NCBI GenBank assembly: GCA_903945175.1
Contig: CAJAUM010000051.1
Span: 62,001-126,000 of the forward strand
Length of the DNA stretch: 64,000 nucleotides
Origin: an uncultured Bacteroidales bacterium
Lineage (GTDB): Bacteria; Bacteroidota; Bacteroidia; Bacteroidales; FEN-979
Direction: 5' to 3'
Both the position numbers and the translations under genes were made by a program. Below are positions 1 through 64,000 of the stretch, piece by piece; position 1 is the first letter of the stretch; every line of letters starts with the position of its first letter. The notes below the pieces were generated by a model. That model saw nothing but the letters and a program-made list of their open reading frames with translations, had not been told where the DNA came from and ran no database searches.

Positions 1-1590
1 CTGGCGTTAAACAGGGGTTATCGTTATTCGCTCAAGGGGTTCATGAGCCACCGGTGGGTTGTATTTCCGCTCTTTTTGGGACTTTTATTCGTTATTGTAT
101 TGACATATAAATCATTGCATTCTGAATTGGCTCCTTTTGAAGACCGGTCGAATATCCGCATTCCGACACTTGCACCTGAAGGATCAACCTATGAATTCAT
201 GACCAGTTATATGGCTGAAATCGATCGGTATATTGCCGATTCAATTCCTGAAATTTCAGTCTCATTTTCATGGATTTCGCCCAGCCTTGGAACGATCGAA
301 AATCCGAATAAAGCGCAGCAGATCGTTTACCTGGTCGACCCTGAGAAGCGAACCCGCAGCCAGCACGAAATATTCAGAAAAATGTCAAAGGATTTTCAGC
401 ATGTAACCGGGATCCGGACCTTTCCGTTTGAACCGCCAACGATTGGGGATCGTTTTTCGGGGCAACCCATTCAATATGTTCTCCAGGCGCCGGATTTGAA
501 GAGCCTTAACGAGGTACTGCCTGGTTTTCTGGAAGAGGCGCGGAAAATTCCGGCACTTCAGTTTGTTGATGCCAATTTCAAGATTAACAAACCTGAGCTG
601 AGGATAACCATCGACCGTGAAAAGGCGGCCCAGCTTGGTGTTTCAACACAGGAAATTGCCAGGACCATGCAACTTACCATGAGCGGACAGCGCTATGGCT
701 ATTTCATCATGGAGGGCAAGCAATATGAGATCATTGGCCAGGTCATGCGGCAGGACCGTGACCGTCCTGATGCACTCAAGGCGCTTTATGTGCGCAATAA
801 CAAGGGAGAGATGATTTTACTCGACAACCTGATCACCATGGAAGAATCCATCAATCCCTCCTCTATCTTTTCATTTAATCGCTATATTTCCGCGACCATT
901 TCAGCCGGACTTGCCCAGGGCGCTACCTTGGGAGATGGGATAAAGGCGCTCGATGCCGTGTCGAAAAGGGTTTTGCCTCCCACCTTCAATACGGCCCTCG
1001 CCGGGCAATCGCGCGATTATCGCGAAAGCTCATCCAGCCTTATCTTCATTTTTCTGCTTACCATTGTGCTTATTTTTCTGATTCTGGCTGCACAGTTCGA
1101 GAGCTTTGTTGATCCGTTGATTATTCTGTTCACCGTTCCACTTGCCATAGCGGGAGCCCTCTTTTCTCTGTGGTATTTTAATCAGACCCTCAATATTTTC
1201 AGTGAAATAGGGATCATTATGCTCATTGGGCTGGTGACCAAGAACGGCATTCTGATCGTTGAATTCGCAAACCAGCGCAAGGCCACCGGCATAGATAAAA
1301 TTGAAGCAGTACAGCGCGCAGCTATCTCTCGTTTCCGGCCTATCCTGATGACCTCCTCCGCTATGATTCTTGGAATACTTCCCATCGCATTGAAACTGGG
1401 TGCATCGGCCGAAAGCAGGCAATCATTGGGTATCGCGGTAGTGGGCGGACTTTTCTTTTCCACCTTCCTTACCCTCTATATCATCCCGGTTATCTATTCC
1501 TATTTGTCACGAAATCCTACCGACGATAGAATTGATTATACAGAACTTACCGTTGAAAACAAAGCCATCATGACCGACGATATCAGCTGA
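1..1590 (+). CDS. RND-family efflux permease, C-terminal part (5' end outside window)
   Basis: Inner-membrane proton-driven export pump of the AcrB/CzcA superfamily. The frame is open back to base 1, so the N-terminal half lies upstream; 529 residues are visible. What remains is the second porter region followed by the second transmembrane bundle. A hydrophobic helix sits near the visible start (WVVFPLFLGLLFVIVL). Further on come the AQFES motif, the helix motif GLVTKNGILIVEFANQ and RFRPILMTS, all standard for the C-terminal half of RND pumps. The TGA overlaps the ATG of the downstream TolC-like gene by one base, so pump and outer-membrane channel are co-translated. The periplasmic adaptor is expected upstream but not visible. 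Substrate cannot be read from this part. Confidence 0.95.
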   Translation: MALNRGYRYSLKGFMSHRWVVFPLFLGLLFVIVLTYKSLHSELAPFEDRSNIRIPTLAPEGSTYEFMTSYMAEIDRYIADSIPEISVSFSWISPSLGTIENPNKAQQIVYLVDPEKRTRSQHEIFRKMSKDFQHVTGIRTFPFEPPTIGDRFSGQPIQYVLQAPDLKSLNEVLPGFLEEARKIPALQFVDANFKINKPELRITIDREKAAQLGVSTQEIARTMQLTMSGQRYGYFIMEGKQYEIIGQVMRQDRDRPDALKALYVRNNKGEMILLDNLITMEESINPSSIFSFNRYISATISAGLAQGATLGDGIKALDAVSKRVLPPTFNTALAGQSRDYRESSSSLIFIFLLTIVLIFLILAAQFESFVDPLIILFTVPLAIAGALFSLWYFNQTLNIFSEIGIIMLIGLVTKNGILIVEFANQRKATGIDKIEAVQRAAISRFRPILMTSSAMILGILPIALKLGASAESRQSLGIAVVGGLFFSTFLTLYIIPVIYSYLSRNPTDDRIDYTELTVENKAIMTDDIS

Positions 1591-2894
1591 TGAAATGCTT
1601 CTCAATTACCGGATTGATACTGTTTATGTTCGCCACTGGGGTTGAAAGCCAGGAGCTTTTAACCCTGCAGAAGGCCGTAGCCATTGGGTTAGCCAACAAT
1701 TACGGCATCATCATGGCGCAAAAATCACAAGAGATTGCACACAACAATGCATCCCCCGGAAATGCGGGGATGCTCCCCGAAATCGGACTGAATGCCGGGT
1801 ATATGAATGGCCTGAGCGATGCAAATGTCAAAGTTGTCACCGGTGCTGAACTTGATAATTCCAGTGCCCACTCTGATTTGATAACAGCCGGTGTTGGCCT
1901 TAACTGGATGGTATTCGATGGTCTTAAAATGTTCATCACCTATGATAAGTTGAAAAAACTGGAGGAGATAAGCGAATTGAGCGCCAAGATCACCATTGAG
2001 AACACCGTTGCGAGAATTATAGGCAGCTATTATGATATTATCAGGCAGGGCCAGGTTCAGCAGATTTTCTCTGAGCAGGTTATGATATCCAAATTCAGGC
2101 TTGATCTTGCAAAAATGCGGTTTGAAACCGGAACAGGGTCAGAGATGGAATACCTGAAAGCCAGGGTTGAGTTAAATGCCGATGTGTCTGATTTGTCAAA
2201 CCAGCAAACACTTTTTGAAAATTCAAAAACCACCTTGAATGATCTGTTATCCAGGGATGTCAATACCCCCTATACCGTGAGGGATACCATCCTTGTCAAC
2301 GGGCAGTTACAATATGATTCGCTGCGTTTATCCATGAATTCGTCCAACCGGAACCTCTTGCTCGCGATTAGGAATAAGCAGGTGGGACAGCTGGAATTAA
2401 AGACTGCCCGGGCCAGTCAGTGGCCCACACTTGATTTTTATGCCAATTACAACTATTACCGTTCCGAAACTGAAGCCAATTTTGTTCAATATAACCGGAA
2501 TTTTGGCCCCTCTGTTGGGGTAGCGCTCAATATGAAGCTGTTTGATGGCCTTAATCTGACCCGCCAGTACAAAAATGCAGCCATATCGGTTCAAACAGGC
2601 GACCTTGAAATCAAACAGATTGAAAACCGGCTCGAAGCATACCTTGCACGGATCTACAACGATTACCGGAACCAGCTCCAAATGATCGGATTTGAACAGG
2701 AGAACCTCCTGTTGGCAAAGAGAAATATGGAGATCGCAAAAGAAAGCTACGCGATTGGCTCAATATCTTCCCTTCAGCTAAGGGAGGTACAGCAAAATCT
2801 GCTGGATGCCTCAACCAGGCTGGTCACCGCTGAATTCAAGGCGAAACTTACCGAAACGGAACTGATGCTTTTGAGTGGAAAGCTGATTCAATAA
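1590..2894 (+). CDS. TolC-family outer-membrane efflux protein
   Basis: Outer-membrane channel partner of the RND pump immediately upstream. It has 434 residues, typical for the family. The signal peptide ends near residue 20 (GVESQ). Two related halves of long amphipathic helices follow, with the usual alternation of coiled-coil helices and short beta strands; RFETGTGSEMEYLKAR and SYAIGSISSLQLREVQ are the paired helix motifs of OEP repeats. The ATG overlaps the permease stop codon by one base. The next gene starts 39 bases downstream, possibly in the same transcript. Substrate unknown. Confidence 0.93.
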   Translation: MKCFSITGLILFMFATGVESQELLTLQKAVAIGLANNYGIIMAQKSQEIAHNNASPGNAGMLPEIGLNAGYMNGLSDANVKVVTGAELDNSSAHSDLITAGVGLNWMVFDGLKMFITYDKLKKLEEISELSAKITIENTVARIIGSYYDIIRQGQVQQIFSEQVMISKFRLDLAKMRFETGTGSEMEYLKARVELNADVSDLSNQQTLFENSKTTLNDLLSRDVNTPYTVRDTILVNGQLQYDSLRLSMNSSNRNLLLAIRNKQVGQLELKTARASQWPTLDFYANYNYYRSETEANFVQYNRNFGPSVGVALNMKLFDGLNLTRQYKNAAISVQTGDLEIKQIENRLEAYLARIYNDYRNQLQMIGFEQENLLLAKRNMEIAKESYAIGSISSLQLREVQQNLLDASTRLVTAEFKAKLTETELMLLSGKLIQ

Positions 2895-2933
2895 CAGGAG
2901 ATATTTTTAAAATTAATATTTAACAAATAAGGG

Positions 2934-3974
2934 ATGGCTAAGTTTACGTTTCGATTGGGGTGCATCATATTCATGCTTTTAGTTGTTTCGACATCTTGCA
3001 AGCAGAAACCGATTGTCAACCCGGAAAAGATATGGCGGGTTGGCCTTATTGGAGGAATGGGAGGGTTCAATGATGCCGGGTTCAACCAAAATATTATGGC
3101 AGGATATTTAAAGGCGGCAAAAGATCTGCCTCTCAACTGCCAGTCATTTGATATTACCTCGGTGGATGATATTTCAAAGGGGATCAATTATTTTTTGGCC
3201 AATGGAATCGATCTGATCATTACCTCCACCTTTGATGCCGCCCAGGCTACCATCGATGCGGCCAATGCAAATCCCGCAATCGATTTTGTGATCATTGATT
3301 ATGCCATGGCCTCACCTCCTCCCAATCTCATGTGCGTCAGATTCGATGTTGATCAGGCCTCATTCCCATGTGGTTTTCTGGCTGCCTATTGGGCCGACAA
3401 GCAAAATCATACAAATCCGGTTACCGGATTTGTTGCAGGGCCCGAAATTCCCGAAATCCGCCAGTTCTCTGTCAGCTATTTAAATGGAGTGGAATATTTC
3501 AATAAGCAATACAACAGGAATGTTGCCTCTCTGGGTTATTTTTCTACCTCCTTTGCCGACACGTTAGAGGGGGCAAAGCTTGCAGACAGCCTGATCAGAC
3601 AGAACGCTTCAGTGATTTTTGCCTTTGCGGGCAAAACCGGTAATGGAGCGCTGTATAAGGCCAAGGAAGCCGGGAAATGGGCCATCGGCGTTGACGTGGA
3701 CCAATATTATTCAATTCCTGCGGTGGGCCCGGCGCTGTTGACTTCATGCATGAAGGAGCTCGATGTCATGGTTTACCAGATCATGTTTGACTATTACTAT
3801 CTCAAATTTTCCGGAGGAACCATCATTCATGGAAATTTGAATAACGGTGGAGTTGGGAAAGCCCCCTATCATGACTACGATGCGCTCATTCCGGACAGCA
3901 TAAAAACCGCCTTGGCTGACATTGAAGCCGGAATAATGCACGGAACCATCAGCACAGGCTGGACAGAAAAATAG
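2934..3974 (+). CDS. BMP-family substrate-binding lipoprotein
   Basis: Periplasmic binding lipoprotein of the BmpA/PnrA (Med) family; characterised members bind purine nucleosides for an ABC importer. The N-terminus has a signal peptide and lipobox-like STSC with Cys22. The start of the mature domain, VGLIGGMGGFNDAGFNQ, matches the family's opening motif of a Gly-rich strand followed by a D-x-x-FN turn. Length of 346 residues fits. It follows the TolC-like gene by 39 bases on the same strand, and no BMP permease or ATPase is visible next to it. It may be a stand-alone sensor or binding protein, or its transporter may be elsewhere. The convergent exporter gene ends 8 bases beyond. Confidence 0.88.
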   Translation: MAKFTFRLGCIIFMLLVVSTSCKQKPIVNPEKIWRVGLIGGMGGFNDAGFNQNIMAGYLKAAKDLPLNCQSFDITSVDDISKGINYFLANGIDLIITSTFDAAQATIDAANANPAIDFVIIDYAMASPPPNLMCVRFDVDQASFPCGFLAAYWADKQNHTNPVTGFVAGPEIPEIRQFSVSYLNGVEYFNKQYNRNVASLGYFSTSFADTLEGAKLADSLIRQNASVIFAFAGKTGNGALYKAKEAGKWAIGVDVDQYYSIPAVGPALLTSCMKELDVMVYQIMFDYYYLKFSGGTIIHGNLNNGGVGKAPYHDYDALIPDSIKTALADIEAGIMHGTISTGWTEK

Positions 3975-3981
3975 TCAGGAT

Positions 3982-6900
3982 TCAACCGGACTTCCGGAAT
4001 TTCATCCGCTCGAAAAACTCAATGGTTTTCCGCAGGGTATCATGCAGTAGTGTCAGGTAGAGAACGAATGACATCAGCCAAATGATGAAAAAGTTAAACC
4101 AGAAGGTGTTGATGTGCCATGACCCGATAATTTTTACCGGGGCATAAAAATGAGCTCTGCCATCATGTGCCAATGGCTCCATAAAAATTGGATCTTTCTT
4201 TTGAATCAGTTTCCCTTTTCCGACGATCACTTTGTTTTCAGCCCCTTTATTCATGACAAGGTCGGCCAGGTTATCATTATAATAGGCCTGTTTGAACTGA
4301 TATACCTCATCGGCGCCCATCCTGGCCTTGAGTTTTTCGTAGGCTTCGTCACGCCTGGCTGACACCGCACTCAGCCGGGAGGAGTAATACCTGCTCAGCG
4401 AGTCGAGATACGATTTTGAATGCTGAACGATCGAATCATTCAACCCTTTTTCAGTCAATCCATGCATGTATGGAAATGAGGTAAATCCTGCCCCTTTCTG
4501 CAATGCGGGAATCTCACTTTTCAGAATGGTCAGGTAGTTGGCGGTTTTATCAGCAAATTCATTTTTAAAAAGGTTGCGCTGGCATTCGTCGAGCTCTGCC
4601 TTCAGGGTCGGAATCACATAGGCTGTAATATAGGAATAGCGTGATATCTCTTTGTCGTAAGGATAAAACACCTTTTCATATTCGTTGTTGCTGAATTGCT
4701 CCACGGCCAGGGCTTCAAATGTCCAGCGTGAAGTCATCATGTTTCCGACCATTGGCACATTTTCGCGCGAAGCAATGGTGGGATTAAGGTAGTCGAAGGG
4801 AACAACCGTACCGCTTAGCAGCAGTTGGGGCACAATGATAAAGGGGATAAGGATATAGATGGCAACAACCGAATTCAACCCGGATGAAATGTTAAGTCCG
4901 ACCATATTGGCAAAACAGGAAGTGGCGAAAAGGATTAGCCAGTAGGACAGGGTCATTCCATGGATGCCCAGGATCAGATTCCCTGCGACAACATAGAGCA
5001 ACGACTGAATCGCTGAAAGGGCAAACAGGAGGACGATCTTTGAATTGAGGTAGCTGAAGCGGCTCAGGTGAAGAAATGCCTCTCTTTTCAATATCCGCCG
5101 GTCTTTGATGATCTCTTCTGCGCTGACCATCATCCCCAGAAAAAGTGAAACAACCACACTCATGAACAGGTAGGGCACCAGGTTGCGGTTATCTCCGAAA
5201 AGGTACTGCTCGCCAAAGCTGTATCGGGTCAGATAGGCCAGCAATGCTGCAAGGAACGGCGCTTCAAGCAGGTTGATGAGCATATACTGCCGGTTGGTTA
5301 TTTTTGTAAGCAGGTTCCTGATGCTGAAAATTCGGAATTGCTTAAAAATTCCCGGAATCTTAAAGTAACTTTTGGGTACCTCATGCTGTGCTTCACTGAT
5401 TGGCAGCGATGGTTGAATATGCTGTCGGAATGAGGCATACCACTCTGTGGGTGTGGTTCGCCTGTTACCGGTGAATCGTCCGTATTCATTGATGATTTTT
5501 GTCTCCGTAATCTGGAGAAGCTGTTCAGGGTTAACATACCCGCAACTCTGACATTCACTTTCGTCGGGATTTACATGGCTCCCGGCCCGTTTAAAATAGG
5601 TCAGGGCATCAATGGGATTACCGTAATAGATTGGATAACCCCCTTTATCCATAATCAGGAGTTTGTCAAAGAGCTTATAAATATCGGAGGAGGGTTGATG
5701 GATATTCACAATCACCAGCCTGCCTTTCAGGGTTTGCTCCTTTAACAACAGCATGACCATTTCGGAGTCCATGGAGGAGAGTCCGCTGGTCGGTTCATCC
5801 GCAAAGAGTACCGAAGGTTCGCGAATCAACTCAAGCGCGATATTCAAACGTTTTCGCTGCCCCCCGCTGATGAATTTGTTGATCGGATCCCCTACGGTAA
5901 GTTTACGCGTGCCGATCAGGTCAATATCCATCAAAACGCGCATCACCGACCGGATAATCTTTTTTTCAGAAAAATCGCGGAAACACAGTTTCGCATTGTA
6001 ATAGAGGTTTTGAAATACCGTGAGCTCTTCGATCAGTAAATCATCCTGCGGCACGAAACCGATCATCCCCTGCAGGCTTTCCTTATCTTTCTCAAGATCA
6101 TACCCATTGATAAGAATCTGTCCATTGAATAATTTCAGATTTCCATTGAGCACATTCAACAGCGTTGACTTCCCGACACCACTGCCACCCATGACTCCGA
6201 TCAATTCTCCCGAGGATGCGGTAAAACTAAATGGATGAATGCCATTTGTACTGTGCTTGAACCTGTACTCTGCCTCTTTTGCAGTAAATTCAATGCTTAC
6301 TTTTTCCGATTCCTGCAAAAACCTGGCAGATACATCTGCGTAATAAACAGGCGCTATTTTCAGATTCTTCAGGATGGTACCGTTCGAAAATACAAACGAT
6401 CTGTAGGGTTGAACCACGTGCCCGTTGAGAAAAAGCTCATCATTGCCCAAATACCGGCATATCATGGTGCGAACCGACGGAACAAAAAGAATAAACAGGT
6501 TGCCTTCAAGGTGTTCCCTGTAAAGATGCTTTCTATTTGCCGAAGGCTCTTTTTTTTCACCGCTGATAACCAAATAATGATCAGGATGCACATCAGGGCC
6601 CATGGGATCGGTGATAAAGGCCACAGCATCATTGAACTCCTGATCGGGGAGATTGAAGGATGTTTTAAAAATGTTGATGTAACTGACGAACCTTTCATCG
6701 TCTCTGGTTAACTTTTCATCATTCTCCCGGGATAATTCATCCAGAAATTCCAGAAATTTGATGAAGACAATTTGACGATCCTGGGCTGCCAGTTGCTTCC
6801 GTATTCTCTGGCAGATCGTTTTTGTTTTTTCAAGAACAGCTGAATTCTGTTGTTCGGCCTCCTCGGGTTGATGAAATAAAAACAATTCATCAAAAAGCTT

Positions 6901-7047
6901 CAGATATTCCTCAAGTTCCTGTGCATTCAGATGCTGACTCAGGTAGGATTCAAGTATTTTTCTTGAATTTCCAAGCACATGTTTTTTACCGGATGCTGCG
7001 ATGATGGCGAAAAGCTGTACAAGCGCCATCAGGATGGGTTCAGACAA
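3982..7047 (-). CDS. ABCG-like half transporter with N-terminal helical domain and large soluble insert
   Basis: Membrane ABC exporter of the ABC-2/ABCG (White-like) arrangement, 1021 residues. Residues 1-150 are helical and faintly TerB-like. Residues 160-265 resemble a small beta domain, possibly degenerate FHA. The ATPase follows: Walker A GGSGVGKST near 286-294, signature ISGGQRKR near 390, Walker B VLFADEP and switch NIHQPS. A CQSCG motif lies near 496. Membrane helices start near 590. Between the penultimate and last helices is a soluble stretch of about 200 residues (roughly 755-965), rich in helix and presumably extracytoplasmic. The lipoprotein gene upstream on the same strand ends 7 bases before the ATG, so the two are probably co-transcribed. 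The exported substrate is unknown. Confidence 0.9.
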   Translation of the reverse strand: MSEPILMALVQLFAIIAASGKKHVLGNSRKILESYLSQHLNAQELEEYLKLFDELFLFHQPEEAEQQNSAVLEKTKTICQRIRKQLAAQDRQIVFIKFLEFLDELSRENDEKLTRDDERFVSYINIFKTSFNLPDQEFNDAVAFITDPMGPDVHPDHYLVISGEKKEPSANRKHLYREHLEGNLFILFVPSVRTMICRYLGNDELFLNGHVVQPYRSFVFSNGTILKNLKIAPVYYADVSARFLQESEKVSIEFTAKEAEYRFKHSTNGIHPFSFTASSGELIGVMGGSGVGKSTLLNVLNGNLKLFNGQILINGYDLEKDKESLQGMIGFVPQDDLLIEELTVFQNLYYNAKLCFRDFSEKKIIRSVMRVLMDIDLIGTRKLTVGDPINKFISGGQRKRLNIALELIREPSVLFADEPTSGLSSMDSEMVMLLLKEQTLKGRLVIVNIHQPSSDIYKLFDKLLIMDKGGYPIYYGNPIDALTYFKRAGSHVNPDESECQSCGYVNPEQLLQITETKIINEYGRFTGNRRTTPTEWYASFRQHIQPSLPISEAQHEVPKSYFKIPGIFKQFRIFSIRNLLTKITNRQYMLINLLEAPFLAALLAYLTRYSFGEQYLFGDNRNLVPYLFMSVVVSLFLGMMVSAEEIIKDRRILKREAFLHLSRFSYLNSKIVLLFALSAIQSLLYVVAGNLILGIHGMTLSYWLILFATSCFANMVGLNISSGLNSVVAIYILIPFIIVPQLLLSGTVVPFDYLNPTIASRENVPMVGNMMTSRWTFEALAVEQFSNNEYEKVFYPYDKEISRYSYITAYVIPTLKAELDECQRNLFKNEFADKTANYLTILKSEIPALQKGAGFTSFPYMHGLTEKGLNDSIVQHSKSYLDSLSRYYSSRLSAVSARRDEAYEKLKARMGADEVYQFKQAYYNDNLADLVMNKGAENKVIVGKGKLIQKKDPIFMEPLAHDGRAHFYAPVKIIGSWHINTFWFNFFIIWLMSFVLYLTLLHDTLRKTIEFFERMKFRKSG

Positions 7048-7054
7048 GGGCTGT

Positions 7055-7906
7055 CTATTTTACAAATTCAAGCCTTACACTTTCTGCGAGATCTAAAATT
7101 GCACCTGTTTTCTGAATCGGGAGTTTTTTCCCTGATTCAATTCCATAGTTGACCCAAATCGGAGCTAATTTGCCGATTGCATCTGCAATTGGTTTCATGT
7201 TCTGATCAGCATTGTAAGCGTTGAGGATCGCCAGCAATTTAGAGTGGTTATCCTTCTGGCCTGCAATAACGGCCATGATTTTGGTGTTGTCTTTGGCTGC
7301 TTCACCAAGGTAGGCAGCAAGATAAACACCTTCAGCAAATCCGCCGGCAGCAATCAGTACGGCAATCTGGTTACGGTTGTTTTTGGAAAGGAAGTCGTTG
7401 GTCTGGCTAAAGACCCTGTTGATCAGGTCAACCAGCGAATCTCTGTTGTTGTTGTATTTTTTAACCCGCTCAAGGAGGGTTTGATCGTACACGCCGGCGA
7501 TTCCCAATTCATCAGCCAACTTATTGGTACAGGCCAGAAATTTGTTGGTTTCATCCGTACGGTTATAGGTGGCAGAATAACTCAGGTCTGCACTATAGAT
7601 GCCAAGGTTCAGGGCTTTGCTCATTTCCGTAACATATTTTCCTGCATTGGCAGGGGGATTGGTAATGTCGAAAATGAATCCGGCTTTTGCTTTTTCAAGC
7701 ATGGTGGTCACTTCAAAAGGCGTAGGGAATGAGTAAAGAAGGCTTTGAGATTCAGGACTTAATGCCACCTCTTTTTTGATCGTGTCGGAAGCAGCAGCAT
7801 TGGCTTGCTCATCCTGTTTGGCGGGATTATTACAACTTGAAGCGGCGATGACCAGGATCAGGGCAACCAGTGCAATGCCGGATTGGATTTTTGTGAATGC
7901 TTTCAT
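7055..7906 (-). CDS. Conserved Bacteroidota-type lipoprotein of unknown function
   Basis: 283-residue exported protein with a signal peptide and lipobox AASSC (Cys25), so it should be lipid-anchored in the envelope. The mature part is mostly helical, without cysteines beyond one in the middle, and I recognise no catalytic motif. It lies 7 bases upstream of the ABCG-like exporter on the same strand, which suggests an accessory role for that transporter. The 134-base AT-rich gap before it (7907-8040) probably contains its promoter; only an imperfect TAATTTCG is seen there. The function is not assigned. Confidence 0.8.
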   Translation of the reverse strand: MKAFTKIQSGIALVALILVIAASSCNNPAKQDEQANAAASDTIKKEVALSPESQSLLYSFPTPFEVTTMLEKAKAGFIFDITNPPANAGKYVTEMSKALNLGIYSADLSYSATYNRTDETNKFLACTNKLADELGIAGVYDQTLLERVKKYNNNRDSLVDLINRVFSQTNDFLSKNNRNQIAVLIAAGGFAEGVYLAAYLGEAAKDNTKIMAVIAGQKDNHSKLLAILNAYNADQNMKPIADAIGKLAPIWVNYGIESGKKLPIQKTGAILDLAESVRLEFVK

Positions 7907-8040
7907 AAAGTCGTTTGAAGATTGGTCCGTAAATTTGATAGATATTTTTTTTCCGATTCCTTTTAATGAACTATGCGAAATTAAGTGATTTTTTTTTAAT
8001 CAGATAACTTTTTTTGAAATAAACATTTCTTCTGATTTAC

Positions 8041-8988
8041 TTAATGGCTTATAACGACTTTCAAGGTCCCGGGCTTTGCTGCAAATTCAAATCCCTTAAG
8101 GATATCTTTAAATTCAAACGTTTTGGTAATCATGGGCAGCGGATCGACCAACCGGTGACTAAGCAAACTCAAGGCAGGTCTAAATAACCCGCACCTCGAC
8201 CCGATGATCTCAAATTCATTGATCACAAGCTGGTTCAGGTCAATTTTTTGCGGATCGGCTACTGTGGTTTTTAATACCAGTTTCCCTCTTGGGAAAAGGT
8301 GCGAAAGCGCCATTGAAATTCCATCGGGGTTTCCGGTACAATCAATGCAAACTTCTGCTTTATCCTGATCTGTAAGTGTTGACACCAACGCTGCATTTAT
8401 CGCCATTGACTGTGCCTTATTGACTTTTGCACTGCTTCGTGAAAAGAGGGTGTAATCGCACCCACTCAACCTGAAAACCATGGCGATGAGCAACCCCAGT
8501 TTCCCTGCTCCGAAAATAAAAACTTTCCGGGAAGGTTTGATATGAATCTGTTCGAAGATTTCAACGGCTGCTGCCAAAGGCTCAGCAAACACTGCCGATT
8601 CCAATGATAGTGTATCCGGCACCCTGTGCAAATTCCTTTCCGGAAGCACAATAAACTCAGCGAAGACCCCATCATGATTCTGAATTCCCAGCACTGAACG
8701 ATTGGGACAGTGGGTTTCCCGTCCGGTATGGCACATATAACATCTTCCACATGCGCAATTGATCTCACCTGCCACCATTTGGCCATACAAATTGCTGGAT
8801 TTTGTAACTACCTCTCCTACAAATTCATGTCCCAGGATTCCTTTAAAACCCATATATCCCTTGATAATCTCCAGATCGGTATTGCAAATGGCCGAATAAA
8901 TGATCCTGATAAGCACTTCACCAGCCATTGGCCTTGGCTTTGGAACCTGTTTCAGTGATAATTTTCCGTCAAAAAAGAGTGCGTTCAT
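8041..8988 (-). CDS. Zinc-dependent alcohol dehydrogenase (MDR superfamily)
   Basis: NAD(P)-dependent oxidoreductase of the medium-chain zinc alcohol/polyol dehydrogenase family, acting in the cytoplasm. Catalytic zinc ligands are visible as Cys35, His54 and Glu55 (GHE). The structural zinc site is the four-Cys pattern at 80, 83, 86 and 94. The Rossmann motif is FGAGKLG near residue 160. At 315 residues it is shorter than the usual 340-360, the loss lying in the C-terminal part. The substrate cannot be inferred. It lies 39 bases downstream of the last gene of the long minus-strand signalling run and may be read from it. Confidence 0.88.
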   Translation of the reverse strand: MNALFFDGKLSLKQVPKPRPMAGEVLIRIIYSAICNTDLEIIKGYMGFKGILGHEFVGEVVTKSSNLYGQMVAGEINCACGRCYMCHTGRETHCPNRSVLGIQNHDGVFAEFIVLPERNLHRVPDTLSLESAVFAEPLAAAVEIFEQIHIKPSRKVFIFGAGKLGLLIAMVFRLSGCDYTLFSRSSAKVNKAQSMAINAALVSTLTDQDKAEVCIDCTGNPDGISMALSHLFPRGKLVLKTTVADPQKIDLNQLVINEFEIIGSRCGLFRPALSLLSHRLVDPLPMITKTFEFKDILKGFEFAAKPGTLKVVISH

Positions 8989-9027
8989 GAAGGATGTTTT
9001 TGTTATTTGAAGAATGTTAAATCAGAC

Positions 9028-9642
9028 TCAGTCGCCCAGGGTTGCGACCGTATTGAATGTCCCGAATGTTGCATAGATGCCGAAAACATGCATAAAGTTG
9101 CCATAGCTCCAATCCCAAAGCTCGGCGTTCCAGATTGTCAGGGTCTTTTTTTTCAGAAAGGAAAACTCTATCCTTGGACCTGCTGCATATAATTCGTAAT
9201 AACGGATCAGTTCGGCCCCGAACTTAAAGGAGTTGAAATAGTAAAATCCCATGCAGTCCCAGCGAACCCGGGTCCCGCCATATTCAAAGGATCCGAAAAA
9301 CGACCACTGTTTTTTAGAAAGGAGGATGATGGGTGACACACGCCACCAGGCCGCTTCGTTTGACTGATATCCCACCAGAAATGCAACGGTTATCCCCTTG
9401 ACCGGGGTGTAGGTAGGTCCTACCAATCCCTGACCCCAGCTGTTATTCTGAGCGGCATTCACATAGAAATAGGACATGATTCCAAAGCGCTTGTTTATCT
9501 GATGGTTCGCATATAACGTCAGAATGGGTGAAAAATCACCCTTGTAGATGATGTCGTACTGGTTGACTTTAAACATGGTCTGGCAGGGTGCCGCAGTATG
9601 AATCAGAAACCCTGCTGTGAATAGAATAATGAGCCTTCTCAT
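9028..9642 (-). CDS. Small outer-membrane-like protein, unknown function
   Basis: 204-residue protein with a cleavable signal peptide (about residues 1-20) and alternating aromatic-rich beta strands ending in a short aromatic strand, which suggests a small beta-barrel or an envelope beta protein. It begins 16 bases after the stop of the propeller kinase and is the last gene of the tightly packed minus-strand run that starts at 22959. I do not recognise a family. Its position suggests an envelope component of the same signalling or uptake system, but this is inference. Confidence 0.72.
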   Translation of the reverse strand: MRRLIILFTAGFLIHTAAPCQTMFKVNQYDIIYKGDFSPILTLYANHQINKRFGIMSYFYVNAAQNNSWGQGLVGPTYTPVKGITVAFLVGYQSNEAAWWRVSPIILLSKKQWSFFGSFEYGGTRVRWDCMGFYYFNSFKFGAELIRYYELYAAGPRIEFSFLKKKTLTIWNAELWDWSYGNFMHVFGIYATFGTFNTVATLGD

Positions 9643-9658
9643 GCTTTTTTCGCAGAAC

Positions 9659-12600
9659 TCAGCTCTGCTTTTCAGGAATGGTGATGATAAATTCTGTAAA
9701 TTCTCCCTCTTTCGATTTTACCTCTAATTTGCCTTTATGAATCTGTGTAACGATGTCGAAACTCATCGATAATCCCAACCCGGTTCCCTGGCCGGTGGGT
9801 TTCGTCGTGAAAAACGGGTTGAAAATCTTTTCACGCACATGGTCCGGGATTCCAGTACCATTGTCCCTGATGGTGATCTCAATATTGTTGTTTTTCTTCT
9901 TCGTGATGATGAGCACTTCAGGGCTGAATCCGGGGATCTGTTTTTTTATTTTTTCATCCAGGGCATAACAGGAATTATTAACGATATTCAGGATAACCCG
10001 GCTCAAATCCTGGGGAATAATTGCTGCCTTTCCTACTTCGGGGTCGAGATTTGTTTTGATGCTGGTGTTGAAATTCTTGTCTTTTGCCCGCATGCCATGG
10101 TAGGCGAGGTTGACATATTCTGAAACCATGCCGTTGATTTCGATTAATTCGTATTCTCCGGTTCTGCCCCTTGAATGCTGGAGCATGCCTTTTACAATCG
10201 TTTCAGCGCGTTTGCCATGTTCATTGATTTTTTTGACATTCCCCTTGATCATGCCGATCACCTCTTCAATATCGGCATACTTATCTTCAGAAACTTTGTC
10301 ATGGATGTCTTTAAGAAAATCGGTGAGTTCGTCGGCGAGGTCGGCAGAAAGTGAGGAGAAATTATTTACAAAGTTCAACGGGTTTTGAATTTCATGCGCA
10401 ATCCCGGCAATAAGTGCGCCCAGCGAGGCCAGTTTTTCCGATTGCACAAGTTGGTCCTGGGTCTCTTTTAAATTCTGCAGTGTGTTTTGCAAATCTTCAA
10501 GAATCCTTGTTCGGATAAAGGCAGATATGATGTGCTCTTTTGAATTTTTAATAAAACTCAGATCTTTGGCTTCAAAGGCATTTTCCCTGTTCATGTTTTC
10601 AAGGATCAGGAACGCTTCCACCCTGTTCTCTACCCTGATAACCAGCACAAGCAATGATTTTGGAATTGCAAGTTCATTCAGTATGGATTCACTTTCCCAT
10701 CCGGGGAAATCTGTTTTCAGAAAAATATCTTCAAATACCTCTTCTGCATTTTTCAGGTACCGCTTCTCCGCATCATTTAAACTGAGGGAAACATCGGCAA
10801 GTTGCTGAAGATCCCAGCCAAAACTTGCTTTAAATTTGAATGCATTGGCTTTGTTATCGAAAATGAGTGCAGTCGATTTTTCCACTGACTTGATCACTTT
10901 CATTTTTTCGAGCAGCGATTGAAGCAGGCTCTCGAATGTAATTTCTGAATTGATAGATTTGACGGTTGTATTGATCTTTTCAAGTTCATCATTTTTATTG
11001 GAGAGCTCGTCCGATTGCTTTTCAATTTCCTCTTTTTGCTGAACAACTTCAGCGGTCCGGTCGGCTATTCTTTGCTCCAGAATTCGTTTCTCCAAAAGCA
11101 ATTGCCGGTTCCTGATTATTAAGATCAGGTAGATTATTCCCACCGCCAGAAGAATGTAAATGCCAAAGGCCCATATTGTTGCATACCATGGAGCCAGGAT
11201 CCTGAATTGGTAGGATGCCTCCCGGGCAATCTTTCCGTAAATATTACGTGCCTTCACATGGAAGATGTAGTTTCCTTTCGGGAGGTTTGTATACTCCTTA
11301 TTTGTTTGAACAGACCAATCGGACCATGTTTCATCGAAACCTTCAAGCAGATACTGGTATTGGTTTTCTCCTTTGGGTGCATAAAATGGCGCAGTAAACT
11401 CGAAACGCAAAGAGTTATACTGGTAACTGAACGTTTCATTGCCGGAGAGAATTTTTCCACTCCCGGGAACTTCATTGCCAAAATAGATGACCGAATCGTT
11501 GGTAATGGTGATTTGTCGTATCAATGTAGGATAAGGTTCTGGCTTTAATGTGTTTACTCCAGGATCATATCGTATAAGGCCATCCGGACCGCCGACCCAG
11601 GTAATCCCATTTGGTTCCGGGGCGATGGCCCAAATTACATAATCGGCAATCGGAAGAAATGGCGTGCGATTGACCTGGTATGCATCCCCCTTTTTTTCGA
11701 GTAACATCAAATGGCTTTCATCCCCGGCATTCACCCATAAATTGCCCTGAGGATCTTCGGTGATAAATGAAAACCATTGATCTTCGGCCAATGTATCCGA
11801 TTTTATCAGCGTGATTTTATCGAAAGAAAGGTTGTTGAAATTAAAAAGATATACTCCTTTACGCGTGGATACGCTGATTTTCCCTCCGATCAAATTGATG
11901 GTACTCCCAATGGTTTCAGGCAATCCTGACGATTCAACAAAAAATCTGAGCTGATCTTCCCGGGGTGTGTACCTGAAAATACCCTTGGTCAGGGTCGAAC
12001 CCCAGATATTTCCTTCGGCGTCCTGCAACAGATCATTGATTTCTTCTTCAGGACCCGCCAGTTTCCTTGATTTCCAGGTTCCATGTTGGTTGCTTAAAGA
12101 ATAGAATCCGTTCATTTCACCTAAAAAAACCGTCGATGGATCAGAGGAAGAATTGAGCAATGACATGGCAAATCCATCTTTTACGCGTGTGGCGTGAAAA
12201 TTTGAAACCACGAAAACCCCCTGCGATGTGGCTGCAAGAATTTGATTCCCAAATGGGACGACGGCCCAACACGCAGAAATGATTTCGGGGACAGGCTGGA
12301 ACCCGAACGAGTTTTCATCATAGTAAAAAAGTCCTTGATATGTTGATACATATAATCTGCCGTTGTGCCTTAAAATATGGTTGACCGCGCCATTCAAACC
12401 TGATTTTTCGTCAAAGAATGTCAGGGGTGAAGGTACTTCAATCATGGCGATACCATTGTTCAGAGAGGCCCAGAGGATGTTGTTGTCATCTGCAAACAAC
12501 CCCTGAATATACTCATTCCGCAGGGCCGCTTTTTTATCAATAATCTGCCTTAAATGGCCATTGTGGTCTATGATGATAACCCCTCCGCGTGAAGTGCCTA

Positions 12601-13417
12601 TGGCGTAGGTTCCATTAAACAGGGCCACGCCGGAAGTAATCAGGTTTTTCATGAACAGTTCATCTGATTGCGTAACAAAATCCCTGACACCATTTGAATC
12701 AAGAAGATAGAGTCCCTGGGTTCCTGTAGCTATAAGTATTTGATTATCAGTATACGGAAGCATGGTTTTTATCACAATTGCCCCAGAGACCTTCTCTCCT
12801 TTGGGCACTGGAATCATTGTTTTCTCCTTGAAACGCATCAACCCCTTTTCTTTTACCTGAAAATAGAGGATGTTGGCAACATCGAATCCGGCAATAATTT
12901 CAAATTCAGGTTTTATCGATTCCATTTTCCCACCCTGATATTTGAAAATAATATTTTTGGTGATGAAATAGACCCCATCCTTTGTTGGGAATATTTGTAA
13001 AACATCCCGAAAGGAGGGAATTGAAAGGTCTGTTGAATCGATCAGGCTTTTAAAAATCAGGTCTCCCTGTGTGTTGGGCGCCAGCACGCCGATTTCACCC
13101 AAGGCGCCAACAAAAACATTCCCAAGGCTATCACAGGCCAACGCAGAGACCCTGGTGGTTTTTTCAGTTGGGATCAGCCGCCAGAATTCACCGTCGTATT
13201 GCAGGACACCAGCAAAATTTCCAAAATAGAGTATTCCTGAAGGGTCACGGGTAATTGAAAAATTCTGGGCATGCGCCTTGTACATGACAGGCGAGAAATT
13301 TTTTATAAATGGAAATCCCTGCTCATTTTCTTTGGTGGGCTGCCCGGTAACAATCGCTGACAGGAATAATAAAAAGAAGGCAATGACCAGTTTATTCATA
13401 ATCCTTCGCTTATGCAT
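9659..13417 (-). CDS. Propeller/Y_Y_Y-type sensor histidine kinase
   Basis: Membrane sensor kinase of about 1250 residues. The best initiator is probably the second Met (13399), which puts a signal peptide first; the first Met is at 13417. The periplasmic part (about 40-690) has repeated two-component-propeller blades, followed by a Y_Y_Y domain ([15 protein letters not shown]) and one membrane helix near 765-790. The cytoplasmic part has a coiled coil, a GAF-like region, then HisKA with His1008 ([10 protein letters not shown]) and HATPase boxes DNGTGIP and GTGLGLS. Unlike the SusR-type hybrids there is no receiver or AraC domain at the C-terminus. The kinase core closely resembles that of the soluble kinase at 23083. 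The gene overlaps the preceding stop by 8 bases if the first Met is used. Confidence 0.93.
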
Positions 13418-16337
13418 TGTTATTATTAAAAAAGAGTTGAAGATACCGTGCTGTCATTACCGGATCATCTGTCATCATCTCGTAGATCTTCTCATTCGGA
13501 ATGCGCAGCATATATCCACCCTCTGATTTTACAACCATGGGATTAGCATCTGCTCCTTCTGATTGCTTCGAATTACTTAGCGCAGTAACGGTTGGCTCAT
13601 GGAGACTTATAATAAGATTAAGAATCTTTATTTCAGGAACTGGTGCAAAGAATTCGGTGGTTTTTAGCAGCAAAATTTTTTCATAGATGAGAAGATCAGC
13701 ATTCTTTTCTCTCAATTTTATTTTTCGAAAAATTTCAGACAACGGGATCGTCGCTTTTTTCTCAAAACGGATCATGGTATCAATGTAGTAGGCACTGAAC
13801 CCTGAATAAAGAATCCATGCCGACAATTCTCCGAGAAGCGGGTCAGGGTTTACAATGTTGGCTGCCAGTAAGGCCTCAGCCTTTACTGAATCGTCTTCAG
13901 GTATATGCGAAAGTGTATCGATGGCACATGCTTTTGTCCAACGGTTAATTTTTGAATAATCCTTGTTGATGATATCCTCAATCCGTTTAACCATGGTCAT
14001 CGTTTCCTGTGGAAAACGCAGGCTGAAACGATGCAACTTTTCCAAAACCGACAAATCCTCAAAAATTGGGAAAAACAGCTCCTTGATATCATCTGAAATC
14101 GTCATATCGCTGATTTCCAGTGCGTATATCTTTGCATTGGTATCCTGACTTTCGATGTTTTCGCGGATATGTCCGATGGTCTTTGAATCATAAAGAAGCG
14201 AAAGCAGGAGAAAAACATGCTCCTTTTTATCCTCCAACTCCTGAAGAAGGGCCTGGCGGATAGAACGTGTATTGATGTTCGCGGTGAGGTCATTCAAAGA
14301 GGCCATGATCCAAACCATGGTTTCAACAGAATCTTCGATGGTTTGTTTGATGAAGGTGATCTCAGTGGCAGAAGCGTGATATTCAAGGTTACTCAATGAC
14401 AGTAAGACCTGGAAGCGAATATCATGATCGGGGTGGTACATTTTCTCCCGTAGATATTTTATAGAATTGGCTCCTCCGACGGCCTCAAAAAGCCGAAGAA
14501 TTTTTTGTTGAATTGGTTTGTGGGTGTTGATTTTTTCGAAAAACCGGTCCAGCTCCTTGAGAATGGGCTCCCCGATTATTTTTATTGCCTCCCCGGCAGA
14601 ATGGGCGTTTTCAGGGATGAGAAGGTTTTCAATAATAGGTGGCCAGAGTTCAACCCGCTTAATTTTACCGGCCGAAATAATGGCTGCTTTTTTAACGCCC
14701 GGATCATCATCATTGATCAGGTTAATGAGCAGTTTGTAGGTGTTATACCTGCCGGAAGATCCCAGCAGGTGGGCTGCCATCAGTCTTTCCCTTACTTTAT
14801 CTGAGTGAGCAATATCAACCATGTACTCGAAGGTATAATCTTCTCCCTCTTTCCTTTTTTTTTCATGGGAGGAGAGGAATGCGATTTCTTTACCAGCCAC
14901 CTTGAAGCTGGCAGGCGCCACCGTATCAAAAAAGTCAGTTAATTTTTGAAAATGGTCAGCCTTTGCATTGGAAAACGTTTGCGTGATTAAGGTAACCATG
15001 GGATCCTGCTCATTCACTCCGCTGACTTTCATTTCGCTTAACTTGGTTTTAAGCATGCTCCTGTATTCCTCATACATTTTGAAAGCGACCCAAATCCACA
15101 GTCCGAGTACAACAATGAATATCCATGTGTAATGAACCAGCGTGATGGCCGGAAAGATGGAAAATATTAAGATTACGGCGCCTGTGATGACGGTTCCAGA
15201 GGCTTTTGGAATACCTTCGATTTGATTTTGAAAAGGGAGACGCTGTTCGGTGGGAACAGGTTGGTACAATAGCTGAAATGCCGGTTCGTAAACAGCTCCC
15301 CGGATGGATCGTTCAAAAAGGCGGGCCAGCGCGATAAAGGAGAAAAACATGCCGATCGGGCCGTAGAGCGCTCCGAATCCTGCCGCTAAAATGATGCTGA
15401 AAATAAGGATGATTGGCAATGACAGTAAACTGGGACGGATGCCGTATTTATTGAGGAACCTCCCGGATACAAGTTTTAACAGAATCTCCAGGAATGCCAG
15501 GGAACCCAGAAAAATTGCGATGAACCGGGCAATGTCCTGCGGGTTGTTTGCAAATTCAACCTTGGTTTGTGCGAGGAATAAAAAATCGACGAACAAGTAT
15601 CCAAAAATAGGAAGCAGCGCCATCAGGGAAATGATGCGGAAATAGGGTTTTTTCAAGAGATTCCAGTAATTCCAATCCGAGGGGGATGATTTATCAACCT
15701 TGACGGAATGGGCGATTCCGGATTGAAGCTGATCTTTAAATTTTGTGAAAATGAACAGCACCATGATAAGGCAGATAAACAGAGATGCTGAAGCCAGGAA
15801 GAGGAGGTTGGATGTGTTGAGAAATTTCAGGATCAGCGGTATTGAAAGATATCCTATCATATATGAAACAACCTCGCCAATGCTGATCAATGCGAAAATT
15901 CTTTTTCCCTGCCTGACATTGAAAAGCCGGCCTGCAATCCCCCAAAAATTGACCAGGGTGATGTACACCATCAACCTCACCCAGGTATACATAATGAATG
16001 TTATCCAGCTTGAATCAAAGGCATAAACACCGATACTGATTGCGAGGACGCTAAGAAAAACAAACAGGAATTTAATGACAACCTGGTGGTATAAACTTAA
16101 TTTTTTATCGATAAGTGAAAATATCCACCACGCTAAATAGATGATGACCCCAGAGGCAATAAATGATACCGGTATCATTTTGGGTTTGAAGTGCTTAAGG
16201 AAAATGGCATTGGAGGCGGTAAAGTAAAAGGAGATGGACATGCCGATAAAAAACGAAAACACCATCAACACGAGGACCGGTTTATATTCCTCGTTGCGGA
16301 TGTTCAGCATTTTCGTTAACCACGATCTCTGTCTCAT
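13410..16337 (-). CDS. MFS/NTT-like multi-spanning membrane protein with C-terminal HEAT-type repeats
   Basis: About 975 residues. The first 440 contain roughly twelve hydrophobic helices arranged like the Npt1/Npt2 (ATP/ADP translocase-like) branch of the major facilitator fold. The remainder is soluble, with helical repeats of HEAT type (LINLINDDDPGVKKAAIISA is one unit), as in Bacteroidota 'NTP transporter' paralogues of unknown substrate. I chose Met at 16337 because it falls 10 bases after the formyltransferase stop; the longer frame from 16400 would overlap that gene by 53 bases. It overlaps the downstream kinase, so the two are likely made together. Transport of nucleotides is only a family-level guess; a sensor or scaffold role is equally possible. 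Confidence 0.82.
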   Translation of the reverse strand: MRQRSWLTKMLNIRNEEYKPVLVLMVFSFFIGMSISFYFTASNAIFLKHFKPKMIPVSFIASGVIIYLAWWIFSLIDKKLSLYHQVVIKFLFVFLSVLAISIGVYAFDSSWITFIMYTWVRLMVYITLVNFWGIAGRLFNVRQGKRIFALISIGEVVSYMIGYLSIPLILKFLNTSNLLFLASASLFICLIMVLFIFTKFKDQLQSGIAHSVKVDKSSPSDWNYWNLLKKPYFRIISLMALLPIFGYLFVDFLFLAQTKVEFANNPQDIARFIAIFLGSLAFLEILLKLVSGRFLNKYGIRPSLLSLPIILIFSIILAAGFGALYGPIGMFFSFIALARLFERSIRGAVYEPAFQLLYQPVPTEQRLPFQNQIEGIPKASGTVITGAVILIFSIFPAITLVHYTWIFIVVLGLWIWVAFKMYEEYRSMLKTKLSEMKVSGVNEQDPMVTLITQTFSNAKADHFQKLTDFFDTVAPASFKVAGKEIAFLSSHEKKRKEGEDYTFEYMVDIAHSDKVRERLMAAHLLGSSGRYNTYKLLINLINDDDPGVKKAAIISAGKIKRVELWPPIIENLLIPENAHSAGEAIKIIGEPILKELDRFFEKINTHKPIQQKILRLFEAVGGANSIKYLREKMYHPDHDIRFQVLLSLSNLEYHASATEITFIKQTIEDSVETMVWIMASLNDLTANINTRSIRQALLQELEDKKEHVFLLLSLLYDSKTIGHIRENIESQDTNAKIYALEISDMTISDDIKELFFPIFEDLSVLEKLHRFSLRFPQETMTMVKRIEDIINKDYSKINRWTKACAIDTLSHIPEDDSVKAEALLAANIVNPDPLLGELSAWILYSGFSAYYIDTMIRFEKKATIPLSEIFRKIKLREKNADLLIYEKILLLKTTEFFAPVPEIKILNLIISLHEPTVTALSNSKQSEGADANPMVVKSEGGYMLRIPNEKIYEMMTDDPVMTARYLQLFFNNNNA

Positions 16338-16347
16338 GCCAAAACGG

Positions 16348-17226
16348 TCATTTCGTAAGTAAGGGATGATCGGGAACTTTGTACAACTCGTTGCGGTCAT
16401 CCGTTGCGGGTTTCAGCAGCAATTGTTTGATCTCTTCCGGGAGTTCTTTGCTGAAGTCAATCCGCGTAACATGCCCACTTTTACCACAGGCTTGCCGGGC
16501 GATGATTTTAGAGATCAGTGTTACACCCATCCAGGTGCTCACGCTCGTGATCTTTTCAAACATCGTAATCACGCTCTTCGGATAGGTTCCATCTTCAAGG
16601 CAAATGTTTATTGGCGTCGAAATCCCTGTGGTGGGGCCGATGTCGATCAGTTCGGTAATCTTGTGAATGGTAAAAACGGAGGTTTTCAAACCTTTCCTGA
16701 TTGCCTCGTGAAAAGGTTGTGGCCCTATCCCGATATGTTTCGGGAGGTCGGAAGGATGAAAATTATAGGCTCCGATTGTCGGGTAGTCAAAGAGAAAAGA
16801 ATCAAGCTTTTGTCCGAAGACTAACATAAAAAGGAGCTCAGGATTCCAGGTCTTGTAAATGTTCCTGAAATAATCTGTCTTTACTGACCCGGTATAACAT
16901 GGAACGCCAATATTCATGCAGGAATCGAGGACTTTGCTTCTGAGCTCGCTTCTCTCTTCGTCGTTGTATTCGTTCCAGACCCTCTTTTTTTTCGTTATCC
17001 TGGCATTCGGATTTATGGAATCATCAGTGGCAACACCAATTATGTTGAGCTGATCCGGATACCTCTTTTCATAAAGAGCAAGCGCATTTAAAAGATTATT
17101 TCCACCATTGCAACTTACAAATAGTACAAGTCTGATACCTTTTCCCTGATTCAGTTTCGGCTTGTCTGGCAGAAATAAATCTCCCCAGAGGGATTCAGAA
17201 TCAGTGATTTTTTTGTATTCTTTCAT
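16348..17226 (-). CDS. Formyltransferase-family protein
   Basis: 292-residue protein of the 10-formyltetrahydrofolate-dependent transferase superfamily (Fmt, PurN, sugar N-formyltransferases). The catalytic Asn-His-Asp set is visible: YNFHPSDLP supplies Asn and His, and ELIDIGPTTG supplies the Asp about 35 residues later. The Fmt C-terminal tRNA-binding domain is missing, and an unusual N-terminal stretch of about 30 residues precedes the first strand. It is therefore not the housekeeping methionyl-tRNA enzyme. An amine on a sugar or small metabolite is a more likely acceptor. It sits 13 bases downstream of the TonB receptor and 10 bases upstream of the membrane HEAT protein, inside the signalling run. 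Confidence 0.82.
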   Translation of the reverse strand: MKEYKKITDSESLWGDLFLPDKPKLNQGKGIRLVLFVSCNGGNNLLNALALYEKRYPDQLNIIGVATDDSINPNARITKKKRVWNEYNDEERSELRSKVLDSCMNIGVPCYTGSVKTDYFRNIYKTWNPELLFMLVFGQKLDSFLFDYPTIGAYNFHPSDLPKHIGIGPQPFHEAIRKGLKTSVFTIHKITELIDIGPTTGISTPINICLEDGTYPKSVITMFEKITSVSTWMGVTLISKIIARQACGKSGHVTRIDFSKELPEEIKQLLLKPATDDRNELYKVPDHPLLTK

Positions 17227-17239
17227 GAATAGCGCGTGA

Positions 17240-19840
17240 TTAAAAGTCGTAGGATAGTTTGATTAGCAGATGTCTTCCACGTTGGAGAATGCTTGTAGGA
17301 CTGTTGACGCCATCGGCTGCCTTGGTGCCGGGATCAAAATAGTTTGTATTCAGGATGTTGTTGCACACCAACTGAAGTGCAAGTCCTGGAACAATTTTCT
17401 TATTTGAATAGGTGATGGCCCCATTCAGAATGGCAGTGGACGGGAAAACATCCGTATTCAATGGTACGGTAGTACCCTGGCCGGTTGGCCGGTTTCCAAC
17501 AAAATTCAGCCGGAGGTTAATGTTCAACTGATTGAAGAATTCTTTATTTGCGCCAATATTGAACTGATGACTTGAAATATCTCCTACTCTGTTATCAACC
17601 TCTCCGGTTTCGGAATATGTTTGCCTGGGATCACAGAAGGTATAATTGAAATAGGCCGAAAAAGTTTCAATCTGGTATATGGCATTGGCCTGTATTCCCA
17701 TGATTCTGAATCTTCCGATATTCTGATTCTGGATTAATCCCGAATTTCCCACCTTGACCGTACCAACTACATTGTCGATAAAGTCGTAATATATCTCCAT
17801 ATCTGCATGGAATGCCTTGTTCAGTCGAAATCCTGCACACAACTCAATATTTTGTATGTTTTCTGTTTTCAACGTCGGGTTGGAAATCCGATTCGCTACC
17901 ACCGAATATTTTGTCCAGTTCGATACATTCATGATCCCACTGGAGTATATGGCTTTAAATGTGAATTTTCCCGGGGAATAAACCAGGGCCAGGCGCGGGC
18001 TGACTTTACTGCCAAATCCATCGTTGGTACGCACCAGGTTAAAGTCGTAACGAAGTCCGAATGTGATTTTGAAGTTACGAAAAGCCTGGAAAGTTCCCTG
18101 GGAATAGGCTCCTAAATCCCAGACATTGTACTCATTGCCCCCTTTTGGCGAAGGAATGATTACAGCTGAATCTTCTGGCGTATCAGTCAAACTGGAATAA
18201 TATTGTCCCTGCAGCGTACTGTTACGTACTTCAAGTCCTGAAACCAGGTCGAACCTCGAAACCGGACGGTAAATAACCTTGAATTCGGTACGAAGTTGTT
18301 TCGACAGCTCATACATGTACATGGTGATCCAGTCAGGGGTTTTATTTTTGACCAGGTCAGGCAGTTTTTTATTACCACGGGCATAATTGGACACTGTTAC
18401 AAAGGTAAAATCATCACTTACCGCATGAAGACGATAGGTAGTAATGTTAGAGAAGAAGACCTTTTCACTGATCTGGTTTTCATATTTTGCGAAAAAATAG
18501 GAAAGTTGAGGGATCCAGCTAAATCCGTTGTCGGAACCTGCAACATAGGTGTCGGTAAACTGGGTGAGACCTCCCCGCCAGTATTTCCAGGTTTGAAAAC
18601 CAATTGTGAAATTTCCAATTTTAAGTTTCCCGTTCAGCAACCAGCTTTTGGTTTCATTGGAGAAGCCGATCTTATGTCCTTTTACAATCTGATCATAGGC
18701 CGATTTATCCAGATCCCTTGCTGTTTCTGCACCCAGTGGCGTCAGGGTAAGCTGGCTGGAATCGGCAGAGAGCGAATAATAGGGATTGGTGAACGGAAGG
18801 TTTTGTTTAATCAGGTATTCCTTGGCACCTGAAGGCATATCAAGCAGTTTGTTATAATCTACACTGTTGTATACATTGGGATCGTAATCAAAATATTTCT
18901 GGCTGGAGATATCCATTTCATCGGAATGATACAGCCTGCTGGTAACGGTAAATGCGATGCTGCGATATTTACCGGAGAGACTGAGATCGACCGTCTGCGT
19001 ATTATACGTGCCATAGTTTACACTGGCGCTGATACCAATATTTCTGCCGGGTTTAATGGCATCCACCGAATTTCGCATGATCACGTTGATCACGCCGGCA
19101 AAGGCATTCGGGCCGTACATGGTGGAGGCCGGTCCGTAAATGATTTCAACCCTTTCAATGTTGGACAACGGATATTGTCTGTCAACATAAGCCCAGTTGG
19201 TCCAAAGATCATTTTCCTCGATACCGTCAAACAGCAGCAGGGTTTTTTCTGTATTGTTCTGACGGAAACCGCGCTGATAAATATTTGCATATTCGGGCCC
19301 ATAGAACATGGTCAGGTCAAATCCGGGAACATCTTTCAGCAATTCAACAAGGTCATTATACCCTCGTTTTTTAATTTCGTCCCGGGTAATTACCACGATG
19401 GTTGCCGGAGCTTCGTAAATAGATTCTGCTTTTTTTGAAACGGATGTAACTACCTGTGCACCTCCGCTGAGTTTTATGTTGTTCACCATACGGATGAATG
19501 CAGGAGGATCAAACAGGTTTGCTTCGTAGGTGGGATTTATCTGCAAAAGATATCCTGTTTCCTGTGCAGCCAACTCATTGGAATCAATGGCAATGTATGT
19601 CATGGCGAGTAAACGGTAGCCCTCCACCTTTTGTTTTTCATTGAATCCTTGATGAACACAATGATTCAGCGTGCGTATCACCTCCGAAAATTTCCCAATA
19701 TCGTAAAATTTGCGTGCTTGATTCAGGGTTACATCACTGCATTCCTGAGCCCTGGATAATACAGACAGGATAAGGACAAAGGTGAGGGTCAGAAATCCCC
19801 GGAACGATGTCCTGTATTTGAAAATCTGATGCATAATCAA
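17240..19840 (-). CDS. TonB-dependent receptor with N-terminal TPR-like module
   Basis: Outer-membrane active-transport receptor of 866 residues. After the signal peptide, residues 35-125 form two or three TPR-like helical hairpins in place of the carboxypeptidase-regulatory domain common in this phylum. The plug follows (APATIVVITRDEIKKRGYNDLVELLKDVPG, then ERVEIIYGPASTMYGPNAFAGVINVI), then a 22-strand type barrel ending in an aromatic residue (LSYDF). No SusD partner is encoded next to it. It begins 26 bases after the NTPase gene and ends 13 bases before the formyltransferase. The ligand is unknown. Confidence 0.93.
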   Translation of the reverse strand: MIMHQIFKYRTSFRGFLTLTFVLILSVLSRAQECSDVTLNQARKFYDIGKFSEVIRTLNHCVHQGFNEKQKVEGYRLLAMTYIAIDSNELAAQETGYLLQINPTYEANLFDPPAFIRMVNNIKLSGGAQVVTSVSKKAESIYEAPATIVVITRDEIKKRGYNDLVELLKDVPGFDLTMFYGPEYANIYQRGFRQNNTEKTLLLFDGIEENDLWTNWAYVDRQYPLSNIERVEIIYGPASTMYGPNAFAGVINVIMRNSVDAIKPGRNIGISASVNYGTYNTQTVDLSLSGKYRSIAFTVTSRLYHSDEMDISSQKYFDYDPNVYNSVDYNKLLDMPSGAKEYLIKQNLPFTNPYYSLSADSSQLTLTPLGAETARDLDKSAYDQIVKGHKIGFSNETKSWLLNGKLKIGNFTIGFQTWKYWRGGLTQFTDTYVAGSDNGFSWIPQLSYFFAKYENQISEKVFFSNITTYRLHAVSDDFTFVTVSNYARGNKKLPDLVKNKTPDWITMYMYELSKQLRTEFKVIYRPVSRFDLVSGLEVRNSTLQGQYYSSLTDTPEDSAVIIPSPKGGNEYNVWDLGAYSQGTFQAFRNFKITFGLRYDFNLVRTNDGFGSKVSPRLALVYSPGKFTFKAIYSSGIMNVSNWTKYSVVANRISNPTLKTENIQNIELCAGFRLNKAFHADMEIYYDFIDNVVGTVKVGNSGLIQNQNIGRFRIMGIQANAIYQIETFSAYFNYTFCDPRQTYSETGEVDNRVGDISSHQFNIGANKEFFNQLNINLRLNFVGNRPTGQGTTVPLNTDVFPSTAILNGAITYSNKKIVPGLALQLVCNNILNTNYFDPGTKAADGVNSPTSILQRGRHLLIKLSYDF

Positions 19841-19866
19841 TTCGTTTGTATGTAAGCACTCGCCTT

Positions 19867-22800
19867 TCAGGGAAGGTCAGGTCTGATTTTTCTATAAGGA
19901 ATATCTCCTCCAACTATTTTCTGCCATTCTTCCAGGGTCATATTCCGCTTTAATCCTTTTTTTAGATTTTCAGCCATCATGGAATTTTCAGTTGAAACAA
20001 TCCGGATCGTTTTATCTGCACTGCAGGAAATCAATAGTTTATCATCGGGGGTGAAAACAATGTCATATACCCACAGGTCATGGTTTTCAATTGAAATGGG
20101 TTTTGCCTCCAATGAAGGGAATCCTGCCAGCGTCATGGTACGATCGTAGCTTGACGAAGCAAGTTCACCTCCATCCTGACTGAATGTCAATGCAGTCACC
20201 CCTGATGCATGACGGCCAAGGATTTCCAAAGGCTTCGCTGCCCGGTCCACCATACTCCATACCTTAATCGTTCCGTTGGATAATCCTGCGGCCAGCGACT
20301 TTCCATCTTTGCTGAAGGTTATGGAAAGGATGGCATTTCCTTTATTGAGCAAGGTGAACGGGAGGGAGGGCGCTCCATTTATGGCGATTGTTTTTACCGC
20401 TCCGCCTCCTGTGCCATAAGCGAGCCAGGCGCCATCAGGGCTGAATGAAGCGCAGGTAATTTTTCCTGCAACAGAGTCGATCAACGATTTGGTAAACAGG
20501 GAATTATTATAATTCCACAGAAAGAGTTTCCCATCGGAACCGGCAGAGGCAAAGATATTTTTTGCAGGGTGCATTGCGAGTTCATTCACCACCGACGAAT
20601 GTGCCCTGATTATTTGTGGCTGTTCTTTCAGTGAACTGCGTTTCCAGATGATCAGATTTCCAGTCACAGAACCTGCAATCAGCCAGTGCTCATCAAATGT
20701 CAACCCAACTGTGCGTAAGGCATCCTGTCCGGGTTTAGGGAGGTCAAGCAGGATGGGGGGTAAATCAATGTTGTCGAGTTTCCACATCAGCAGTTGGGCG
20801 TCATCGCCACATGAAAACAAGGTTTTCCCATCCTTTGACAAGACCATGGAGCGCACACCATCCTCATGGCCGCGGAGAATTTTCTGATTGTTCGAAATAG
20901 TGGACAATGCGGTATAAATTCCGGGGTCATTTTTCAAACCACCGTTTTCGTCATTGATCTGGTATGACGAAACAGCAAGCAAGCCTGGCAAGTCATCCTT
21001 TACGGTGTTAAATAACTGACTTGCCTGGATGGCCATGGACCGGGATACAGCCAACAGCCTTAGCCGTTGGGTGTTTTTTTCTGATTCTTCTGCTTTTATC
21101 CTTTCCTGATCAGCAATTATTTTTTGTGAAATGGCCTCCTTACGTTGCATCTGAGCTTCATCTCTGGCAACCAGGGCTTCCTGTTTCGATACATCGGCCT
21201 TCTTTTTCTGTTGAACAGCAACTACGGTTTGTTCTTGGGCGATGACCTGCTGTTTGACAGCATATTGCCTTTGCTGTTCTGTTATCATCTCTTGTTGCTC
21301 GGCGATTTGCTGTTGTTGTTCCGATATTTTCTTCTGGAGAATGGCCTCTTTGCGTTGTTCCTCCATCCCCTTTCGTTCAAACACAGCCAGCTTCTCCTTT
21401 TCAAGCGCCTCTTTCCGGCTTGCTTCAGCTTTAAACCTCAGATTCAGTGATATAAGCAGAAAAAGGATAGATATTACGGAGGCGATTCCGAGGATCAAAG
21501 CGGAGGTCTTGGCCCGCTTGAGATTTCTTTTTTGCTGGTCCTCTTTTTTTGAAAGTTCCAGCTCATGTTGTTTTTTACTGTATTGCAAAAAGGTGATGGC
21601 CCTGTCAAAAGCTGGATCATACCGCATGGCCCAGGTGGCATTTGGCTTGGTCTGATCCTTCCATTGCAATGCAAGCTGGAGTTCCGGATTGATCCACAAT
21701 CCTGTTTTTCCCTCCTGGTAAAGCTCTGCAGATTTTGAAAGTCTCAGGTACAGTTGGGCGGACTGGCTCTCTTCATCAACCCAATTCTTCAACCTGCTCC
21801 AAACCCGCATGATGCTTTCATGCGAGATGTCGATGGTGGAGTCTGAATTGAGCTCCACATTTGCTGAAGGCATAAGAAATGCACAACCTGGTTTTCTAAA
21901 GTTGTCAATAACCCTGATGATCTCCTCGGGTCGTGCCTCGGCCAAGGTGACAATTTCGCTCAGCTGCGTCGGACGGCGGGTTCCGCGGCTTTCCCTGTTA
22001 ATTTCTGTGAGGGCCTTAAATAATTTTTCAGCAACGTATTTACTTTTGAAATCCCCGAGTTCAGCAAAAATTTCTTCAAGGTGAAACGAAAGCGCCTCCT
22101 TCATGGTACCTATCGCCGTGTAATGTTCCAGTCCGATGGGCTGACTGCCTATACGGCTCAACGTCCAATAATCCCACGTGCGCATCATCGCATGCTGGAG
22201 GATGGGTAACTGGTCAGGATCGTCGCCAACATCTTTTAAAAGTTGGTCAACCAGTTCATCGGATATTTTGCAGCCCTTTCTTTCTACAGGTCCGGTGATG
22301 GCCAGCCTGCGTTCTTCATTGTTCATCCGGGGAACAAGGTAGTATCCTTTGTTGATGGTCTCCGTGAGCCCCCTGAATTCGGTGCATTCATCCAGAAAAT
22401 CGGTGCGCATCGAAAGTACAATATAAACAGGAATTTCGGGGTGACTGACCGCTGTAAGAATCAGGTCGACAAAGGCAGAAGTTTCGATGATGGTGCGAAA
22501 GGAGGTCCTGCTGTTTCGAAACCGGAATAACTCTTCAAACTGGTCAATGATGATCAGCCTTGACTGTTCGGCGGGATTGTCGATGGTGGTTAAAAAGTTT
22601 GCCAGTCCCTCTTTTCCTGAGCGGAGCTGAGCGGTAATATCTTCTGTGTTGAAATGGGCATTTGCGAGGGAATTGGCAAGGTTGCCAATGGGATCATCCG
22701 AAGGGCGAAAAATATTCACCTTCCATTTTGTCGAAAAATGTTCCGTTTTATTTTTGAGCAAGGCAGGAATCACGCCGGCTTTGATGAGGGAAGATTTTCC

Positions 22801-22959
22801 GCATCCCGATGATCCGACGATGGCCAGAAACCGTGTTTGAAATAATTTTTCAATCAGTTCCCTGACCTGAAGTTCCCTGCCGAAAAACAGATCATCTTCA
22901 GAAATTTCGTAACTTCGGATCCCGGGAAATGGGTTGTCGTGAAGCAGAGGGGTTGCCAT
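19867..22959 (-). CDS. nSTAND1-type NTPase with coiled coil and seven-bladed WD40 domain
   Basis: Signal-transducing NTPase of 1030 residues. Residues 10-30 carry the typical nSTAND1 entry (NPFPGIRSYEISEDDLFFGR), Walker A GSSGCGKSS is at 49-57 and Walker B LIIIDQFEE at 135-143. A winged-helix-like segment follows to about 400. One membrane helix lies near 485-508. A Gln/Lys/Glu-rich coiled coil with an obvious seven-residue rhythm (IAEQQEM, ITEQQRQ) spans about 520-650. I count seven WD40 units from about 695 to 1005, a complete propeller. No effector nuclease or TIR domain is fused. It heads the minus arm of the divergent locus. Confidence 0.92.
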   Translation of the reverse strand: MATPLLHDNPFPGIRSYEISEDDLFFGRELQVRELIEKLFQTRFLAIVGSSGCGKSSLIKAGVIPALLKNKTEHFSTKWKVNIFRPSDDPIGNLANSLANAHFNTEDITAQLRSGKEGLANFLTTIDNPAEQSRLIIIDQFEELFRFRNSRTSFRTIIETSAFVDLILTAVSHPEIPVYIVLSMRTDFLDECTEFRGLTETINKGYYLVPRMNNEERRLAITGPVERKGCKISDELVDQLLKDVGDDPDQLPILQHAMMRTWDYWTLSRIGSQPIGLEHYTAIGTMKEALSFHLEEIFAELGDFKSKYVAEKLFKALTEINRESRGTRRPTQLSEIVTLAEARPEEIIRVIDNFRKPGCAFLMPSANVELNSDSTIDISHESIMRVWSRLKNWVDEESQSAQLYLRLSKSAELYQEGKTGLWINPELQLALQWKDQTKPNATWAMRYDPAFDRAITFLQYSKKQHELELSKKEDQQKRNLKRAKTSALILGIASVISILFLLISLNLRFKAEASRKEALEKEKLAVFERKGMEEQRKEAILQKKISEQQQQIAEQQEMITEQQRQYAVKQQVIAQEQTVVAVQQKKKADVSKQEALVARDEAQMQRKEAISQKIIADQERIKAEESEKNTQRLRLLAVSRSMAIQASQLFNTVKDDLPGLLAVSSYQINDENGGLKNDPGIYTALSTISNNQKILRGHEDGVRSMVLSKDGKTLFSCGDDAQLLMWKLDNIDLPPILLDLPKPGQDALRTVGLTFDEHWLIAGSVTGNLIIWKRSSLKEQPQIIRAHSSVVNELAMHPAKNIFASAGSDGKLFLWNYNNSLFTKSLIDSVAGKITCASFSPDGAWLAYGTGGGAVKTIAINGAPSLPFTLLNKGNAILSITFSKDGKSLAAGLSNGTIKVWSMVDRAAKPLEILGRHASGVTALTFSQDGGELASSSYDRTMTLAGFPSLEAKPISIENHDLWVYDIVFTPDDKLLISCSADKTIRIVSTENSMMAENLKKGLKRNMTLEEWQKIVGGDIPYRKIRPDLP

Positions 22960-22981
22960 GGGTCGTTGAAAAAAATGAAAA

Positions 22982-22989
22982 CAAATTTA
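22982..22989 (-). promoter_or_regulatory. Candidate -7 element for the minus-strand signalling run
   Basis: TAAATTTG on the minus strand matches the Bacteroidota -7 consensus TAnnTTTG and lies 23-30 bases upstream of the NTPase start codon. No clear TTG is found at the -33 distance; that place is taken by the CGTGGAAAAA repeat. Confidence 0.4.
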
Positions 22990-22996
22990 TGATAAT

Positions 22997-23017
22997 CGTG
23001 GAAAAAACGTGGAAAAA
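22997..23017. repeat. Tandem CGTGGAAAAA(A) repeat in divergent promoter region
   Basis: Two head-to-tail copies, CGTGGAAAAAA and CGTGGAAAAA, lie in the 123-base gap between the two divergent arms of the signalling locus. They occupy the -33 region of the candidate minus-strand promoter, so they could be a direct-repeat operator. This is a positional inference only. Confidence 0.5.
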
Positions 23018-23082
23018 CTTTTTAAAAAATAACCGGAATGACCTGAAAATCTTCTAATTTTACCACATTATAAACCGGTGCT

Positions 23083-23949
23083 ATGGATGAATTGAAACAA
23101 GATTCAGGTAATTCTTCCGAGATTGGGAAACTTCAGGATCAGCTCAGGGAGGTCCGGAAGCAACTATTGGAATGCGAAAAAATGGCAACCCTGGGGCAGC
23201 TTACCGCCGGAATAGCGCATGAAATAAAAAATCCACTGAATTTTATTAAGAATTTTTCAGAGCTTACGCTGGATCTGGTCAAGGAGTTCAGTGAAGAAAT
23301 AGGAATACTGTCCAATTCAATGGATCCTAAGATTGCAGAAAATCTGAATGCGATCCTCACCGACATGAGTAGCAACATTCTGAAAATCAGTGAACATGGG
23401 AAACGTGCCGAAAGCATCATTCGCGGAATGCTGCTTTATGCGCATGGCAAAGAGGGCGAGCGTGTCCCATCCGACATCAACAGCATGTTATCGGAATATG
23501 TTACCTTGGCTTATCACGGTCTGAGGGCATCAGATAATACGTTCAATATCAAAATAGAACAGGAGCATGATCCTTCCATCGGACTGGTCGAAATCGTACC
23601 CCAGGATATCGGACGCGTATTTTTAAACCTGATAAACAATGCCTGTTATTCTACACACCAGAAGAAGAAAGCAAAACCCGATAACTATACCCCATTGCTC
23701 AAGACCACGACCAAAGAGGTGGGTGAACAGATTGAAATCAGGATTTATGATAACGGTGGAGGTATTTCTCCTTCAATCACGGAAAAAATTTTTAATCCAT
23801 ACTTTACAACAAAACCTGCAGGATCCGGAACAGGTCTGGGGTTATCAATCAGCTATGATATCATCGTGAAACAACATCATGGTGAACTGAAGGTAGAAAC
23901 TCTGGAAGGCGAATATGCTGAATTTATAATCAGAATACCAAAACACTAA
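23083..23949 (+). CDS. Soluble sensor histidine kinase
   Basis: 288 residues with no signal peptide or membrane helix. A short coiled coil (residues 12-35) leads straight into HisKA with phospho-acceptor His46 ([10 protein letters not shown]), then HATPase boxes: N-box with NNACYS, G1 DNGGGI, F-box NPYFTTKP and G2 GSGTGLGLS. With no sensory domain it must take its input from a partner, perhaps the NTPase or the STAS protein. It is 5 bases upstream of the receiver-phosphatase gene, the obvious phosphotransfer partner. Its core is strikingly like that of the propeller kinase at 9659 (shared EHGKRAE and YVxLAYHG), so the two may feed the same receiver. Confidence 0.94.
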
Positions 23950-23954
23950 ATTGT

Positions 23955-25139
23955 ATGAGTAGCAATCAACAAATAAGTATTAAAACGCTCGTGGTTGATG
24001 ATGAAATTGACCTTGAACCCCTGGTACGGCAGAAATTCCGTCGTCAAATCAGGGATGGCATCTATGATTTTATCTTTGCCCATAACGGCCTTGAAGCGCT
24101 GGCAAAATTGATTGAATTCCCGGAAATAGGGATCATCCTTTCCGATATTAATATGCCTGAAATGGATGGGTTGACGCTCCTCTCCAAGTTAAAGGAATTA
24201 AAAAATCCCGGTTTGAAAACAGTGATCGTTTCAGCATACGGGGATATGGAGAACATACGCACAGCCATGAACAGGGGGGCTTTTGATTTTGTGACCAAAC
24301 CGGTCAATTTTGAGGATCTTGAGATCACGATCAATAAAACCATGGAAGAGATCCTGCTGATCAGGCAGTCGCAGGAGGAGCATGACCAGCTGATATCAAT
24401 CAGGCAGGATTTAAATACGGCCCGCGAAATACAACAAGCCATTCTTCCGAAAACGTTCCCACCCTTCCCCGGCCGTACCGATTTCACAATATATGCCTCG
24501 ATGGTGGCCGCTAAAGAGGTTGGTGGCGACTTCTACGATTTTTTTATGATCGATGCCGACCGGCTTGGTTTTGTAATCGGCGACGTCTCCGGCAAAGGGG
24601 TCCCGGCGGCTATTTTCATGGCAGTGAGCAGAACCCTTATTCGTGCAACCGGTCTGAAAGGACTCCCGACGGATGAATGCATGAACTATGTGAATAACCT
24701 GCTTTGCAATGAAAGTGTCTCCTGCATGTTTGTGACCGTCTTCTACGGCATACTTAACACGGCAACAGGAGAGATTGAATATGTGAATGGTGGTCACAAT
24801 CCGCCCTATATCATGTCAACCACCGGAATTCGTAAAGTTGAAATGACCGGCGGTCCGATCCTCGGCTGCATGGAAGATTTTAATTATAAATCGAAGAAAA
24901 TACAACTTTTACCAGGAGAGCGTCTGTTCCTGTATACAGATGGCGTAACAGAGGCATTCAATTCCCTTGACCAGTGTTATGGAGATGACCGTCTTGAAGA
25001 CTTTCTGCGATCACACCTGGCCTCTTCGATCGAAGATGTGGTGAGGGAGTCGATGCAGGATGTAAATACATTTTCGACAGGGATGGCGCAATCTGATGAC
25101 ATTACTTACCTTGCTGTTTCATTCAACGGGCGCCCATGA
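23955..25139 (+). CDS. Response regulator with PP2C (SpoIIE/RsbU-like) phosphatase output
   Basis: 394 residues. The N-terminal receiver has Asp15, Asp16, phospho-acceptor Asp64 and Lys115 (VTKP). A coiled linker follows (about 125-165), then a PPM/SpoIIE-type phosphatase (about 170-390) with metal-binding EVGGDFYD and GDVSGKGVPAA motifs and the late DD pair (SDDITYLAV). Such proteins dephosphorylate a STAS anti-sigma-factor antagonist when the receiver is phosphorylated. The STAS gene follows 23 bases downstream, so substrate and enzyme are neighbours. No RsbW-type kinase is seen in the locus, so the opposing kinase must be elsewhere or be one of the histidine-kinase-like proteins here. Confidence 0.95.
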   Translation: MSSNQQISIKTLVVDDEIDLEPLVRQKFRRQIRDGIYDFIFAHNGLEALAKLIEFPEIGIILSDINMPEMDGLTLLSKLKELKNPGLKTVIVSAYGDMENIRTAMNRGAFDFVTKPVNFEDLEITINKTMEEILLIRQSQEEHDQLISIRQDLNTAREIQQAILPKTFPPFPGRTDFTIYASMVAAKEVGGDFYDFFMIDADRLGFVIGDVSGKGVPAAIFMAVSRTLIRATGLKGLPTDECMNYVNNLLCNESVSCMFVTVFYGILNTATGEIEYVNGGHNPPYIMSTTGIRKVEMTGGPILGCMEDFNYKSKKIQLLPGERLFLYTDGVTEAFNSLDQCYGDDRLEDFLRSHLASSIEDVVRESMQDVNTFSTGMAQSDDITYLAVSFNGRP

Positions 25140-25162
25140 TTTTCATTTCCTGCTGTTGAATT

Positions 25163-26374
25163 ATGGAAATCGTCAGTAAAAAATGGAATGATTTTGACGT
25201 TCTGGAATTACAGGGACGCATTGACGGTTTAACATCAGCCGGGCTGAAGCGCTCAATAGACCAGGCTGCTGTTGATGGACGGCGCAACCTGGTTCTTGAT
25301 TTCACCCATGTTTCCTATATGAGCAGCGCTGGACTTCGAATTATCCTCCAGAGCCACAAAACCCTGAAACAGATTGGAGGAAAGCTGGCGCTGGTTTCAG
25401 TCCCCTTGGCTGTTATGGATGTTTTTACCATCAGCGGCATGGCAAATTTCCTTGAAATTCACGATGAGTTGAAGGCCTTGCCTGAAACAAAACAACCCGG
25501 AGTCGATTGTACTGAAATCAAAGAAATGATGATTGATGGGATCAGTTTTGTATGGCGGGCCGGATCATCTTCGATCGGAAAATGCTTTACCTTCGGATCA
25601 GAGGATAAATTGCTGAGTTCCTCCTTTGGCCCGACAGATTCCATTGTTTTTAAACCGGCTGACATTACGTATGGATTGGGTCTTGCGGCCCTGGGAGATG
25701 ATTACTCCGATTATAAATCTTTATTCGGTGAGGCTGTGGTGATAGGGCATCATTTTTTCTCCTATCCGGCTGTTTTGAAACCAGAGGTAGACTATTCCTA
25801 TTTTTCACCGGAATCGCAGCATTCCCTGAATTTTTTATATGGCTTGGGGATCAATGGCGCATTCGCCCGGATACTCCGTTTTGATGTGAGCAGCCATCCA
25901 CGCAGTTTGGATATGCTTCTCAAAGCTGCCGGCGAGGTTGCCGAGACCGATACATTTGGTGTCGTGATACTGGGTATGAGCGGTGGAATTTATGGCATGC
26001 ACCTGAAAAAATCACCGATCCTTGAGCATCAACCTGAAAACGGCAATATTTTTGATGCCAGCCATTTCCCTCACTGGATGAATTTTTCAATAGAATCGGA
26101 GGATATCAATAAAACCATCGTCGCTTGTGGCATTGTCGTGAAAAATCCTGTATTGCAGCATCCCGCATCGAAATGGATCTTGCCAGAAAATGGAGGCATG
26201 CATCTCCATGCCGCTGTGTTCGAAAATGGCTTGTGGAGCAACAGCATCATGGAGTTCGAACTTGAACTGCATCGGATTATGATGGAGTTTGAACCACAGA
26301 AAGTCATTCATCTGTTACCGGAAACAAAGTTGAAAAGCGGTTTTATCGCTGTCATAAACCTGGAGAAGAACTGA
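25163..26374 (+). CDS. STAS-domain protein fused to a large unknown domain
   Basis: 403 residues. Residues 1-105 are a STAS domain of the SpoIIAA/RsbV class; Ser55 in YMSSAGLRII aligns with the phosphorylated Ser58 of SpoIIAA. Classical RsbV proteins stop there. Here about 290 further residues follow (about 113-403), with mixed alpha/beta character, no membrane helix, Gly-rich segments (GLGINGAFARI, VVILGMSGGIYGMHL) and many histidines. I do not recognise this domain. The stop TGA overlaps the start codon of the ABC permease fusion (ATG at 26374) by one base, tying the signalling genes to the transporter translationally. Confidence 0.88.
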   Translation: MEIVSKKWNDFDVLELQGRIDGLTSAGLKRSIDQAAVDGRRNLVLDFTHVSYMSSAGLRIILQSHKTLKQIGGKLALVSVPLAVMDVFTISGMANFLEIHDELKALPETKQPGVDCTEIKEMMIDGISFVWRAGSSSIGKCFTFGSEDKLLSSSFGPTDSIVFKPADITYGLGLAALGDDYSDYKSLFGEAVVIGHHFFSYPAVLKPEVDYSYFSPESQHSLNFLYGLGINGAFARILRFDVSSHPRSLDMLLKAAGEVAETDTFGVVILGMSGGIYGMHLKKSPILEHQPENGNIFDASHFPHWMNFSIESEDINKTIVACGIVVKNPVLQHPASKWILPENGGMHLHAAVFENGLWSNSIMEFELELHRIMMEFEPQKVIHLLPETKLKSGFIAVINLEKN

Positions 26375-28320
26375 TGGACCTGTGGATCGGCGCCGTAAAC
26401 CTTGGTATTCTTTACGCCTTCATGGCCATCGGCACCTTCATAACCTATAAACTGTATTCATTCCCTGATATCACCATCGATGGAACCTTTACAACAGGCG
26501 CCGCTGTGGCCTCTATCCTTATTGTAGATGGGTGGAATCCGATCCTGGTTCTACCGGTGGCGTTCCTGGTAGGCTCCATGGCAGGCTTTATCACAGGATT
26601 TATACACACCCGGTTTAAAATTGAAGGTTTGCTTGCCGGAATTTTGGTGATGACCGGCCTCTATTCAGTGAACCTTCACATCATGGGGAAATCAAACATC
26701 CCATTGCTGAACAGCCATACCTTTGTCTCCATCCTCACCGAAATGAACCCGGGTTTAAACGCTGAACTGTGGCACTGCATCTTTCTTTGTTTGGTGGTTC
26801 TGCTCTTCTGGATGCTGACCTCCCTGTTTCTGAAAACTGATGTGGGTCTCACCATGCGCGCCACCGGAAACAATCCGGCAATGGTTTCTGCACAGGGCGT
26901 TTCAGTGAACCGTATGAAAATATTCGGCATATCCATGGCCAATGGTTTTGTGGGATTATCGGGGGCGCTGATTGCACAATACCAGGGATTTGCAGATATA
27001 GGCATGGGGATCGGTTCGATTATTTTCAGCCTTGCAGCGGTCATCATCGGCGAGGCCATTCTTCGTCATCGCTCCATGTTTGTTAAAGTACTTGGCGTTA
27101 TTCTGGGATCCATCATCTTCAGGCTGGCTGTGGCCATGGCGCTTCATTTCGGGATGAATCCGAACGATCTGAAACTCATTACGGCCTTTTTTGTGCTGGT
27201 AACGCTCATCGCTTCGGGGGTCCTGGGATCAGGCTCCACAGGATGGCTGAAGTATGTCCAGAACCAATACAGCAGTAACCGCAAGGCTTTCCTGATTGTA
27301 TTCATGTTGGCGCTGCTTCTTATGGCAGGATACCTGATGCTGAAACCAGTCATTCTTAAAAAAGATTCCGGGAAAATGGTGAAAATCGGCCTGATCATGG
27401 CCAATAACAGCGATATTGTGACGCAAACACGCGATGGCATTCTGTCTGAACTAACCAAGCTGGGATATGTCAATGGAAAAAATTGTGTCATTCTCGAAAA
27501 AAATGCGGAAGGTGACATTCCAACGAACCACACAATCATTGGATATTATCTGAATAAACAAGTCGACATTTATGTGCCAATTTCAACTGCATCCACACAA
27601 GCAGCACTGAACAAAATCAAAGACAAACCGATCGTTTTTGCCACAGTCGCCAATCCATTCATGATTGGTGCAGGAACATCGCCCGTCAATCATCCCCCCA
27701 ATATAACAGGGGTTTACGGCCCGTCGCCCATCGGAGACCTTTTGGCTGTTTTCAGGCAAATGTATCCCGGGAAGGTGCGTATTGGCACCATCTATAATCC
27801 TGCCTATCCAAATACAGTTTCTAACTTAAGAGACCTGAAGAAAGCATTGGAGAACGACAAGGAGATCACCCTCGAAGAGGTCACCATCTCCGGTACCAAT
27901 GATGTATATCATGCCGCGCTTGCATTGTCAAATAAAAAGATTTGTGCATTTGTCCTCATCAATGATCTCACCGTGTTCAATTCATTCGAATCGGTGGTAC
28001 GAATTTCAAAGAACAGCAAAATTCCGATTTTTTCCTGTGATGCTGAACGTTTGAAGGACGGGGCGCTGATCGTTTATGGATTTGAGTATTTTGTGAGTGG
28101 CATGCAGGCTGCCCATCTCATCGACCGGATCAACAAAGGAGAAAGTCCTGCTCAAATCCCGTTCGAGAAATATAAAATTGTAACCTACGGAGTGAATTAT
28201 GATGTGGCCAGGGAACTTGGAATTTCAATTCCGTTGTCCATCCAAGCCGCAGCCGATGCATCCGTGAAGAATGGAAAATTAACGAAACCCCCTTTTATTC
28301 TGCCCAAAGAGGGGTCTTAA
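26374..28320 (+). CDS. ABC transporter permease fused to its substrate-binding domain (TrpX/TrpY-like)
   Basis: 648 residues joining two proteins that are normally separate. Residues 1-290 are a branched-chain-type permease with eight or so helices (PDITIDGTFTTGAAVAS near 30 is typical of the TrpY-like group). A further helix at about 307-326 leads out to a binding protein of the ABC_sub_bind family (PF04392-like, about 335-640), starting KIGLIMANNSD. Unfused relatives in Gram-positive bacteria import tryptophan or tyrosine; related 'ABC-type uncharacterised' systems are common elsewhere. Tethering the binding domain to the permease suggests a dedicated sensor-transporter. It shares a base with the STAS gene upstream; the ATPase starts 54 bases downstream. 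Confidence 0.92.
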   Translation: MDLWIGAVNLGILYAFMAIGTFITYKLYSFPDITIDGTFTTGAAVASILIVDGWNPILVLPVAFLVGSMAGFITGFIHTRFKIEGLLAGILVMTGLYSVNLHIMGKSNIPLLNSHTFVSILTEMNPGLNAELWHCIFLCLVVLLFWMLTSLFLKTDVGLTMRATGNNPAMVSAQGVSVNRMKIFGISMANGFVGLSGALIAQYQGFADIGMGIGSIIFSLAAVIIGEAILRHRSMFVKVLGVILGSIIFRLAVAMALHFGMNPNDLKLITAFFVLVTLIASGVLGSGSTGWLKYVQNQYSSNRKAFLIVFMLALLLMAGYLMLKPVILKKDSGKMVKIGLIMANNSDIVTQTRDGILSELTKLGYVNGKNCVILEKNAEGDIPTNHTIIGYYLNKQVDIYVPISTASTQAALNKIKDKPIVFATVANPFMIGAGTSPVNHPPNITGVYGPSPIGDLLAVFRQMYPGKVRIGTIYNPAYPNTVSNLRDLKKALENDKEITLEEVTISGTNDVYHAALALSNKKICAFVLINDLTVFNSFESVVRISKNSKIPIFSCDAERLKDGALIVYGFEYFVSGMQAAHLIDRINKGESPAQIPFEKYKIVTYGVNYDVARELGISIPLSIQAAADASVKNGKLTKPPFILPKEGS

Positions 28321-28374
28321 AAACAGGAAAACAAGGGGAGCTGCAAAGAATGCAAAAATTGTAATCCACTGACC

Positions 28375-29187
28375 ATGATCCGTATCCGAAACCTCCACAA
28401 GACCTTCAATGCTGGCTCTCTTGATCAGCTGACAGCCCTCAAAGAGATCAATGTTGACATTGGCGAACATGAATTTGTGACGATCATCGGAACCAATGGT
28501 TCGGGAAAATCAACCCTGTTGAATGCAATCGCGGGAAACATCAGGCCCGAGAAGGGTACCATTGAAATCAGCGGCAGGGATGTAACCAGTAAGCAGGATT
28601 TTCAAAGGGCGAAATATATTTCCAGGGTTTTCCAGAACCCCTACACCGGAACTGCCCCAGGCATGACCATCGCTGAAAATCTGCTGATGGCCTGGTTTCG
28701 GGGAAGAAGGCGGTATCCTGTTATAAGCTTGAAGGGATCCCTGAAACATCAGTTTAAGCAGCAACTTGCTTCACTCGACATGCAGCTAGAAGAACGCCTT
28801 GAAAACCTCATGGGGACGCTGTCGGGAGGTCAAAGGCAGGCTGTGACCCTGCTGATGGCGGTGCTTCAAACACCGAAAGTGCTTCTGCTTGATGAGCATA
28901 CTGCTGCACTTGATCCAAAAACGGCCGCCCAGGTAATCCGGCTGACCCAAAAATTTGTGACCGCAAATAAACTCACCACGGTCATGGTGACCCATTCAAT
29001 GCAGCATGCATTGGAGCTGGGGACGCGCATTCTCATGATGCACAACGGTCGGATAATTGAAGATATTCAAGAGAATGAAAAGCAAAACCTGACCATGGAG
29101 GATCTATTAAATAAGTTTGAAGATATCCGGAAAATTGAAAAGCTGACGCCCGAGCTGATGGAATCATTGAAAAATCAATATCGATGA
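28375..29187 (+). CDS. ABC transporter ATPase partner of the permease fusion (TrpZ-like)
   Basis: 270-residue cytoplasmic ATPase. Walker A is GTNGSGKST at 39-47, signature LSGGQRQA, Walker B VLLLDEHTAALDP and switch MVTHSM. The VxxxFQNPYxGTAPGMT region after the Q-loop is characteristic of the ATPases paired with ABC_sub_bind/TrpY-type permeases. It is the last gene of the plus arm and ends 6 bases before the convergent GNAT gene. Confidence 0.93.
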   Translation: MIRIRNLHKTFNAGSLDQLTALKEINVDIGEHEFVTIIGTNGSGKSTLLNAIAGNIRPEKGTIEISGRDVTSKQDFQRAKYISRVFQNPYTGTAPGMTIAENLLMAWFRGRRRYPVISLKGSLKHQFKQQLASLDMQLEERLENLMGTLSGGQRQAVTLLMAVLQTPKVLLLDEHTAALDPKTAAQVIRLTQKFVTANKLTTVMVTHSMQHALELGTRILMMHNGRIIEDIQENEKQNLTMEDLLNKFEDIRKIEKLTPELMESLKNQYR

Positions 29188-29206
29188 CTCCTGTCATAGT
29201 CTTTTT
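29184..29206 (+). terminator. Weak hairpin with T tract between convergent genes
   Basis: ATGAC, loop TCCT, GTCAT, then AGTC and five T residues. The stem is only 5 bp and overlaps the end of the ATPase gene and the convergent acetyltransferase stop. It could end plus-strand transcripts weakly. Confidence 0.3.
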
Positions 29207-29670
29207 ACGAAGAATACCTTCCCGTCACCCTCCGTATAAAAATCATTGATCTGTGCCTCTTTTGAGTACCCGATCCGGTCATAGAAATGGCGGGTGGGCG
29301 TGTATTTTTCGAGTGTGGAGGTTTCAGCAATCACGATGCGGCCGCCCATCTTTTTAATGGCTTTGTGCGTCTCTTCAATCAAAAGGTTCCCAATCCCCTT
29401 TCCACGAAAGTCGTTGTGTGTGGCAATCCAGTAAAGGTCAAAACTGCCTTCGGTGGCGGCAATGGGCCCGAAACAGCTATACGAAACCGTTTTTCCATCC
29501 GATTCGGCGAACAGGAAATGGTAGTCGCTTTTATCGCCAAGATCAAGGCGGTCCTGAACCAGTTCGACGGCAACAGGAACCTCAAAATCATAAAAAAATC
29601 CTGTGGATACAATGATATCCCTGACAATTTCAGCATCTTCCGGCCGAACCTCTGAACGAAACGTGATCAT
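29194..29670 (-). CDS. GNAT-family N-acetyltransferase
   Basis: 158-residue acetyl-CoA-dependent transferase. The acetyl-CoA loop is FRGKGIGNLLIEE near residues 90-102, preceded by the strand YWIATHNDF and followed by the C-terminal ERIGYxKE-like strand (YDRIGYSKE). It is the last gene of a four-gene minus-strand operon (aminomutase, ligase, ligase, acetyltransferase) and lies 50 bases after the preceding gene. It is much shorter than AblB, the beta-lysine acetyltransferase that partners aminomutases in osmolyte synthesis, so equivalence is not shown by the sequence, though the context suggests acetylation of a related amine. Confidence 0.9.
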   Translation of the reverse strand: MITFRSEVRPEDAEIVRDIIVSTGFFYDFEVPVAVELVQDRLDLGDKSDYHFLFAESDGKTVSYSCFGPIAATEGSFDLYWIATHNDFRGKGIGNLLIEETHKAIKKMGGRIVIAETSTLEKYTPTRHFYDRIGYSKEAQINDFYTEGDGKVFFVKRL

Positions 29671-29720
29671 GGTGTTTTTATTTGTTGTTGTGTTAATACC
29701 GCATCAGGGTGAATGTTGCT

Positions 29721-30692
29721 TTACCTGATTGCATCCTCAAGTACCCTTGAAATAACTTTATCAAAGGTCAATCCTCTCTTCTTCGAAGCAGCCATGAACC
29801 CTCCCGATTCTGATAAGCAGGGATTGAGGTTGATGTCGATCACCAGGGGTACCGATTCTTTGGTTACCCTGAAGTCGATGCGGACATACCCCTTGAATCC
29901 CATTTCGGTCCAGCATTTTTTACAGATGGCGATCATCTCGTTTTTCAGGGGTTCATCAGCCTTTGGTAATCGGAAGCTCCTCCGGGTGTGGGTATACTCA
30001 AATGAGTGCTCATCCCACTTTGATTTATAGCCCATCATCTTTGGCTTGTCTTCGGGATAGTCGACGAAGGTCATTTCAGCGAGCGGAAGCACCTCAGGCC
30101 CATCAGGACTGTAAAGGATAGAGTTATTAAACTCTCTTCCTTCAATGAATTCCTCAATGAAGTAGTGCTGCAGGCTTTTCTTTTTTATTCCTTGAATGAA
30201 TCCGGTATCGGATCCCATAAAAACACAATCCTCATCCAGCTCGAGCGATCCCTCTTCCCATATAGGCTTTATGATGTATTTCTTGTTGGGTTTCAGTTTG
30301 TGGCACTCGTCAAGCGTATAGCCTTCGGGGGTTTTAATTCCGATGGCATTCAGCTCCCTCTTCGCAAGATATTTATTTGAACAGTGGAACATGGGGATCA
30401 GGGGTGATCCGGTATAGGGAATCCTGACGAAGTTGAGAATTGATGTGGCAAGAAATGCGAACTCTCCTTTATTTCCGATCGTTTCGACCAGGTTGAAAAT
30501 GATATACGGGTTTCCCTTTTGGATTTGCCGGATGGCTGCTTTCAGATTCAGATCAACCTGCAGATAGTCAACATCGTAATTCAGTTTTTTTAATGCGCCA
30601 GTCACAAGATTTACCTGCTCAATGACATCGGCCTCATCATCCTTTGGTTTTTTTGATAACTTATTGTAAAGGATCAATACTTTTTGTTTCAT
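29721..30692 (-). CDS. ATP-grasp ligase, D-Ala-D-Ala-ligase-like (second of pair)
   Basis: 323-residue ATP-grasp enzyme that should join a carboxylate to an amine through an acyl phosphate. ATP-lid and metal motifs are visible: KKYIIKPIWEEGSLE, IEEFIEGREF and YVRIDFRV followed by IDINLNPCLS. Real Ddl enzymes end in a EINTxPG(M/F)T motif that orients D-alanine; here it is DINLNPCLSESG, so a different substrate is likely. It starts 14 bases after its neighbour at 30707, with which it shares fold and length but low identity. Both lie between the aminomutase and the acetyltransferase. Confidence 0.9.
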   Translation of the reverse strand: MKQKVLILYNKLSKKPKDDEADVIEQVNLVTGALKKLNYDVDYLQVDLNLKAAIRQIQKGNPYIIFNLVETIGNKGEFAFLATSILNFVRIPYTGSPLIPMFHCSNKYLAKRELNAIGIKTPEGYTLDECHKLKPNKKYIIKPIWEEGSLELDEDCVFMGSDTGFIQGIKKKSLQHYFIEEFIEGREFNNSILYSPDGPEVLPLAEMTFVDYPEDKPKMMGYKSKWDEHSFEYTHTRRSFRLPKADEPLKNEMIAICKKCWTEMGFKGYVRIDFRVTKESVPLVIDINLNPCLSESGGFMAASKKRGLTFDKVISRVLEDAIR

Positions 30693-30706
30693 TCCGGAGG
30701 AGTTAA

Positions 30707-31687
30707 TTATTGCAGCCCGTATCTTTTTCTGGCAGAGACCATGATCTCATGGATAAGTCGCTGAAAATCGTATCCATGTTTATAGGCAAGTATTGGCAGA
30801 TCAGAATGGATGTTGTCCAGTCCGGCCAAAGGGTTCACCTCAATAAAATTCGGTATGCCATTCCGGTCAACACGGATGTCGATCCGTCCGCCATCCTTGC
30901 AACCCAATACGCGCCAGGTTCTAAGGGCAAGATCGATGCATTTGTCAGCGATCTCTTTTTCTGGAACTTTGTATTCTATTCTGTCGTGGTAATTTGATTT
31001 GGAATGATAGGAATAGATGTTATTGGTATCGGCCTTTACATAAAGAATTTCCATGATGCCTGCCGGATAGCCCTCGGGGCCGCTGCCCAGCACCCCCACG
31101 GTGAATTCCCTCCCGGGGAGATATTCTTCGACCAGCAATCCCGACGGATATTTTGAAAGCAGATCCTGGCAAATGCTGGTCAGTTCCTCAGGACTGGCGA
31201 CCTTCGACATGGCGCTGATCCCTTTGCCGGTACCCTCGGCATTGGGCTTTACAAACAAAGGATAGGTCAGGCTGACCGATGAACAGTCTTCAATGCGTTC
31301 AATTATGGCAAAATCGGGGGTGGGTATCCCGAAATCCCTGACAACCCGCTTTGTCATTCCCTTATGCAGGGTCAGCGACAGCACCAGGGTGTCAGAAAAG
31401 GTGTAGGGTATATTGAAAATATCGAGCAAGGCCGGAACCTGGGCCTCCCGGCCAACTCCATTCAATCCTTCACAAATGTTGAAAACCATGTCCCACCGGT
31501 CGCCTTTTGAAAGGCGTTGAATTAAATGGCGGACATGGCCGATCCGGTCAGTCTTATATCCCAATTGCTGTAAAGTCAGGTCGATGGCCTCGATGGTGCT
31601 ATCCCGGTCAAATTCCGCAGTCTCCTCTTCGCTGTAGCCCTCCTTCAGGTAATCTGACCGTAAATCGTAGGTTAATCCTATGGTCAT
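30707..31687 (-). CDS. ATP-grasp ligase, D-Ala-D-Ala-ligase-like (first of pair)
   Basis: 326-residue ATP-grasp enzyme. Visible motifs are the entry segment WDMVFNICEGLNG, the ATP-binding YPLFVKPNAEGTGKGI, VEEYLPGREFTV and the metal-binding RIDIRVDRNGIPNFIEVNPLAG. The typical Ddl ending EVNTxPGLT is replaced by EVNPLAGLD, as in many amino-acid or peptide ligases of unknown role. It begins only 3 bases after the aminomutase stop, so the two are translationally coupled. With the second ligase it could build a di- or tripeptide around the aminomutase product. Confidence 0.91.
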   Translation of the reverse strand: MTIGLTYDLRSDYLKEGYSEEETAEFDRDSTIEAIDLTLQQLGYKTDRIGHVRHLIQRLSKGDRWDMVFNICEGLNGVGREAQVPALLDIFNIPYTFSDTLVLSLTLHKGMTKRVVRDFGIPTPDFAIIERIEDCSSVSLTYPLFVKPNAEGTGKGISAMSKVASPEELTSICQDLLSKYPSGLLVEEYLPGREFTVGVLGSGPEGYPAGIMEILYVKADTNNIYSYHSKSNYHDRIEYKVPEKEIADKCIDLALRTWRVLGCKDGGRIDIRVDRNGIPNFIEVNPLAGLDNIHSDLPILAYKHGYDFQRLIHEIMVSARKRYGLQ

Positions 31688-31690
31688 GGG

Positions 31691-32962
31691 CTATTGGGTA
31701 AAATCGGGGTATCTGAAGATCTTCTCTTCATAGTTTTTCAGTATGGCATATCCATCTTCTCTCCCGACAAAGTAATCGGGAAGCAGAGGGATTTTTCCGC
31801 CGCCACCCGGGGCGTCAACGACATAGGTTGGAACTGCATATCCGCTGGTATGACCACGTAACCCTTTAATAATTTCAAGACCCTCCGCAATGGTTGTGCG
31901 GAAGTGTCCTGAACCTACTACCGGGTCGCATTGATACAGGTAATAGGGGCGAACCCGTATTTTCAGCAACGCATGCATGAGATTTTTCATCACCTGAACA
32001 TCATCATTGATCCCTTTGAGCAGTACAGTCTGACTTCCCAACGGAATCCCTGCATTGGCCAGCCTTTCGCACGCCTCTTTCACTTCAGGCGTAATTTCGT
32101 CAGCGTGGGTAAAATGAATACTCATAAAAAGCGGATGATATTTTCTGAGCATATTGACCAATGGCCGTGTAATTCGCTGCGGAAGAACCGCCGGTACTTT
32201 GGTGCCGATGCGAATGATTTCGACATGCGGGATATTCCGCAAACGGGAAAGCAGATATTCAACATGCAAATCGGGCATGGTAAGCGGATCTCCCCCTGAT
32301 ACAAGCACATCGCGAACTTCATGGTGCTGTTCAATATAATTCAACCCGGCTTCCCACGATTTGACACCGATGTGGCATTTGCTTTTTGCCACCATGCGGG
32401 TTCGTGTACAGTAGCGGCAATAGGTGGAACAAAAGCCAGTCACAAGGAACAAGACCCGGTCGGGATAACGGTGCACAATATTCGGCACAGGGCTGTCATG
32501 CTCTTCCATCAGGGGATCTGATGCTTCTCCCGAATGCAGAAGGAATTCGTCGAATACAGGTACGACACTCTTTCGCAAGGCTTGTTCGGGATTGTTCCTG
32601 TCAAGAAGACTTATGTAATAAGGTGAAATCCGCAATGGCAGTGACTGTCCATTGGGCCCATCGGGTTTAACTTCATTATCCGAAAGGGTTACAAACCTGG
32701 CCAATTGATCAATGGAGCGGGCGCTGTTTTTAATCTGCCAGTGCCAGTTATTCCAGTCTTTCACCGTGGCTTCGGGAAAAAAGGTCTGTAAAAATTCAAG
32801 GGAACGATCACTGATGGCGGGTTTGTCCCGGTCAACGCGTGATTTGAAGTATTCGTCTAAAAGGGTTGCTTCGTCTATGAAGGTGGGCTGACTTGGAGGT
32901 TCTTCTTCTTCTGATAATTCGGTATGGGTGATGATCAATTTTTCGTTTGGACTTTTTTCCAT
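31691..32962 (-). CDS. kamA: Lysine 2,3-aminomutase-like radical SAM enzyme (KamA family)
   Basis: 423-residue radical SAM and PLP enzyme that moves an alpha-amino group to the beta carbon. The [4Fe-4S] cysteines are Cys178, Cys182 and Cys185 (CSTYCRYC). The PLP lysine is Lys390 in PGGGGK. The YLYQCD motif keeps the Asp that, from memory of the clostridial structure, contacts the lysine side-chain amine, favouring lysine over glutamate as substrate; this needs an alignment. The length and N-terminal domain fit KamA/AblA rather than the shorter EpmB. It heads an operon with two ATP-grasp ligases and an acetyltransferase rather than with lysine-fermentation genes, so a biosynthetic role is more likely. 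Confidence 0.92.
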   Translation of the reverse strand: MEKSPNEKLIITHTELSEEEEPPSQPTFIDEATLLDEYFKSRVDRDKPAISDRSLEFLQTFFPEATVKDWNNWHWQIKNSARSIDQLARFVTLSDNEVKPDGPNGQSLPLRISPYYISLLDRNNPEQALRKSVVPVFDEFLLHSGEASDPLMEEHDSPVPNIVHRYPDRVLFLVTGFCSTYCRYCTRTRMVAKSKCHIGVKSWEAGLNYIEQHHEVRDVLVSGGDPLTMPDLHVEYLLSRLRNIPHVEIIRIGTKVPAVLPQRITRPLVNMLRKYHPLFMSIHFTHADEITPEVKEACERLANAGIPLGSQTVLLKGINDDVQVMKNLMHALLKIRVRPYYLYQCDPVVGSGHFRTTIAEGLEIIKGLRGHTSGYAVPTYVVDAPGGGGKIPLLPDYFVGREDGYAILKNYEEKIFRYPDFTQ

Positions 32963-33172
32963 TTTATAGTTTGCCGGTTTGGATAGTAAATTTTATTGTG
33001 ACAGCTGACTGCCGAATTGTAGTTTTTTATTTGTAAATCAATTCATTACGTTAAATAGCATGAAACCAATCCTACAAAGAAAATTCCGATGCAAATAGGT
33101 AACATTTTTATGTATTTTTGACACTGCTAACGATTTTTTTTCAACAAAATTATGTTAATAAAGCTACACTGA
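32963..33172. promoter_or_regulatory. Divergent 210-base intergenic region
   Basis: AT-rich gap between the aminomutase operon (-) and the hydrolase gene (+). A plus-strand TATTTTTG at 33113-33120 and a minus-strand TAATTTTG at 33152-33145 match the Bacteroidota -7 consensus, but neither has a convincing -33 TTG. I see no small reading frame or RNA-like fold. Confidence 0.4.
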
Positions 33173-33943
33173 ATGAAGCTGTTTTGTCGCCAGTTTGGAA
33201 CCGGTCAGCCGGTCGTGATATTGCACGGATTATTTGGTCTGTCAGACAACTGGGTCACCTTTGGACGACAGTTGAGTGAAACTTACCGGGTTATCATTCC
33301 CGATCTGCGAAATCATGGTCAATCGCCCCATAGCAAGGTGTTCGATTTTCCTTCATTGGAAGATGATCTGATGGAGCTGGTTGAAGAACATGCATTGAAA
33401 AATCTATTCCTTCTCGGACACTCGCTGGGTGGTAAGGCTGCCATGTTTTTCGCACTGCATCATCCGGAGATGGTCAGTAAACTGGTTATTGCCGATATTT
33501 CTCTGCGCAAATCACCCCCCAACAGGCAGCATCAGCAGTTACTGAATGCAATGATTTCTGTTGATTTCAGTATGGCTTCCTCCCGAAGCGATGTGGATAA
33601 ACAACTGCAGGCAACGGTAAAGAGTCAGAAACTCCGTCAATTCCTGTTGAAAAATGTCTATTGGCGCGACCGGAACAGCCTGGATTGGCGGCTCAACCTC
33701 AATGCCATCAACGAAAACCTGCTATCCGTTTTTGAAGGGGTAGCAGTTCCTGGCGAATTCAATAAACCAACTTTGTTTATCCGGGGAGGAAGTTCCGATT
33801 ATATCATGGATGGGGATATTCCTGAGCTGAAAATGAAATTCCCCGGGGCTGAGGTAAACACCATTGCGAATGCTTCACATTGGGTTCACGCTGATGCTCC
33901 CGGGGAATTTTTCGGACTGGTGAAAAATTTCCTTGGCCGCTGA
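33173..33943 (+). CDS. Alpha/beta-hydrolase (YbfF-like esterase)
   Basis: 256-residue cytoplasmic hydrolase. The nucleophile is Ser84 in GHSLGG, the acid probably Asp209 and the base His236 (ASHWVHAD). The oxyanion HG motif is LHGLFG at 18-23. Closest in look to the YbfF/ABHD11 group of small acyl esterases. It is a single plus-strand gene between two minus-strand runs; the next gene is convergent and its stop codon abuts this one. The natural substrate is unknown. Confidence 0.9.
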   Translation: MKLFCRQFGTGQPVVILHGLFGLSDNWVTFGRQLSETYRVIIPDLRNHGQSPHSKVFDFPSLEDDLMELVEEHALKNLFLLGHSLGGKAAMFFALHHPEMVSKLVIADISLRKSPPNRQHQQLLNAMISVDFSMASSRSDVDKQLQATVKSQKLRQFLLKNVYWRDRNSLDWRLNLNAINENLLSVFEGVAVPGEFNKPTLFIRGGSSDYIMDGDIPELKMKFPGAEVNTIANASHWVHADAPGEFFGLVKNFLGR

Positions 33944-34882
33944 TTAGTAGCGGATAATCTCTATCTTGGAGATGGCCGTCTTGATGGTCAGATATATTTT
34001 GTTTTTACCGGTTGTAAAGTTGGCCGTTTGGTAAAGTCCATCTCCCTTCTTCGTAAAGCCATCGAATTCCTTACTGATCATAAATGATTCAGATTTAATC
34101 TGGCACCCCGATTCCTTAGGAATTTCTACCTTGATTGAGGATGCACCTGCATTGAATGTCATTACGGTGAGAGGCTGAATAGCCCCAATTTTTATGTCGA
34201 TCGAAGAGGCCCCTGCATTGATGGTGGTTGTATCAATTTTGTAATCCCGAAGATCCATCAGAATTTCAGCGGCCCCGATATCAAAGTTGAGATTCCAGGA
34301 AGGTTTGTCGCTGAGTTTGATTTCAACCTTGTTCTCGCTTACAGAATGGCGTATTCCTGAGTTTTCAAGTGACAGGTTGATCATCTTCTTACTGCTATCA
34401 CTGGTAGTGGTCAGGGAGTAATTGCCGATATCACCGGTTTTATTGAAGGTAAGAAAATCGCTGGTAATCCCTTGAAGGATGAAGTTGCCTGCAGCAGCCT
34501 CAAGACGCAATTCTCCCTTGCCGGTCAGGGAATCGTAGGGAACACTCAGGTTTTGGGGTTGATAATTATAGGTATTTGTCGTATCTTCATTATCCTCCCA
34601 ATCCCGGTCCGAAAAACCATGGAAATTATGAAAATCAAACCAGGATGAGCGTTCAGATATCCGGTTGAAAAAGATGACGGTCAGGGCGAGTATGCCTGCC
34701 AGGGAAATGATTTTAATTCCATCTTTAATTGGAAGAATGGAAATACCCCACAGGATGAGAATCAGAGGCCACAGGCTCCAGAGGGTGCGGAAACCAAATT
34801 CAAGCACCCCAAAATTATTCAGCATAAACAGGATCCCGATTGCAATCAGGATAAAGGCCCAAAATACATGACGATATTTCAT
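33944..34882 (-). CDS. LiaF-like membrane protein with toast-rack domain
   Basis: 312 residues. The first 75 contain three or four hydrophobic helices (FWAFILIAIGILFMLNNFG is the typical LiaI/LiaF-type start). Residues 115-310 form repeated beta strands of DUF2154/toast-rack type, with two similar segments (INAGASSIDIKIG, FNAGASSIKVEIP). Such proteins sense envelope stress together with PspC-like partners, and a PspC gene is directly upstream, 12 bases away. Cell-envelope stress adaptation is the likely role. Confidence 0.85.
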   Translation of the reverse strand: MKYRHVFWAFILIAIGILFMLNNFGVLEFGFRTLWSLWPLILILWGISILPIKDGIKIISLAGILALTVIFFNRISERSSWFDFHNFHGFSDRDWEDNEDTTNTYNYQPQNLSVPYDSLTGKGELRLEAAAGNFILQGITSDFLTFNKTGDIGNYSLTTTSDSSKKMINLSLENSGIRHSVSENKVEIKLSDKPSWNLNFDIGAAEILMDLRDYKIDTTTINAGASSIDIKIGAIQPLTVMTFNAGASSIKVEIPKESGCQIKSESFMISKEFDGFTKKGDGLYQTANFTTGKNKIYLTIKTAISKIEIIRY

Positions 34883-34894
34883 TGGTGCAGGGTA

Positions 34895-35398
34895 TTAGTA
34901 TTGGTTTGTGTTATGATTTCTTTTTGTGATTGCATTGATAAGCAGTCCTACGCCGATCACGATAAGGATGACAGGCCAGAGATCTCCAAAATTAATTTGC
35001 GGAATGAGTTCATCCGCGAGAAAAAGAGCCCCCAGCGTGATCAGTACCAGGCCTCCTATCAAACTTCCTTTTTTCCGTTCTTTGGTTTGTGGTACCGGTG
35101 TTGATGAAGTGGTTGTTTGGGTGTTCAGCGGGTCGGCATTGTTGCCGGGGGCCTCATTGGTTGCTTGCTGAAAATTCTGATCAGGCTGATTCATATTTGG
35201 AGTCACCCGCGATGGATTTTCAGGGGTCACAATCCAAAAGATAAGGTAGATCAGGAAGCCGCCGCCGCCAGCCAGGGTGAGTACAACGAAGGCCAGACGA
35301 ACAAGCATTGGGTCCATCACAAAATATTCTGCAAGACCACCGGCCACGCCGGCAAATTTACGGTTTGCAATGCTGCGGTAAAGGCGTTTTGGTTCCAT
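34895..35398 (-). CDS. PspC-domain protein
   Basis: About 167 residues from Met at 35398 (MEPKRLYRS); the longer frame to 35524 overlaps tatC and lacks family similarity. The N-terminal PspC domain (KRLYRSIANRKFAGVAGGLA, then the helix LAFVVLTLAGGGGFLIYLIFWIV) is followed by a Pro/Gln/Thr-rich linker and two C-terminal helices. PspC proteins sit in the inner membrane and respond to loss of membrane integrity. It is co-oriented with the LiaF-like gene downstream. Confidence 0.9.
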   Translation of the reverse strand: MEPKRLYRSIANRKFAGVAGGLAEYFVMDPMLVRLAFVVLTLAGGGGFLIYLIFWIVTPENPSRVTPNMNQPDQNFQQATNEAPGNNADPLNTQTTTSSTPVPQTKERKKGSLIGGLVLITLGALFLADELIPQINFGDLWPVILIVIGVGLLINAITKRNHNTNQY

Positions 35399-35474
35399 AA
35401 TATGTGATATTTGGTTGATTTCGTGGTTTAGACGATGGCCAGGTGAAAAGGTTACAAACTCCGCTGTAGGAAAA

Positions 35475-36308
35475 TCATCCGGCCAATTCCTGTTTTTTCC
35501 GGTACATACGGCCTGAGATGGCAAGGCTTAACTCGAACAAACCATACAATGGTACTGCAACAATCAACTGGCTGAAAATATCAGGGCTGGGTGTGATAAT
35601 TCCTGCAATGATCAGGATGCCAATCATGGTATGTTTCCTGTATTTCTTCAGGTGTTTGGGTGTGATAATCCCGATTTTCGTAAGGAAGAGGACCAAAACC
35701 GGTAGCTCAAACAAAATACCCATTAAAAGCGTCATCAGGGTGATTGAACTGACATAGGAAGTCAATGCGATTTGATTAGATACGGATGCACTCACAGTGT
35801 ATCCGCCAAGGAAATTGATCATCAGCGGAGCGACAATGAAATAGCTGAACAACACGCCAAGAATAAATAAAAAGGTGATGATGGTCACGGCTCCCCGCGA
35901 ATTCCTGACCTCCTTGTCATTCAAGCCGGGTTTCACAAACCTCCATAGTTCCCAAAGGACATAGGGCAGGGCTACGATCAATCCGGCTACCATGGAAATA
36001 TTCATGTGCGATGTAAATTGGCCGGCAAGGTTAATGTTAATCAGCTGGAATTGAGATGGATCAATACAAAGTGAGGGCATGGAGAGCCATTGGCCGATTT
36101 GGCAGAAAACCCGGTAGGTAATGAATGTTTTAGATTTTGGGGCCAGGATAATATCATCAAACAGGATATCCTTAAAAATAAATGCAGTAATTGAGGTGAC
36201 CAAAATGGCGATGAGAATCCGCCATAGTGTTCCGCGTAATTCATCGAGATGTTCCCAAAAAGTCATCTCCTTGCGCTCTTCCGGTTCTTCTGAATAGGAT
36301 TGTTTCAT
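35475..36308 (-). CDS. tatC: Sec-independent protein translocase TatC
   Basis: 277-residue inner-membrane core of the twin-arginine translocase. The N-terminal MTFWEHLDELRGTLWRI is the TatC signature, Glu included, that binds the RR signal. Six hydrophobic helices follow, with FELPVLVLFLTKIGIITP before helix 5. It has a cytoplasmic tail with several basic residues. The TatA partner is not adjacent but lies at 43198-43422. Confidence 0.97.
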   Translation of the reverse strand: MKQSYSEEPEERKEMTFWEHLDELRGTLWRILIAILVTSITAFIFKDILFDDIILAPKSKTFITYRVFCQIGQWLSMPSLCIDPSQFQLININLAGQFTSHMNISMVAGLIVALPYVLWELWRFVKPGLNDKEVRNSRGAVTIITFLFILGVLFSYFIVAPLMINFLGGYTVSASVSNQIALTSYVSSITLMTLLMGILFELPVLVLFLTKIGIITPKHLKKYRKHTMIGILIIAGIITPSPDIFSQLIVAVPLYGLFELSLAISGRMYRKKQELAG

Positions 36309-36326
36309 TCTTTTGCTTTATCATAG

Positions 36327-36334
36327 CAAAGATA
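36327..36334 (-). promoter_or_regulatory. Candidate -7 element of tatC
   Basis: TATCTTTG on the minus strand, followed by C, matches TAnnTTTG and lies 19-26 bases upstream of the tatC ATG. The -33 element is not clear. Confidence 0.45.
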
Positions 36335-36356
36335 GGGATAAAAAATTTTTCATTTG

Positions 36357-36387
36357 TTTGGATTATGAATTTTACTTTGTACATTTG
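36357..36387 (+). promoter_or_regulatory. Bacteroidota-type promoter of the small basic protein gene
   Basis: TTTG at 36357-36360, 19 bases, then TACATTTG at 36380-36387. Both elements and the spacing fit the phylum's primary-sigma consensus. A second TTTG lies directly before. Transcription would start about 10 bases before the ATG at 36404, giving a very short leader. Confidence 0.6.
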
Positions 36388-36403
36388 AATAAATAAATGT
36401 CTT

Positions 36404-36652
36404 ATGGCCGAACGCGAAATTATCCTTGAACAGATGCTCAAGGTTTTAAAAGATATTGAAACAAATACGTGCGATAAACAATTTTTCGCTGATACAGTTT
36501 TGCTTGAGAAAAAGATTGAGCACCTCATTGAACTGCATGAAAAGGAGATCGAGTTGCTCAAAGCATTGACCAATGATCGTTGCACTTGCAAAAAGAACAA
36601 AAGCAGGAAGCCTAAAAAAGAGAAAAAAGTTAAGAAGGAGAAAAAGGACTGA
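36404..36652 (+). CDS. Small basic coiled-coil protein, unknown function
   Basis: 82 residues. The first 55 are amphipathic helix (probable coiled coil), followed by a CTC motif (residues about 60-62) and a tail of about 20 residues made almost entirely of Lys, Glu, Pro and Arg. A well-formed promoter precedes it, which supports a real gene. The basic tail suggests nucleic-acid or acidic-surface binding. It is a lone plus-strand gene; the convergent heavy-metal sensor stops right beside its stop codon. No family recognised. Confidence 0.7.
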   Translation: MAEREIILEQMLKVLKDIETNTCDKQFFADTVLLEKKIEHLIELHEKEIELLKALTNDRCTCKKNKSRKPKKEKKVKKEKKD

Positions 36653-37183
36653 TCATTCGCACGTCGGAACTTCCCTGGTCTTTCCCTGTCCGTGACGATA
36701 CTGGTGCCGCATTGAATTGCCTTTCATCGGACAACCGTATAAATCCCTGTATAACGCAGATAAACGTTGAGCCTGTTCCTGGTTGCAAACGTTTTTTAAA
36801 TTCATATACTGTTTAATGTTCTCCTGTTGAACCTGCCTTTGGAGCAAAGAGAGTTCGTTGGTCAACTTGTTTAAAAGGTTCGTGTCCGGAGCTTCCTGTT
36901 CCAGTTCATTCAGGATGGCACTCCTGGTATTTTTAATCTCAGACACGATGGGTTCAGCATTTAACTTATATGTTTGATTTATCGAGGAAACTTTTGCTGT
37001 TTGTGCTGCAGATAATCCCAGTTCATTGCTGAATGAATGGCCTCCCTTTCCTTCAGGGGGGCAGAAGGAAACGCCAGGAGCCGATCTTGAAAACAGAAAA
37101 AAACTGACCAGTGCTGAAATATTGATCACGATCAGGATAATGAGTACCCAAAACAGGTAACGGTTCTTGAGAAAAAAGTTCAT
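36653..37183 (-). CDS. CpxP/Spy-like periplasmic heavy-metal sensor
   Basis: 176 residues: an N-terminal membrane anchor (YLFWVLIILIVINISALVSFFLF), then a helical LTxxQ-like region (ELGLSAAQTAKVSSINQ, and QVQQENIKQYMNLKNVCNQEQ with Q-rich helices) as in Spy/CpxP/CnrX proteins. The last 30 residues hold Cys, His and Met (YGCPMKGNSMRHQYRHG) suited to bind a soft metal. It is the third gene of the ECF sigma operon, 4 bases after the anti-sigma gene, matching the Bacteroidota arrangement of sigma, anti-sigma and metal sensor. Confidence 0.87.
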   Translation of the reverse strand: MNFFLKNRYLFWVLIILIVINISALVSFFLFSRSAPGVSFCPPEGKGGHSFSNELGLSAAQTAKVSSINQTYKLNAEPIVSEIKNTRSAILNELEQEAPDTNLLNKLTNELSLLQRQVQQENIKQYMNLKNVCNQEQAQRLSALYRDLYGCPMKGNSMRHQYRHGQGKTREVPTCE

Positions 37184-37187
37184 ATTT

Positions 37188-37643
37188 CTATTTGTTTAAA
37201 ACCAGGATTTTATCTTCATCCATCATTTCGGAAATGTACAAATCTGTTTTCAGGAATTCAATGTGATCTGTTTTGCTAAGTAATTGATCATCAGAGGCAT
37301 GGCCGGTTTTCGCTGAATAAGATCCTATTAAAATTCCTGCGAGTAGCGCGGATGCAATCAAGGCAGGTTGTAAAATACGAACAAACACTGGAATCTTGCG
37401 GGTTTCGGGGTGCTCAAATTCCGATTCGATCCGTTGAAGAATACGTGTCTTGACAAATGGGGATGGCTCAGAGACCCTCTCCTTGTCAATCAGGTTTGAA
37501 AGATTTTCGAATTCCGCACTCAGCCGCACGCAGGCATCGCAGGAAGAAAGATGATCTTTCAGCGACTGGTGCATCTCATCGGAAAGCGAGCCTTCATGAT
37601 AGGCAAAGAGGTTTTCATGAAAATGGGTACAATGCATGGTCAT
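37188..37643 (-). CDS. Zinc-finger anti-sigma factor
   Basis: 151 residues. An N-terminal ZAS/zf-HC2 domain has the His31-x3-Cys35-x2-Cys38 motif (HLSSCDAC), which holds the ECF sigma factor inactive at the membrane. One membrane helix lies near 95-118 (PALIASALLAGILIGSYSA), and a short periplasmic tail follows. Its ATG overlaps the sigma-factor stop in an ATGA, giving the coupled stoichiometry common to sigma/anti-sigma pairs. Confidence 0.92.
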   Translation of the reverse strand: MTMHCTHFHENLFAYHEGSLSDEMHQSLKDHLSSCDACVRLSAEFENLSNLIDKERVSEPSPFVKTRILQRIESEFEHPETRKIPVFVRILQPALIASALLAGILIGSYSAKTGHASDDQLLSKTDHIEFLKTDLYISEMMDEDKILVLNK

Positions 37644-38221
37644 GTGTTTTGGTATTCTGAAAACTGATGAACCAAATGTTTCTGAAGATTCATTTTGGCC
37701 CGGTAAATCAATGATTCAACTGCAGAAAGCCCGACACCCATGATTTCGGCAATTTGTTTGTAAGGCTGTTCGTCAAATTTATTCAGGACAAAGGCAATCC
37801 GCTGGTTTTCGGGAAGTCTGTTGATGGCGGTATGAAGCAGGTCCCGCTTTTCTTTTTCTTCGTATTCAGCGCTGATTACTGATGGCTCAGCATCTTGCCG
37901 TCTCCCTTTTTCAAACGGATTGTTGAAAATCGATTCAAGTCTGACCGAAATTCCTTTTCTCCGGTTTTTTTTTACCTGGTTTAACGATTTGTTTACAGTA
38001 ATCCTGTATATCCAGGTCGAAAGCGCTGATGATTTTTTGAACGATTTCATCGAATGAATGATGTCAAGAAAAATTTCCTGCGACAGATCTTCAGCATCTT
38101 CCATATTCCCTAAAAAATAATATGCTGTTTTAATCACCTGTTTCTGGTATTGGTTTACCAGGTATTGAAAGGCATTGCGATCACGCCGTAGCACTCCTTG
38201 AATCAATTCCTGTTCGGTCAT
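37640..38221 (-). CDS. ECF-family RNA polymerase sigma factor
   Basis: 193 residues. Region 2 is seen in EDLSQEIFLDIIHSMKSFK with following STWIYRITVN; region 4 is LPENQRIAFVLNKFDEQPYKQIAEIMG. There is no region 3, as expected for group 4. It heads a three-gene operon with its anti-sigma factor and a metal-sensor-like protein. The Cys/Gly-rich gene directly upstream is separated from it by a terminator-like hairpin, but may belong to its regulon. Confidence 0.95.
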   Translation of the reverse strand: MTEQELIQGVLRRDRNAFQYLVNQYQKQVIKTAYYFLGNMEDAEDLSQEIFLDIIHSMKSFKKSSALSTWIYRITVNKSLNQVKKNRRKGISVRLESIFNNPFEKGRRQDAEPSVISAEYEEKEKRDLLHTAINRLPENQRIAFVLNKFDEQPYKQIAEIMGVGLSAVESLIYRAKMNLQKHLVHQFSEYQNT

Positions 38222-38234
38222 TCTGTTTCATCAA

Positions 38235-38279
38235 ACCAAAAGAGTCAGAATTTACCCTGAATGCGGCAAATCCTGACTC
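38235..38279 (-). terminator. Probable Rho-independent terminator of the Cys/Gly-rich gene
   Basis: On the minus strand, GAGTCAG and GATTT-like arms pair with CTGACTC over 12 positions with one mismatch (38268-38279 with 38242-38253) around a 14-base loop, followed by TTTTGGTTTG. It lies 17 bases after the stop of the Cys/Gly-rich protein and 20 bases before the sigma-factor start, so it separates the two units. Confidence 0.6.
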
Positions 38280-38295
38280 CATGATGTGTCATCAA

Positions 38296-38730
38296 TTATT
38301 TTGTTGATTGAGGGGTCGTTGTACTGCCCTGCATTTTACAACCACCCTGGTGTTGACGGCCTTGGCCACAGCCATTGCCCTGACCCTGGCCAGCTCCGCA
38401 GCAGTTACCTTTTCCTTGTCCTTTACCGCATCCCTGTTTCTGTCCCTTACCACAACCTGATCCTTTGCAATTTCCTGTGGATACGCAGTTGTCACATTTC
38501 CCATCGCCATTTTTATCAACGAATTTTTTTCCTTGTCCGCAAGCTGCTTTGGTTTCATGATGATCACAAATGCCGTTGGCATTGGCGTCAACAAATTTTC
38601 CAGGTGCAGCAGCAGTCTGGTCCGTTTGAGTTTTGGCAGGGACTGAAGTTGATGCCCCTTGTGAAAAAACCGTGCCTGCAAGGAATACGACCAAGCCAAG
38701 CGACAATAAAATTCTGGATGCTGTTTTCAT
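38296..38730 (-). CDS. Secreted Cys/Gly/Gln-rich protein with two EF-hand-like loops
   Basis: 144 residues. A signal peptide ends near residue 23 (TVFSQ). Two calcium-loop-like segments follow, DANANGICDHHE and DKNGDGKCDNC, each with D-x-N/D-x-N/D-G spacing and a Cys. The remainder is a low-complexity tail of GQGKG/CG units carrying most of the 11 cysteines, then a Ser/Thr-rich end. The composition suggests metal binding in the envelope, and it lies next to the ECF/metal-sensor operon. I cannot name a family. A second, out-of-frame minus-strand frame over the same DNA is taken as a shadow. Confidence 0.8.
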   Translation of the reverse strand: MKTASRILLSLGLVVFLAGTVFSQGASTSVPAKTQTDQTAAAPGKFVDANANGICDHHETKAACGQGKKFVDKNGDGKCDNCVSTGNCKGSGCGKGQKQGCGKGQGKGNCCGAGQGQGNGCGQGRQHQGGCKMQGSTTTPQSTK

Positions 38731-38803
38731 AGTTTTTAATTTTTGTTGTTAAATGAGATAGATTAACATTTAGACACCATAAAAATGAAAAACTTGCGGT
38801 GAT

Positions 38804-38830
38804 CCGGAAAAAATTATTCTTTTTTTCCGG
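38804..38830. repeat. Inverted repeat CCGGAAAAAA ... TTTTTTCCGG
   Basis: Perfect 10-base arms around a 7-base spacer; the DUF2892 stop codon lies in the spacer. It could be a weak bidirectional terminator between this gene and the Cys/Gly-rich gene. The GC part of the stem is only four pairs. Confidence 0.4.
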
Positions 38831-39026
38831 TATTCAGGCCAAAGGGTATGTATAGCGGGCAGAAACCAAGCAGGCTGGTTAGAATGAAAATTCCGGAAAA
38901 AATAAGCAGGATAATGGCCAGAATTCCAGATATGACATTCGCAAAATACAATGCAATCACGATGACAGCAATCAGTATCCTGATTACTTTATCAATTAAT
39001 CCCATGTTCTTTTTCATTGTTTGCAA
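38814..39026 (-). CDS. DUF2892-type small membrane protein
   Basis: 70 residues with the YgaP-type membrane hairpin: a basic start (KKNMGLIDKVIRILIAVIVIALYF), a second helix (SGILAIILLIFSGIFILTSLLGFCPLYIPFG) and the conserved FCPLYxPFGxxT ending. Such proteins often accompany rhodanese and sulfur or metal-stress genes; here the sulfur module follows upstream on the same strand. The true start may be Met at 39017. Confidence 0.87.
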   Translation of the reverse strand: MQTMKKNMGLIDKVIRILIAVIVIALYFANVISGILAIILLIFSGIFILTSLLGFCPLYIPFGLNTGKKE

Positions 39027-39058
39027 TATTAAGGTTTATAAAGATGATGATTTGCCTG

Positions 39059-39066
39059 CAAAGATA
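39059..39066 (-). promoter_or_regulatory. Candidate -7 element of the DUF2892 gene
   Basis: Minus-strand TATCTTTG followed by C, matching TAnnTTTG, about 33-40 bases upstream of the longest start codon. No clear -33. Confidence 0.42.
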
Positions 39067-39111
39067 ATGAAAAAGTGATACTAAAGCGATTTAAAAAATG
39101 GATTGGTAAGA

Positions 39112-40212
39112 TTATTGAGATTTTCTGCAGGGAAAATCCAGCGGGCGAATGTCACAGCTCCCCATCTCGCAACACGTATCGCAGACACGCTTGAAAACTT
39201 TAAACCCGGTAAGTTCAATGTGCTGTGATTCGTAATTATCCCTTTGCGGTTCTTCGCGCATGAGATCGGTGCTGAGGTATTTTTTATTACAGTCGGCAAA
39301 AACGGTTACTACGGCAGCATCAGGTCCCAGTTCGTTCTGAATCTGGAGGGCTCCAAGAAAATTGGCTCCCGAAGAGATCCCAACAGCGAGTCCGAGGTGG
39401 CGGGCTAATTTCTGTGCCAGGATAATCGAATCTCCATCGGGTACGGCCACGATCCGGTCGAGCTGGTCGAGCTTAATGATGGCAGGGATAAACTCATCAC
39501 TGATACCCTGAATGCGGTGTGATCCTACTTTGTGTCCGGTCGACATGGTCGGTGATTCAGCAGGTTCAAGCGGGTGTATTTTTATGGCTGGATTCAAGGC
39601 CTTCAGATACCGGCCAACACCCATCACTGTCCCTCCAGTCCCAACGCCTGCCACAAACGCATCCGGGGTTATACCATGGTAACGAAGCTGGTACCAGATT
39701 TCCGGTCCGGTTGTTTTTTCATGTGCTTCAGCGTTGGCATCATTGGAGAATTGCTGTGGAAGAAATATATTGGGTTCATTGACTGCAATATCTTCAGAGA
39801 TCCGGATACTGCCAAGAAACCCTCCCTGTTCTTTTGATACCGGAATAATCTGAGCTCCCAGGCTTTTGATGATATCGACCCGCTCTTTGCTCATCCAATC
39901 GGGCATGATGATGCGTACATTGTGTCCCAGGGCCTTTCCGATGGCTGCAAATGCAATCCCGGTATTGCCGCTGGTCGCCTCAACGATGGTGTCTCCGGGT
40001 TTGATCCGGTTTTCGGCATAAGCCCGCTCAAGAATATAGAGCGCCATGCGGTCTTTGATACTTCCCGTTACGTTGTAATGTTCCGACTTGGCATAGATTA
40101 CTCTTTTTTCACCCTTGTATGTAAAGTTAACGGCTATCAGGGGAGAATTCCCGATAAGCCGCCACAGGTCTATGAAGCGAAGCTTGAATTGATGATCTAT
40201 TCTGGGATTCAT
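39112..40212 (-). CDS. Cysteine-synthase/CBS-family PLP enzyme with Cys-rich C-terminal tail
   Basis: 366-residue fold-type II PLP enzyme acting on O-activated serine or a similar beta-leaving-group amino acid. PLP lysine is Lys53 in TGSIKDRM; the substrate loop is TSGNTG, the phosphate loop [10 protein letters not shown] and the C-terminal SSGAN. After the usual end of CysK (YLST, near 320) comes an extra stretch of about 45 residues with five cysteines ([15 protein letters not shown], then FPCRK). The tail may bind a metal or carry sulfur. It is the last gene of the sulfur module, downstream of the DsrE-like gene, so persulfide or thiosulfate-type sulfur donors are conceivable. Confidence 0.9.
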
Positions 40213-40260
40213 ATGGATTGTTTGAAGCGCAAGTTTGAAAAAAAAAAGGTGGTAACCGGA

Positions 40261-40767
40261 TTAAGTAAAAATAATTTGTGTTTGAAGTCCACCGCATTTT
40301 TCATAAAACTGGCCAACCGTCAATACCTCTTTTACACCTTCCCACAAATCGTCCTTCTTCAGTTTGAACATATCCATGGCCAGTTTGCAGGCATATACTT
40401 CTCCGCCGCCCGCTTCAATCATTTCAAGAAATTCCTTCACAGGAGGGATATCCAGTTTGTCCATCTGGCTGCGCATCATGGAAGAAACACCTGCCTCAAC
40501 ACCCGGAATGACTCCGAGGAGCGTGGGGAATGGAAGACCGCCAGGCATGCGCATGGCCGGATTCCCGACAGTTCCTGTATGCAGGCAATTCATGGTTTTC
40601 TTTGTGATGGCATCAAGGCCAAAAAAGGTAAAAAACATTTTGGTTTCGATGCCTTCCATAACGGCACCGTTACTCATCACCAGCGCTGCATAAACATCCT
40701 CAATGGTGCCTTTTGCACAAATGATGCAGACTTTTTTCAAAGGAAATTCTTCGTTTGCCATGTTCAT
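40261..40767 (-). CDS. DsrE/DsrF-like sulfur-relay protein
   Basis: About 168 residues from Met at 40767 (MNMANEEF; Met at 40761 is also possible); the longer frame begins in an unrelated sequence. It has the DsrE/DsrF/DrsH alpha/beta fold with the opening KKVCIICAKGTIEDVYAALVM and a conserved Cys in GGEVYACKLAMDMF, the usual persulfide carrier position. Cytoplasmic sulfur trafficking is the likely role. It lies between the TusE-like gene and the cysteine-synthase-like gene in the same orientation. Confidence 0.88.
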   Translation of the reverse strand: MNMANEEFPLKKVCIICAKGTIEDVYAALVMSNGAVMEGIETKMFFTFFGLDAITKKTMNCLHTGTVGNPAMRMPGGLPFPTLLGVIPGVEAGVSSMMRSQMDKLDIPPVKEFLEMIEAGGGEVYACKLAMDMFKLKKDDLWEGVKEVLTVGQFYEKCGGLQTQIIFT

Positions 40768-40819
40768 AGTTTTTGAAAGTGGGGATGCACATCGGTGCAT
40801 CTTGAATTGTAATTATATT

Positions 40820-41131
40820 TTACACGCAGGAGGCGGGCTTTGGAATGCCGGCGACTTTGGCTGCCTTTTTCATCGGAGCTCCCGGAAAGAGGCCATAAAA
40901 GCCCTTGATGTCGATAATTCCCGAATTCCCGACCGAGCGAATCGTCAGGGCCTCGCCTTTGGAATGCCTTTCACGCAGGAAATCCAGGATCGCATAATGT
41001 TTATCCGTAAGTTGGATTCCCTCTTCCCTGGCAACTTCAGCTGCCAGTTCCTTTGTCCATTGTGCCGGATTTGTAAAGTAACCCTCTTCATTCACATCGA
41101 CAGTTACACCTGCAATAATTTTCTGTGCCAT
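40820..41131 (-). CDS. TusE/DsrC/DsvC-family sulfur carrier
   Basis: 103 residues. It has the family's typical N-terminal AGVTVDVNEEGYFTNPAQWT and ends in IPKPASCV. The penultimate Cys (CysA), which takes the persulfide, is kept; ten residues before it, where dissimilatory DsrC has its second Cys (CysB), there is Ala (KKAAKVAG). So it is TusE-like or a single-cysteine DsrC-like carrier rather than the DsrC of sulfite reduction. No dsrAB or mnmA is next to it; its neighbours are DsrE-like, DUF1641 and SQR-like genes. Confidence 0.93.
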   Translation of the reverse strand: MAQKIIAGVTVDVNEEGYFTNPAQWTKELAAEVAREEGIQLTDKHYAILDFLRERHSKGEALTIRSVGNSGIIDIKGFYGLFPGAPMKKAAKVAGIPKPASCV

Positions 41132-41146
41132 ACAAAATGATTTTAG

Positions 41147-41167
41147 ATTTACAATTTACGATTTATT
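41147..41167. repeat. Heptanucleotide array ATTTAC(A/G/T)
   Basis: Three 7-base units, ATTTACA, ATTTACG and ATTTATT, in the gap between the TusE-like and DUF1641 genes. It directly abuts, after a T run, a second heptamer array of different sequence. Confidence 0.6.
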
Positions 41168-41172
41168 TTTTT

Positions 41173-41200
41173 GTCACGTGTCACGCGTCACGTGTCACCT
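41173..41200. repeat. Heptanucleotide array GTCACGY
   Basis: Four 7-base units: GTCACGT, GTCACGC, GTCACGT and GTCACCT. On the minus strand the array encodes the last residues (VTRDA) and supplies the stop codon of the DUF1641 gene. Confidence 0.7.
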
Positions 41201-41762
41201 CTTTTGTCATCGCCTGCAAAAGTCTCAAGGCATACGACATTGATTTTCGGACATCAGGGGAGTTAAGTTGTTTCAAAATACCGAAAAGAGATTTGTTATC
41301 CAGTGTGTCATCCATTTTGATTTCAGCAATGGCCTTTGAGGTGCGGCTTAATGCAGCGATAACATCGGGCTGGCTCAGGTTCTTTACAATATCAAAATAT
41401 CCCTTTTGCTCAAACTCATTCATTTTATTTACGGCGTCCAGCCCCATCTGGTGAAGTATCGGCGATAAATCCTTCATAAAATCCTTTGCACTCTCCAACA
41501 TCTCCAACATTTCATAAAAGGTATCGATGTTCTGCAAGAGTTTTATGAGCAGCATGGGGACTCCGCTGTGATCAAGGTCGACCTGTGCTTTATCCAGTGT
41601 CACAACCGTTTGATGGAAGGCATCCTTTGCCACGATACTCAAATCTGATACGAGATCATCAAATTCTTCCCGATTCCGGTGCTGTTCCTCAATACGTTCG
41701 AGAATCAGATCCAGTTTCCTGTTGAGTTCGTTGATTTGTTCCTGCATGTTTTTTTCTGACAT
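41181..41762 (-). CDS. DUF1641-domain protein
   Basis: 193 residues. A coiled N-terminus (EQINELNRKLDLILERIEEQ) precedes the helical DUF1641 region; the C-terminal motif YALRLLQAM follows a repeated LSQPDV/LNSPDV segment. DUF1641 proteins commonly neighbour SQR-like flavoproteins and formate dehydrogenases; here the SQR-like gene is 11 bases upstream. The function is unknown. The extreme C-terminus (TRDA and stop) falls in the GTCACGY array, so its length may vary between strains. Confidence 0.88.
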   Translation of the reverse strand: MSEKNMQEQINELNRKLDLILERIEEQHRNREEFDDLVSDLSIVAKDAFHQTVVTLDKAQVDLDHSGVPMLLIKLLQNIDTFYEMLEMLESAKDFMKDLSPILHQMGLDAVNKMNEFEQKGYFDIVKNLSQPDVIAALSRTSKAIAEIKMDDTLDNKSLFGILKQLNSPDVRKSMSYALRLLQAMTKEVTRDA

Positions 41763-41773
41763 AGCACGTAGAA

Positions 41774-43003
41774 TTACATTTTCTTACCAGCCATCGTCAT
41801 TTTGGAATCGATGGGCATCTCTTTGCCTTTTAACAGTATGTGCCAGTAGATCCATCGGAATATGAGCTTTCCGTAATGGTTCATTCTGGTCTCCTTTAAG
41901 AGTCCGAAAGGGCCGATTCCAGGGAAGGGAAATGATCCGGGGAGTGGCTCAGTATCATAATTAAAGTCAATCAGGGCCCCTTTGCCAAAACCGGTTTCGA
42001 TGTAACAATTGGAGTGTCCATCAAATGATTCGGTAAATGGCCGGTTTTCGATCGCGCACAAGAGGTTTTCTGTCAGGACATCTGCCTGAAAATGAACAAC
42101 TGAACCCGCTTTGGAGGTCGGGAAATTGCCTGCATCCCCGATCACAAAAATATTGGGAAAAAAATCTGATTGCAGGGTATGCTTATGGGCTTTGGCAAAA
42201 TCCATTTCATCACCCAGGCCACTGCGGCCTATCATTGGATCTCCTTTATGAACAGGCACAGTAACGAGGCAATCAAACGGAATTTCGCGTTCATCATAAG
42301 AAACGAGTATCTTTTTTTCGTTGTCGACTTTTTCGAGATAGAAGTCGGGGATGATGTTGATATTTTTTTGTTCCAGCAACGCCCCGAGCATTTTGGATGC
42401 ACGCGGTTTTGTGAATGCGCCCGACATGGGGGTTGAATAGGAGATGTTTACCTTGTTGCGCATGCCACGTTCTACGAAAAACGCATCGGCGAACATGACA
42501 AATTCGAGGGGAGCTACCGGGCATTTGATGGGGACATCGGCGATATTCAGAACCAATTCACCGCCCTGCCAGGTTTTTAGGAACTCAGCAAGCGCTAAGG
42601 CCCCTTCGATGGTATAAAAATCAAATATGTTTTTATGCCAAAGAGGGCCTTTGAGCCCGGGGGTCTCATCAGGAACAACCCTCGTTCCGGTGGCAATGAT
42701 CAGGAAATCATATTTTAGAGAGATGCCATCTTGCAGTATCACATGGTTATTGGGCGCATCAATTCGGTCAATAACCTGAAAAATGACATGAACGCCAATT
42801 GGAAGGAAGCTTGTTTTGGGCTTCACCACATCCTTCCGGGTGTACATCCCAAAAGGGATGAATAAAAACCCAGGTTGGTAATAATGGGTTTTGTGCTGGT
42901 CGATGATGGTGATGTCCCAATCTTCACGATCCAAAATTTTTCTCATCTTGTTGGCCATGATGGTACCTCCGGTACCAGCTCCAAGAATTAACAGTCGTTT
43001 CAT
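41774..43003 (-). CDS. SQR-like FAD-dependent oxidoreductase
   Basis: 409-residue flavoprotein related to sulfide:quinone oxidoreductase. The FAD motif GAGTGGT is at 8-14, a second nucleotide-binding strand is near 285-302 (FVIGDAGNFPTSKAGS) and Cys161 (VPIKCPVAP) is at the place of the conserved redox Cys. Three more cysteines lie at 245, 316 and 333. The C-terminus (about 370-390) is aromatic and probably membrane-touching. It should oxidise sulfide or a persulfide to quinone at the inner face of the membrane and pass sulfur to the downstream carriers. It is the first gene of the sulfur module. Confidence 0.9.
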   Translation of the reverse strand: MKRLLILGAGTGGTIMANKMRKILDREDWDITIIDQHKTHYYQPGFLFIPFGMYTRKDVVKPKTSFLPIGVHVIFQVIDRIDAPNNHVILQDGISLKYDFLIIATGTRVVPDETPGLKGPLWHKNIFDFYTIEGALALAEFLKTWQGGELVLNIADVPIKCPVAPLEFVMFADAFFVERGMRNKVNISYSTPMSGAFTKPRASKMLGALLEQKNINIIPDFYLEKVDNEKKILVSYDEREIPFDCLVTVPVHKGDPMIGRSGLGDEMDFAKAHKHTLQSDFFPNIFVIGDAGNFPTSKAGSVVHFQADVLTENLLCAIENRPFTESFDGHSNCYIETGFGKGALIDFNYDTEPLPGSFPFPGIGPFGLLKETRMNHYGKLIFRWIYWHILLKGKEMPIDSKMTMAGKKM

Positions 43004-43025
43004 AGTTGCATGGTTTCATACTGAA

Positions 43026-43045
43026 ATATGTACAAAAGTACATAT
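43026..43045. promoter_or_regulatory. Palindromic operator overlapping a -7 element upstream of the SQR-like gene
   Basis: ATATGTAC, AAAA, GTACATAT: perfect 8-base arms with a 4-base spacer, 23-42 bases upstream of the ATG. The TGTAC-N4-GTACA core has Crp/Fnr-family geometry. The minus-strand TACTTTTG inside it (43040-43033) matches the -7 consensus, so a bound regulator would block the promoter. The regulator is not identified. Confidence 0.6.
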
Positions 43046-43119
43046 CTGTTATACATGACGTTTACTTTTGTTATAAAATTAACAATATTTTTATTCAGAT
43101 TGAATCCAAAAAGAGGTTG

Positions 43120-43138
43120 TATTCACCTATTGTGAATA
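43120..43138. promoter_or_regulatory. Second inverted repeat upstream of the SQR-like gene
   Basis: TATTCAC, CTATT, GTGAATA: perfect 7-base arms with a 5-base spacer, about 120 bases upstream of the SQR-like ATG and downstream of tatA. It could be a second regulator site. Confidence 0.45.
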
Positions 43139-43197
43139 TAATAACAAAAATTCCAGGGAATTTGGAAAACAGAGTGGAGCGAGGAGGGTGGAAAAAA

Positions 43198-43422
43198 TTA
43201 GGATTTCTTTTCCGTTTGATCGGCAGAAGGAGTCTTTTCGGCAGGCTTTTTAAGCTCTTCTTCCATGCCTTCCATACCATCTTTGAAGCTTTTAACCCCT
43301 TTACCCAAACCTTTCATGAGTTCAGGGATTTTCCGGCCGCCAAATAGGAGAAGGACAACCAATGCAATGAGCAATAATTCCGTGGTACCGAGTCCGAAAA
43401 TTAATAAAATGGCTGAGGTCAT
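43198..43422 (-). CDS. tatA: Twin-arginine translocase TatA/E-type subunit
   Basis: 74 residues: a short N-terminal membrane helix ([20 protein letters not shown], with the FGxxKxPEL hinge), an amphipathic helix ([13 protein letters not shown]) and an acidic/Lys tail. It works with TatC (encoded at 35475) to export folded, cofactor-containing proteins. It is upstream of the SQR-like gene but separated from it by 194 bases with regulatory repeats. Confidence 0.96.
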
Positions 43423-43451
43423 GATTCCTGTTTTTTAAATGCATTACCTTG

Positions 43452-43459
43452 CAAAGATA
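43452..43459 (-). promoter_or_regulatory. Candidate -7 element of tatA
   Basis: Minus-strand TATCTTTG followed by C, 30-37 bases upstream of the tatA ATG; matches TAnnTTTG. -33 unclear. Confidence 0.5.
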
Positions 43460-43474
43460 CAAATCTTAACGTAA

Positions 43475-44710
43475 TTATCTCCCGGGGTTAAAAAAGATAC
43501 AGGAATCTCCATAACTGAGAAACCTGAACCCGTTGGAAATCGCATAGGCATACGCTTGCTTCCATCGCTCACCGATCAAAGCGGCCACCAGCAGCAGCAA
43601 GGTGCTTTGCGGCATATGAAAGTTTGTGATCAGCCCGGAGATGAGCTTAAACTGATAACCAGGAACAATCATGAGTTGGGTCTCCCCCACATATTCCTCC
43701 ATGTTGTTTCGCCGAAGATAATCCAGAACCCGCTCCAGGGAATTTTCAATTGTGATATGGTCGGGTGGTTTCTGCTCATAAGGATACCATTGCGTTACAG
43801 CGGGATGAGACCCAGGACCCTCCCTGAGCAATTTGACGCCAAGCCAGTAGAGGCTTTCCAGGGTTCTTGCTGAAGTTGTTCCGACGGCAAATATGGGCTT
43901 GTTCGCGTTATTGAGCAGATTTTCAATCGTTTTGCGCGCAACGACTATTTTTTCATGATGCATAACATGATCCCCGATATTGTCGGCACTTACCGGACGA
44001 AATGTTCCGATGCCTACGTGCAGCGTCACCTGTTCACATTCTATTCCCTGGTCCAGCAGCGTTTGCATCAGGGCGCCGGTAAAGTGAAGCCCAGCGGTTG
44101 GCGCCGCCACAGAACCATCATGCATGGCATAAATCGTTTGGTACCTTTCTGCATCGAGCGATTCCGTTTGCCGGTGTATGTATGGAGGTAATGGAATTAA
44201 CCCTGTCAGGTCAAGCATCTCCGAAAATGATTTTTCTACCGGATCCCAATGAAACGCAATTTCATGACAACCATCCCCGCAATCACCCATGCGTTCCGCA
44301 AACAGATGGTGCTCATGGGCTTCAAATATGATTTCACGCGCCAGGATGCCGGTTTTCCAACGCTTCAGATTGCCGACCAGACATTTCCAGGTGGAGGCTG
44401 TTCGCTGCTGAAAAGCTGCCTGGATCTCCGAATATGGAGCCATGGGTTCAAGGCAAAAAATCTCGATCCTTGCACCTGTAGATGTTGTAAAAAAAAGCCT
44501 TGCCCTGATTACTTTGGTATCGTTAAAAACCAGAAGGCTGTTTTCTGGCAGATGCAGGGGAATGTTTGAAAAAATATCTTCGCTGATATGACCCTGCTTG
44601 CAGATAAGCAATTTTGATCCATCTCTTTCAGCCAGAGGGAACTGTGCAATCCGGTCTGCAGGCAGCTGATAATTGTAATCTTTTATGCTGATTGCAAACG
44701 GGTCAAACAT
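43475..44710 (-). CDS. queA: S-adenosylmethionine:tRNA ribosyltransferase-isomerase
   Basis: Makes epoxyqueuosine at the wobble base of tRNAs with GUN anticodons by transferring the ribosyl group of SAM. Landmarks are LPADRIAQFPLAERDGSKLL at the start, RYQTIYA, GSVAAPTAGLHFT and NFHMPQSTLLLLVAALIG. At 411 residues it is longer than the usual 340-360; the surplus is in the N-terminal beta domain (about residues 85-165), a common feature in this phylum. No other queuosine gene is near, and no preQ1 riboswitch is seen in the 42 bases before the start. Confidence 0.96.
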   Translation of the reverse strand: MFDPFAISIKDYNYQLPADRIAQFPLAERDGSKLLICKQGHISEDIFSNIPLHLPENSLLVFNDTKVIRARLFFTTSTGARIEIFCLEPMAPYSEIQAAFQQRTASTWKCLVGNLKRWKTGILAREIIFEAHEHHLFAERMGDCGDGCHEIAFHWDPVEKSFSEMLDLTGLIPLPPYIHRQTESLDAERYQTIYAMHDGSVAAPTAGLHFTGALMQTLLDQGIECEQVTLHVGIGTFRPVSADNIGDHVMHHEKIVVARKTIENLLNNANKPIFAVGTTSARTLESLYWLGVKLLREGPGSHPAVTQWYPYEQKPPDHITIENSLERVLDYLRRNNMEEYVGETQLMIVPGYQFKLISGLITNFHMPQSTLLLLVAALIGERWKQAYAYAISNGFRFLSYGDSCIFFNPGR

Positions 44711-44752
44711 CAGGATTGGTTTCCGGCAAAGATCGGGAAAAATTGAAGATTG

Positions 44753-46198
44753 CTAGTGCTTTTCTGAATTGAAAAAATTGGGTTTGTAGGTTAGCATGAT
44801 ATAGCCATACTGAGCCCATTTACTCGTCCCCTCATTCAACCCGTTTAGACGCTCCATGGTTGAAGTAGGCAGGAAAATGCAGTAGGCCGCATTGATCTCA
44901 AAATTGGGCACCGGTTTGTAGAGAAACATTAAATCGACCTCAGACCCAAGATTTTTACCTGTTTCAACATAGGGAAGGTCTCCGGCTTTTTTAACAGTTG
45001 CAGGCAGATAGCCTTTTGCCAGCCCAAACATCCGGTAGGTCGCTTCAAGGGAGGTCTTGCCGCCCAGTACCAGGGTGGCCCTGCCGTACAAATCGGTCAA
45101 TCCCGCACTGTTTCCGCTGATGACCTGGTTCGTGAACATATCCATATACCCGTAGAACCCATGGCTGGTGGGATACAAAGCTGAAAAAGAGGTCGATTCG
45201 GTTTTCAACCCGGATGTGTCCGAATAGTTGTTTCCGCTGAGTCTTTCATATCCCACCATCAGCGTGAGCGGCTTCAACACTTTGTAGGATAGGTAGCCAC
45301 CATAAAAACCGGCATTGATTTTCCTACCATCGTTAAAATGTCCCGACTGATAATAACCGGCTGCAAACAACCTGAGATTTCCGTTTGTATATCCAACGGT
45401 TCCCCCAAATGTAAATCGGCCGTATAATTGGGTAGGATAGGCGGTGACGACTGAAGAGGTTGTTGTTGTGGGCAGAACGGTGGTTCCAATGGTGTCGTGG
45501 TCACTGTTGGTGACATAAAGTGTGTCGTATCGCGTGGTTTTTGTTTTGCTAGTGGTACCAGGCTTTTGAAACACATCGAGGATGGCGATCATGCTGATTG
45601 TCAGCTTATCTTGAAAAAACCTCTTTTGTTCATAAAGGTAGGCCATGTACTTGTAATTTTTTAAGGGATAGGAGGCCAGGAATGATCCCGCAGGGGCGGA
45701 ATTGTTGATGGCAAAGCCGAAATCTCCTTTGTATCCCACGTTTGCTGATTCCCATTGAAGCAAAGCCACATCATGCGTGGCCCCCTTGGGGCCCCAGTTT
45801 GAGTTCCCAAACAACCGGGCATCATCATAAATCAGTTCCATACGACCAAGTTTGATGGCAATCCCTTTGGTAAAGTTATACCTGAACCATCCTTCGTAAA
45901 TATTGATTGTATTGCGGGTAATGGTATCTGAAGAATAATTGTTCTCTCCATATACATACGCATGCTGGATTGAGAATTTGGCCATGAATTGATCATTCCT
46001 GTAATCAAAGATCACCCTGTTTCGCCCCAGAATGTCCAGATAGGGCGTTTGGCTTGAATCCCTTAACTTGCCATATCCATCACGATACTCAAGGCGTGGC
46101 CTGAATTCAGCGGAGATATTGAACTGGGCATGTAGATTTTCGGCCAGGAGCAACATCCAGCATGAAAGAATAATTATTTTATAAAGCAGCTGTCTCAT
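44753..46198 (-). CDS. Porin-like outer-membrane protein (alginate-export-like)
   Basis: 481 residues with a signal peptide (cleavage near NLHAQ) and alternating beta strands throughout. Family-like motifs early on are AEFRPRLEYRDGYG, NRVIFDYRNDQFMAKFSIQHAYVYG and IKLGRMELIYDDARLFGN, as in AlgE-like or phosphate-selective-like porins. A likely 16-18-strand passive channel. Substrate cannot be read. It is divergent from pssA across a 62-base gap with a perfect palindrome. Confidence 0.82.
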   Translation of the reverse strand: MRQLLYKIIILSCWMLLLAENLHAQFNISAEFRPRLEYRDGYGKLRDSSQTPYLDILGRNRVIFDYRNDQFMAKFSIQHAYVYGENNYSSDTITRNTINIYEGWFRYNFTKGIAIKLGRMELIYDDARLFGNSNWGPKGATHDVALLQWESANVGYKGDFGFAINNSAPAGSFLASYPLKNYKYMAYLYEQKRFFQDKLTISMIAILDVFQKPGTTSKTKTTRYDTLYVTNSDHDTIGTTVLPTTTTSSVVTAYPTQLYGRFTFGGTVGYTNGNLRLFAAGYYQSGHFNDGRKINAGFYGGYLSYKVLKPLTLMVGYERLSGNNYSDTSGLKTESTSFSALYPTSHGFYGYMDMFTNQVISGNSAGLTDLYGRATLVLGGKTSLEATYRMFGLAKGYLPATVKKAGDLPYVETGKNLGSEVDLMFLYKPVPNFEINAAYCIFLPTSTMERLNGLNEGTSKWAQYGYIMLTYKPNFFNSEKH

Positions 46199-46205
46199 AG
46201 TTGAT

Positions 46206-46213
46206 TATCTTTG
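46206..46213 (+). promoter_or_regulatory. Candidate -7 element of pssA
   Basis: TATCTTTG on the plus strand, 48-55 bases upstream of the pssA ATG; matches TAnnTTTG. No clear -33. Confidence 0.4.
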
Positions 46214-46234
46214 GTCATTCATTGTAAAATAATA

Positions 46235-46246
46235 GGTAAATTTACC
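46235..46246. promoter_or_regulatory. Perfect 12-base palindrome between divergent genes
   Basis: GGTAAATTTACC, located 15-26 bases before the pssA ATG and 37-48 bases before the porin ATG. It could be an operator; no regulator gene is nearby. Confidence 0.35.
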
Positions 46247-46260
46247 ACAAATTCCAGTAT

Positions 46261-47004
46261 ATGAAATTCAAGCAGCATATTCCGAATACGATTACGACCT
46301 TAAACCTTCTGAGCGGCTTGATTTCGCTGACACTAACCTTTGAGGGCAATTATATTTACGCTTCCATTTTTATATTTATTGCCGCCCTCTTTGACTTCCT
46401 CGATGGCAATGCAGCCCGTTTGCTCAATGCCCATTCCGAACTGGGCAAGCAACTCGATTCACTGGCTGATTTGGTCTCCTTTGGCGTGGCCCCCGGAATG
46501 ATGATTTTCCAGATGATTTCAGCTCAATGCACCGGGAGCTGCAATGTGCTCGAACGCATGCACATCACCCCCTATTTTGCCATGTTAATTCCTGTTTGTT
46601 CTGCACTGAGGCTTGCGAAATTCAACATTGACCTGCGTCAGGAGGTAAATTTTATCGGTTTGCCCACGCCGGCAAATGCCATCTTCTTTGCCTCCATCCC
46701 GCTGGTTCTGTTTGTTCAGCCCCAGTTATTCAGCATCGTACAGCTTGATTTTCTGGTTCCCTTCTTTTCCAATACCCGAATCTTGACCATACTCGCGGTT
46801 TTTTTCTCCTATATGCTGATTTCGGATTTCAAGATTTTTTCAATGAAGTTCAAAAGCCTTGACTGGAAAGGGAACCAGCTTCGTTATCTGTTTCTTATCC
46901 TATCCATTGTCCTGTTTATCCTGTTTTTCTTAAGTGCAATCCCGATCATCATCTTTCTTTACATCCTGATGTCGATCTTTTTTCAGCACTATATTTTGGA
47001 TTGA
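46261..47004 (+). CDS. pssA: CDP-diacylglycerol-serine O-phosphatidyltransferase
   Basis: 247-residue membrane enzyme that makes phosphatidylserine from CDP-diacylglycerol and L-serine, the route to phosphatidylethanolamine. The CDP-alcohol phosphotransferase motif is complete: DG-x2-AR-x8-G-x3-D-x3-D is seen in DGNAARLLNAHSELGKQLDS and the following LAD. About seven helices. A single plus-strand gene, convergent with lptB. Confidence 0.95.
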   Translation: MKFKQHIPNTITTLNLLSGLISLTLTFEGNYIYASIFIFIAALFDFLDGNAARLLNAHSELGKQLDSLADLVSFGVAPGMMIFQMISAQCTGSCNVLERMHITPYFAMLIPVCSALRLAKFNIDLRQEVNFIGLPTPANAIFFASIPLVLFVQPQLFSIVQLDFLVPFFSNTRILTILAVFFSYMLISDFKIFSMKFKSLDWKGNQLRYLFLILSIVLFILFFLSAIPIIIFLYILMSIFFQHYILD

Positions 47005-47024
47005 TGGGTCAAGACTTCCCGGTT

Positions 47025-47747
47025 TTACCGCAATTCAAAATTCTGGCCAAGGTAAACCTTGCGAACATGCGGGTCATCGGCAAGTTCCTGTCCTGTGCCC
47101 GCCTTAAGAATGGATCCTTCAAATAAAAGATAGGAGCGGTCGGTTATCGAAAGCGTTTCGTGCACGTTGTGGTCAGTGATAAGCACCCCGATATTTTTTT
47201 CCTTCAGTTTGGTTACGATGAGTTGAATATCCTCCACTGCGATGGGATCGATGCCGGCAAATGGTTCATCGAGCAAAACAAATTTCGGATCCACGGCAAG
47301 GGAGCGCGCAATTTCACACCTTCTGCGCTCACCGCCCGACAGGGTAATGCCCTGACTTTTTCTGACATGCTGCAATCCAAACTCATCCAATAATTTTTCA
47401 AGACGCTCTTTTTGCATGCTTTTTGTCAGGCCTGTGAATTCGAGGATGGCCCGGATATTGTCTTCAACGCTCAGTTTTCTGAAAATGGAGGCCTCCTGAG
47501 GCAGGTAGCTGATACCACGCTGCGCCCTTTTATACATGGGCTCCTGGGTAATATTCAGGTCGTCGAGAAAAACTTCTCCGGCAAGGGGCTTGATAAGGCC
47601 GACAATGATATAGAAGGAGGTTGTCTTTCCGGCGCCGTTCGGACCCAGCAATCCAACGATTTCACCCTGGTTCAGCTCGATTGAAACCTCATTAACCACC
47701 GTACGGTTCCGGTATCTTTTAACAATTTTTTCAGTCCTGAGGATCAT
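47025..47747 (-). CDS. lptB: LPS export ABC transporter ATP-binding protein
   Basis: 240-residue ATPase that powers lipopolysaccharide extraction from the inner membrane with LptFG. Walker A is GPNGAGKTT near 35-43, the signature [17 protein letters not shown] and Walker [14 protein letters not shown] are typical of LptB, as is the loop [19 protein letters not shown]. Downstream of the DUF5686 gene and kdsD on the same strand, so an envelope-biogenesis cluster. Confidence 0.96.
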
Positions 47748-47792
47748 GCAGACATTTTTTTAATGGGCAGCAGCCCTTGCGTGGCCACAAAA

Positions 47793-50273
47793 TTAAAAAG
47801 AAAAGGATAGGGAAACGAAAATTCCGAATTTAGGAACATTTGGATTGCCATCATCATGGAGGTGACTCATGCGCCAGATGGCATCAATCCTGATGATTTT
47901 AAAAATGTTTTCGATGCCGACCCCAGCCTCCCAGTAGGGTTGGCTGGAGAATGAACGCAGGTTCCCCGGAAAGAGGGAGTATTGGGCATTTTTGTCGCTT
48001 AAGGTGCCATAAACACCCCGTATGTGAGCCACCTCTCTCCACTTCAGCTTCCGGAACAGCGGTATTTTATTGAATAAAAGTCCATCGAAATGATGGGTAT
48101 AGGAAGCGCTCACCCAGTTGTCACTGATAAACTCATAGTAGTTCATCAGGTTTGAGGCATAGTCATCATAAAAAAAAGACTGGTTCCCATCATGAATTTT
48201 CAGCAAGGGGTAGGGAAGGGTCCCCCATATTTTTCCGGCTTCAATGATGTATTTCGACCAGCCGATGGTTTTAAAATTGAACCACTCTGAAACACTCAGC
48301 ACCAGTTTTTGATATTCATAATCGCTTTTAAACACGCGGGGGAGGCCGTAGGTAAAAGATAGTTGGATAATCGGATAAGCCGAGCTGATGGTAATCCTGG
48401 CAAATTCAGCGGAAATAAAGCGTTCGCGGAATGAAAGCCTTGTGTCAAACTGTATTTCGGAGGTGTAGATGGAATTCATGAATTGCGGATCCATGGGTTG
48501 ATCGGGAAATACGATGAATTCCGTTGATCCGAGCGGAAATAATTCTCGATGAATAAAATGTATTCGGTTGATCAGGCCGGTAAACCACTCGTGTTCATAA
48601 GCGATACGGTAATCGCGGACCATGGTGAGTTTATCGTTCGACCCCCTGTGAAAGAGCGATGAGAGCAAGTTGTCGGGAGAAATGGCATAAGGACTTGATC
48701 CCAATTGTTCAACATCGTATTTGAATGCGGCTGTGAGGTCGCGCCTGGGGTTTTTACTGAACATATAAATGACATCTCCGCCATACTTGAAGGCCTGGTC
48801 GTAAGTGCCGTATGCCAGGTAGCCTGTTAACTGTATTTTTTTACTGAAGCTGTTGGCCGTTCTGAGTCCAAATCTGAAACGCGCACCCTCCACACCATTG
48901 TAGCTGAAGACCTTGGTATAGGGGCCAAGTTCAATTTTACCCCAGGGAAAGTAACCGGTGAAAATGCCGTAAGCAATGTCCTTGAATGTATTGAAGAGGG
49001 GTATATCCTCCACTGAATCGACCATCGCATAAATGCCCTCCTCTTTTTCACTCAGTTTCTCAGGTCTTGCATCCGACCACCAATCTTTGGATTTCTCTGT
49101 GGCATCCGGATCAATGAAAACAGCGGTCGGCAAACGAAAGAACTGCTTGCTTTCCGCGATATCAAACTGAAAATTCCGGTAAATCGTGGTCCGGTGACCA
49201 TAAAATCCGATGGTTTTTTTTGAATCATCAAGGATGTTAAAATCGGCATTCAGCTTATCCCTGGTGAGCATCCAGAAAAGATTGTTGGTCCATTCAAATT
49301 CCTGTTCAACCTCCAGTTCATTGATAAAATTAATATTTGCATCATCGGCGATGCGCATTTCAAATTGCTTGACTGCAAACGAGGTGTCGTTGATCCATAG
49401 ATTTCCTGTAAAGGTCAGCTCCTGTTTCCGCCTTGGTTTGAACATGAGGTGATAGCACCACTTATTTCCCATGAACGCGCTGTCGACCAGATAAAACTTG
49501 TAGTAATCAATGGCAAAATCGGAGATTGGACTTACAAAATTCTTATCGAATATGGGGATGAAGTTTTTATACACCTCCACCTGTTCAGATAAATTTCCAA
49601 GGAATTGTGAGACACTGGCATTTTTCAGCCCTGAGATGGAAGAGGCCTTGATGATCTCCTTCCTTGAACGGGGCGATTTACGGAAATAGATGTCCGACAT
49701 GGTCTCTGTTATAAAAACCGGCAGATATGTTTTGCCGCTCAGCGTGGAGGTGTCAAGGTAGCTCCATACAAAGTCAAATCGTTTGAGTATTTTTCGGTTT
49801 TTAAACTGTTCGCTGATATTGTTTGCATCCAGCTCTATTTTGGTATAGGCTTCATACTGATAGGACTGGAAGGATTGCAATGTGTTTTTATCCTTGTTTT
49901 TGATCACTTTTCCGATGAGGACCTCGGCCGGATTACCCTGGTATTTGATGGTAACCTCAGGCAGGTTCAGGTTTTGCGGAGTAAGCTCAAAATGAATGGT
50001 CTGAAACTGATTTCGCTGAATTTTTTTGGTAATACCGTTGTACCCGATCAGAAATGCTTTAATTGAATCCCCTTTGTGTTTGAATTCCAGGGAATAATTC
50101 CCGTTAAAATCGGTCAGGGTCCCCACCGTCGTTCCCGGGATCACAACATTCACAAAGGGAATGGCCTCCCTGGATTGCAGATCATGAACCGATCCCATGA
50201 TTTTGGTCACCTGGGCAGATGCAGCAAATTGGACCGCCAGGTAGCAAATGAACAGTAAAAAAAAAGGCCTCAT
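47793..50273 (-). CDS. DUF5686 outer-membrane protein with carboxypeptidase-regulatory-like N-terminus
   Basis: 826 residues from Met at 50273 (MRPFFLLFICYL, signal peptide to about residue 20); that start lies one base after the kdsD stop, whereas the longer frame overlaps it. Residues about 24-105 are a CarboxypepD_reg-like beta sandwich (IMGSVHDLQSREAIPFVNVVIPGT). The rest is the DUF5686 region with a beta-barrel-like C-terminus. Such proteins are widespread in Bacteroidota outer membranes and unassigned in function. It lies between kdsD and lptB in LPS-related context. Confidence 0.88.
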   Translation of the reverse strand: MRPFFLLFICYLAVQFAASAQVTKIMGSVHDLQSREAIPFVNVVIPGTTVGTLTDFNGNYSLEFKHKGDSIKAFLIGYNGITKKIQRNQFQTIHFELTPQNLNLPEVTIKYQGNPAEVLIGKVIKNKDKNTLQSFQSYQYEAYTKIELDANNISEQFKNRKILKRFDFVWSYLDTSTLSGKTYLPVFITETMSDIYFRKSPRSRKEIIKASSISGLKNASVSQFLGNLSEQVEVYKNFIPIFDKNFVSPISDFAIDYYKFYLVDSAFMGNKWCYHLMFKPRRKQELTFTGNLWINDTSFAVKQFEMRIADDANINFINELEVEQEFEWTNNLFWMLTRDKLNADFNILDDSKKTIGFYGHRTTIYRNFQFDIAESKQFFRLPTAVFIDPDATEKSKDWWSDARPEKLSEKEEGIYAMVDSVEDIPLFNTFKDIAYGIFTGYFPWGKIELGPYTKVFSYNGVEGARFRFGLRTANSFSKKIQLTGYLAYGTYDQAFKYGGDVIYMFSKNPRRDLTAAFKYDVEQLGSSPYAISPDNLLSSLFHRGSNDKLTMVRDYRIAYEHEWFTGLINRIHFIHRELFPLGSTEFIVFPDQPMDPQFMNSIYTSEIQFDTRLSFRERFISAEFARITISSAYPIIQLSFTYGLPRVFKSDYEYQKLVLSVSEWFNFKTIGWSKYIIEAGKIWGTLPYPLLKIHDGNQSFFYDDYASNLMNYYEFISDNWVSASYTHHFDGLLFNKIPLFRKLKWREVAHIRGVYGTLSDKNAQYSLFPGNLRSFSSQPYWEAGVGIENIFKIIRIDAIWRMSHLHDDGNPNVPKFGIFVSLSFSF

Positions 50274-50274
50274 T

Positions 50275-51240
50275 TTATAAAATTCCTTCACGCAGGATAT
50301 CGTGAAGGTGAATAACCCCTTTATAGGTGTTTTTATCGACAACCAGCAGTTGGGTTATGTTGTTCTGACGCATAAGGCTCAAGGCATTTACAACGAGGGT
50401 GTCGGAGGCAATCGTTCTTGGACTCCTGGTCATGATTTCTCCTGCGGTCAGACTGCCGATATCGGTATTTTTTTCAAGCATGCGGCGGAGATCCCCATCG
50501 GTAATAATCCCTTTCAGGGCTTTTCCCTTCAACACAGCCGTTGCACCCAGCCGGTTCGAAGAGATCTCAATGATGACCTTTTGAATGGTATCATCAAGCT
50601 GAACCTGTGGAATCCGGTTCCCGGGGTAAAGGTCACTCACCTTCAGATAGAGCTGTTTGCCGATCGCACCGCCGGGATGAAGCCGTGCAAAATCGTTTGA
50701 GGTAAAACCGCGGGCTTCGAGAAGACAAACAGCCAGGGCATCGCCCATGACCATCTGCGCTGTGGTACTTGAAGTGGGTGCCAGGTTATTGGGGCATGCC
50801 TCTTTTGAAACGGTCGTATCAATCACCAGGTCAGCCTGCCTGGCAAGGTACGATTCCCTATTCCCCACAATGGCGATCAGTGAACTGCCATATTCCTTGA
50901 GCAGGGGCACCAGCACCTTTATTTCAGCGGTCTCCCCGCTTTTAGAAAGGCAAACAACGATATCTTCTTTTTGTACGGTTCCAAGGTCTCCATGGATGGC
51001 ATCGGCAGCATGTAAAAAACTGGCAGGGGTCCCGGTGGAATTTAAGGTTGCAACTATTTTTTGTCCGACAATGGCGCTCTTTCCAATGCCTGTTACGATT
51101 ACACGCCCTTTTGAATGGAGGATGAGGTCAACGCAATTTAAAAAATCAGTATCCACAAATTTTATTAAATTTGTTATGGCGGTGGCCTCATCCCTTATTG
51201 TATTGATTGCGATCGCTTTTAACGCCTTAAGATTTTTCAA
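50275..51240 (-). CDS. kdsD: D-arabinose 5-phosphate isomerase (KpsF/GutQ family)
   Basis: Converts D-ribulose 5-phosphate to D-arabinose 5-phosphate, the precursor of the LPS sugar Kdo. 321 residues. The SIS domain has VTGIGKSAIVGQKIVATLNSTG and SKSGET, and two CBS domains follow (about 205-320). Fits its place before the DUF5686 and lptB genes. Confidence 0.95.
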   Translation of the reverse strand: MKNLKALKAIAINTIRDEATAITNLIKFVDTDFLNCVDLILHSKGRVIVTGIGKSAIVGQKIVATLNSTGTPASFLHAADAIHGDLGTVQKEDIVVCLSKSGETAEIKVLVPLLKEYGSSLIAIVGNRESYLARQADLVIDTTVSKEACPNNLAPTSSTTAQMVMGDALAVCLLEARGFTSNDFARLHPGGAIGKQLYLKVSDLYPGNRIPQVQLDDTIQKVIIEISSNRLGATAVLKGKALKGIITDGDLRRMLEKNTDIGSLTAGEIMTRSPRTIASDTLVVNALSLMRQNNITQLLVVDKNTYKGVIHLHDILREGIL

Positions 51241-51262
51241 TGCACAATTTTTTTTTAAAAAA

Positions 51263-51295
51263 TTTGTTTATTCCGTTCGTTTATACTTACATTTG
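51263..51295 (+). promoter_or_regulatory. Bacteroidota-type promoter of recQ
   Basis: TTTG at 51263-51266, 21 bases, then TACATTTG at 51288-51295. Elements and spacing fit the phylum consensus; the recQ ATG is 72 bases downstream. Confidence 0.55.
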
Positions 51296-51366
51296 TATTA
51301 GCACGATCAAATTTCGAAAAAAAGCTTAACCTGAACAAAAGTACTAAAATAAATCAAAGTCAACAC

Positions 51367-53568
51367 ATGACGGCCACCAAGGACGAGCATAAGCTTCATG
51401 AGGTCTTGAAGAAAGTTTTTGGGTATGACAGTTTCAAGGGAAATCAGGAGGCCATCATCACCAGTGTTTTGGCAAATCTCGACACCTTTGTCATCATGCC
51501 TACAGGAGGGGGGAAATCGCTGTGCTATCAGCTTCCTGCCATTATGAAACCGGGGACGGCCATCATTGTCTCGCCGCTCATAGCCCTTATGAAAAACCAG
51601 GTGGATTCCATCCGGAGTTTTGGCACAGAAAACAACATTGCCCATTTCATGAATTCCTCGCTCAGCAAGCAGGAGATTCTGCAGGTGAAACAGGATATTG
51701 TTGACGGAAAGACCAAAATGCTCTATGTGGCGCCGGAGACCATCACGAAAGAGGAAAACATCGAGTTTCTTCAGAATATTCAAATTTCGTTTTACGCCAT
51801 CGATGAAGCCCACTGTATTTCTGAGTGGGGCCATGATTTCAGGCCCGAATACCGGCGTCTCAGACCCATCATTGATGCCATCGGCCAGAAGGTACCCGTC
51901 ATTGCGCTTACAGCTACCGCAACCCCTAAAGTTCAGCAGGATATTCAGAAGAACCTCAACATGATGGATGCTTCTGTGTTTCTCTCCTCCTTTAACAGAC
52001 CGAACCTGTATTATGAAGTTCGTGCAAAGACAAAAAACGTTACCAAGGATATCATCAAGTTTATCAAGGGACATACCGGAAAGTCAGGTATTGTGTATTG
52101 CCTTAGCCGCAAGAAGGTAGAAGAACTTTCTGAGAGTTTTGTGGTGAACGGGATCAAGGCATTACCTTACCATGCAGGACTGGATGCTTCGACACGTCGC
52201 CAGAACCAGGATAAATTCCTCATGGAAGAGGTGGACGTCATCGTGGCTACGATTGCCTTTGGAATGGGAATCGATAAACCCGACGTACGTTTTGTGATCC
52301 ACTACGATATGCCCAAAAGTCTGGAGGGATATTACCAGGAGACTGGCCGCAGCGGGCGCGACGACGGCGAAGGAAATTGCATCGCCTTTTACAGCTATGA
52401 TGACATCCAGAAACTGGAAAAATTCCTGAAGGGCAAGGCCGTTGCAGAACAGGAAATTGCCAAGCAGCTGCTGATGGAAACAGTTTCATACAGCGAATCA
52501 TCCGTTTGCCGGCGCAAACAGCTGCTACATTATTTTGGAGAGATCTATACGGAAGATAACTGTCAGAACTGTGACAATTGCATGCATCCAAAGAAAAAAT
52601 TTGAAGGGAAACAATACGTTCAACTGGTGCTGGAGACTGTAATTGCTGTGAAACAGCAGTTTAAAAACAAACACATCATCAACATCATCCTTGGTAAGAG
52701 CGCCGCTACGATTAAATCTTACAAGCATAACAAACTGGACGTTTTCGGTAAAGGCGCCGACCGGGATGAAAAATTCTGGAATGCGGTGATCCGGCAAACC
52801 CTGATCGAACGTCTGCTGACAAAAGATATTGAGAATTACGGATTGTTGAAACTTAGTCCGGAAGGCGCCGAGTTCCTGAAAAATCCACATTCAATCATGC
52901 TCGTCGATGATCATGATTTTGAAAATCCCGAAGAGGAGGAACTGTTCGAAGCGCTGGGCTCTAAAAGCAGTACGGCAGATAAAACACTGTTCGCCCTTTT
53001 GAAAGATCTTCGCAAGGAAATTGCCAGGAAAGAGAAACTTCCCCCCTTTGTGATATTCCAGGATCCATCCCTGGAAGATATGGCCATTCAATATCCGATT
53101 GCCCTGGATGAACTGAAGCAAATTACAGGTGTGGGTTCCGGAAAGGCGCTTAAATACGGAAAACCATTCCTTGACCTCATCAAAGATTATGTTGAGGAAA
53201 ATGAGATTATCCGCCCAATGGATATGGTTGTAAAGTCGGTCGTGAATAAATCGGGGATCAAGGTCTATATTATTCAAAGTATCGACCGCAAAGTGGCCCT
53301 TGAAGACATTGCCCTGGCCAAAAACCTGAGTTTTGATGAACTCGTCACAGAAATAGAAAGTATTGTGAGTTCCGGAACCAAAATCGATGTCAAATATTAC
53401 ATTGACGAATTCGTCGATCCCTACCATCAGGATGAAATTTTTGAATACTTCCGGAAAGCAGAATCTGATTCTATTGAAGAGGCCTTGAAAGAATTGGGCG
53501 AAGATGAATTCACGGAGGACGAAATACGGTTGATGCGAATCAAATTTATGTCTGAACTAGGAAATTAA
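51367..53568 (+). CDS. recQ: ATP-dependent DNA helicase RecQ
   Basis: 3'-5' DNA helicase for recombination and repair, 733 residues, longer than E. coli RecQ (about 610). Helicase motifs: Walker A TGGGKS, DEAH box AIDEAHCISEWGHDFRPEY, TATATP and QETGRSGRD. The zinc-binding RQC cysteines are CRRKQLLHYFGE and CQNCDNC. An HRDC domain lies near 515-595 (YPIALDELKQITGVGSGK). A further C-terminal helical domain of about 120 residues is common in this phylum's RecQ. Confidence 0.97.
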   Translation: MTATKDEHKLHEVLKKVFGYDSFKGNQEAIITSVLANLDTFVIMPTGGGKSLCYQLPAIMKPGTAIIVSPLIALMKNQVDSIRSFGTENNIAHFMNSSLSKQEILQVKQDIVDGKTKMLYVAPETITKEENIEFLQNIQISFYAIDEAHCISEWGHDFRPEYRRLRPIIDAIGQKVPVIALTATATPKVQQDIQKNLNMMDASVFLSSFNRPNLYYEVRAKTKNVTKDIIKFIKGHTGKSGIVYCLSRKKVEELSESFVVNGIKALPYHAGLDASTRRQNQDKFLMEEVDVIVATIAFGMGIDKPDVRFVIHYDMPKSLEGYYQETGRSGRDDGEGNCIAFYSYDDIQKLEKFLKGKAVAEQEIAKQLLMETVSYSESSVCRRKQLLHYFGEIYTEDNCQNCDNCMHPKKKFEGKQYVQLVLETVIAVKQQFKNKHIINIILGKSAATIKSYKHNKLDVFGKGADRDEKFWNAVIRQTLIERLLTKDIENYGLLKLSPEGAEFLKNPHSIMLVDDHDFENPEEEELFEALGSKSSTADKTLFALLKDLRKEIARKEKLPPFVIFQDPSLEDMAIQYPIALDELKQITGVGSGKALKYGKPFLDLIKDYVEENEIIRPMDMVVKSVVNKSGIKVYIIQSIDRKVALEDIALAKNLSFDELVTEIESIVSSGTKIDVKYYIDEFVDPYHQDEIFEYFRKAESDSIEEALKELGEDEFTEDEIRLMRIKFMSELGN

Positions 53569-53578
53569 ACTAAACAAC

Positions 53579-54226
53579 ATGCAAGAAGAAAACATTGAAA
53601 AGCCTAAAACTCCCTCATTTTTTGTATTTAATTTCAACACGGCTCTGGGAATTATCCTGTTCATAGGCCTGGTTGTTTTATATGTACTTTTTTTCACAAG
53701 CCGGAAATCACCGGAATTATTGACCCCGCTTACAGCCCAGAAATCTTCAGGAAAGGCCCTCTCAGTGGTCTTTGTTAATATCGACAGTCTGAATAGTCAG
53801 TATGAGTATATCAAAATTCTTCGCAATGATCTGGAAAGTACCGGAAAGAAATTGCAGTCGGAGGTATTGTCGGAACAAGCAGCCCTGGAAAAAGAGGCAA
53901 GCGATTTTCAGCGACAGATTTCCAGCAATTCGATACCGGAGGACAAAGCAAAGGTCATATACGAGCAGTTGATGGCAAAACAGCAGGCTTTAATGCAGAA
54001 AAAGGATCGTTATTCCCAACAAATATCTGAGCAGGAGATGAACATGAACCTCCGGCTGATCGACAGTGTAACCACCTTTCTGAAACGTTTTAACCGGCAA
54101 TATCAGTTCGATTACATCATGGGTTACAAAACGGGAGGGGAGATTCTCGTATCAAACGACACCCTCGATATCACCAAAACGGTGGTGATTGAATTAAATA
54201 AGGAATACCAGCAGCGCAAAAAATGA
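53579..54226 (+). CDS. OmpH/Skp-like periplasmic coiled-coil protein
   Basis: 215 residues with an N-terminal membrane anchor (about 20-37, NTALGIILFIGLVVLYVLFF) and a long central coiled coil (about 70-150), then a C-terminal beta segment with YIMGYKTGGEIL and LDITKTVVIELNKEY, typical of Skp/OmpH chaperones for outer-membrane proteins. It starts 10 bases after recQ and overlaps the next lipoprotein gene by 4 bases. Confidence 0.88.
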   Translation: MQEENIEKPKTPSFFVFNFNTALGIILFIGLVVLYVLFFTSRKSPELLTPLTAQKSSGKALSVVFVNIDSLNSQYEYIKILRNDLESTGKKLQSEVLSEQAALEKEASDFQRQISSNSIPEDKAKVIYEQLMAKQQALMQKKDRYSQQISEQEMNMNLRLIDSVTTFLKRFNRQYQFDYIMGYKTGGEILVSNDTLDITKTVVIELNKEYQQRKK

Positions 54227-54603
54227 GATTTCTTACCAATGCGCTGGTAGCGGTTCCCCTGCTATTCATGTTGGTTTCCTGTGCTGAAAAGAGGGATGGA
54301 CCACCCCTCACCAACGCACTGCCTGCCGATTCCCTGATTTCACCTGAAAAGATGATTCATATCCTGGCTGATATGCAGGTACTGGAAGCCGGACTGAATT
54401 TTGAACGCAATGATGGCGCGCAGGTTAAGGAGAAGTCGGTTTTTTATTATAACGGACTCTTTAAAAAATATAAAATCAGCCGTAGCCGGTATGATGCGAA
54501 CCTGAAGTATTACAGTCAGAACCCCATGGAAATGGCGAAAATGTATGATAAGGTAATACGGGAAATAGAGATAAGGCAGAAAAGTTTTCCTTCCAAAAAA
54601 TAA
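54223..54603 (+). CDS. DUF4296-type lipoprotein
   Basis: 126 residues with a signal peptide and lipobox LVSC (Cys20). The mature part has the helical DUF4296 pattern, MIHILADMQVLEAGLNFE and FKKYKISRSRYDANLKYY. ATGA overlap with the OmpH-like gene indicates coupling. It is an envelope protein of unknown role, convergent with the next gene. Confidence 0.88.
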   Translation: MRFLTNALVAVPLLFMLVSCAEKRDGPPLTNALPADSLISPEKMIHILADMQVLEAGLNFERNDGAQVKEKSVFYYNGLFKKYKISRSRYDANLKYYSQNPMEMAKMYDKVIREIEIRQKSFPSKK

Positions 54604-55020
54604 TTACAGCTTGGTATAGGTTGCGATGGCATGGATGAGGTCGGCCCCATTGTCAAGGGTGTAATTCCAAATGATCTTGCTTCCGGAGAGGTTCCCGGAA
54701 CCATTGATTGTAAGCCCTTCACCAATTACCTGATCTGCATCGAGAATGATTGAACTTCCTGCAACCACTGCACCGGCTGGTGTGCCAGAGGAACCGGTAT
54801 TGGCAAAATTGGAGATGAAGACCCCGTCGGTGGAGCCGGGATCGGCAGTAATATTTACCTCATAGGCCAGTTTTGTCCATGTTTCATTTACACTCCACCG
54901 GCCAAGGAATGCAGCCCGTTCATCGTTCGGACCCGGATTTATTTCCGTCTTTGTACAACTGGTAAATGAAGCTGCTACAGCAAGGAAAAGAAGTATGAAC
55001 TTCAGAGAGATTGATTTCAT
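54604..55020 (-). CDS. Small lipoprotein, lipocalin-like beta sandwich
   Basis: 138 residues from Met at 55020 (MKSISLKFILLF); the longer frame runs into deoC and lacks a signal. Lipobox is FTSC (Cys22). The mature beta-rich domain begins with FLGRWSVNETW, as in small Bacteroidota lipocalin-like lipoproteins, and ends TYTKL. Function unknown. It follows deoC by 28 bases on the same strand, and its stop directly abuts the convergent DUF4296 gene. Confidence 0.8.
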   Translation of the reverse strand: MKSISLKFILLFLAVAASFTSCTKTEINPGPNDERAAFLGRWSVNETWTKLAYEVNITADPGSTDGVFISNFANTGSSGTPAGAVVAGSSIILDADQVIGEGLTINGSGNLSGSKIIWNYTLDNGADLIHAIATYTKL

Positions 55021-55048
55021 TTTATCAATATTTGCAATATCAATGGCG

Positions 55049-55888
55049 TTAAAGAATATGTTCAATAATACGGTCGGCAAGACGGCTGGCACCGATTCGA
55101 AACAATCCGGGTGTGAGCCATTCCGGGCCAAGCACCTGATTCACAAGCCAATAATAGTTCAGCGCTTGTTCCGCATCTGAAATTCCTCCGGCAGGTTTTA
55201 TCCCGATTTTCTTTCCGGTGCTGCGGTAGTGCTCGCTGATCACCAGCAGCATGGTATAAACAGCCTCCTCTGTTGCAGCAGGTGTGATTTTTCCCGTACT
55301 GGTCTTAATAAAATCTGCACCTGATTCGATTGCTATTTCACTCGCCCTGGCAATATTTTCCAAACTGCCCAATTCTCCTGTTTCCAGGATGACCTTCAGG
55401 GTTTGTTTTCCAACCAGTTCCCGCATGGCATCCAGTTCGCGATAAACGATATGGAATTCTTTCGCAAGAAAAGTTCCGCGTGAAATCACCACATCAATTT
55501 CATCAGCACCTTCGCCGAGGGCATATCTGATCTCCTCCAGTTTTACCGAAAGAGCCATCTGCCCGCTCGGAAATGCAGCTGCAGTGGTAGCCACTTTGAT
55601 GGGAGTCCCTTTAAGCGCCTGCTTTGCTGTGGCTATGAATGGCGGATAAATGCAAATGGCCGCAGGATATGGAAGCCCCTGCTCCCCAAATGAAACAGCC
55701 TTTTCACACAGTTTCTTAATTTTTGCCTGATTATCTGATCCATCCAGTGAGGTGAAGTCCATGAAGGAGAAAAGTTCACGCAAAGCCTGGTTGCTGTTGG
55801 CTATAGAGGGTTTTGTATCAAGGATTGACCGGAGATTTCCTGGAAGTTTATCGAATGAAATCCCCTTAAGCAGTGAAAATGAAAACAT
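55049..55888 (-). CDS. deoC: Deoxyribose-phosphate aldolase
   Basis: Reversible aldol cleavage of 2-deoxy-D-ribose 5-phosphate to acetaldehyde and glyceraldehyde 3-phosphate in deoxynucleoside catabolism. The Schiff-base lysine is in GADFIKTSTGK; the second active lysine is in IGIKPAGGISD, and the early Asp in TSLDGSDN. 279 residues, with about 45 residues more at the N-terminus than the short bacterial enzymes. Confidence 0.95.
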   Translation of the reverse strand: MFSFSLLKGISFDKLPGNLRSILDTKPSIANSNQALRELFSFMDFTSLDGSDNQAKIKKLCEKAVSFGEQGLPYPAAICIYPPFIATAKQALKGTPIKVATTAAAFPSGQMALSVKLEEIRYALGEGADEIDVVISRGTFLAKEFHIVYRELDAMRELVGKQTLKVILETGELGSLENIARASEIAIESGADFIKTSTGKITPAATEEAVYTMLLVISEHYRSTGKKIGIKPAGGISDAEQALNYYWLVNQVLGPEWLTPGLFRIGASRLADRIIEHIL

Positions 55889-55903
55889 TTGTTATATACA
55901 TTG

Positions 55904-58222
55904 TTAGAAGCTGAAACTAATCCCGAGGCTTGGCATCAGGGGCATCTGGTCAACACGTGTATACGACACACGGTCGAAGTAGAAAATATTCTGCTGATTG
56001 AGGGCATTGGTAACGCTCAAATTTATTTCCAGTTTTGTCCCTTTTCCAAGAAAGAAGATTTTTTTCAGATTCAGGTCCAGACGGCTGTAATAGGGGAGTC
56101 GACCCTGGTCGTAATCACCATAAAGAATACCCAGAGATCCGTTTGAGGTTGTATAATCGGTCCCCATGTTCTCAAAGGTGAGTTGCTCATAAAAGCCACC
56201 GGTTTGGGTAAATGGGAACCCGGAGCCGAAATTGTACCTGGCATCGAGTTCCCAGTCTGATTTCTTTCCCCAGTTGAAGGAGGCAACAACATTCAGATTA
56301 TGCCTGCGGTCGTAAGGTGGAACGAAATCTACCTTGCCATCGCTACGGTGAATAAATCCAAGCGAATAGGTGACCCATAGATGAATTTTTTTCCAATCAT
56401 ATTTGACTGAAACATCTACCCCTTCAGCATCTCCCGTCTCCATCGAAAAATCCTTTTTATAATAATCGGGGATGTTCGCATTCTCGGGGGTATCATCATA
56501 TAATTTGTTCCGGTTCAGGCTGAAAAGCTGGGGATAATATTTGTAATATCCCTCCACATTCAGCGATAGGTTGGGGAGCAGGTCCAATTCAAAGCCAAAA
56601 ACCACCTGGTTGCATTTCTGCAATCTGCTGGTTACTTTTTTACCCTCGAATTCAGTTGGCAGGCTCAGCGGACTGGTGATGAATCCGTAAAAAAGGTTGA
56701 CCACATCCTTATCATAGGTCGTGCTTATCAGGTTTTGCGAGTACATGCCGGCTGCCATTTTCAGGCGGAAATTTCTGGCAATGTTATATTTAATAGCAAG
56801 CCGTGGTTCGAACGATGCGGCAGAGAGGGATGCATAATACTGGAATCGCAATCCCGGCTCAATAATGAATTTGCCCGGCATCCATTTATATTTAACAAAG
56901 GCCGACACCTCTGTTGAGTTTTGCGGATCCCCGCCAATTTTCCGGTTTACGCTGTTGTAAAAGTCAAGCGTGGTTTTATAGCCTGCCAAATCAAGGCCAT
57001 ATTTCAGGGCATCACGACCAAAGAAATAGGTGAAGGTCAATCCGCCATTGAACCCGGCTATCGAACTTGAGCGTGGAGTCTGATTCTGTACCTGCATCTC
57101 AACGCGATAGGAGGAGTAAGCAAAATTTCCTTCAATCAAAACAGAACTTTTCCCGGGGATGGCCAGAAAATTCAATCCTCCCCCATAAGCTTTCCAATTG
57201 TAGTCATTCAGGATGGAATAATTCACCTTATCTGTAAAATTAAATCCGAAGGCACTCACCTTGCTTCCATTCGGGGTATTGATGGAAATTTTTCCATAGA
57301 TATCGAGATAATTATATGGAAGTCCGTTTTCGTTGATATAGGTATAGAATATCTTACTCGACTCCGCCAGATAGGAGTTCTTCACCGACAGAATAAAAGT
57401 GGCGCTGACATCATCGTCATTTTTTGGCTTATGGATGGGTCCTTCGAGCAGGGCTTTGGCCCCGAAGGTGCTGATGTCAAACTTGCCGGCCAAATGATTC
57501 TTGTTGCCATCACGGGTGGTCACATCCATCACCGAGGAGAGGCGCCCGCCATATTCGGCGCCAAATCCGCCGGTATAAACATCCACATTTTTCAGGATAT
57601 CAACATCAAATACCGAAAACAGGCCAATGGAATGAAACGGATTGTAAATGATCATTCCGTCGTACAGAACCTTATTTTGAATCGGGGGACCGCCTCGGAT
57701 ATAGAGCTGCCCACCCTGGTCGCCCGAGAAAATGACACCCGGAAGGATCTGTAAATACTGCGCCAGGTCAGGCTGGCCTCCAATGGTCGGGATTGATTGT
57801 ATCTCCTTGGGCGTAATTTTGATGATGCTGGTCTGGGTCTCCCTGACCTTATCCTGGCGGGCTGCAGATATATTTATTTCATCGAGCTGAAAGGTGGATT
57901 TCGAAAGGTAAAGTTTTTTAGTCTGCAACTCGTTTGCCTTGATGGTGACCTGCATTTTCAGTGTATCGAACCCAACATAGGTGACCATCAGAAAATATTC
58001 TCCGGGAGGTATTTTTGTTATGGCAAAATATCCATTGGCATCGGTAGTGGCGCCAATCGTTGTTTTTTGAAGGTAAACATTGGTAAACAAAGCCGGCTCA
58101 CCGGTTTCCAGTTCATACACAAAACCACGAACTGACCCGTTTTGAGCGAGGGACTTATGCAATGGAAATACAAACAGCAGTGCGAGCAGCAAAAAGACAG
58201 GAAATCCTTGAGTCAACTTCAT
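55904..58222 (-). CDS. TonB-dependent receptor with carboxypeptidase-regulatory-like domain
   Basis: About 772 residues from Met at 58222 (MKLTQGFPVF), which starts a clean signal peptide ending near SLAQ; the frame can also start at 58258. Residues to about 105 are CarboxypepD_reg-like (VRGFVYELETGEPALFTNVYL). The plug has GQPDLAQYLQILPGVIF and GGFGAEYGGRLSSVMDVTTRDG, then a barrel ending GISFSF. No SusD neighbour. It is separate from SusC-type glycan systems; ligand unknown. Confidence 0.92.
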   Translation of the reverse strand: MKLTQGFPVFLLLALLFVFPLHKSLAQNGSVRGFVYELETGEPALFTNVYLQKTTIGATTDANGYFAITKIPPGEYFLMVTYVGFDTLKMQVTIKANELQTKKLYLSKSTFQLDEINISAARQDKVRETQTSIIKITPKEIQSIPTIGGQPDLAQYLQILPGVIFSGDQGGQLYIRGGPPIQNKVLYDGMIIYNPFHSIGLFSVFDVDILKNVDVYTGGFGAEYGGRLSSVMDVTTRDGNKNHLAGKFDISTFGAKALLEGPIHKPKNDDDVSATFILSVKNSYLAESSKIFYTYINENGLPYNYLDIYGKISINTPNGSKVSAFGFNFTDKVNYSILNDYNWKAYGGGLNFLAIPGKSSVLIEGNFAYSSYRVEMQVQNQTPRSSSIAGFNGGLTFTYFFGRDALKYGLDLAGYKTTLDFYNSVNRKIGGDPQNSTEVSAFVKYKWMPGKFIIEPGLRFQYYASLSAASFEPRLAIKYNIARNFRLKMAAGMYSQNLISTTYDKDVVNLFYGFITSPLSLPTEFEGKKVTSRLQKCNQVVFGFELDLLPNLSLNVEGYYKYYPQLFSLNRNKLYDDTPENANIPDYYKKDFSMETGDAEGVDVSVKYDWKKIHLWVTYSLGFIHRSDGKVDFVPPYDRRHNLNVVASFNWGKKSDWELDARYNFGSGFPFTQTGGFYEQLTFENMGTDYTTSNGSLGILYGDYDQGRLPYYSRLDLNLKKIFFLGKGTKLEINLSVTNALNQQNIFYFDRVSYTRVDQMPLMPSLGISFSF

Positions 58223-58255
58223 TTTCTTGGATTGATTAAAATCAGGAAAAACATG

Positions 58256-58263
58256 CAAAAGTA
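58256..58263 (-). promoter_or_regulatory. Candidate -7 element of the TonB receptor gene
   Basis: Minus-strand TACTTTTG, 34-41 bases upstream of the chosen start at 58222. A TTG lies about 13 bases further upstream, shorter than the normal spacing, so this is a weak call. Confidence 0.35.
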
Positions 58264-58279
58264 GTTAAAATCATTTCAA

Positions 58280-58308
58280 TTTGCATTGGAAAAAATTTCT
58301 TAATTTTG
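58280..58308 (+). promoter_or_regulatory. Bacteroidota-type promoter of iorA
   Basis: TTTG at 58280-58283, 17 bases, then TAATTTTG at 58301-58308. The iorA ATG is 32 bases downstream. Confidence 0.6.
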
Positions 58309-58339
58309 TAGAAATTGAACGCTACTTTTAAGAAAATTT

Positions 58340-59959
58340 ATGCAGAAGTTATTGTTATTGGGCGATGAAGCCATAGCCCAGGCCGCGCTGGATGCAGGGC
58401 TTTCTGGTATCTATGCCTATCCCGGAACACCCTCCACTGAAATAACTGAATTTGTCCAGAATTCAAAATTTGCGCAAGACAACCACATCCATTCAAAATG
58501 GTCGACCAATGAAAAAACGGCCATGGAGTCGGCTTTGGGGATGTCCTACGCTGGCAAACGGGCGATGGTTTGTATGAAGCATGTCGGTTTGAACGTGGCG
58601 GCTGATCCCTTTATCAACTCGGCGATAACCGGATCCAACGGAGGGATGGTCGTGGTTGCGGCAGATGATCCCTCCATGCACTCCTCTCAGAACGAGCAGG
58701 ATTCGCGGTTTTTCGGAAAATTTGCCCTTGTTCCGATCCTTGAACCGGCCAACCAGCAGGAGGCCTACGATATGGTACACTATGGCTTTGATTTTTCTGA
58801 AAAATACATGGTTCCGGTCCTGATGCGCATTACCACCCGCCTGGCCCATTCTCGTTCAGGCGTTGTGAGAAAAAAGGAGATCAGAAATCAAAATGAACTG
58901 AAATTGCCCTCCGATCTGAGGCAATTTGTTTTGCTTCCGAATATTGCTAAAAAACGTTATAAAAACCTGCTGAAAGCGCAAAGCTTATTTACCTCTGAAT
59001 CAGAGTCATCCCCCTTCAATAACTATATCGACGGATCGGATAAGTCGCTGGGTATTGTTGTTTGTGGCCTTGCCTACAATTACCTCTTAGAGAATTTTGC
59101 CGACCGCAACGTACCTAACCCGGTGCTTAAGATCGGCCAATATCCCATTCCCCGCTCATTGGTTGAAAAGATGGCCGATGAATGTGACGAAATCCTCGTT
59201 ATCGAAGATGGCTACCCGATGGTTGAGGAGTTGTTAAAGGGATACCTTGGACGTGGACTGAAGGTGAAGGGCCGTCTTGATGGAACGCTTCCCCGCGATG
59301 GGGAGTTGAACCCGAATCTCATTGCAGTCGCCCTTGGGATAAAGGATACCTTTGGTTTACCCGTTCCTGACCTTGTGGTAGGCCGCCCACCCTCTTTATG
59401 CAGTGGTTGTCCCCACATCGACTCCTACCATGCCATGACGGAAACCCTGCAGGAGTTGAGCAATGGCCGTGTTTTTTCCGACATCGGTTGTTATACGCTG
59501 GGTGCGCTGAAACCGTATGAAGCGATTAACTCTTGTGTGGATATGGGGGCCTCCATTACAATGGCCAAGGGTGCGGCCGACGCCGGATTAATCCCTTCCG
59601 TTGCCGTAATCGGCGATTCCACCTTTACCCATTCGGGCATGACGGGCTTATTGGATGCCATCAATGAAAAATCCCCCATCACCGTGATGATCCTTGACAA
59701 CGGAACCACGGCAATGACGGGTGGACAGGATTCCCAGGCCTTCGGAAAGATCGAAGATATTTGCAAAGGTCTCGGGGTAGAGGAATCGCACATCCGTGTG
59801 CTGAAACCCTTGAAAAAGTACCATGCGGAAAATGTGGCCATCATGAAAGAAGAACTCGCCTATCATGGGGTTTCAGTGCTCATTCCGCGTCGTGAATGTA
59901 TCGTTTCCATTGATAAACGCATGCGCGAAAAGTTTAAAAAAACCAATTCTACCAGCTGA
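58340..59959 (+). CDS. iorA: Indolepyruvate:ferredoxin oxidoreductase alpha-like subunit, lacking the ferredoxin domain
   Basis: Thiamine-diphosphate enzyme subunit that decarboxylates aryl- or other 2-oxoacids to acyl-CoA with ferredoxin. 539 residues: pyrimidine-binding domain from GIYAYPGTPSTEITEF, a central transketolase-C-like domain, CSGCPH near 350, and the TPP-binding domain with GDSTFTHSGMTGLLDA and NGTTAMTGGQ. The classical archaeal IorA has an additional C-terminal pair of [4Fe-4S] clusters; here the protein ends soon after the TPP domain (KRMREKFKK) with no CxxCxxC. Its stop overlaps the iorB start by one base. Confidence 0.93.
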   Translation: MQKLLLLGDEAIAQAALDAGLSGIYAYPGTPSTEITEFVQNSKFAQDNHIHSKWSTNEKTAMESALGMSYAGKRAMVCMKHVGLNVAADPFINSAITGSNGGMVVVAADDPSMHSSQNEQDSRFFGKFALVPILEPANQQEAYDMVHYGFDFSEKYMVPVLMRITTRLAHSRSGVVRKKEIRNQNELKLPSDLRQFVLLPNIAKKRYKNLLKAQSLFTSESESSPFNNYIDGSDKSLGIVVCGLAYNYLLENFADRNVPNPVLKIGQYPIPRSLVEKMADECDEILVIEDGYPMVEELLKGYLGRGLKVKGRLDGTLPRDGELNPNLIAVALGIKDTFGLPVPDLVVGRPPSLCSGCPHIDSYHAMTETLQELSNGRVFSDIGCYTLGALKPYEAINSCVDMGASITMAKGAADAGLIPSVAVIGDSTFTHSGMTGLLDAINEKSPITVMILDNGTTAMTGGQDSQAFGKIEDICKGLGVEESHIRVLKPLKKYHAENVAIMKEELAYHGVSVLIPRRECIVSIDKRMREKFKKTNSTS

Positions 59960-60540
59960 TGAAGAAAGATATTATTTTAGCAGGCGTTGGCGGGCAGGGA
60001 ATCATCTCCATCGCTTCCATTATTGGATATGCAGCCCTCAAGCAGGAGATGTTTCTCAAACAGTCGGAGGTTCATGGCATGAGTCAGCGTGGAGGCGATG
60101 TCATGTCCAATCTTCGTATCTCCCACAGCGAAATTGCCTCCGATCTGATCCCCTTTGGCCAGGCCGATATGATCATTTCAATTGAACCCCTCGAAGCACT
60201 TCGATATCTTCCCTATCTTTCGGGAGAGGGATGGGTAATTACCAACCTACGCCCATTTAACAATATCCCCAACTATCCTGAGATTGATAAGATCATAGAT
60301 GAAATTGCAAAGGTTCCGCATCACATAGCGCTGGATGCCGATGCAACGGCCAAAGAGGCCGGATCTGCCAAAGCGGCCAACATCGTCATGCTCGGCGCCG
60401 CCTCTCCTTTTCTGGGGATGGCCTACGAAAAGCTGGAGGATGCCATTCGTTACACGTTTCGCAAGAAGGGGGATGAAATAATAGAACTTAATTTAAAAGC
60501 GTTGAAGGCAGGTCGCGATTTTGCAGAACAGAATATGTAA
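59959..60540 (+). CDS. iorB: Indolepyruvate oxidoreductase beta-like (gamma-domain) subunit
   Basis: 193-residue partner of IorA, the 2-oxoacid oxidoreductase gamma-type domain that binds CoA. Motifs: [21 protein letters not shown] and [20 protein letters not shown]. Its start codon shares a base with the iorA stop, so the pair is made in equal amounts. The serine palmitoyltransferase gene follows after 50 bases. Confidence 0.94.
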
Positions 60541-60551
60541 ACTTTTCTTCG

Positions 60552-60559
60552 TATCTTTG
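60552..60559 (+). promoter_or_regulatory. Candidate -7 element of the serine palmitoyltransferase gene
   Basis: TATCTTTG followed by CA, 31-38 bases upstream of the ATG at 60590, just after iorB. It matches TAnnTTTG and suggests that the sphingolipid genes have their own promoter besides read-through from iorAB. The nearest TTTG upstream is 28 bases away, too far for a good -33. Confidence 0.5.
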
Positions 60560-60589
60560 CACGCTATTTTTTCACAGAAACACAAACAA

Positions 60590-61780
60590 ATGAGGATTTT
60601 ACAGCGAAAAGCAGCCCACTTTACTGAACCCCAGCGAATTGAAAAGATGGGTATCTACCCATTCTTCAGGATGATTGAATCGGATCAGGATACTGTAGTT
60701 ACCATGAATGGGAAGAAGGTGCTGATGTTTGGTTCGAACAGCTACCTGGGTCTTACGAACCACCCGAAAATCAAAGAGGCTGCAATTAAAGCCACTGAAA
60801 AATACGGAACAGGTTGTGCGGGTTCACGTTTCCTTAACGGGACACTTGATATTCATGTTGAACTGGAAAGCAAACTGGCTGAATTTGTCGGAAAAGAGTC
60901 AGCTCTCGTTTACAGTACAGGCTTCCAGGTAAACCTTGGCGTTATTCCTACCGTAACGGGCCGCAACGACTATATCCTGATCGATGAGCTCGATCATGCC
61001 TCGATTATTGAAGCCACGCGGCTCTCGTTTGCCAAGGTGCTTAAGTACCGTCACAATGATATGCACTCCCTGGAGACCGTCCTTAAAAAATGCGAACCCA
61101 ACCGGATCAAACTGATTGTGGTGGATGGTGTTTTCAGTATGGATGGCGACATTGCCAAGCTACCTGAAATCGTGAAATTGGCTGAAAAGTACGAAGCGAC
61201 CATCATGGTCGACGATGCCCATTCCATTGGCGTACTCGGGAAACACGGATCAGGTACCGCAAGTCATTTTGGGCTGACTGACAAAGTTGACCTGATTATG
61301 GGTACTTTTTCCAAGTCACTCGCCGCATTGGGTGGTTTTATTGCCAGTGATTTTGAAACAATCAATTATATCAAGCACCATTCGCGTACCCTGATCTTCA
61401 GTGCATCAGCAACACCCGCATCAGCCGCAGCCGTACTTGCAGCACTTGAAATAATTAAAAGTGAACCAGAGCGCATTGACAATCTCTGGAAAGTGACCCA
61501 TTATGCCATTGATAATTTCAGAAAACTGGGATTCGACATCGGCAATACCGTAACCCCGATCATTCCTTTATATATCCGCGACCAGATCAAAACCCTGACC
61601 ATTACCCGGATGTTGATGGATGAAGGTGTTTTTGTGAACCCTGTTGTGGCTCCGGCCGTTAGCAAGGATGATACATTGATTCGCTTTTCCCTCATGGCGA
61701 CCCATACAAACGAACAGGTTGATATTGCGTTGGAAAAATTTGAGAAACTGGGAAAGAAGCTCCATATTATCTCAAAATAG
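60590..61780 (+). CDS. spt: Serine palmitoyltransferase (alpha-oxoamine synthase family)
   Basis: 396-residue PLP enzyme from Met at 60590 ([11 protein letters not shown]); the longer frame from 60521 overlaps iorB. Condenses L-serine with a fatty acyl-CoA or acyl-ACP to 3-ketosphinganine, the first step of sphingolipid synthesis. Landmarks: [52 protein letters not shown] and the PLP-lysine motif [14 protein letters not shown]. The family also holds KBL and BioF; the two following genes, resembling known ceramide enzymes, favour Spt. Confidence 0.9.
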
Positions 61781-61785
61781 ACCTG

Positions 61786-62925
61786 ATGACGAACAACAAA
61801 CCGATTGAATTAAAAAGGGTTTATAAAAAAAAAGATCTAAAACGATTCATCGCTTTTCAGAATCAACTTTACAAAGGAAATAAATTCTGGTGTCCGCAAA
61901 TGCGGATGGATGAAATGAATACGTTAAGCAGGGATAAAAACCCTGCTTTTGATTTTTGTGAAGCTGAGTATTGGATTGCCAGTCGTGGTAATGAGATAGT
62001 TGGCAGGATTGCCGGCATTATCAACCACAAAGCCAATGAGCGCTGGAATGAAAAGCTGGTACGTTTTGGCTGGATTGATTTTATCGATGATCCCGAGGTT
62101 TCACGAATCCTGCTTGATACAGTGACGGAATGGGGCCAGTCAAAGGGGATGGTGGGTATCCATGGCCCTCTTGGCTTTTCTGATATGGATAACGAAGGGA
62201 TGCTGATCAAGGGGTTTGACGAGATGGCCACCCTGGCCTCTATTTATAATTATCCCTATTATGTGGAACATATGGAAGGGCTGGGCTTTGAAAAGGCCGC
62301 AGACTGGGTCCAGTATGAATTTGAAATTCCGCCTTCCATTCCTGAAAAAGTAGATCGTTTATCACTTCTGGTGCAGGAAAAATATAAACTTCGCCTGCTG
62401 AAAGCAAAAAAGGCAAAAGAGCTTTTACCCTATGCGCCTAAAATGTTTCAAACCCTGAATGCAGCGTTTAGTGAACTGTATGGTTATACGGCCTTGACCA
62501 AAAAACAGGTGGATATGTATATTAAAGCCTATTTTGGATTTGTCCGCCCCGAATTTATCTCTTTTGTGATTGATGAAAAGGATGATGTGGTTGGGTTTGG
62601 CGTTTCGCTGCCTTCACTCACACGGGCATTGCAAAAATGCAATGGAAAATTGTTCCCGTTTGGTTTTATCTACCTTCTGAGAGCCATGAAAAAGAACGAC
62701 ACCATTGATATGTACCTGAATGGTGTTCGCCCGGATTATCATGCGAAGGGAGTTAATGCACTGTATTATAATGAGATGCACAGGGCTTACATCAAATATG
62801 GCATTAAAAGGGCCGTGACCAATCCCCAATTGGAGGACAATGCCAAAGCGCTTACAATTTGGAAGAATTTCAATGGAAGGCAACATTTGACCCGGAGGTG
62901 CTGGATAAAACACTTTGACAAATGA
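61786..62925 (+). CDS. GNAT-like acyltransferase, candidate bacterial ceramide synthase
   Basis: 379 residues in two GNAT-type halves. The N-terminal part has IVGRIAGIINHKANE and GPLGFSDMDNEGMLIKGFD; the C-terminal part has VGFGVSLPSL and a final GNAT-like TNPQLEDNAKALTIWKNF. From memory, the bacterial ceramide synthase described in Caulobacter is a GNAT-superfamily enzyme that N-acylates the long-chain base. Position between spt and a short-chain-type reductase supports that role here. It begins 5 bases after spt and its last codons overlap the next start (ATGA). Assignment is by context, not by a diagnostic motif. Confidence 0.78.
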   Translation: MTNNKPIELKRVYKKKDLKRFIAFQNQLYKGNKFWCPQMRMDEMNTLSRDKNPAFDFCEAEYWIASRGNEIVGRIAGIINHKANERWNEKLVRFGWIDFIDDPEVSRILLDTVTEWGQSKGMVGIHGPLGFSDMDNEGMLIKGFDEMATLASIYNYPYYVEHMEGLGFEKAADWVQYEFEIPPSIPEKVDRLSLLVQEKYKLRLLKAKKAKELLPYAPKMFQTLNAAFSELYGYTALTKKQVDMYIKAYFGFVRPEFISFVIDEKDDVVGFGVSLPSLTRALQKCNGKLFPFGFIYLLRAMKKNDTIDMYLNGVRPDYHAKGVNALYYNEMHRAYIKYGIKRAVTNPQLEDNAKALTIWKNFNGRQHLTRRCWIKHFDK

Positions 62926-63926
62926 AAAACGTTTTGATTACCGGGGCCAGTGGATTTATTGGCAGTTTTCTGGTTGAGGATGGCCTGAAGCAGGGTTTTC
63001 AGGTGTATGCGGGTATTCGAAAATCAAGTTCACGCGCCTATCTTCAGGATCAGCGGATTCACTTTATTGAACTCGATTTCACAACCCGTGCAACCTTATG
63101 TCAAACACTGGAGGCATGTAAAAAGAACAACCTCCGTTTTGAGTATATTGTGCACAATGCCGGCCTGACCAAGGCCAAGAAAAAGGAGGATTTTTACAAC
63201 GTTAATTGCCAGAATACCATCAACTTCATTGAGGCGCTGATTGCAACGGACATGGTTCCTGATAAATTTGTCTTTGTGAGCAGTCTGGCCGCCTATGGGC
63301 CGGGAAATCCCGATACAGGTGAACCGGTGCGTCTTTCCGATCAGCCCAAACCCATTGAGCTGTATGGCAAAAGCAAACTGGATGCGGAACGTTATATCAC
63401 CTCACTGAAAGAGTTTCCCTGGCTCATTGTCAGACCGACCGGTGTTTACGGGCCTAAAGAAAAGGATTACTACATCTTTTTCCAGACCATCAACAGGGGA
63501 ATGGAGCCCTATATCGGATTCAAGAAACAGATTCTTACCTTCATCTATGTACGTGACCTGGTTCACGTGATATATCTGGCGCTGGCTTCATCTTTTGTGC
63601 ATAAAGCATGGTTCGTGTCCGATGGAAAGGAATACCCATCTGAGTTATTTGCCGAAATCACCAAGCGGGCGCTGGGGAAAAAAACCATCCGTTTTACCGT
63701 TCCTTTGTTCCTTGTCAAAGCCATTGCAACCGTTGGTGAACATGTGGCAGGTTTATGGGGGACCATTCCTACACTCAATACCGACAAATACAATGTGTTG
63801 AGCAGCACCAACTGGCGGTGCGAGGTTGAACCACTCAACAAGGATTTGGAGTTTACAGCGGAGTATGACCTTGAAAAGGGTGTTGCAGAAACCCTTGCCT
63901 GGTATAAAAAAGAGGGCTGGATCTAA
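62922..63926 (+). CDS. NAD-dependent epimerase/dehydratase-type reductase, candidate ceramide reductase
   Basis: 334-residue extended short-chain dehydrogenase. The NAD motif is GASGFIGSFLVEDG near 7-20 and the catalytic YGKSK near 148-152 (Tyr-x3-Lys). A hydrophobic C-terminal segment may touch membrane. In other sphingolipid producers an enzyme of this class (CerR) reduces the 3-keto group on the sphingoid or ceramide. The start codon overlaps the acyltransferase stop, and another acyltransferase-like gene starts one base after its stop. Confidence 0.82.
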   Translation: MKNVLITGASGFIGSFLVEDGLKQGFQVYAGIRKSSSRAYLQDQRIHFIELDFTTRATLCQTLEACKKNNLRFEYIVHNAGLTKAKKKEDFYNVNCQNTINFIEALIATDMVPDKFVFVSSLAAYGPGNPDTGEPVRLSDQPKPIELYGKSKLDAERYITSLKEFPWLIVRPTGVYGPKEKDYYIFFQTINRGMEPYIGFKKQILTFIYVRDLVHVIYLALASSFVHKAWFVSDGKEYPSELFAEITKRALGKKTIRFTVPLFLVKAIATVGEHVAGLWGTIPTLNTDKYNVLSSTNWRCEVEPLNKDLEFTAEYDLEKGVAETLAWYKKEGWI

Positions 63927-63927
63927 C

Positions 63928-64000
63928 ATGAGCCAACTGGAGGTCATAAAGGTCTCTTCACGGAAACAGCTGAAACAGTTTGTCAAATTTCCCTTTCATC
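63928..64000 (+). CDS. Second GNAT-like acyltransferase paralogue (3' end outside window)
   Basis: An ATG two bases after the reductase stop opens a frame that runs off the window after 24 codons. The visible start, VSSRKQLKQFVKFPFH, mirrors the start of the acyltransferase at 61786 (YKKKDLKRFIAFQNQ). It is probably a paralogue of that enzyme, giving two acyltransferases in one sphingolipid operon. The evidence is short. Confidence 0.65.
   Translation, partial: MSQLEVIKVSSRKQLKQFVKFPFH

Follow-up and report, generated by a model that had tools for sequence, protein, structure and literature searches.

A compact four-gene locus

The window, a stretch of 64,000 nucleotides from an uncultured Bacteroidales bacterium, carries four ORFs on its minus strand between positions 32962 and 29194. 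They follow each other in the order kamA-ligA-ligB-gnat, separated by 3, 14 and 50 bases. The first gene, kamA (31691..32962, minus strand), encodes a lysine 2,3-aminomutase-type radical SAM enzyme of 423 aa, as judged from profile, PDB 2a5h and residue matches. The next two genes, ligA (30707..31687, minus strand; 326 aa) and ligB (29721..30692, minus strand; 323 aa), were assigned by Pfam, predicted fold and clade as Ddl-like ATP-grasp ligases A and B, the latter being divergent. The last gene, gnat (29194..29670, minus strand), encodes an acetyltransferase of 158 aa, which according to Pfam and blastp is a RimI-like GNAT and not AblB.

In the ORF map, kamA is separated by an intergenic stretch (32963..33172) from a divergent alpha/beta-hydrolase gene, beyond which lie PspC- and LiaF-type envelope genes. 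The promoter of the four-gene set is presumably located in this stretch. The pattern TTTG-N17-21-TANNTTTG, which we take to be the Bacteroidetes-type promoter, has 4 matches in the window versus 2.1 expected, none of them beside the four-gene set or within 32963..33172. An Rfam search of positions 28000-34000 and a PADLOC search for anti-phage defence both returned no match. We also considered a KamA-LigA fusion produced by stop-codon readthrough, as a single stop interrupts the frame that kamA and ligA share, which holds for the window and for 14 of the 15 same-genus loci with both genes (L038 being the exception). This idea was rejected, because the stop is TAA in 8/15 and TAG in 7/15 and the spacing varies.

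Conservation of the module in two gene orders

The order kamA-ligA-ligB-gnat is found in the window's family. LigB orthologues were present in all 18 other genomes of the same genus, in 6/6 of the same family and in 1/16 other genomes of the order. All 25 of these genomes encode KamA, and in 24 of them kamA shares a contig with the ligases; in G015 it is unlinked. GNAT adjoins LigB in 24 of 26 genomes, the window counted, and is missing next to LigB of L026. The same-genus flanks say little since they are syntenic: the divergent hydrolase gene is found in 13/13 loci, and a substrate-binding-protein-like gene (read from an ORF of L032) flanks 12/13, the window lacking it.

A second class of the phylum, inferred to be Ignavibacteria, has the order ligA-ligB-gnat-kamA. 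All four genes were present in each of the 11 fetched second-type regions with kamA and also in a region from a genome that is probably that of Melioribacter roseus, which is cultured and completely sequenced. Across these 12 regions the four genes are common to 12, recG to 11 and other neighbours to at most 6, a count that leaves out ORFs antisense to kamA and in which most neighbours are unannotated. A gene of ~740 aa adjoining ligA was at one point considered a conserved fifth partner. It was dropped, as it turned out to be RecG (Pfam for two, with homologues in 11/12 second-type regions). More widely, among 68 genomes from other classes of the phylum, 55 have kamA no more than 3 kb away from a ligase, 10 have it unlinked and 3 lack it. 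The LigA profile matched 167/245 genomes of the second cassette's class, and the LigA ORF of one genome, G425, is short. These searches covered plasmids and viral contigs as well as genomes from the phylum to which the window belongs, together with one genome-contig scan reaching close relatives only.

The sequence-only reading had taken the four genes for a single operon and proposed a genome-neighbourhood search. The gaps were confirmed, and the search showed that the set recurs as a module in two classes and is conserved in two gene orders. Recurrence in the family of the window and again in another class shows that the arrangement is not due to chance. Its wide retention, mostly beside recG, suggests a role in primary metabolism.

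The conserved neighborhood also bears on whether the genes make a secondary metabolite, such as a small beta-lysine antibiotic or siderophore. KamA-family genes do occur in clusters of that kind, for example in blsG clusters on plasmids, and one KamA gene adjoins ATP-grasp and diaminopropionate genes. However, besides recG, no additional gene such as one for an NRPS or an exporter is found in more than 6 of the 12 second-type regions, where most neighbours are unannotated, and the breadth of LigA matches in the class points to primary metabolism. We therefore regard a secondary metabolite as rather unlikely.

KamA keeps lysine-type pocket residues

KamA scores above the cutoff of TIGR00238 (370 bits, cutoff 199.2). 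Its best equivalog match, TIGR03820 (AblA), is below the cutoff (467 bits, cutoff 525.4) and stops at profile position 360 of 417; according to Pfam, the protein is without most of the LAM C-terminal domain. The KamA of the second type is likewise under the AblA cutoff (470 vs 525 bits). KamA matches PDB 2a5h with an E-value of 9e-127. The initial expectation that the aminomutase keeps its catalytic residues and a QCD motif proved correct: the QCD motif is present, and the radical SAM motif CxxxCxxC and the PLP-binding Lys390 are kept in KamA of the window and in 10 other module rows.

We presume that Asp293 and Asp330 of LAM hold the lysine side chain. Their equivalents, Asp346 and Asp383, are found in 11/11 module KamAs and in 3/3 annotated AblA proteins; the second is replaced by Thr in both proteins annotated as arginine aminomutases. 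With both Asp residues of the lysine pocket kept, the earlier assignment of lysine fits, and L-lysine as the predicted substrate of KamA is supported. The Asp pair is nevertheless no proof of lysine, because three plasmid KamAs carry both residues as well. The KamAs of the two cassette types form separate clades, which may mean that the lysine step was recruited on two occasions.

Membership in the KamA family would also be compatible with an enzyme of lysine fermentation or an EpmB-like enzyme of EF-P beta-lysylation, whose neighbours at this locus would then be unrelated. Fermentation genes had been named at the outset as possible true partners. A search for kce (PF05853) found it in none of 16 genomes, with the control giving a signal in 1/14, and kamD (PF09043) was likewise found in 0/16, although here the control was silent. 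Moreover, KamA falls below the EpmB cutoff (253 bits, cutoff 369), and the linkage between kamA and the ligases is conserved. Either role thus appears very improbable.

LigA and LigB are distinct from canonical Ddl

Both ligases score above the Pfam cutoff for Dala_Dala_lig_C and keep the core ATP-grasp residues in the alignment. Their predicted models have the Ddl fold, with a TM score by query length of 0.79 to 8evz_A for LigA and 0.73 to 3r5x_A (17% identity) for LigB. Nonetheless, they differ from Ddl proper. LigB is below the cutoff of the NCBIfam Ddl models in the 19 families shown and LigA in the best 25 of 41; against the best model, NF002378 (cutoff 243), they reach 88.4 and 157.6 bits, respectively. 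In the phylogeny, LigA of both types (96/88) and LigB of both types (100/99) form clades of their own, with Ddl apart (100/100). At the site of Ddl Tyr216 in the alignment, 31/31 LigB rows carry Trp and LigA is mixed. The sequence-only reading had predicted Ddl-like folds without the D-Ala-specific ending. The folds agree with this prediction, and the Ddl ending is indeed missing from LigB, but it is partly retained in LigA, where E283, N285, G289 and S295 are each present in 26/27 rows. Both ligases have an acidic residue where Ddl has His63, which was considered a possible pointer to a basic substrate and then dropped; it is uninformative because it also occurs, as judged by eye, in 2/5 plasmid ATP-grasps.

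A separate canonical Ddl scores above the cutoff in 11 of 12 genomes, including all 8 other genomes of the same genus. None was found in the window's MAG, which, given its presence in those genomes, probably reflects an assembly gap. Together with the distinct clades, this led us to reject LigA and LigB as the cell's own D-Ala-D-Ala ligase, and the concern that they act in peptidoglycan synthesis was not borne out. A different link to the cell envelope would be that the ligases make a modified peptidoglycan peptide or put beta-lysine on an envelope component. Their Ddl fold, the lack of a canonical Ddl in the window's MAG and the envelope-type genes past the divergent hydrolase gene are in line with such a role. 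On the other hand, canonical Ddl is present elsewhere, as described above, and in the 12 second-type regions recG alone accompanies the four genes. We consider an envelope role quite unlikely.

The acetyltransferase is not AblB

The GNAT protein passes the Pfam GNAT cutoffs and is 39% identical to a GNAT of the second type (L080). Against the AblB profile it scored 18 bits (cutoff 205), and blastp against two AblB proteins gave no meaningful match. A search for AblB across genomes found it in 0/16, with the control giving a signal in 5/14. The acetyltransferase is thus not AblB-like, as had been anticipated.

The known AblA/AblB pathway produces N-epsilon-acetyl-beta-lysine through lysine 2,3-aminomutase followed by an acetyltransferase (PMC12776343). 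The four-gene set shares these two steps, and the absence of AblB from the 16 genomes would be expected if GNAT replaced it, with KamA and GNAT making the plain N-acetyl-beta-lysine osmolyte and the ligases engaged in a side reaction. However, the set differs from AblA/AblB in having two amide-forming ligases and an acetyltransferase not recognisably related to AblB, and both ligases stay with kamA in 24/25 genomes of the window's lineage and in 12/12 second-type regions. We consider a plain N-acetyl-beta-lysine pathway unlikely. An osmolyte role, as initially suggested, is not supported.

Alternatively, the acetyl might be a temporary protecting group: GNAT would block one amine, ligation would take place at the other, and a deacetylase would remove the acetyl later. 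In G425, a GNAT-histone-deacetylase fusion gene does lie between ligB and gnat (L079 7540-9291). Yet among the cassettes listed, only that of G425 contains the fusion, a similar fusion in G003 is unlinked to the cassette, and no such deacetylase was found in 6 of the 12 genomes searched. The histone-deacetylase link to the operon was set aside, and a protecting-group role seems improbable.

A proposed pathway to an acetylated beta-lysine peptide

We propose that the set directs the non-ribosomal synthesis, in the cytosol, of an acetylated di- or tripeptide with beta-lysine. KamA would convert L-lysine to beta-lysine. LigA and LigB would activate the carboxylate of an amino acid at the expense of ATP and join it to an amine, yielding a beta-lysine-containing di- or tripeptide, and GNAT would acetylate a free amine on beta-lysine or on the peptide. 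This reading builds on gene content, conservation in two orders, the folds (two of them predicted models), the catalytic motifs and the lysine-type pocket of KamA. Our suggestions go beyond this as regards the use of beta-lysine by the ligases, the sequence of the steps, the further amino acids and the acetylation site. We put the probability of such a pathway at roughly one half; the simplest product to assume is still an acetylated di- or tripeptide with beta-lysine. It might serve as a solute, a storage compound, a protectant or a signal.

The likeness to NAGGN synthesis noted earlier holds in logic, as both combine acetylation with peptide-bond formation. That pathway comprises the GNAT-containing Ngg and AsnO, with an acetylated dipeptide as the product (PMC8070244). 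The likeness does not extend to the enzymes: the four window genes include no AsnO-type amidotransferase, GNAT and the ligases are separate proteins, and the set has another amino acid, a mutase step and two separate Ddl-type ligases. In plasmids of Thioflavicoccus, Rhizobium and Sinorhizobium, a KamA gene also adjoins an ATP-grasp-type ligase gene. In contrast to the four-gene set, these pairs have one ligase gene and no GNAT among the genes listed, the plasmid gene tables being incomplete; in 3/3 rhizobial KamAs of this paired kind, Cys replaces the second lysine-binding Asp.

The set had been thought to be undescribed, and indeed no description was found among the literature matches listed, a coverage that most subscription journals fall outside. 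The main texts of two Melioribacter roseus papers do not mention "aminomutase". A broader proposal, to which we give somewhat less than an even chance, is that Ignavibacteria and some Bacteroidales make an unrecognised primary metabolite, an acetylated beta-lysine peptide built independently of ribosome and NRPS by an old four-enzyme module specific to this task, which occurs in two orders and persists even after one gene has relocated. If so, a large group of environmental bacteria would make a small molecule for which, judging from the searched literature, apparently nobody has looked, and LigA and LigB would represent new enzymes for amide formation with a beta-amino acid. With the genes present in the probable Melioribacter roseus, the product would be open to direct mass spectrometry.

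Gene organization in the window

Four consecutive ORFs on the minus strand make up the locus: kamA (32962-31691), ligA (31687-30707), ligB (30692-29721) and gnat (29670-29194). The gaps between them are 3, 14 and 50 bases, exactly as the sequence-only reading had it. A divergent alpha/beta-hydrolase gene precedes the set and a convergent gene for an ABC-transporter ATPase follows it; GC content here is inside the range of the window. Farther upstream of kamA are LiaF-, PspC- and TatC-type genes; farther out past gnat come three genes, coding for an ABC permease-binding-protein fusion, a STAS-domain protein and a response-regulator-SpoIIE protein, which could belong to stress regulation. None of these outer genes is a common neighbour of the set in the 12 regions of the second class described below.

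The fusion is a single 648-aa ORF (26374-28320, plus strand) with an ABC permease part (Pfam BPD_transp_2, 8-276) followed by a substrate-binding domain (ABC_sub_bind, 340-629); its ATPase gene comes next (28375-29187), and a similar long ORF is present in several same-genus loci. The response-regulator-SpoIIE gene and the STAS-domain gene that follows it (23955-26374, plus strand) form a partner-switching-like pair, and the former is close to the set in several same-genus loci as well. Directly past gnat, convergent to it, one fetched locus (L032, 9541-10788) has a gene whose product looks like an ABC substrate-binding protein of the amino-acid type; 12 of 13 same-genus loci share a homologue, which the window lacks.

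Conservation of the module

In the window's own lineage (41 genomes, LigB orthologues scoring 279 bits or more), 26 genomes have LigB: the window's, all 18 others of the genus, all six of the family and one of 16 others of the order. KamA is present in all 25 besides the window's own and shares the ligase contig in 24 of them, though in one (G021) the match is partial; in the other (G015) KamA sits on a separate contig, and the ligase locus (L047) has no kamA upstream. The GNAT gene adjoins ligB in 24 of 26; of the two exceptions, one locus (L024) is cut near a contig end and the other (L026) has a different ORF there. Among 295 genomes of the class (E 1e-40), only the window's own matched, and the set is therefore rare inside its class. 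The window's genome is a 4.4-Mb draft in 155 contigs. Titles of 16 related GTDB contigs are mostly Bacteroidales or Bacteroidetes MAGs, and at least six carry what we take to be lake names (Pavin, Loclat, Alinen). One record titled Alphaproteobacteria bacterium (L042) resembles the Bacteroidales MAGs in both its cassette and its flanks, and is probably a mislabelled MAG record.

Across the phylum (395 genomes, E 1e-30), LigB matched in 70 genomes: the window's, a second one from its class (G202, KamA absent) and 68 from other classes. KamA occurs in 65 of the 69 besides the window's own. In the 68 genomes of other classes, kamA lies within 3 kb of a listed ligase match in 55, elsewhere in 10, and is missing in three. 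Twenty regions were fetched: 11 have a second cassette type, ligA-ligB-gnat-kamA, two have the window's order (G036 and G425) and seven have lone ligases. All four genes were also located at 2.133-2.137 Mb in G228, which we infer to be Melioribacter roseus. Since this genome and those of the 11 regions all occur in the class sample around G425, we infer that this second class is Ignavibacteria; there, a LigA profile (E 1e-35) matched 167 of 245 genomes. With ORFs antisense to kamA excluded, the four genes are found in 12 of 12 regions (the 11 plus G228), recG in 11 and any other gene in at most six. Therefore, the module consists of these four genes.

KamA is a likely lysine aminomutase

KamA scores above the TIGR00238 cutoff. 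Its best specific model, the AblA equivalog, falls short of cutoff (467 vs 525 bits), and by profile search most of the C-terminal domain of lysine 2,3-aminomutase (LAM) is missing. The alignment with the solved LAM structure 2a5h spans 359 positions. At the positions of LAM Asp 293 and Asp 330, which we take to bind the lysine side chain, both residues are Asp in all 11 module KamAs and in three of three AblA proteins (AblA and BlsG names are as annotated in plasmid records). The second position is Thr in both annotated arginine aminomutases and Cys in three of three rhizobial KamAs of one kind. The Asp pair supports lysine as the substrate, short of proof, because three plasmid KamAs of unassigned role (Thioflavicoccus, Deinococcus and Rhizobium BT03) share it. 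Against the glutamate aminomutase, compared by profile alone, KamA scores 432 vs a cutoff of 650.

Rhizobial kamA genes (L104, 7019-8143; L108, 6962-8131) adjoin a gene annotated as biotin-carboxylase-like, and these KamAs, with Cys at the second Asp position, may use a substrate other than lysine. On a Thioflavicoccus plasmid (L101, 4590-10071), a kamA gene is convergent with genes for diaminobutyrate aminotransferase, SbnA, mu-crystallin and ATP-grasp proteins that lie in a row, possibly another beta-amino-acid peptide cluster.

LigA and LigB resemble D-Ala-D-Ala ligases

Profiles, predicted structures (mean pLDDT 88 for LigA and 93 for LigB) and a fold search, in which the best matches are D-alanine--D-alanine ligase (Ddl), all assign LigA and LigB to the Ddl-fold ATP-grasp enzymes. 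Among the models listed (for LigA, the best 25 of 41), no Ddl cutoff is passed by either protein. In what we assume to be Ddl numbering, equivalents of K97, K144, K215, R255 and D257 are intact in 27 of 27 LigA and 31 of 31 LigB rows of the alignment, and that of N272 in 26 of 27 (the odd row is truncated) and 31 of 31. The position of Ddl Tyr 216 is Trp in all 31 LigB rows; in LigA it varies. Both ligases had been said to lack the D-Ala-specific ending; this holds for LigB, where the position taken to align with the substrate-loop Ser is Ser in six of 31 rows, and only in part for LigA, which has the Ser in 26 of 27. Judged by sequence, both thus appear to be active ligases, probably of a specificity other than D-Ala-D-Ala.

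Would the pair instead serve peptidoglycan synthesis? A separate canonical Ddl, found in 11 of 12 genomes, including eight of eight other same-genus genomes searched, speaks against this; only the window's own MAG lacked one, probably through an assembly gap.

LigA of G425 (L079, 5634-6503) has 290 codons vs 326 in the window and a short C-terminus, which could reflect a frameshift or assembly error. A LigB-like gene on an IMG/VR contig (L077, 7971-8933) adjoins an Ogg-HhH glycosylase gene. Four second-class genomes have an extra lone LigB paralogue (L083, L088, L091 and L095), and in L083 mutS comes after it.

GNAT and the proposed product

GNAT exceeds the Pfam GNAT cutoffs. Its match to RimI is weak (38 vs 86 bits) and that to AblB negligible (18 vs 205), in keeping with the earlier view that it is not AblB-like; a direct protein comparison with AblB likewise gave nothing meaningful. 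GNAT of a second-type cassette (L080) is 39% identical to that of the window (E 8e-39); thus, GNAT is part of the module in both cassette types.

In the proposed pathway, KamA likely converts lysine to beta-lysine, LigA and LigB, with their predicted fold, would form amide bonds on putative substrates at the expense of ATP, and GNAT would presumably acetylate. This would yield an acetylated di- or tripeptide with beta-lysine in it. The G425 set includes a GNAT-histone-deacetylase fusion gene (L079, 7540-9291), which raises the side idea that the acetyl is a protecting group, although this is a single case. A fusion gene of equal size in G003 is unlinked (L126, 7817-9562).

Known systems were searched for in 16 genomes. 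AblB was not found (control positive in 5 of 14), nor was kce (1 of 14), one of the fermentation genes that had been named as possible true partners of KamA; KamD gave no match, with its control silent as well. No RNA family or defence family matched at the set. The suggested osmolyte function did not advance beyond analogy with acetyl-beta-lysine (PMC12776343) and NAGGN (PMC8070244). The lake-like record titles argue mildly against a high-salt role. Every enzyme family here is already known, and the system as a whole would be an amino-acid-derived small-molecule pathway. Among the papers that our literature searches listed, none describes the four-gene module, and the sequence-only reading likewise knew of no description.

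Origin of the set

In the trees, LigA proteins of both cassette types group together (96/88), as do LigB proteins of both types with the lone paralogues (100/99); Ddl stands apart (100/100), joined by one Streptomyces plasmid protein. The KamAs of the two types form separate clades, the second closer to AblA with weak support. Because the ligases group and the KamAs do not, the two ligases and GNAT may make up the older core of the module. The lysine mutase may be either very divergent or recruited twice and, if it was recruited twice, the case for a need of beta-lysine would be stronger.
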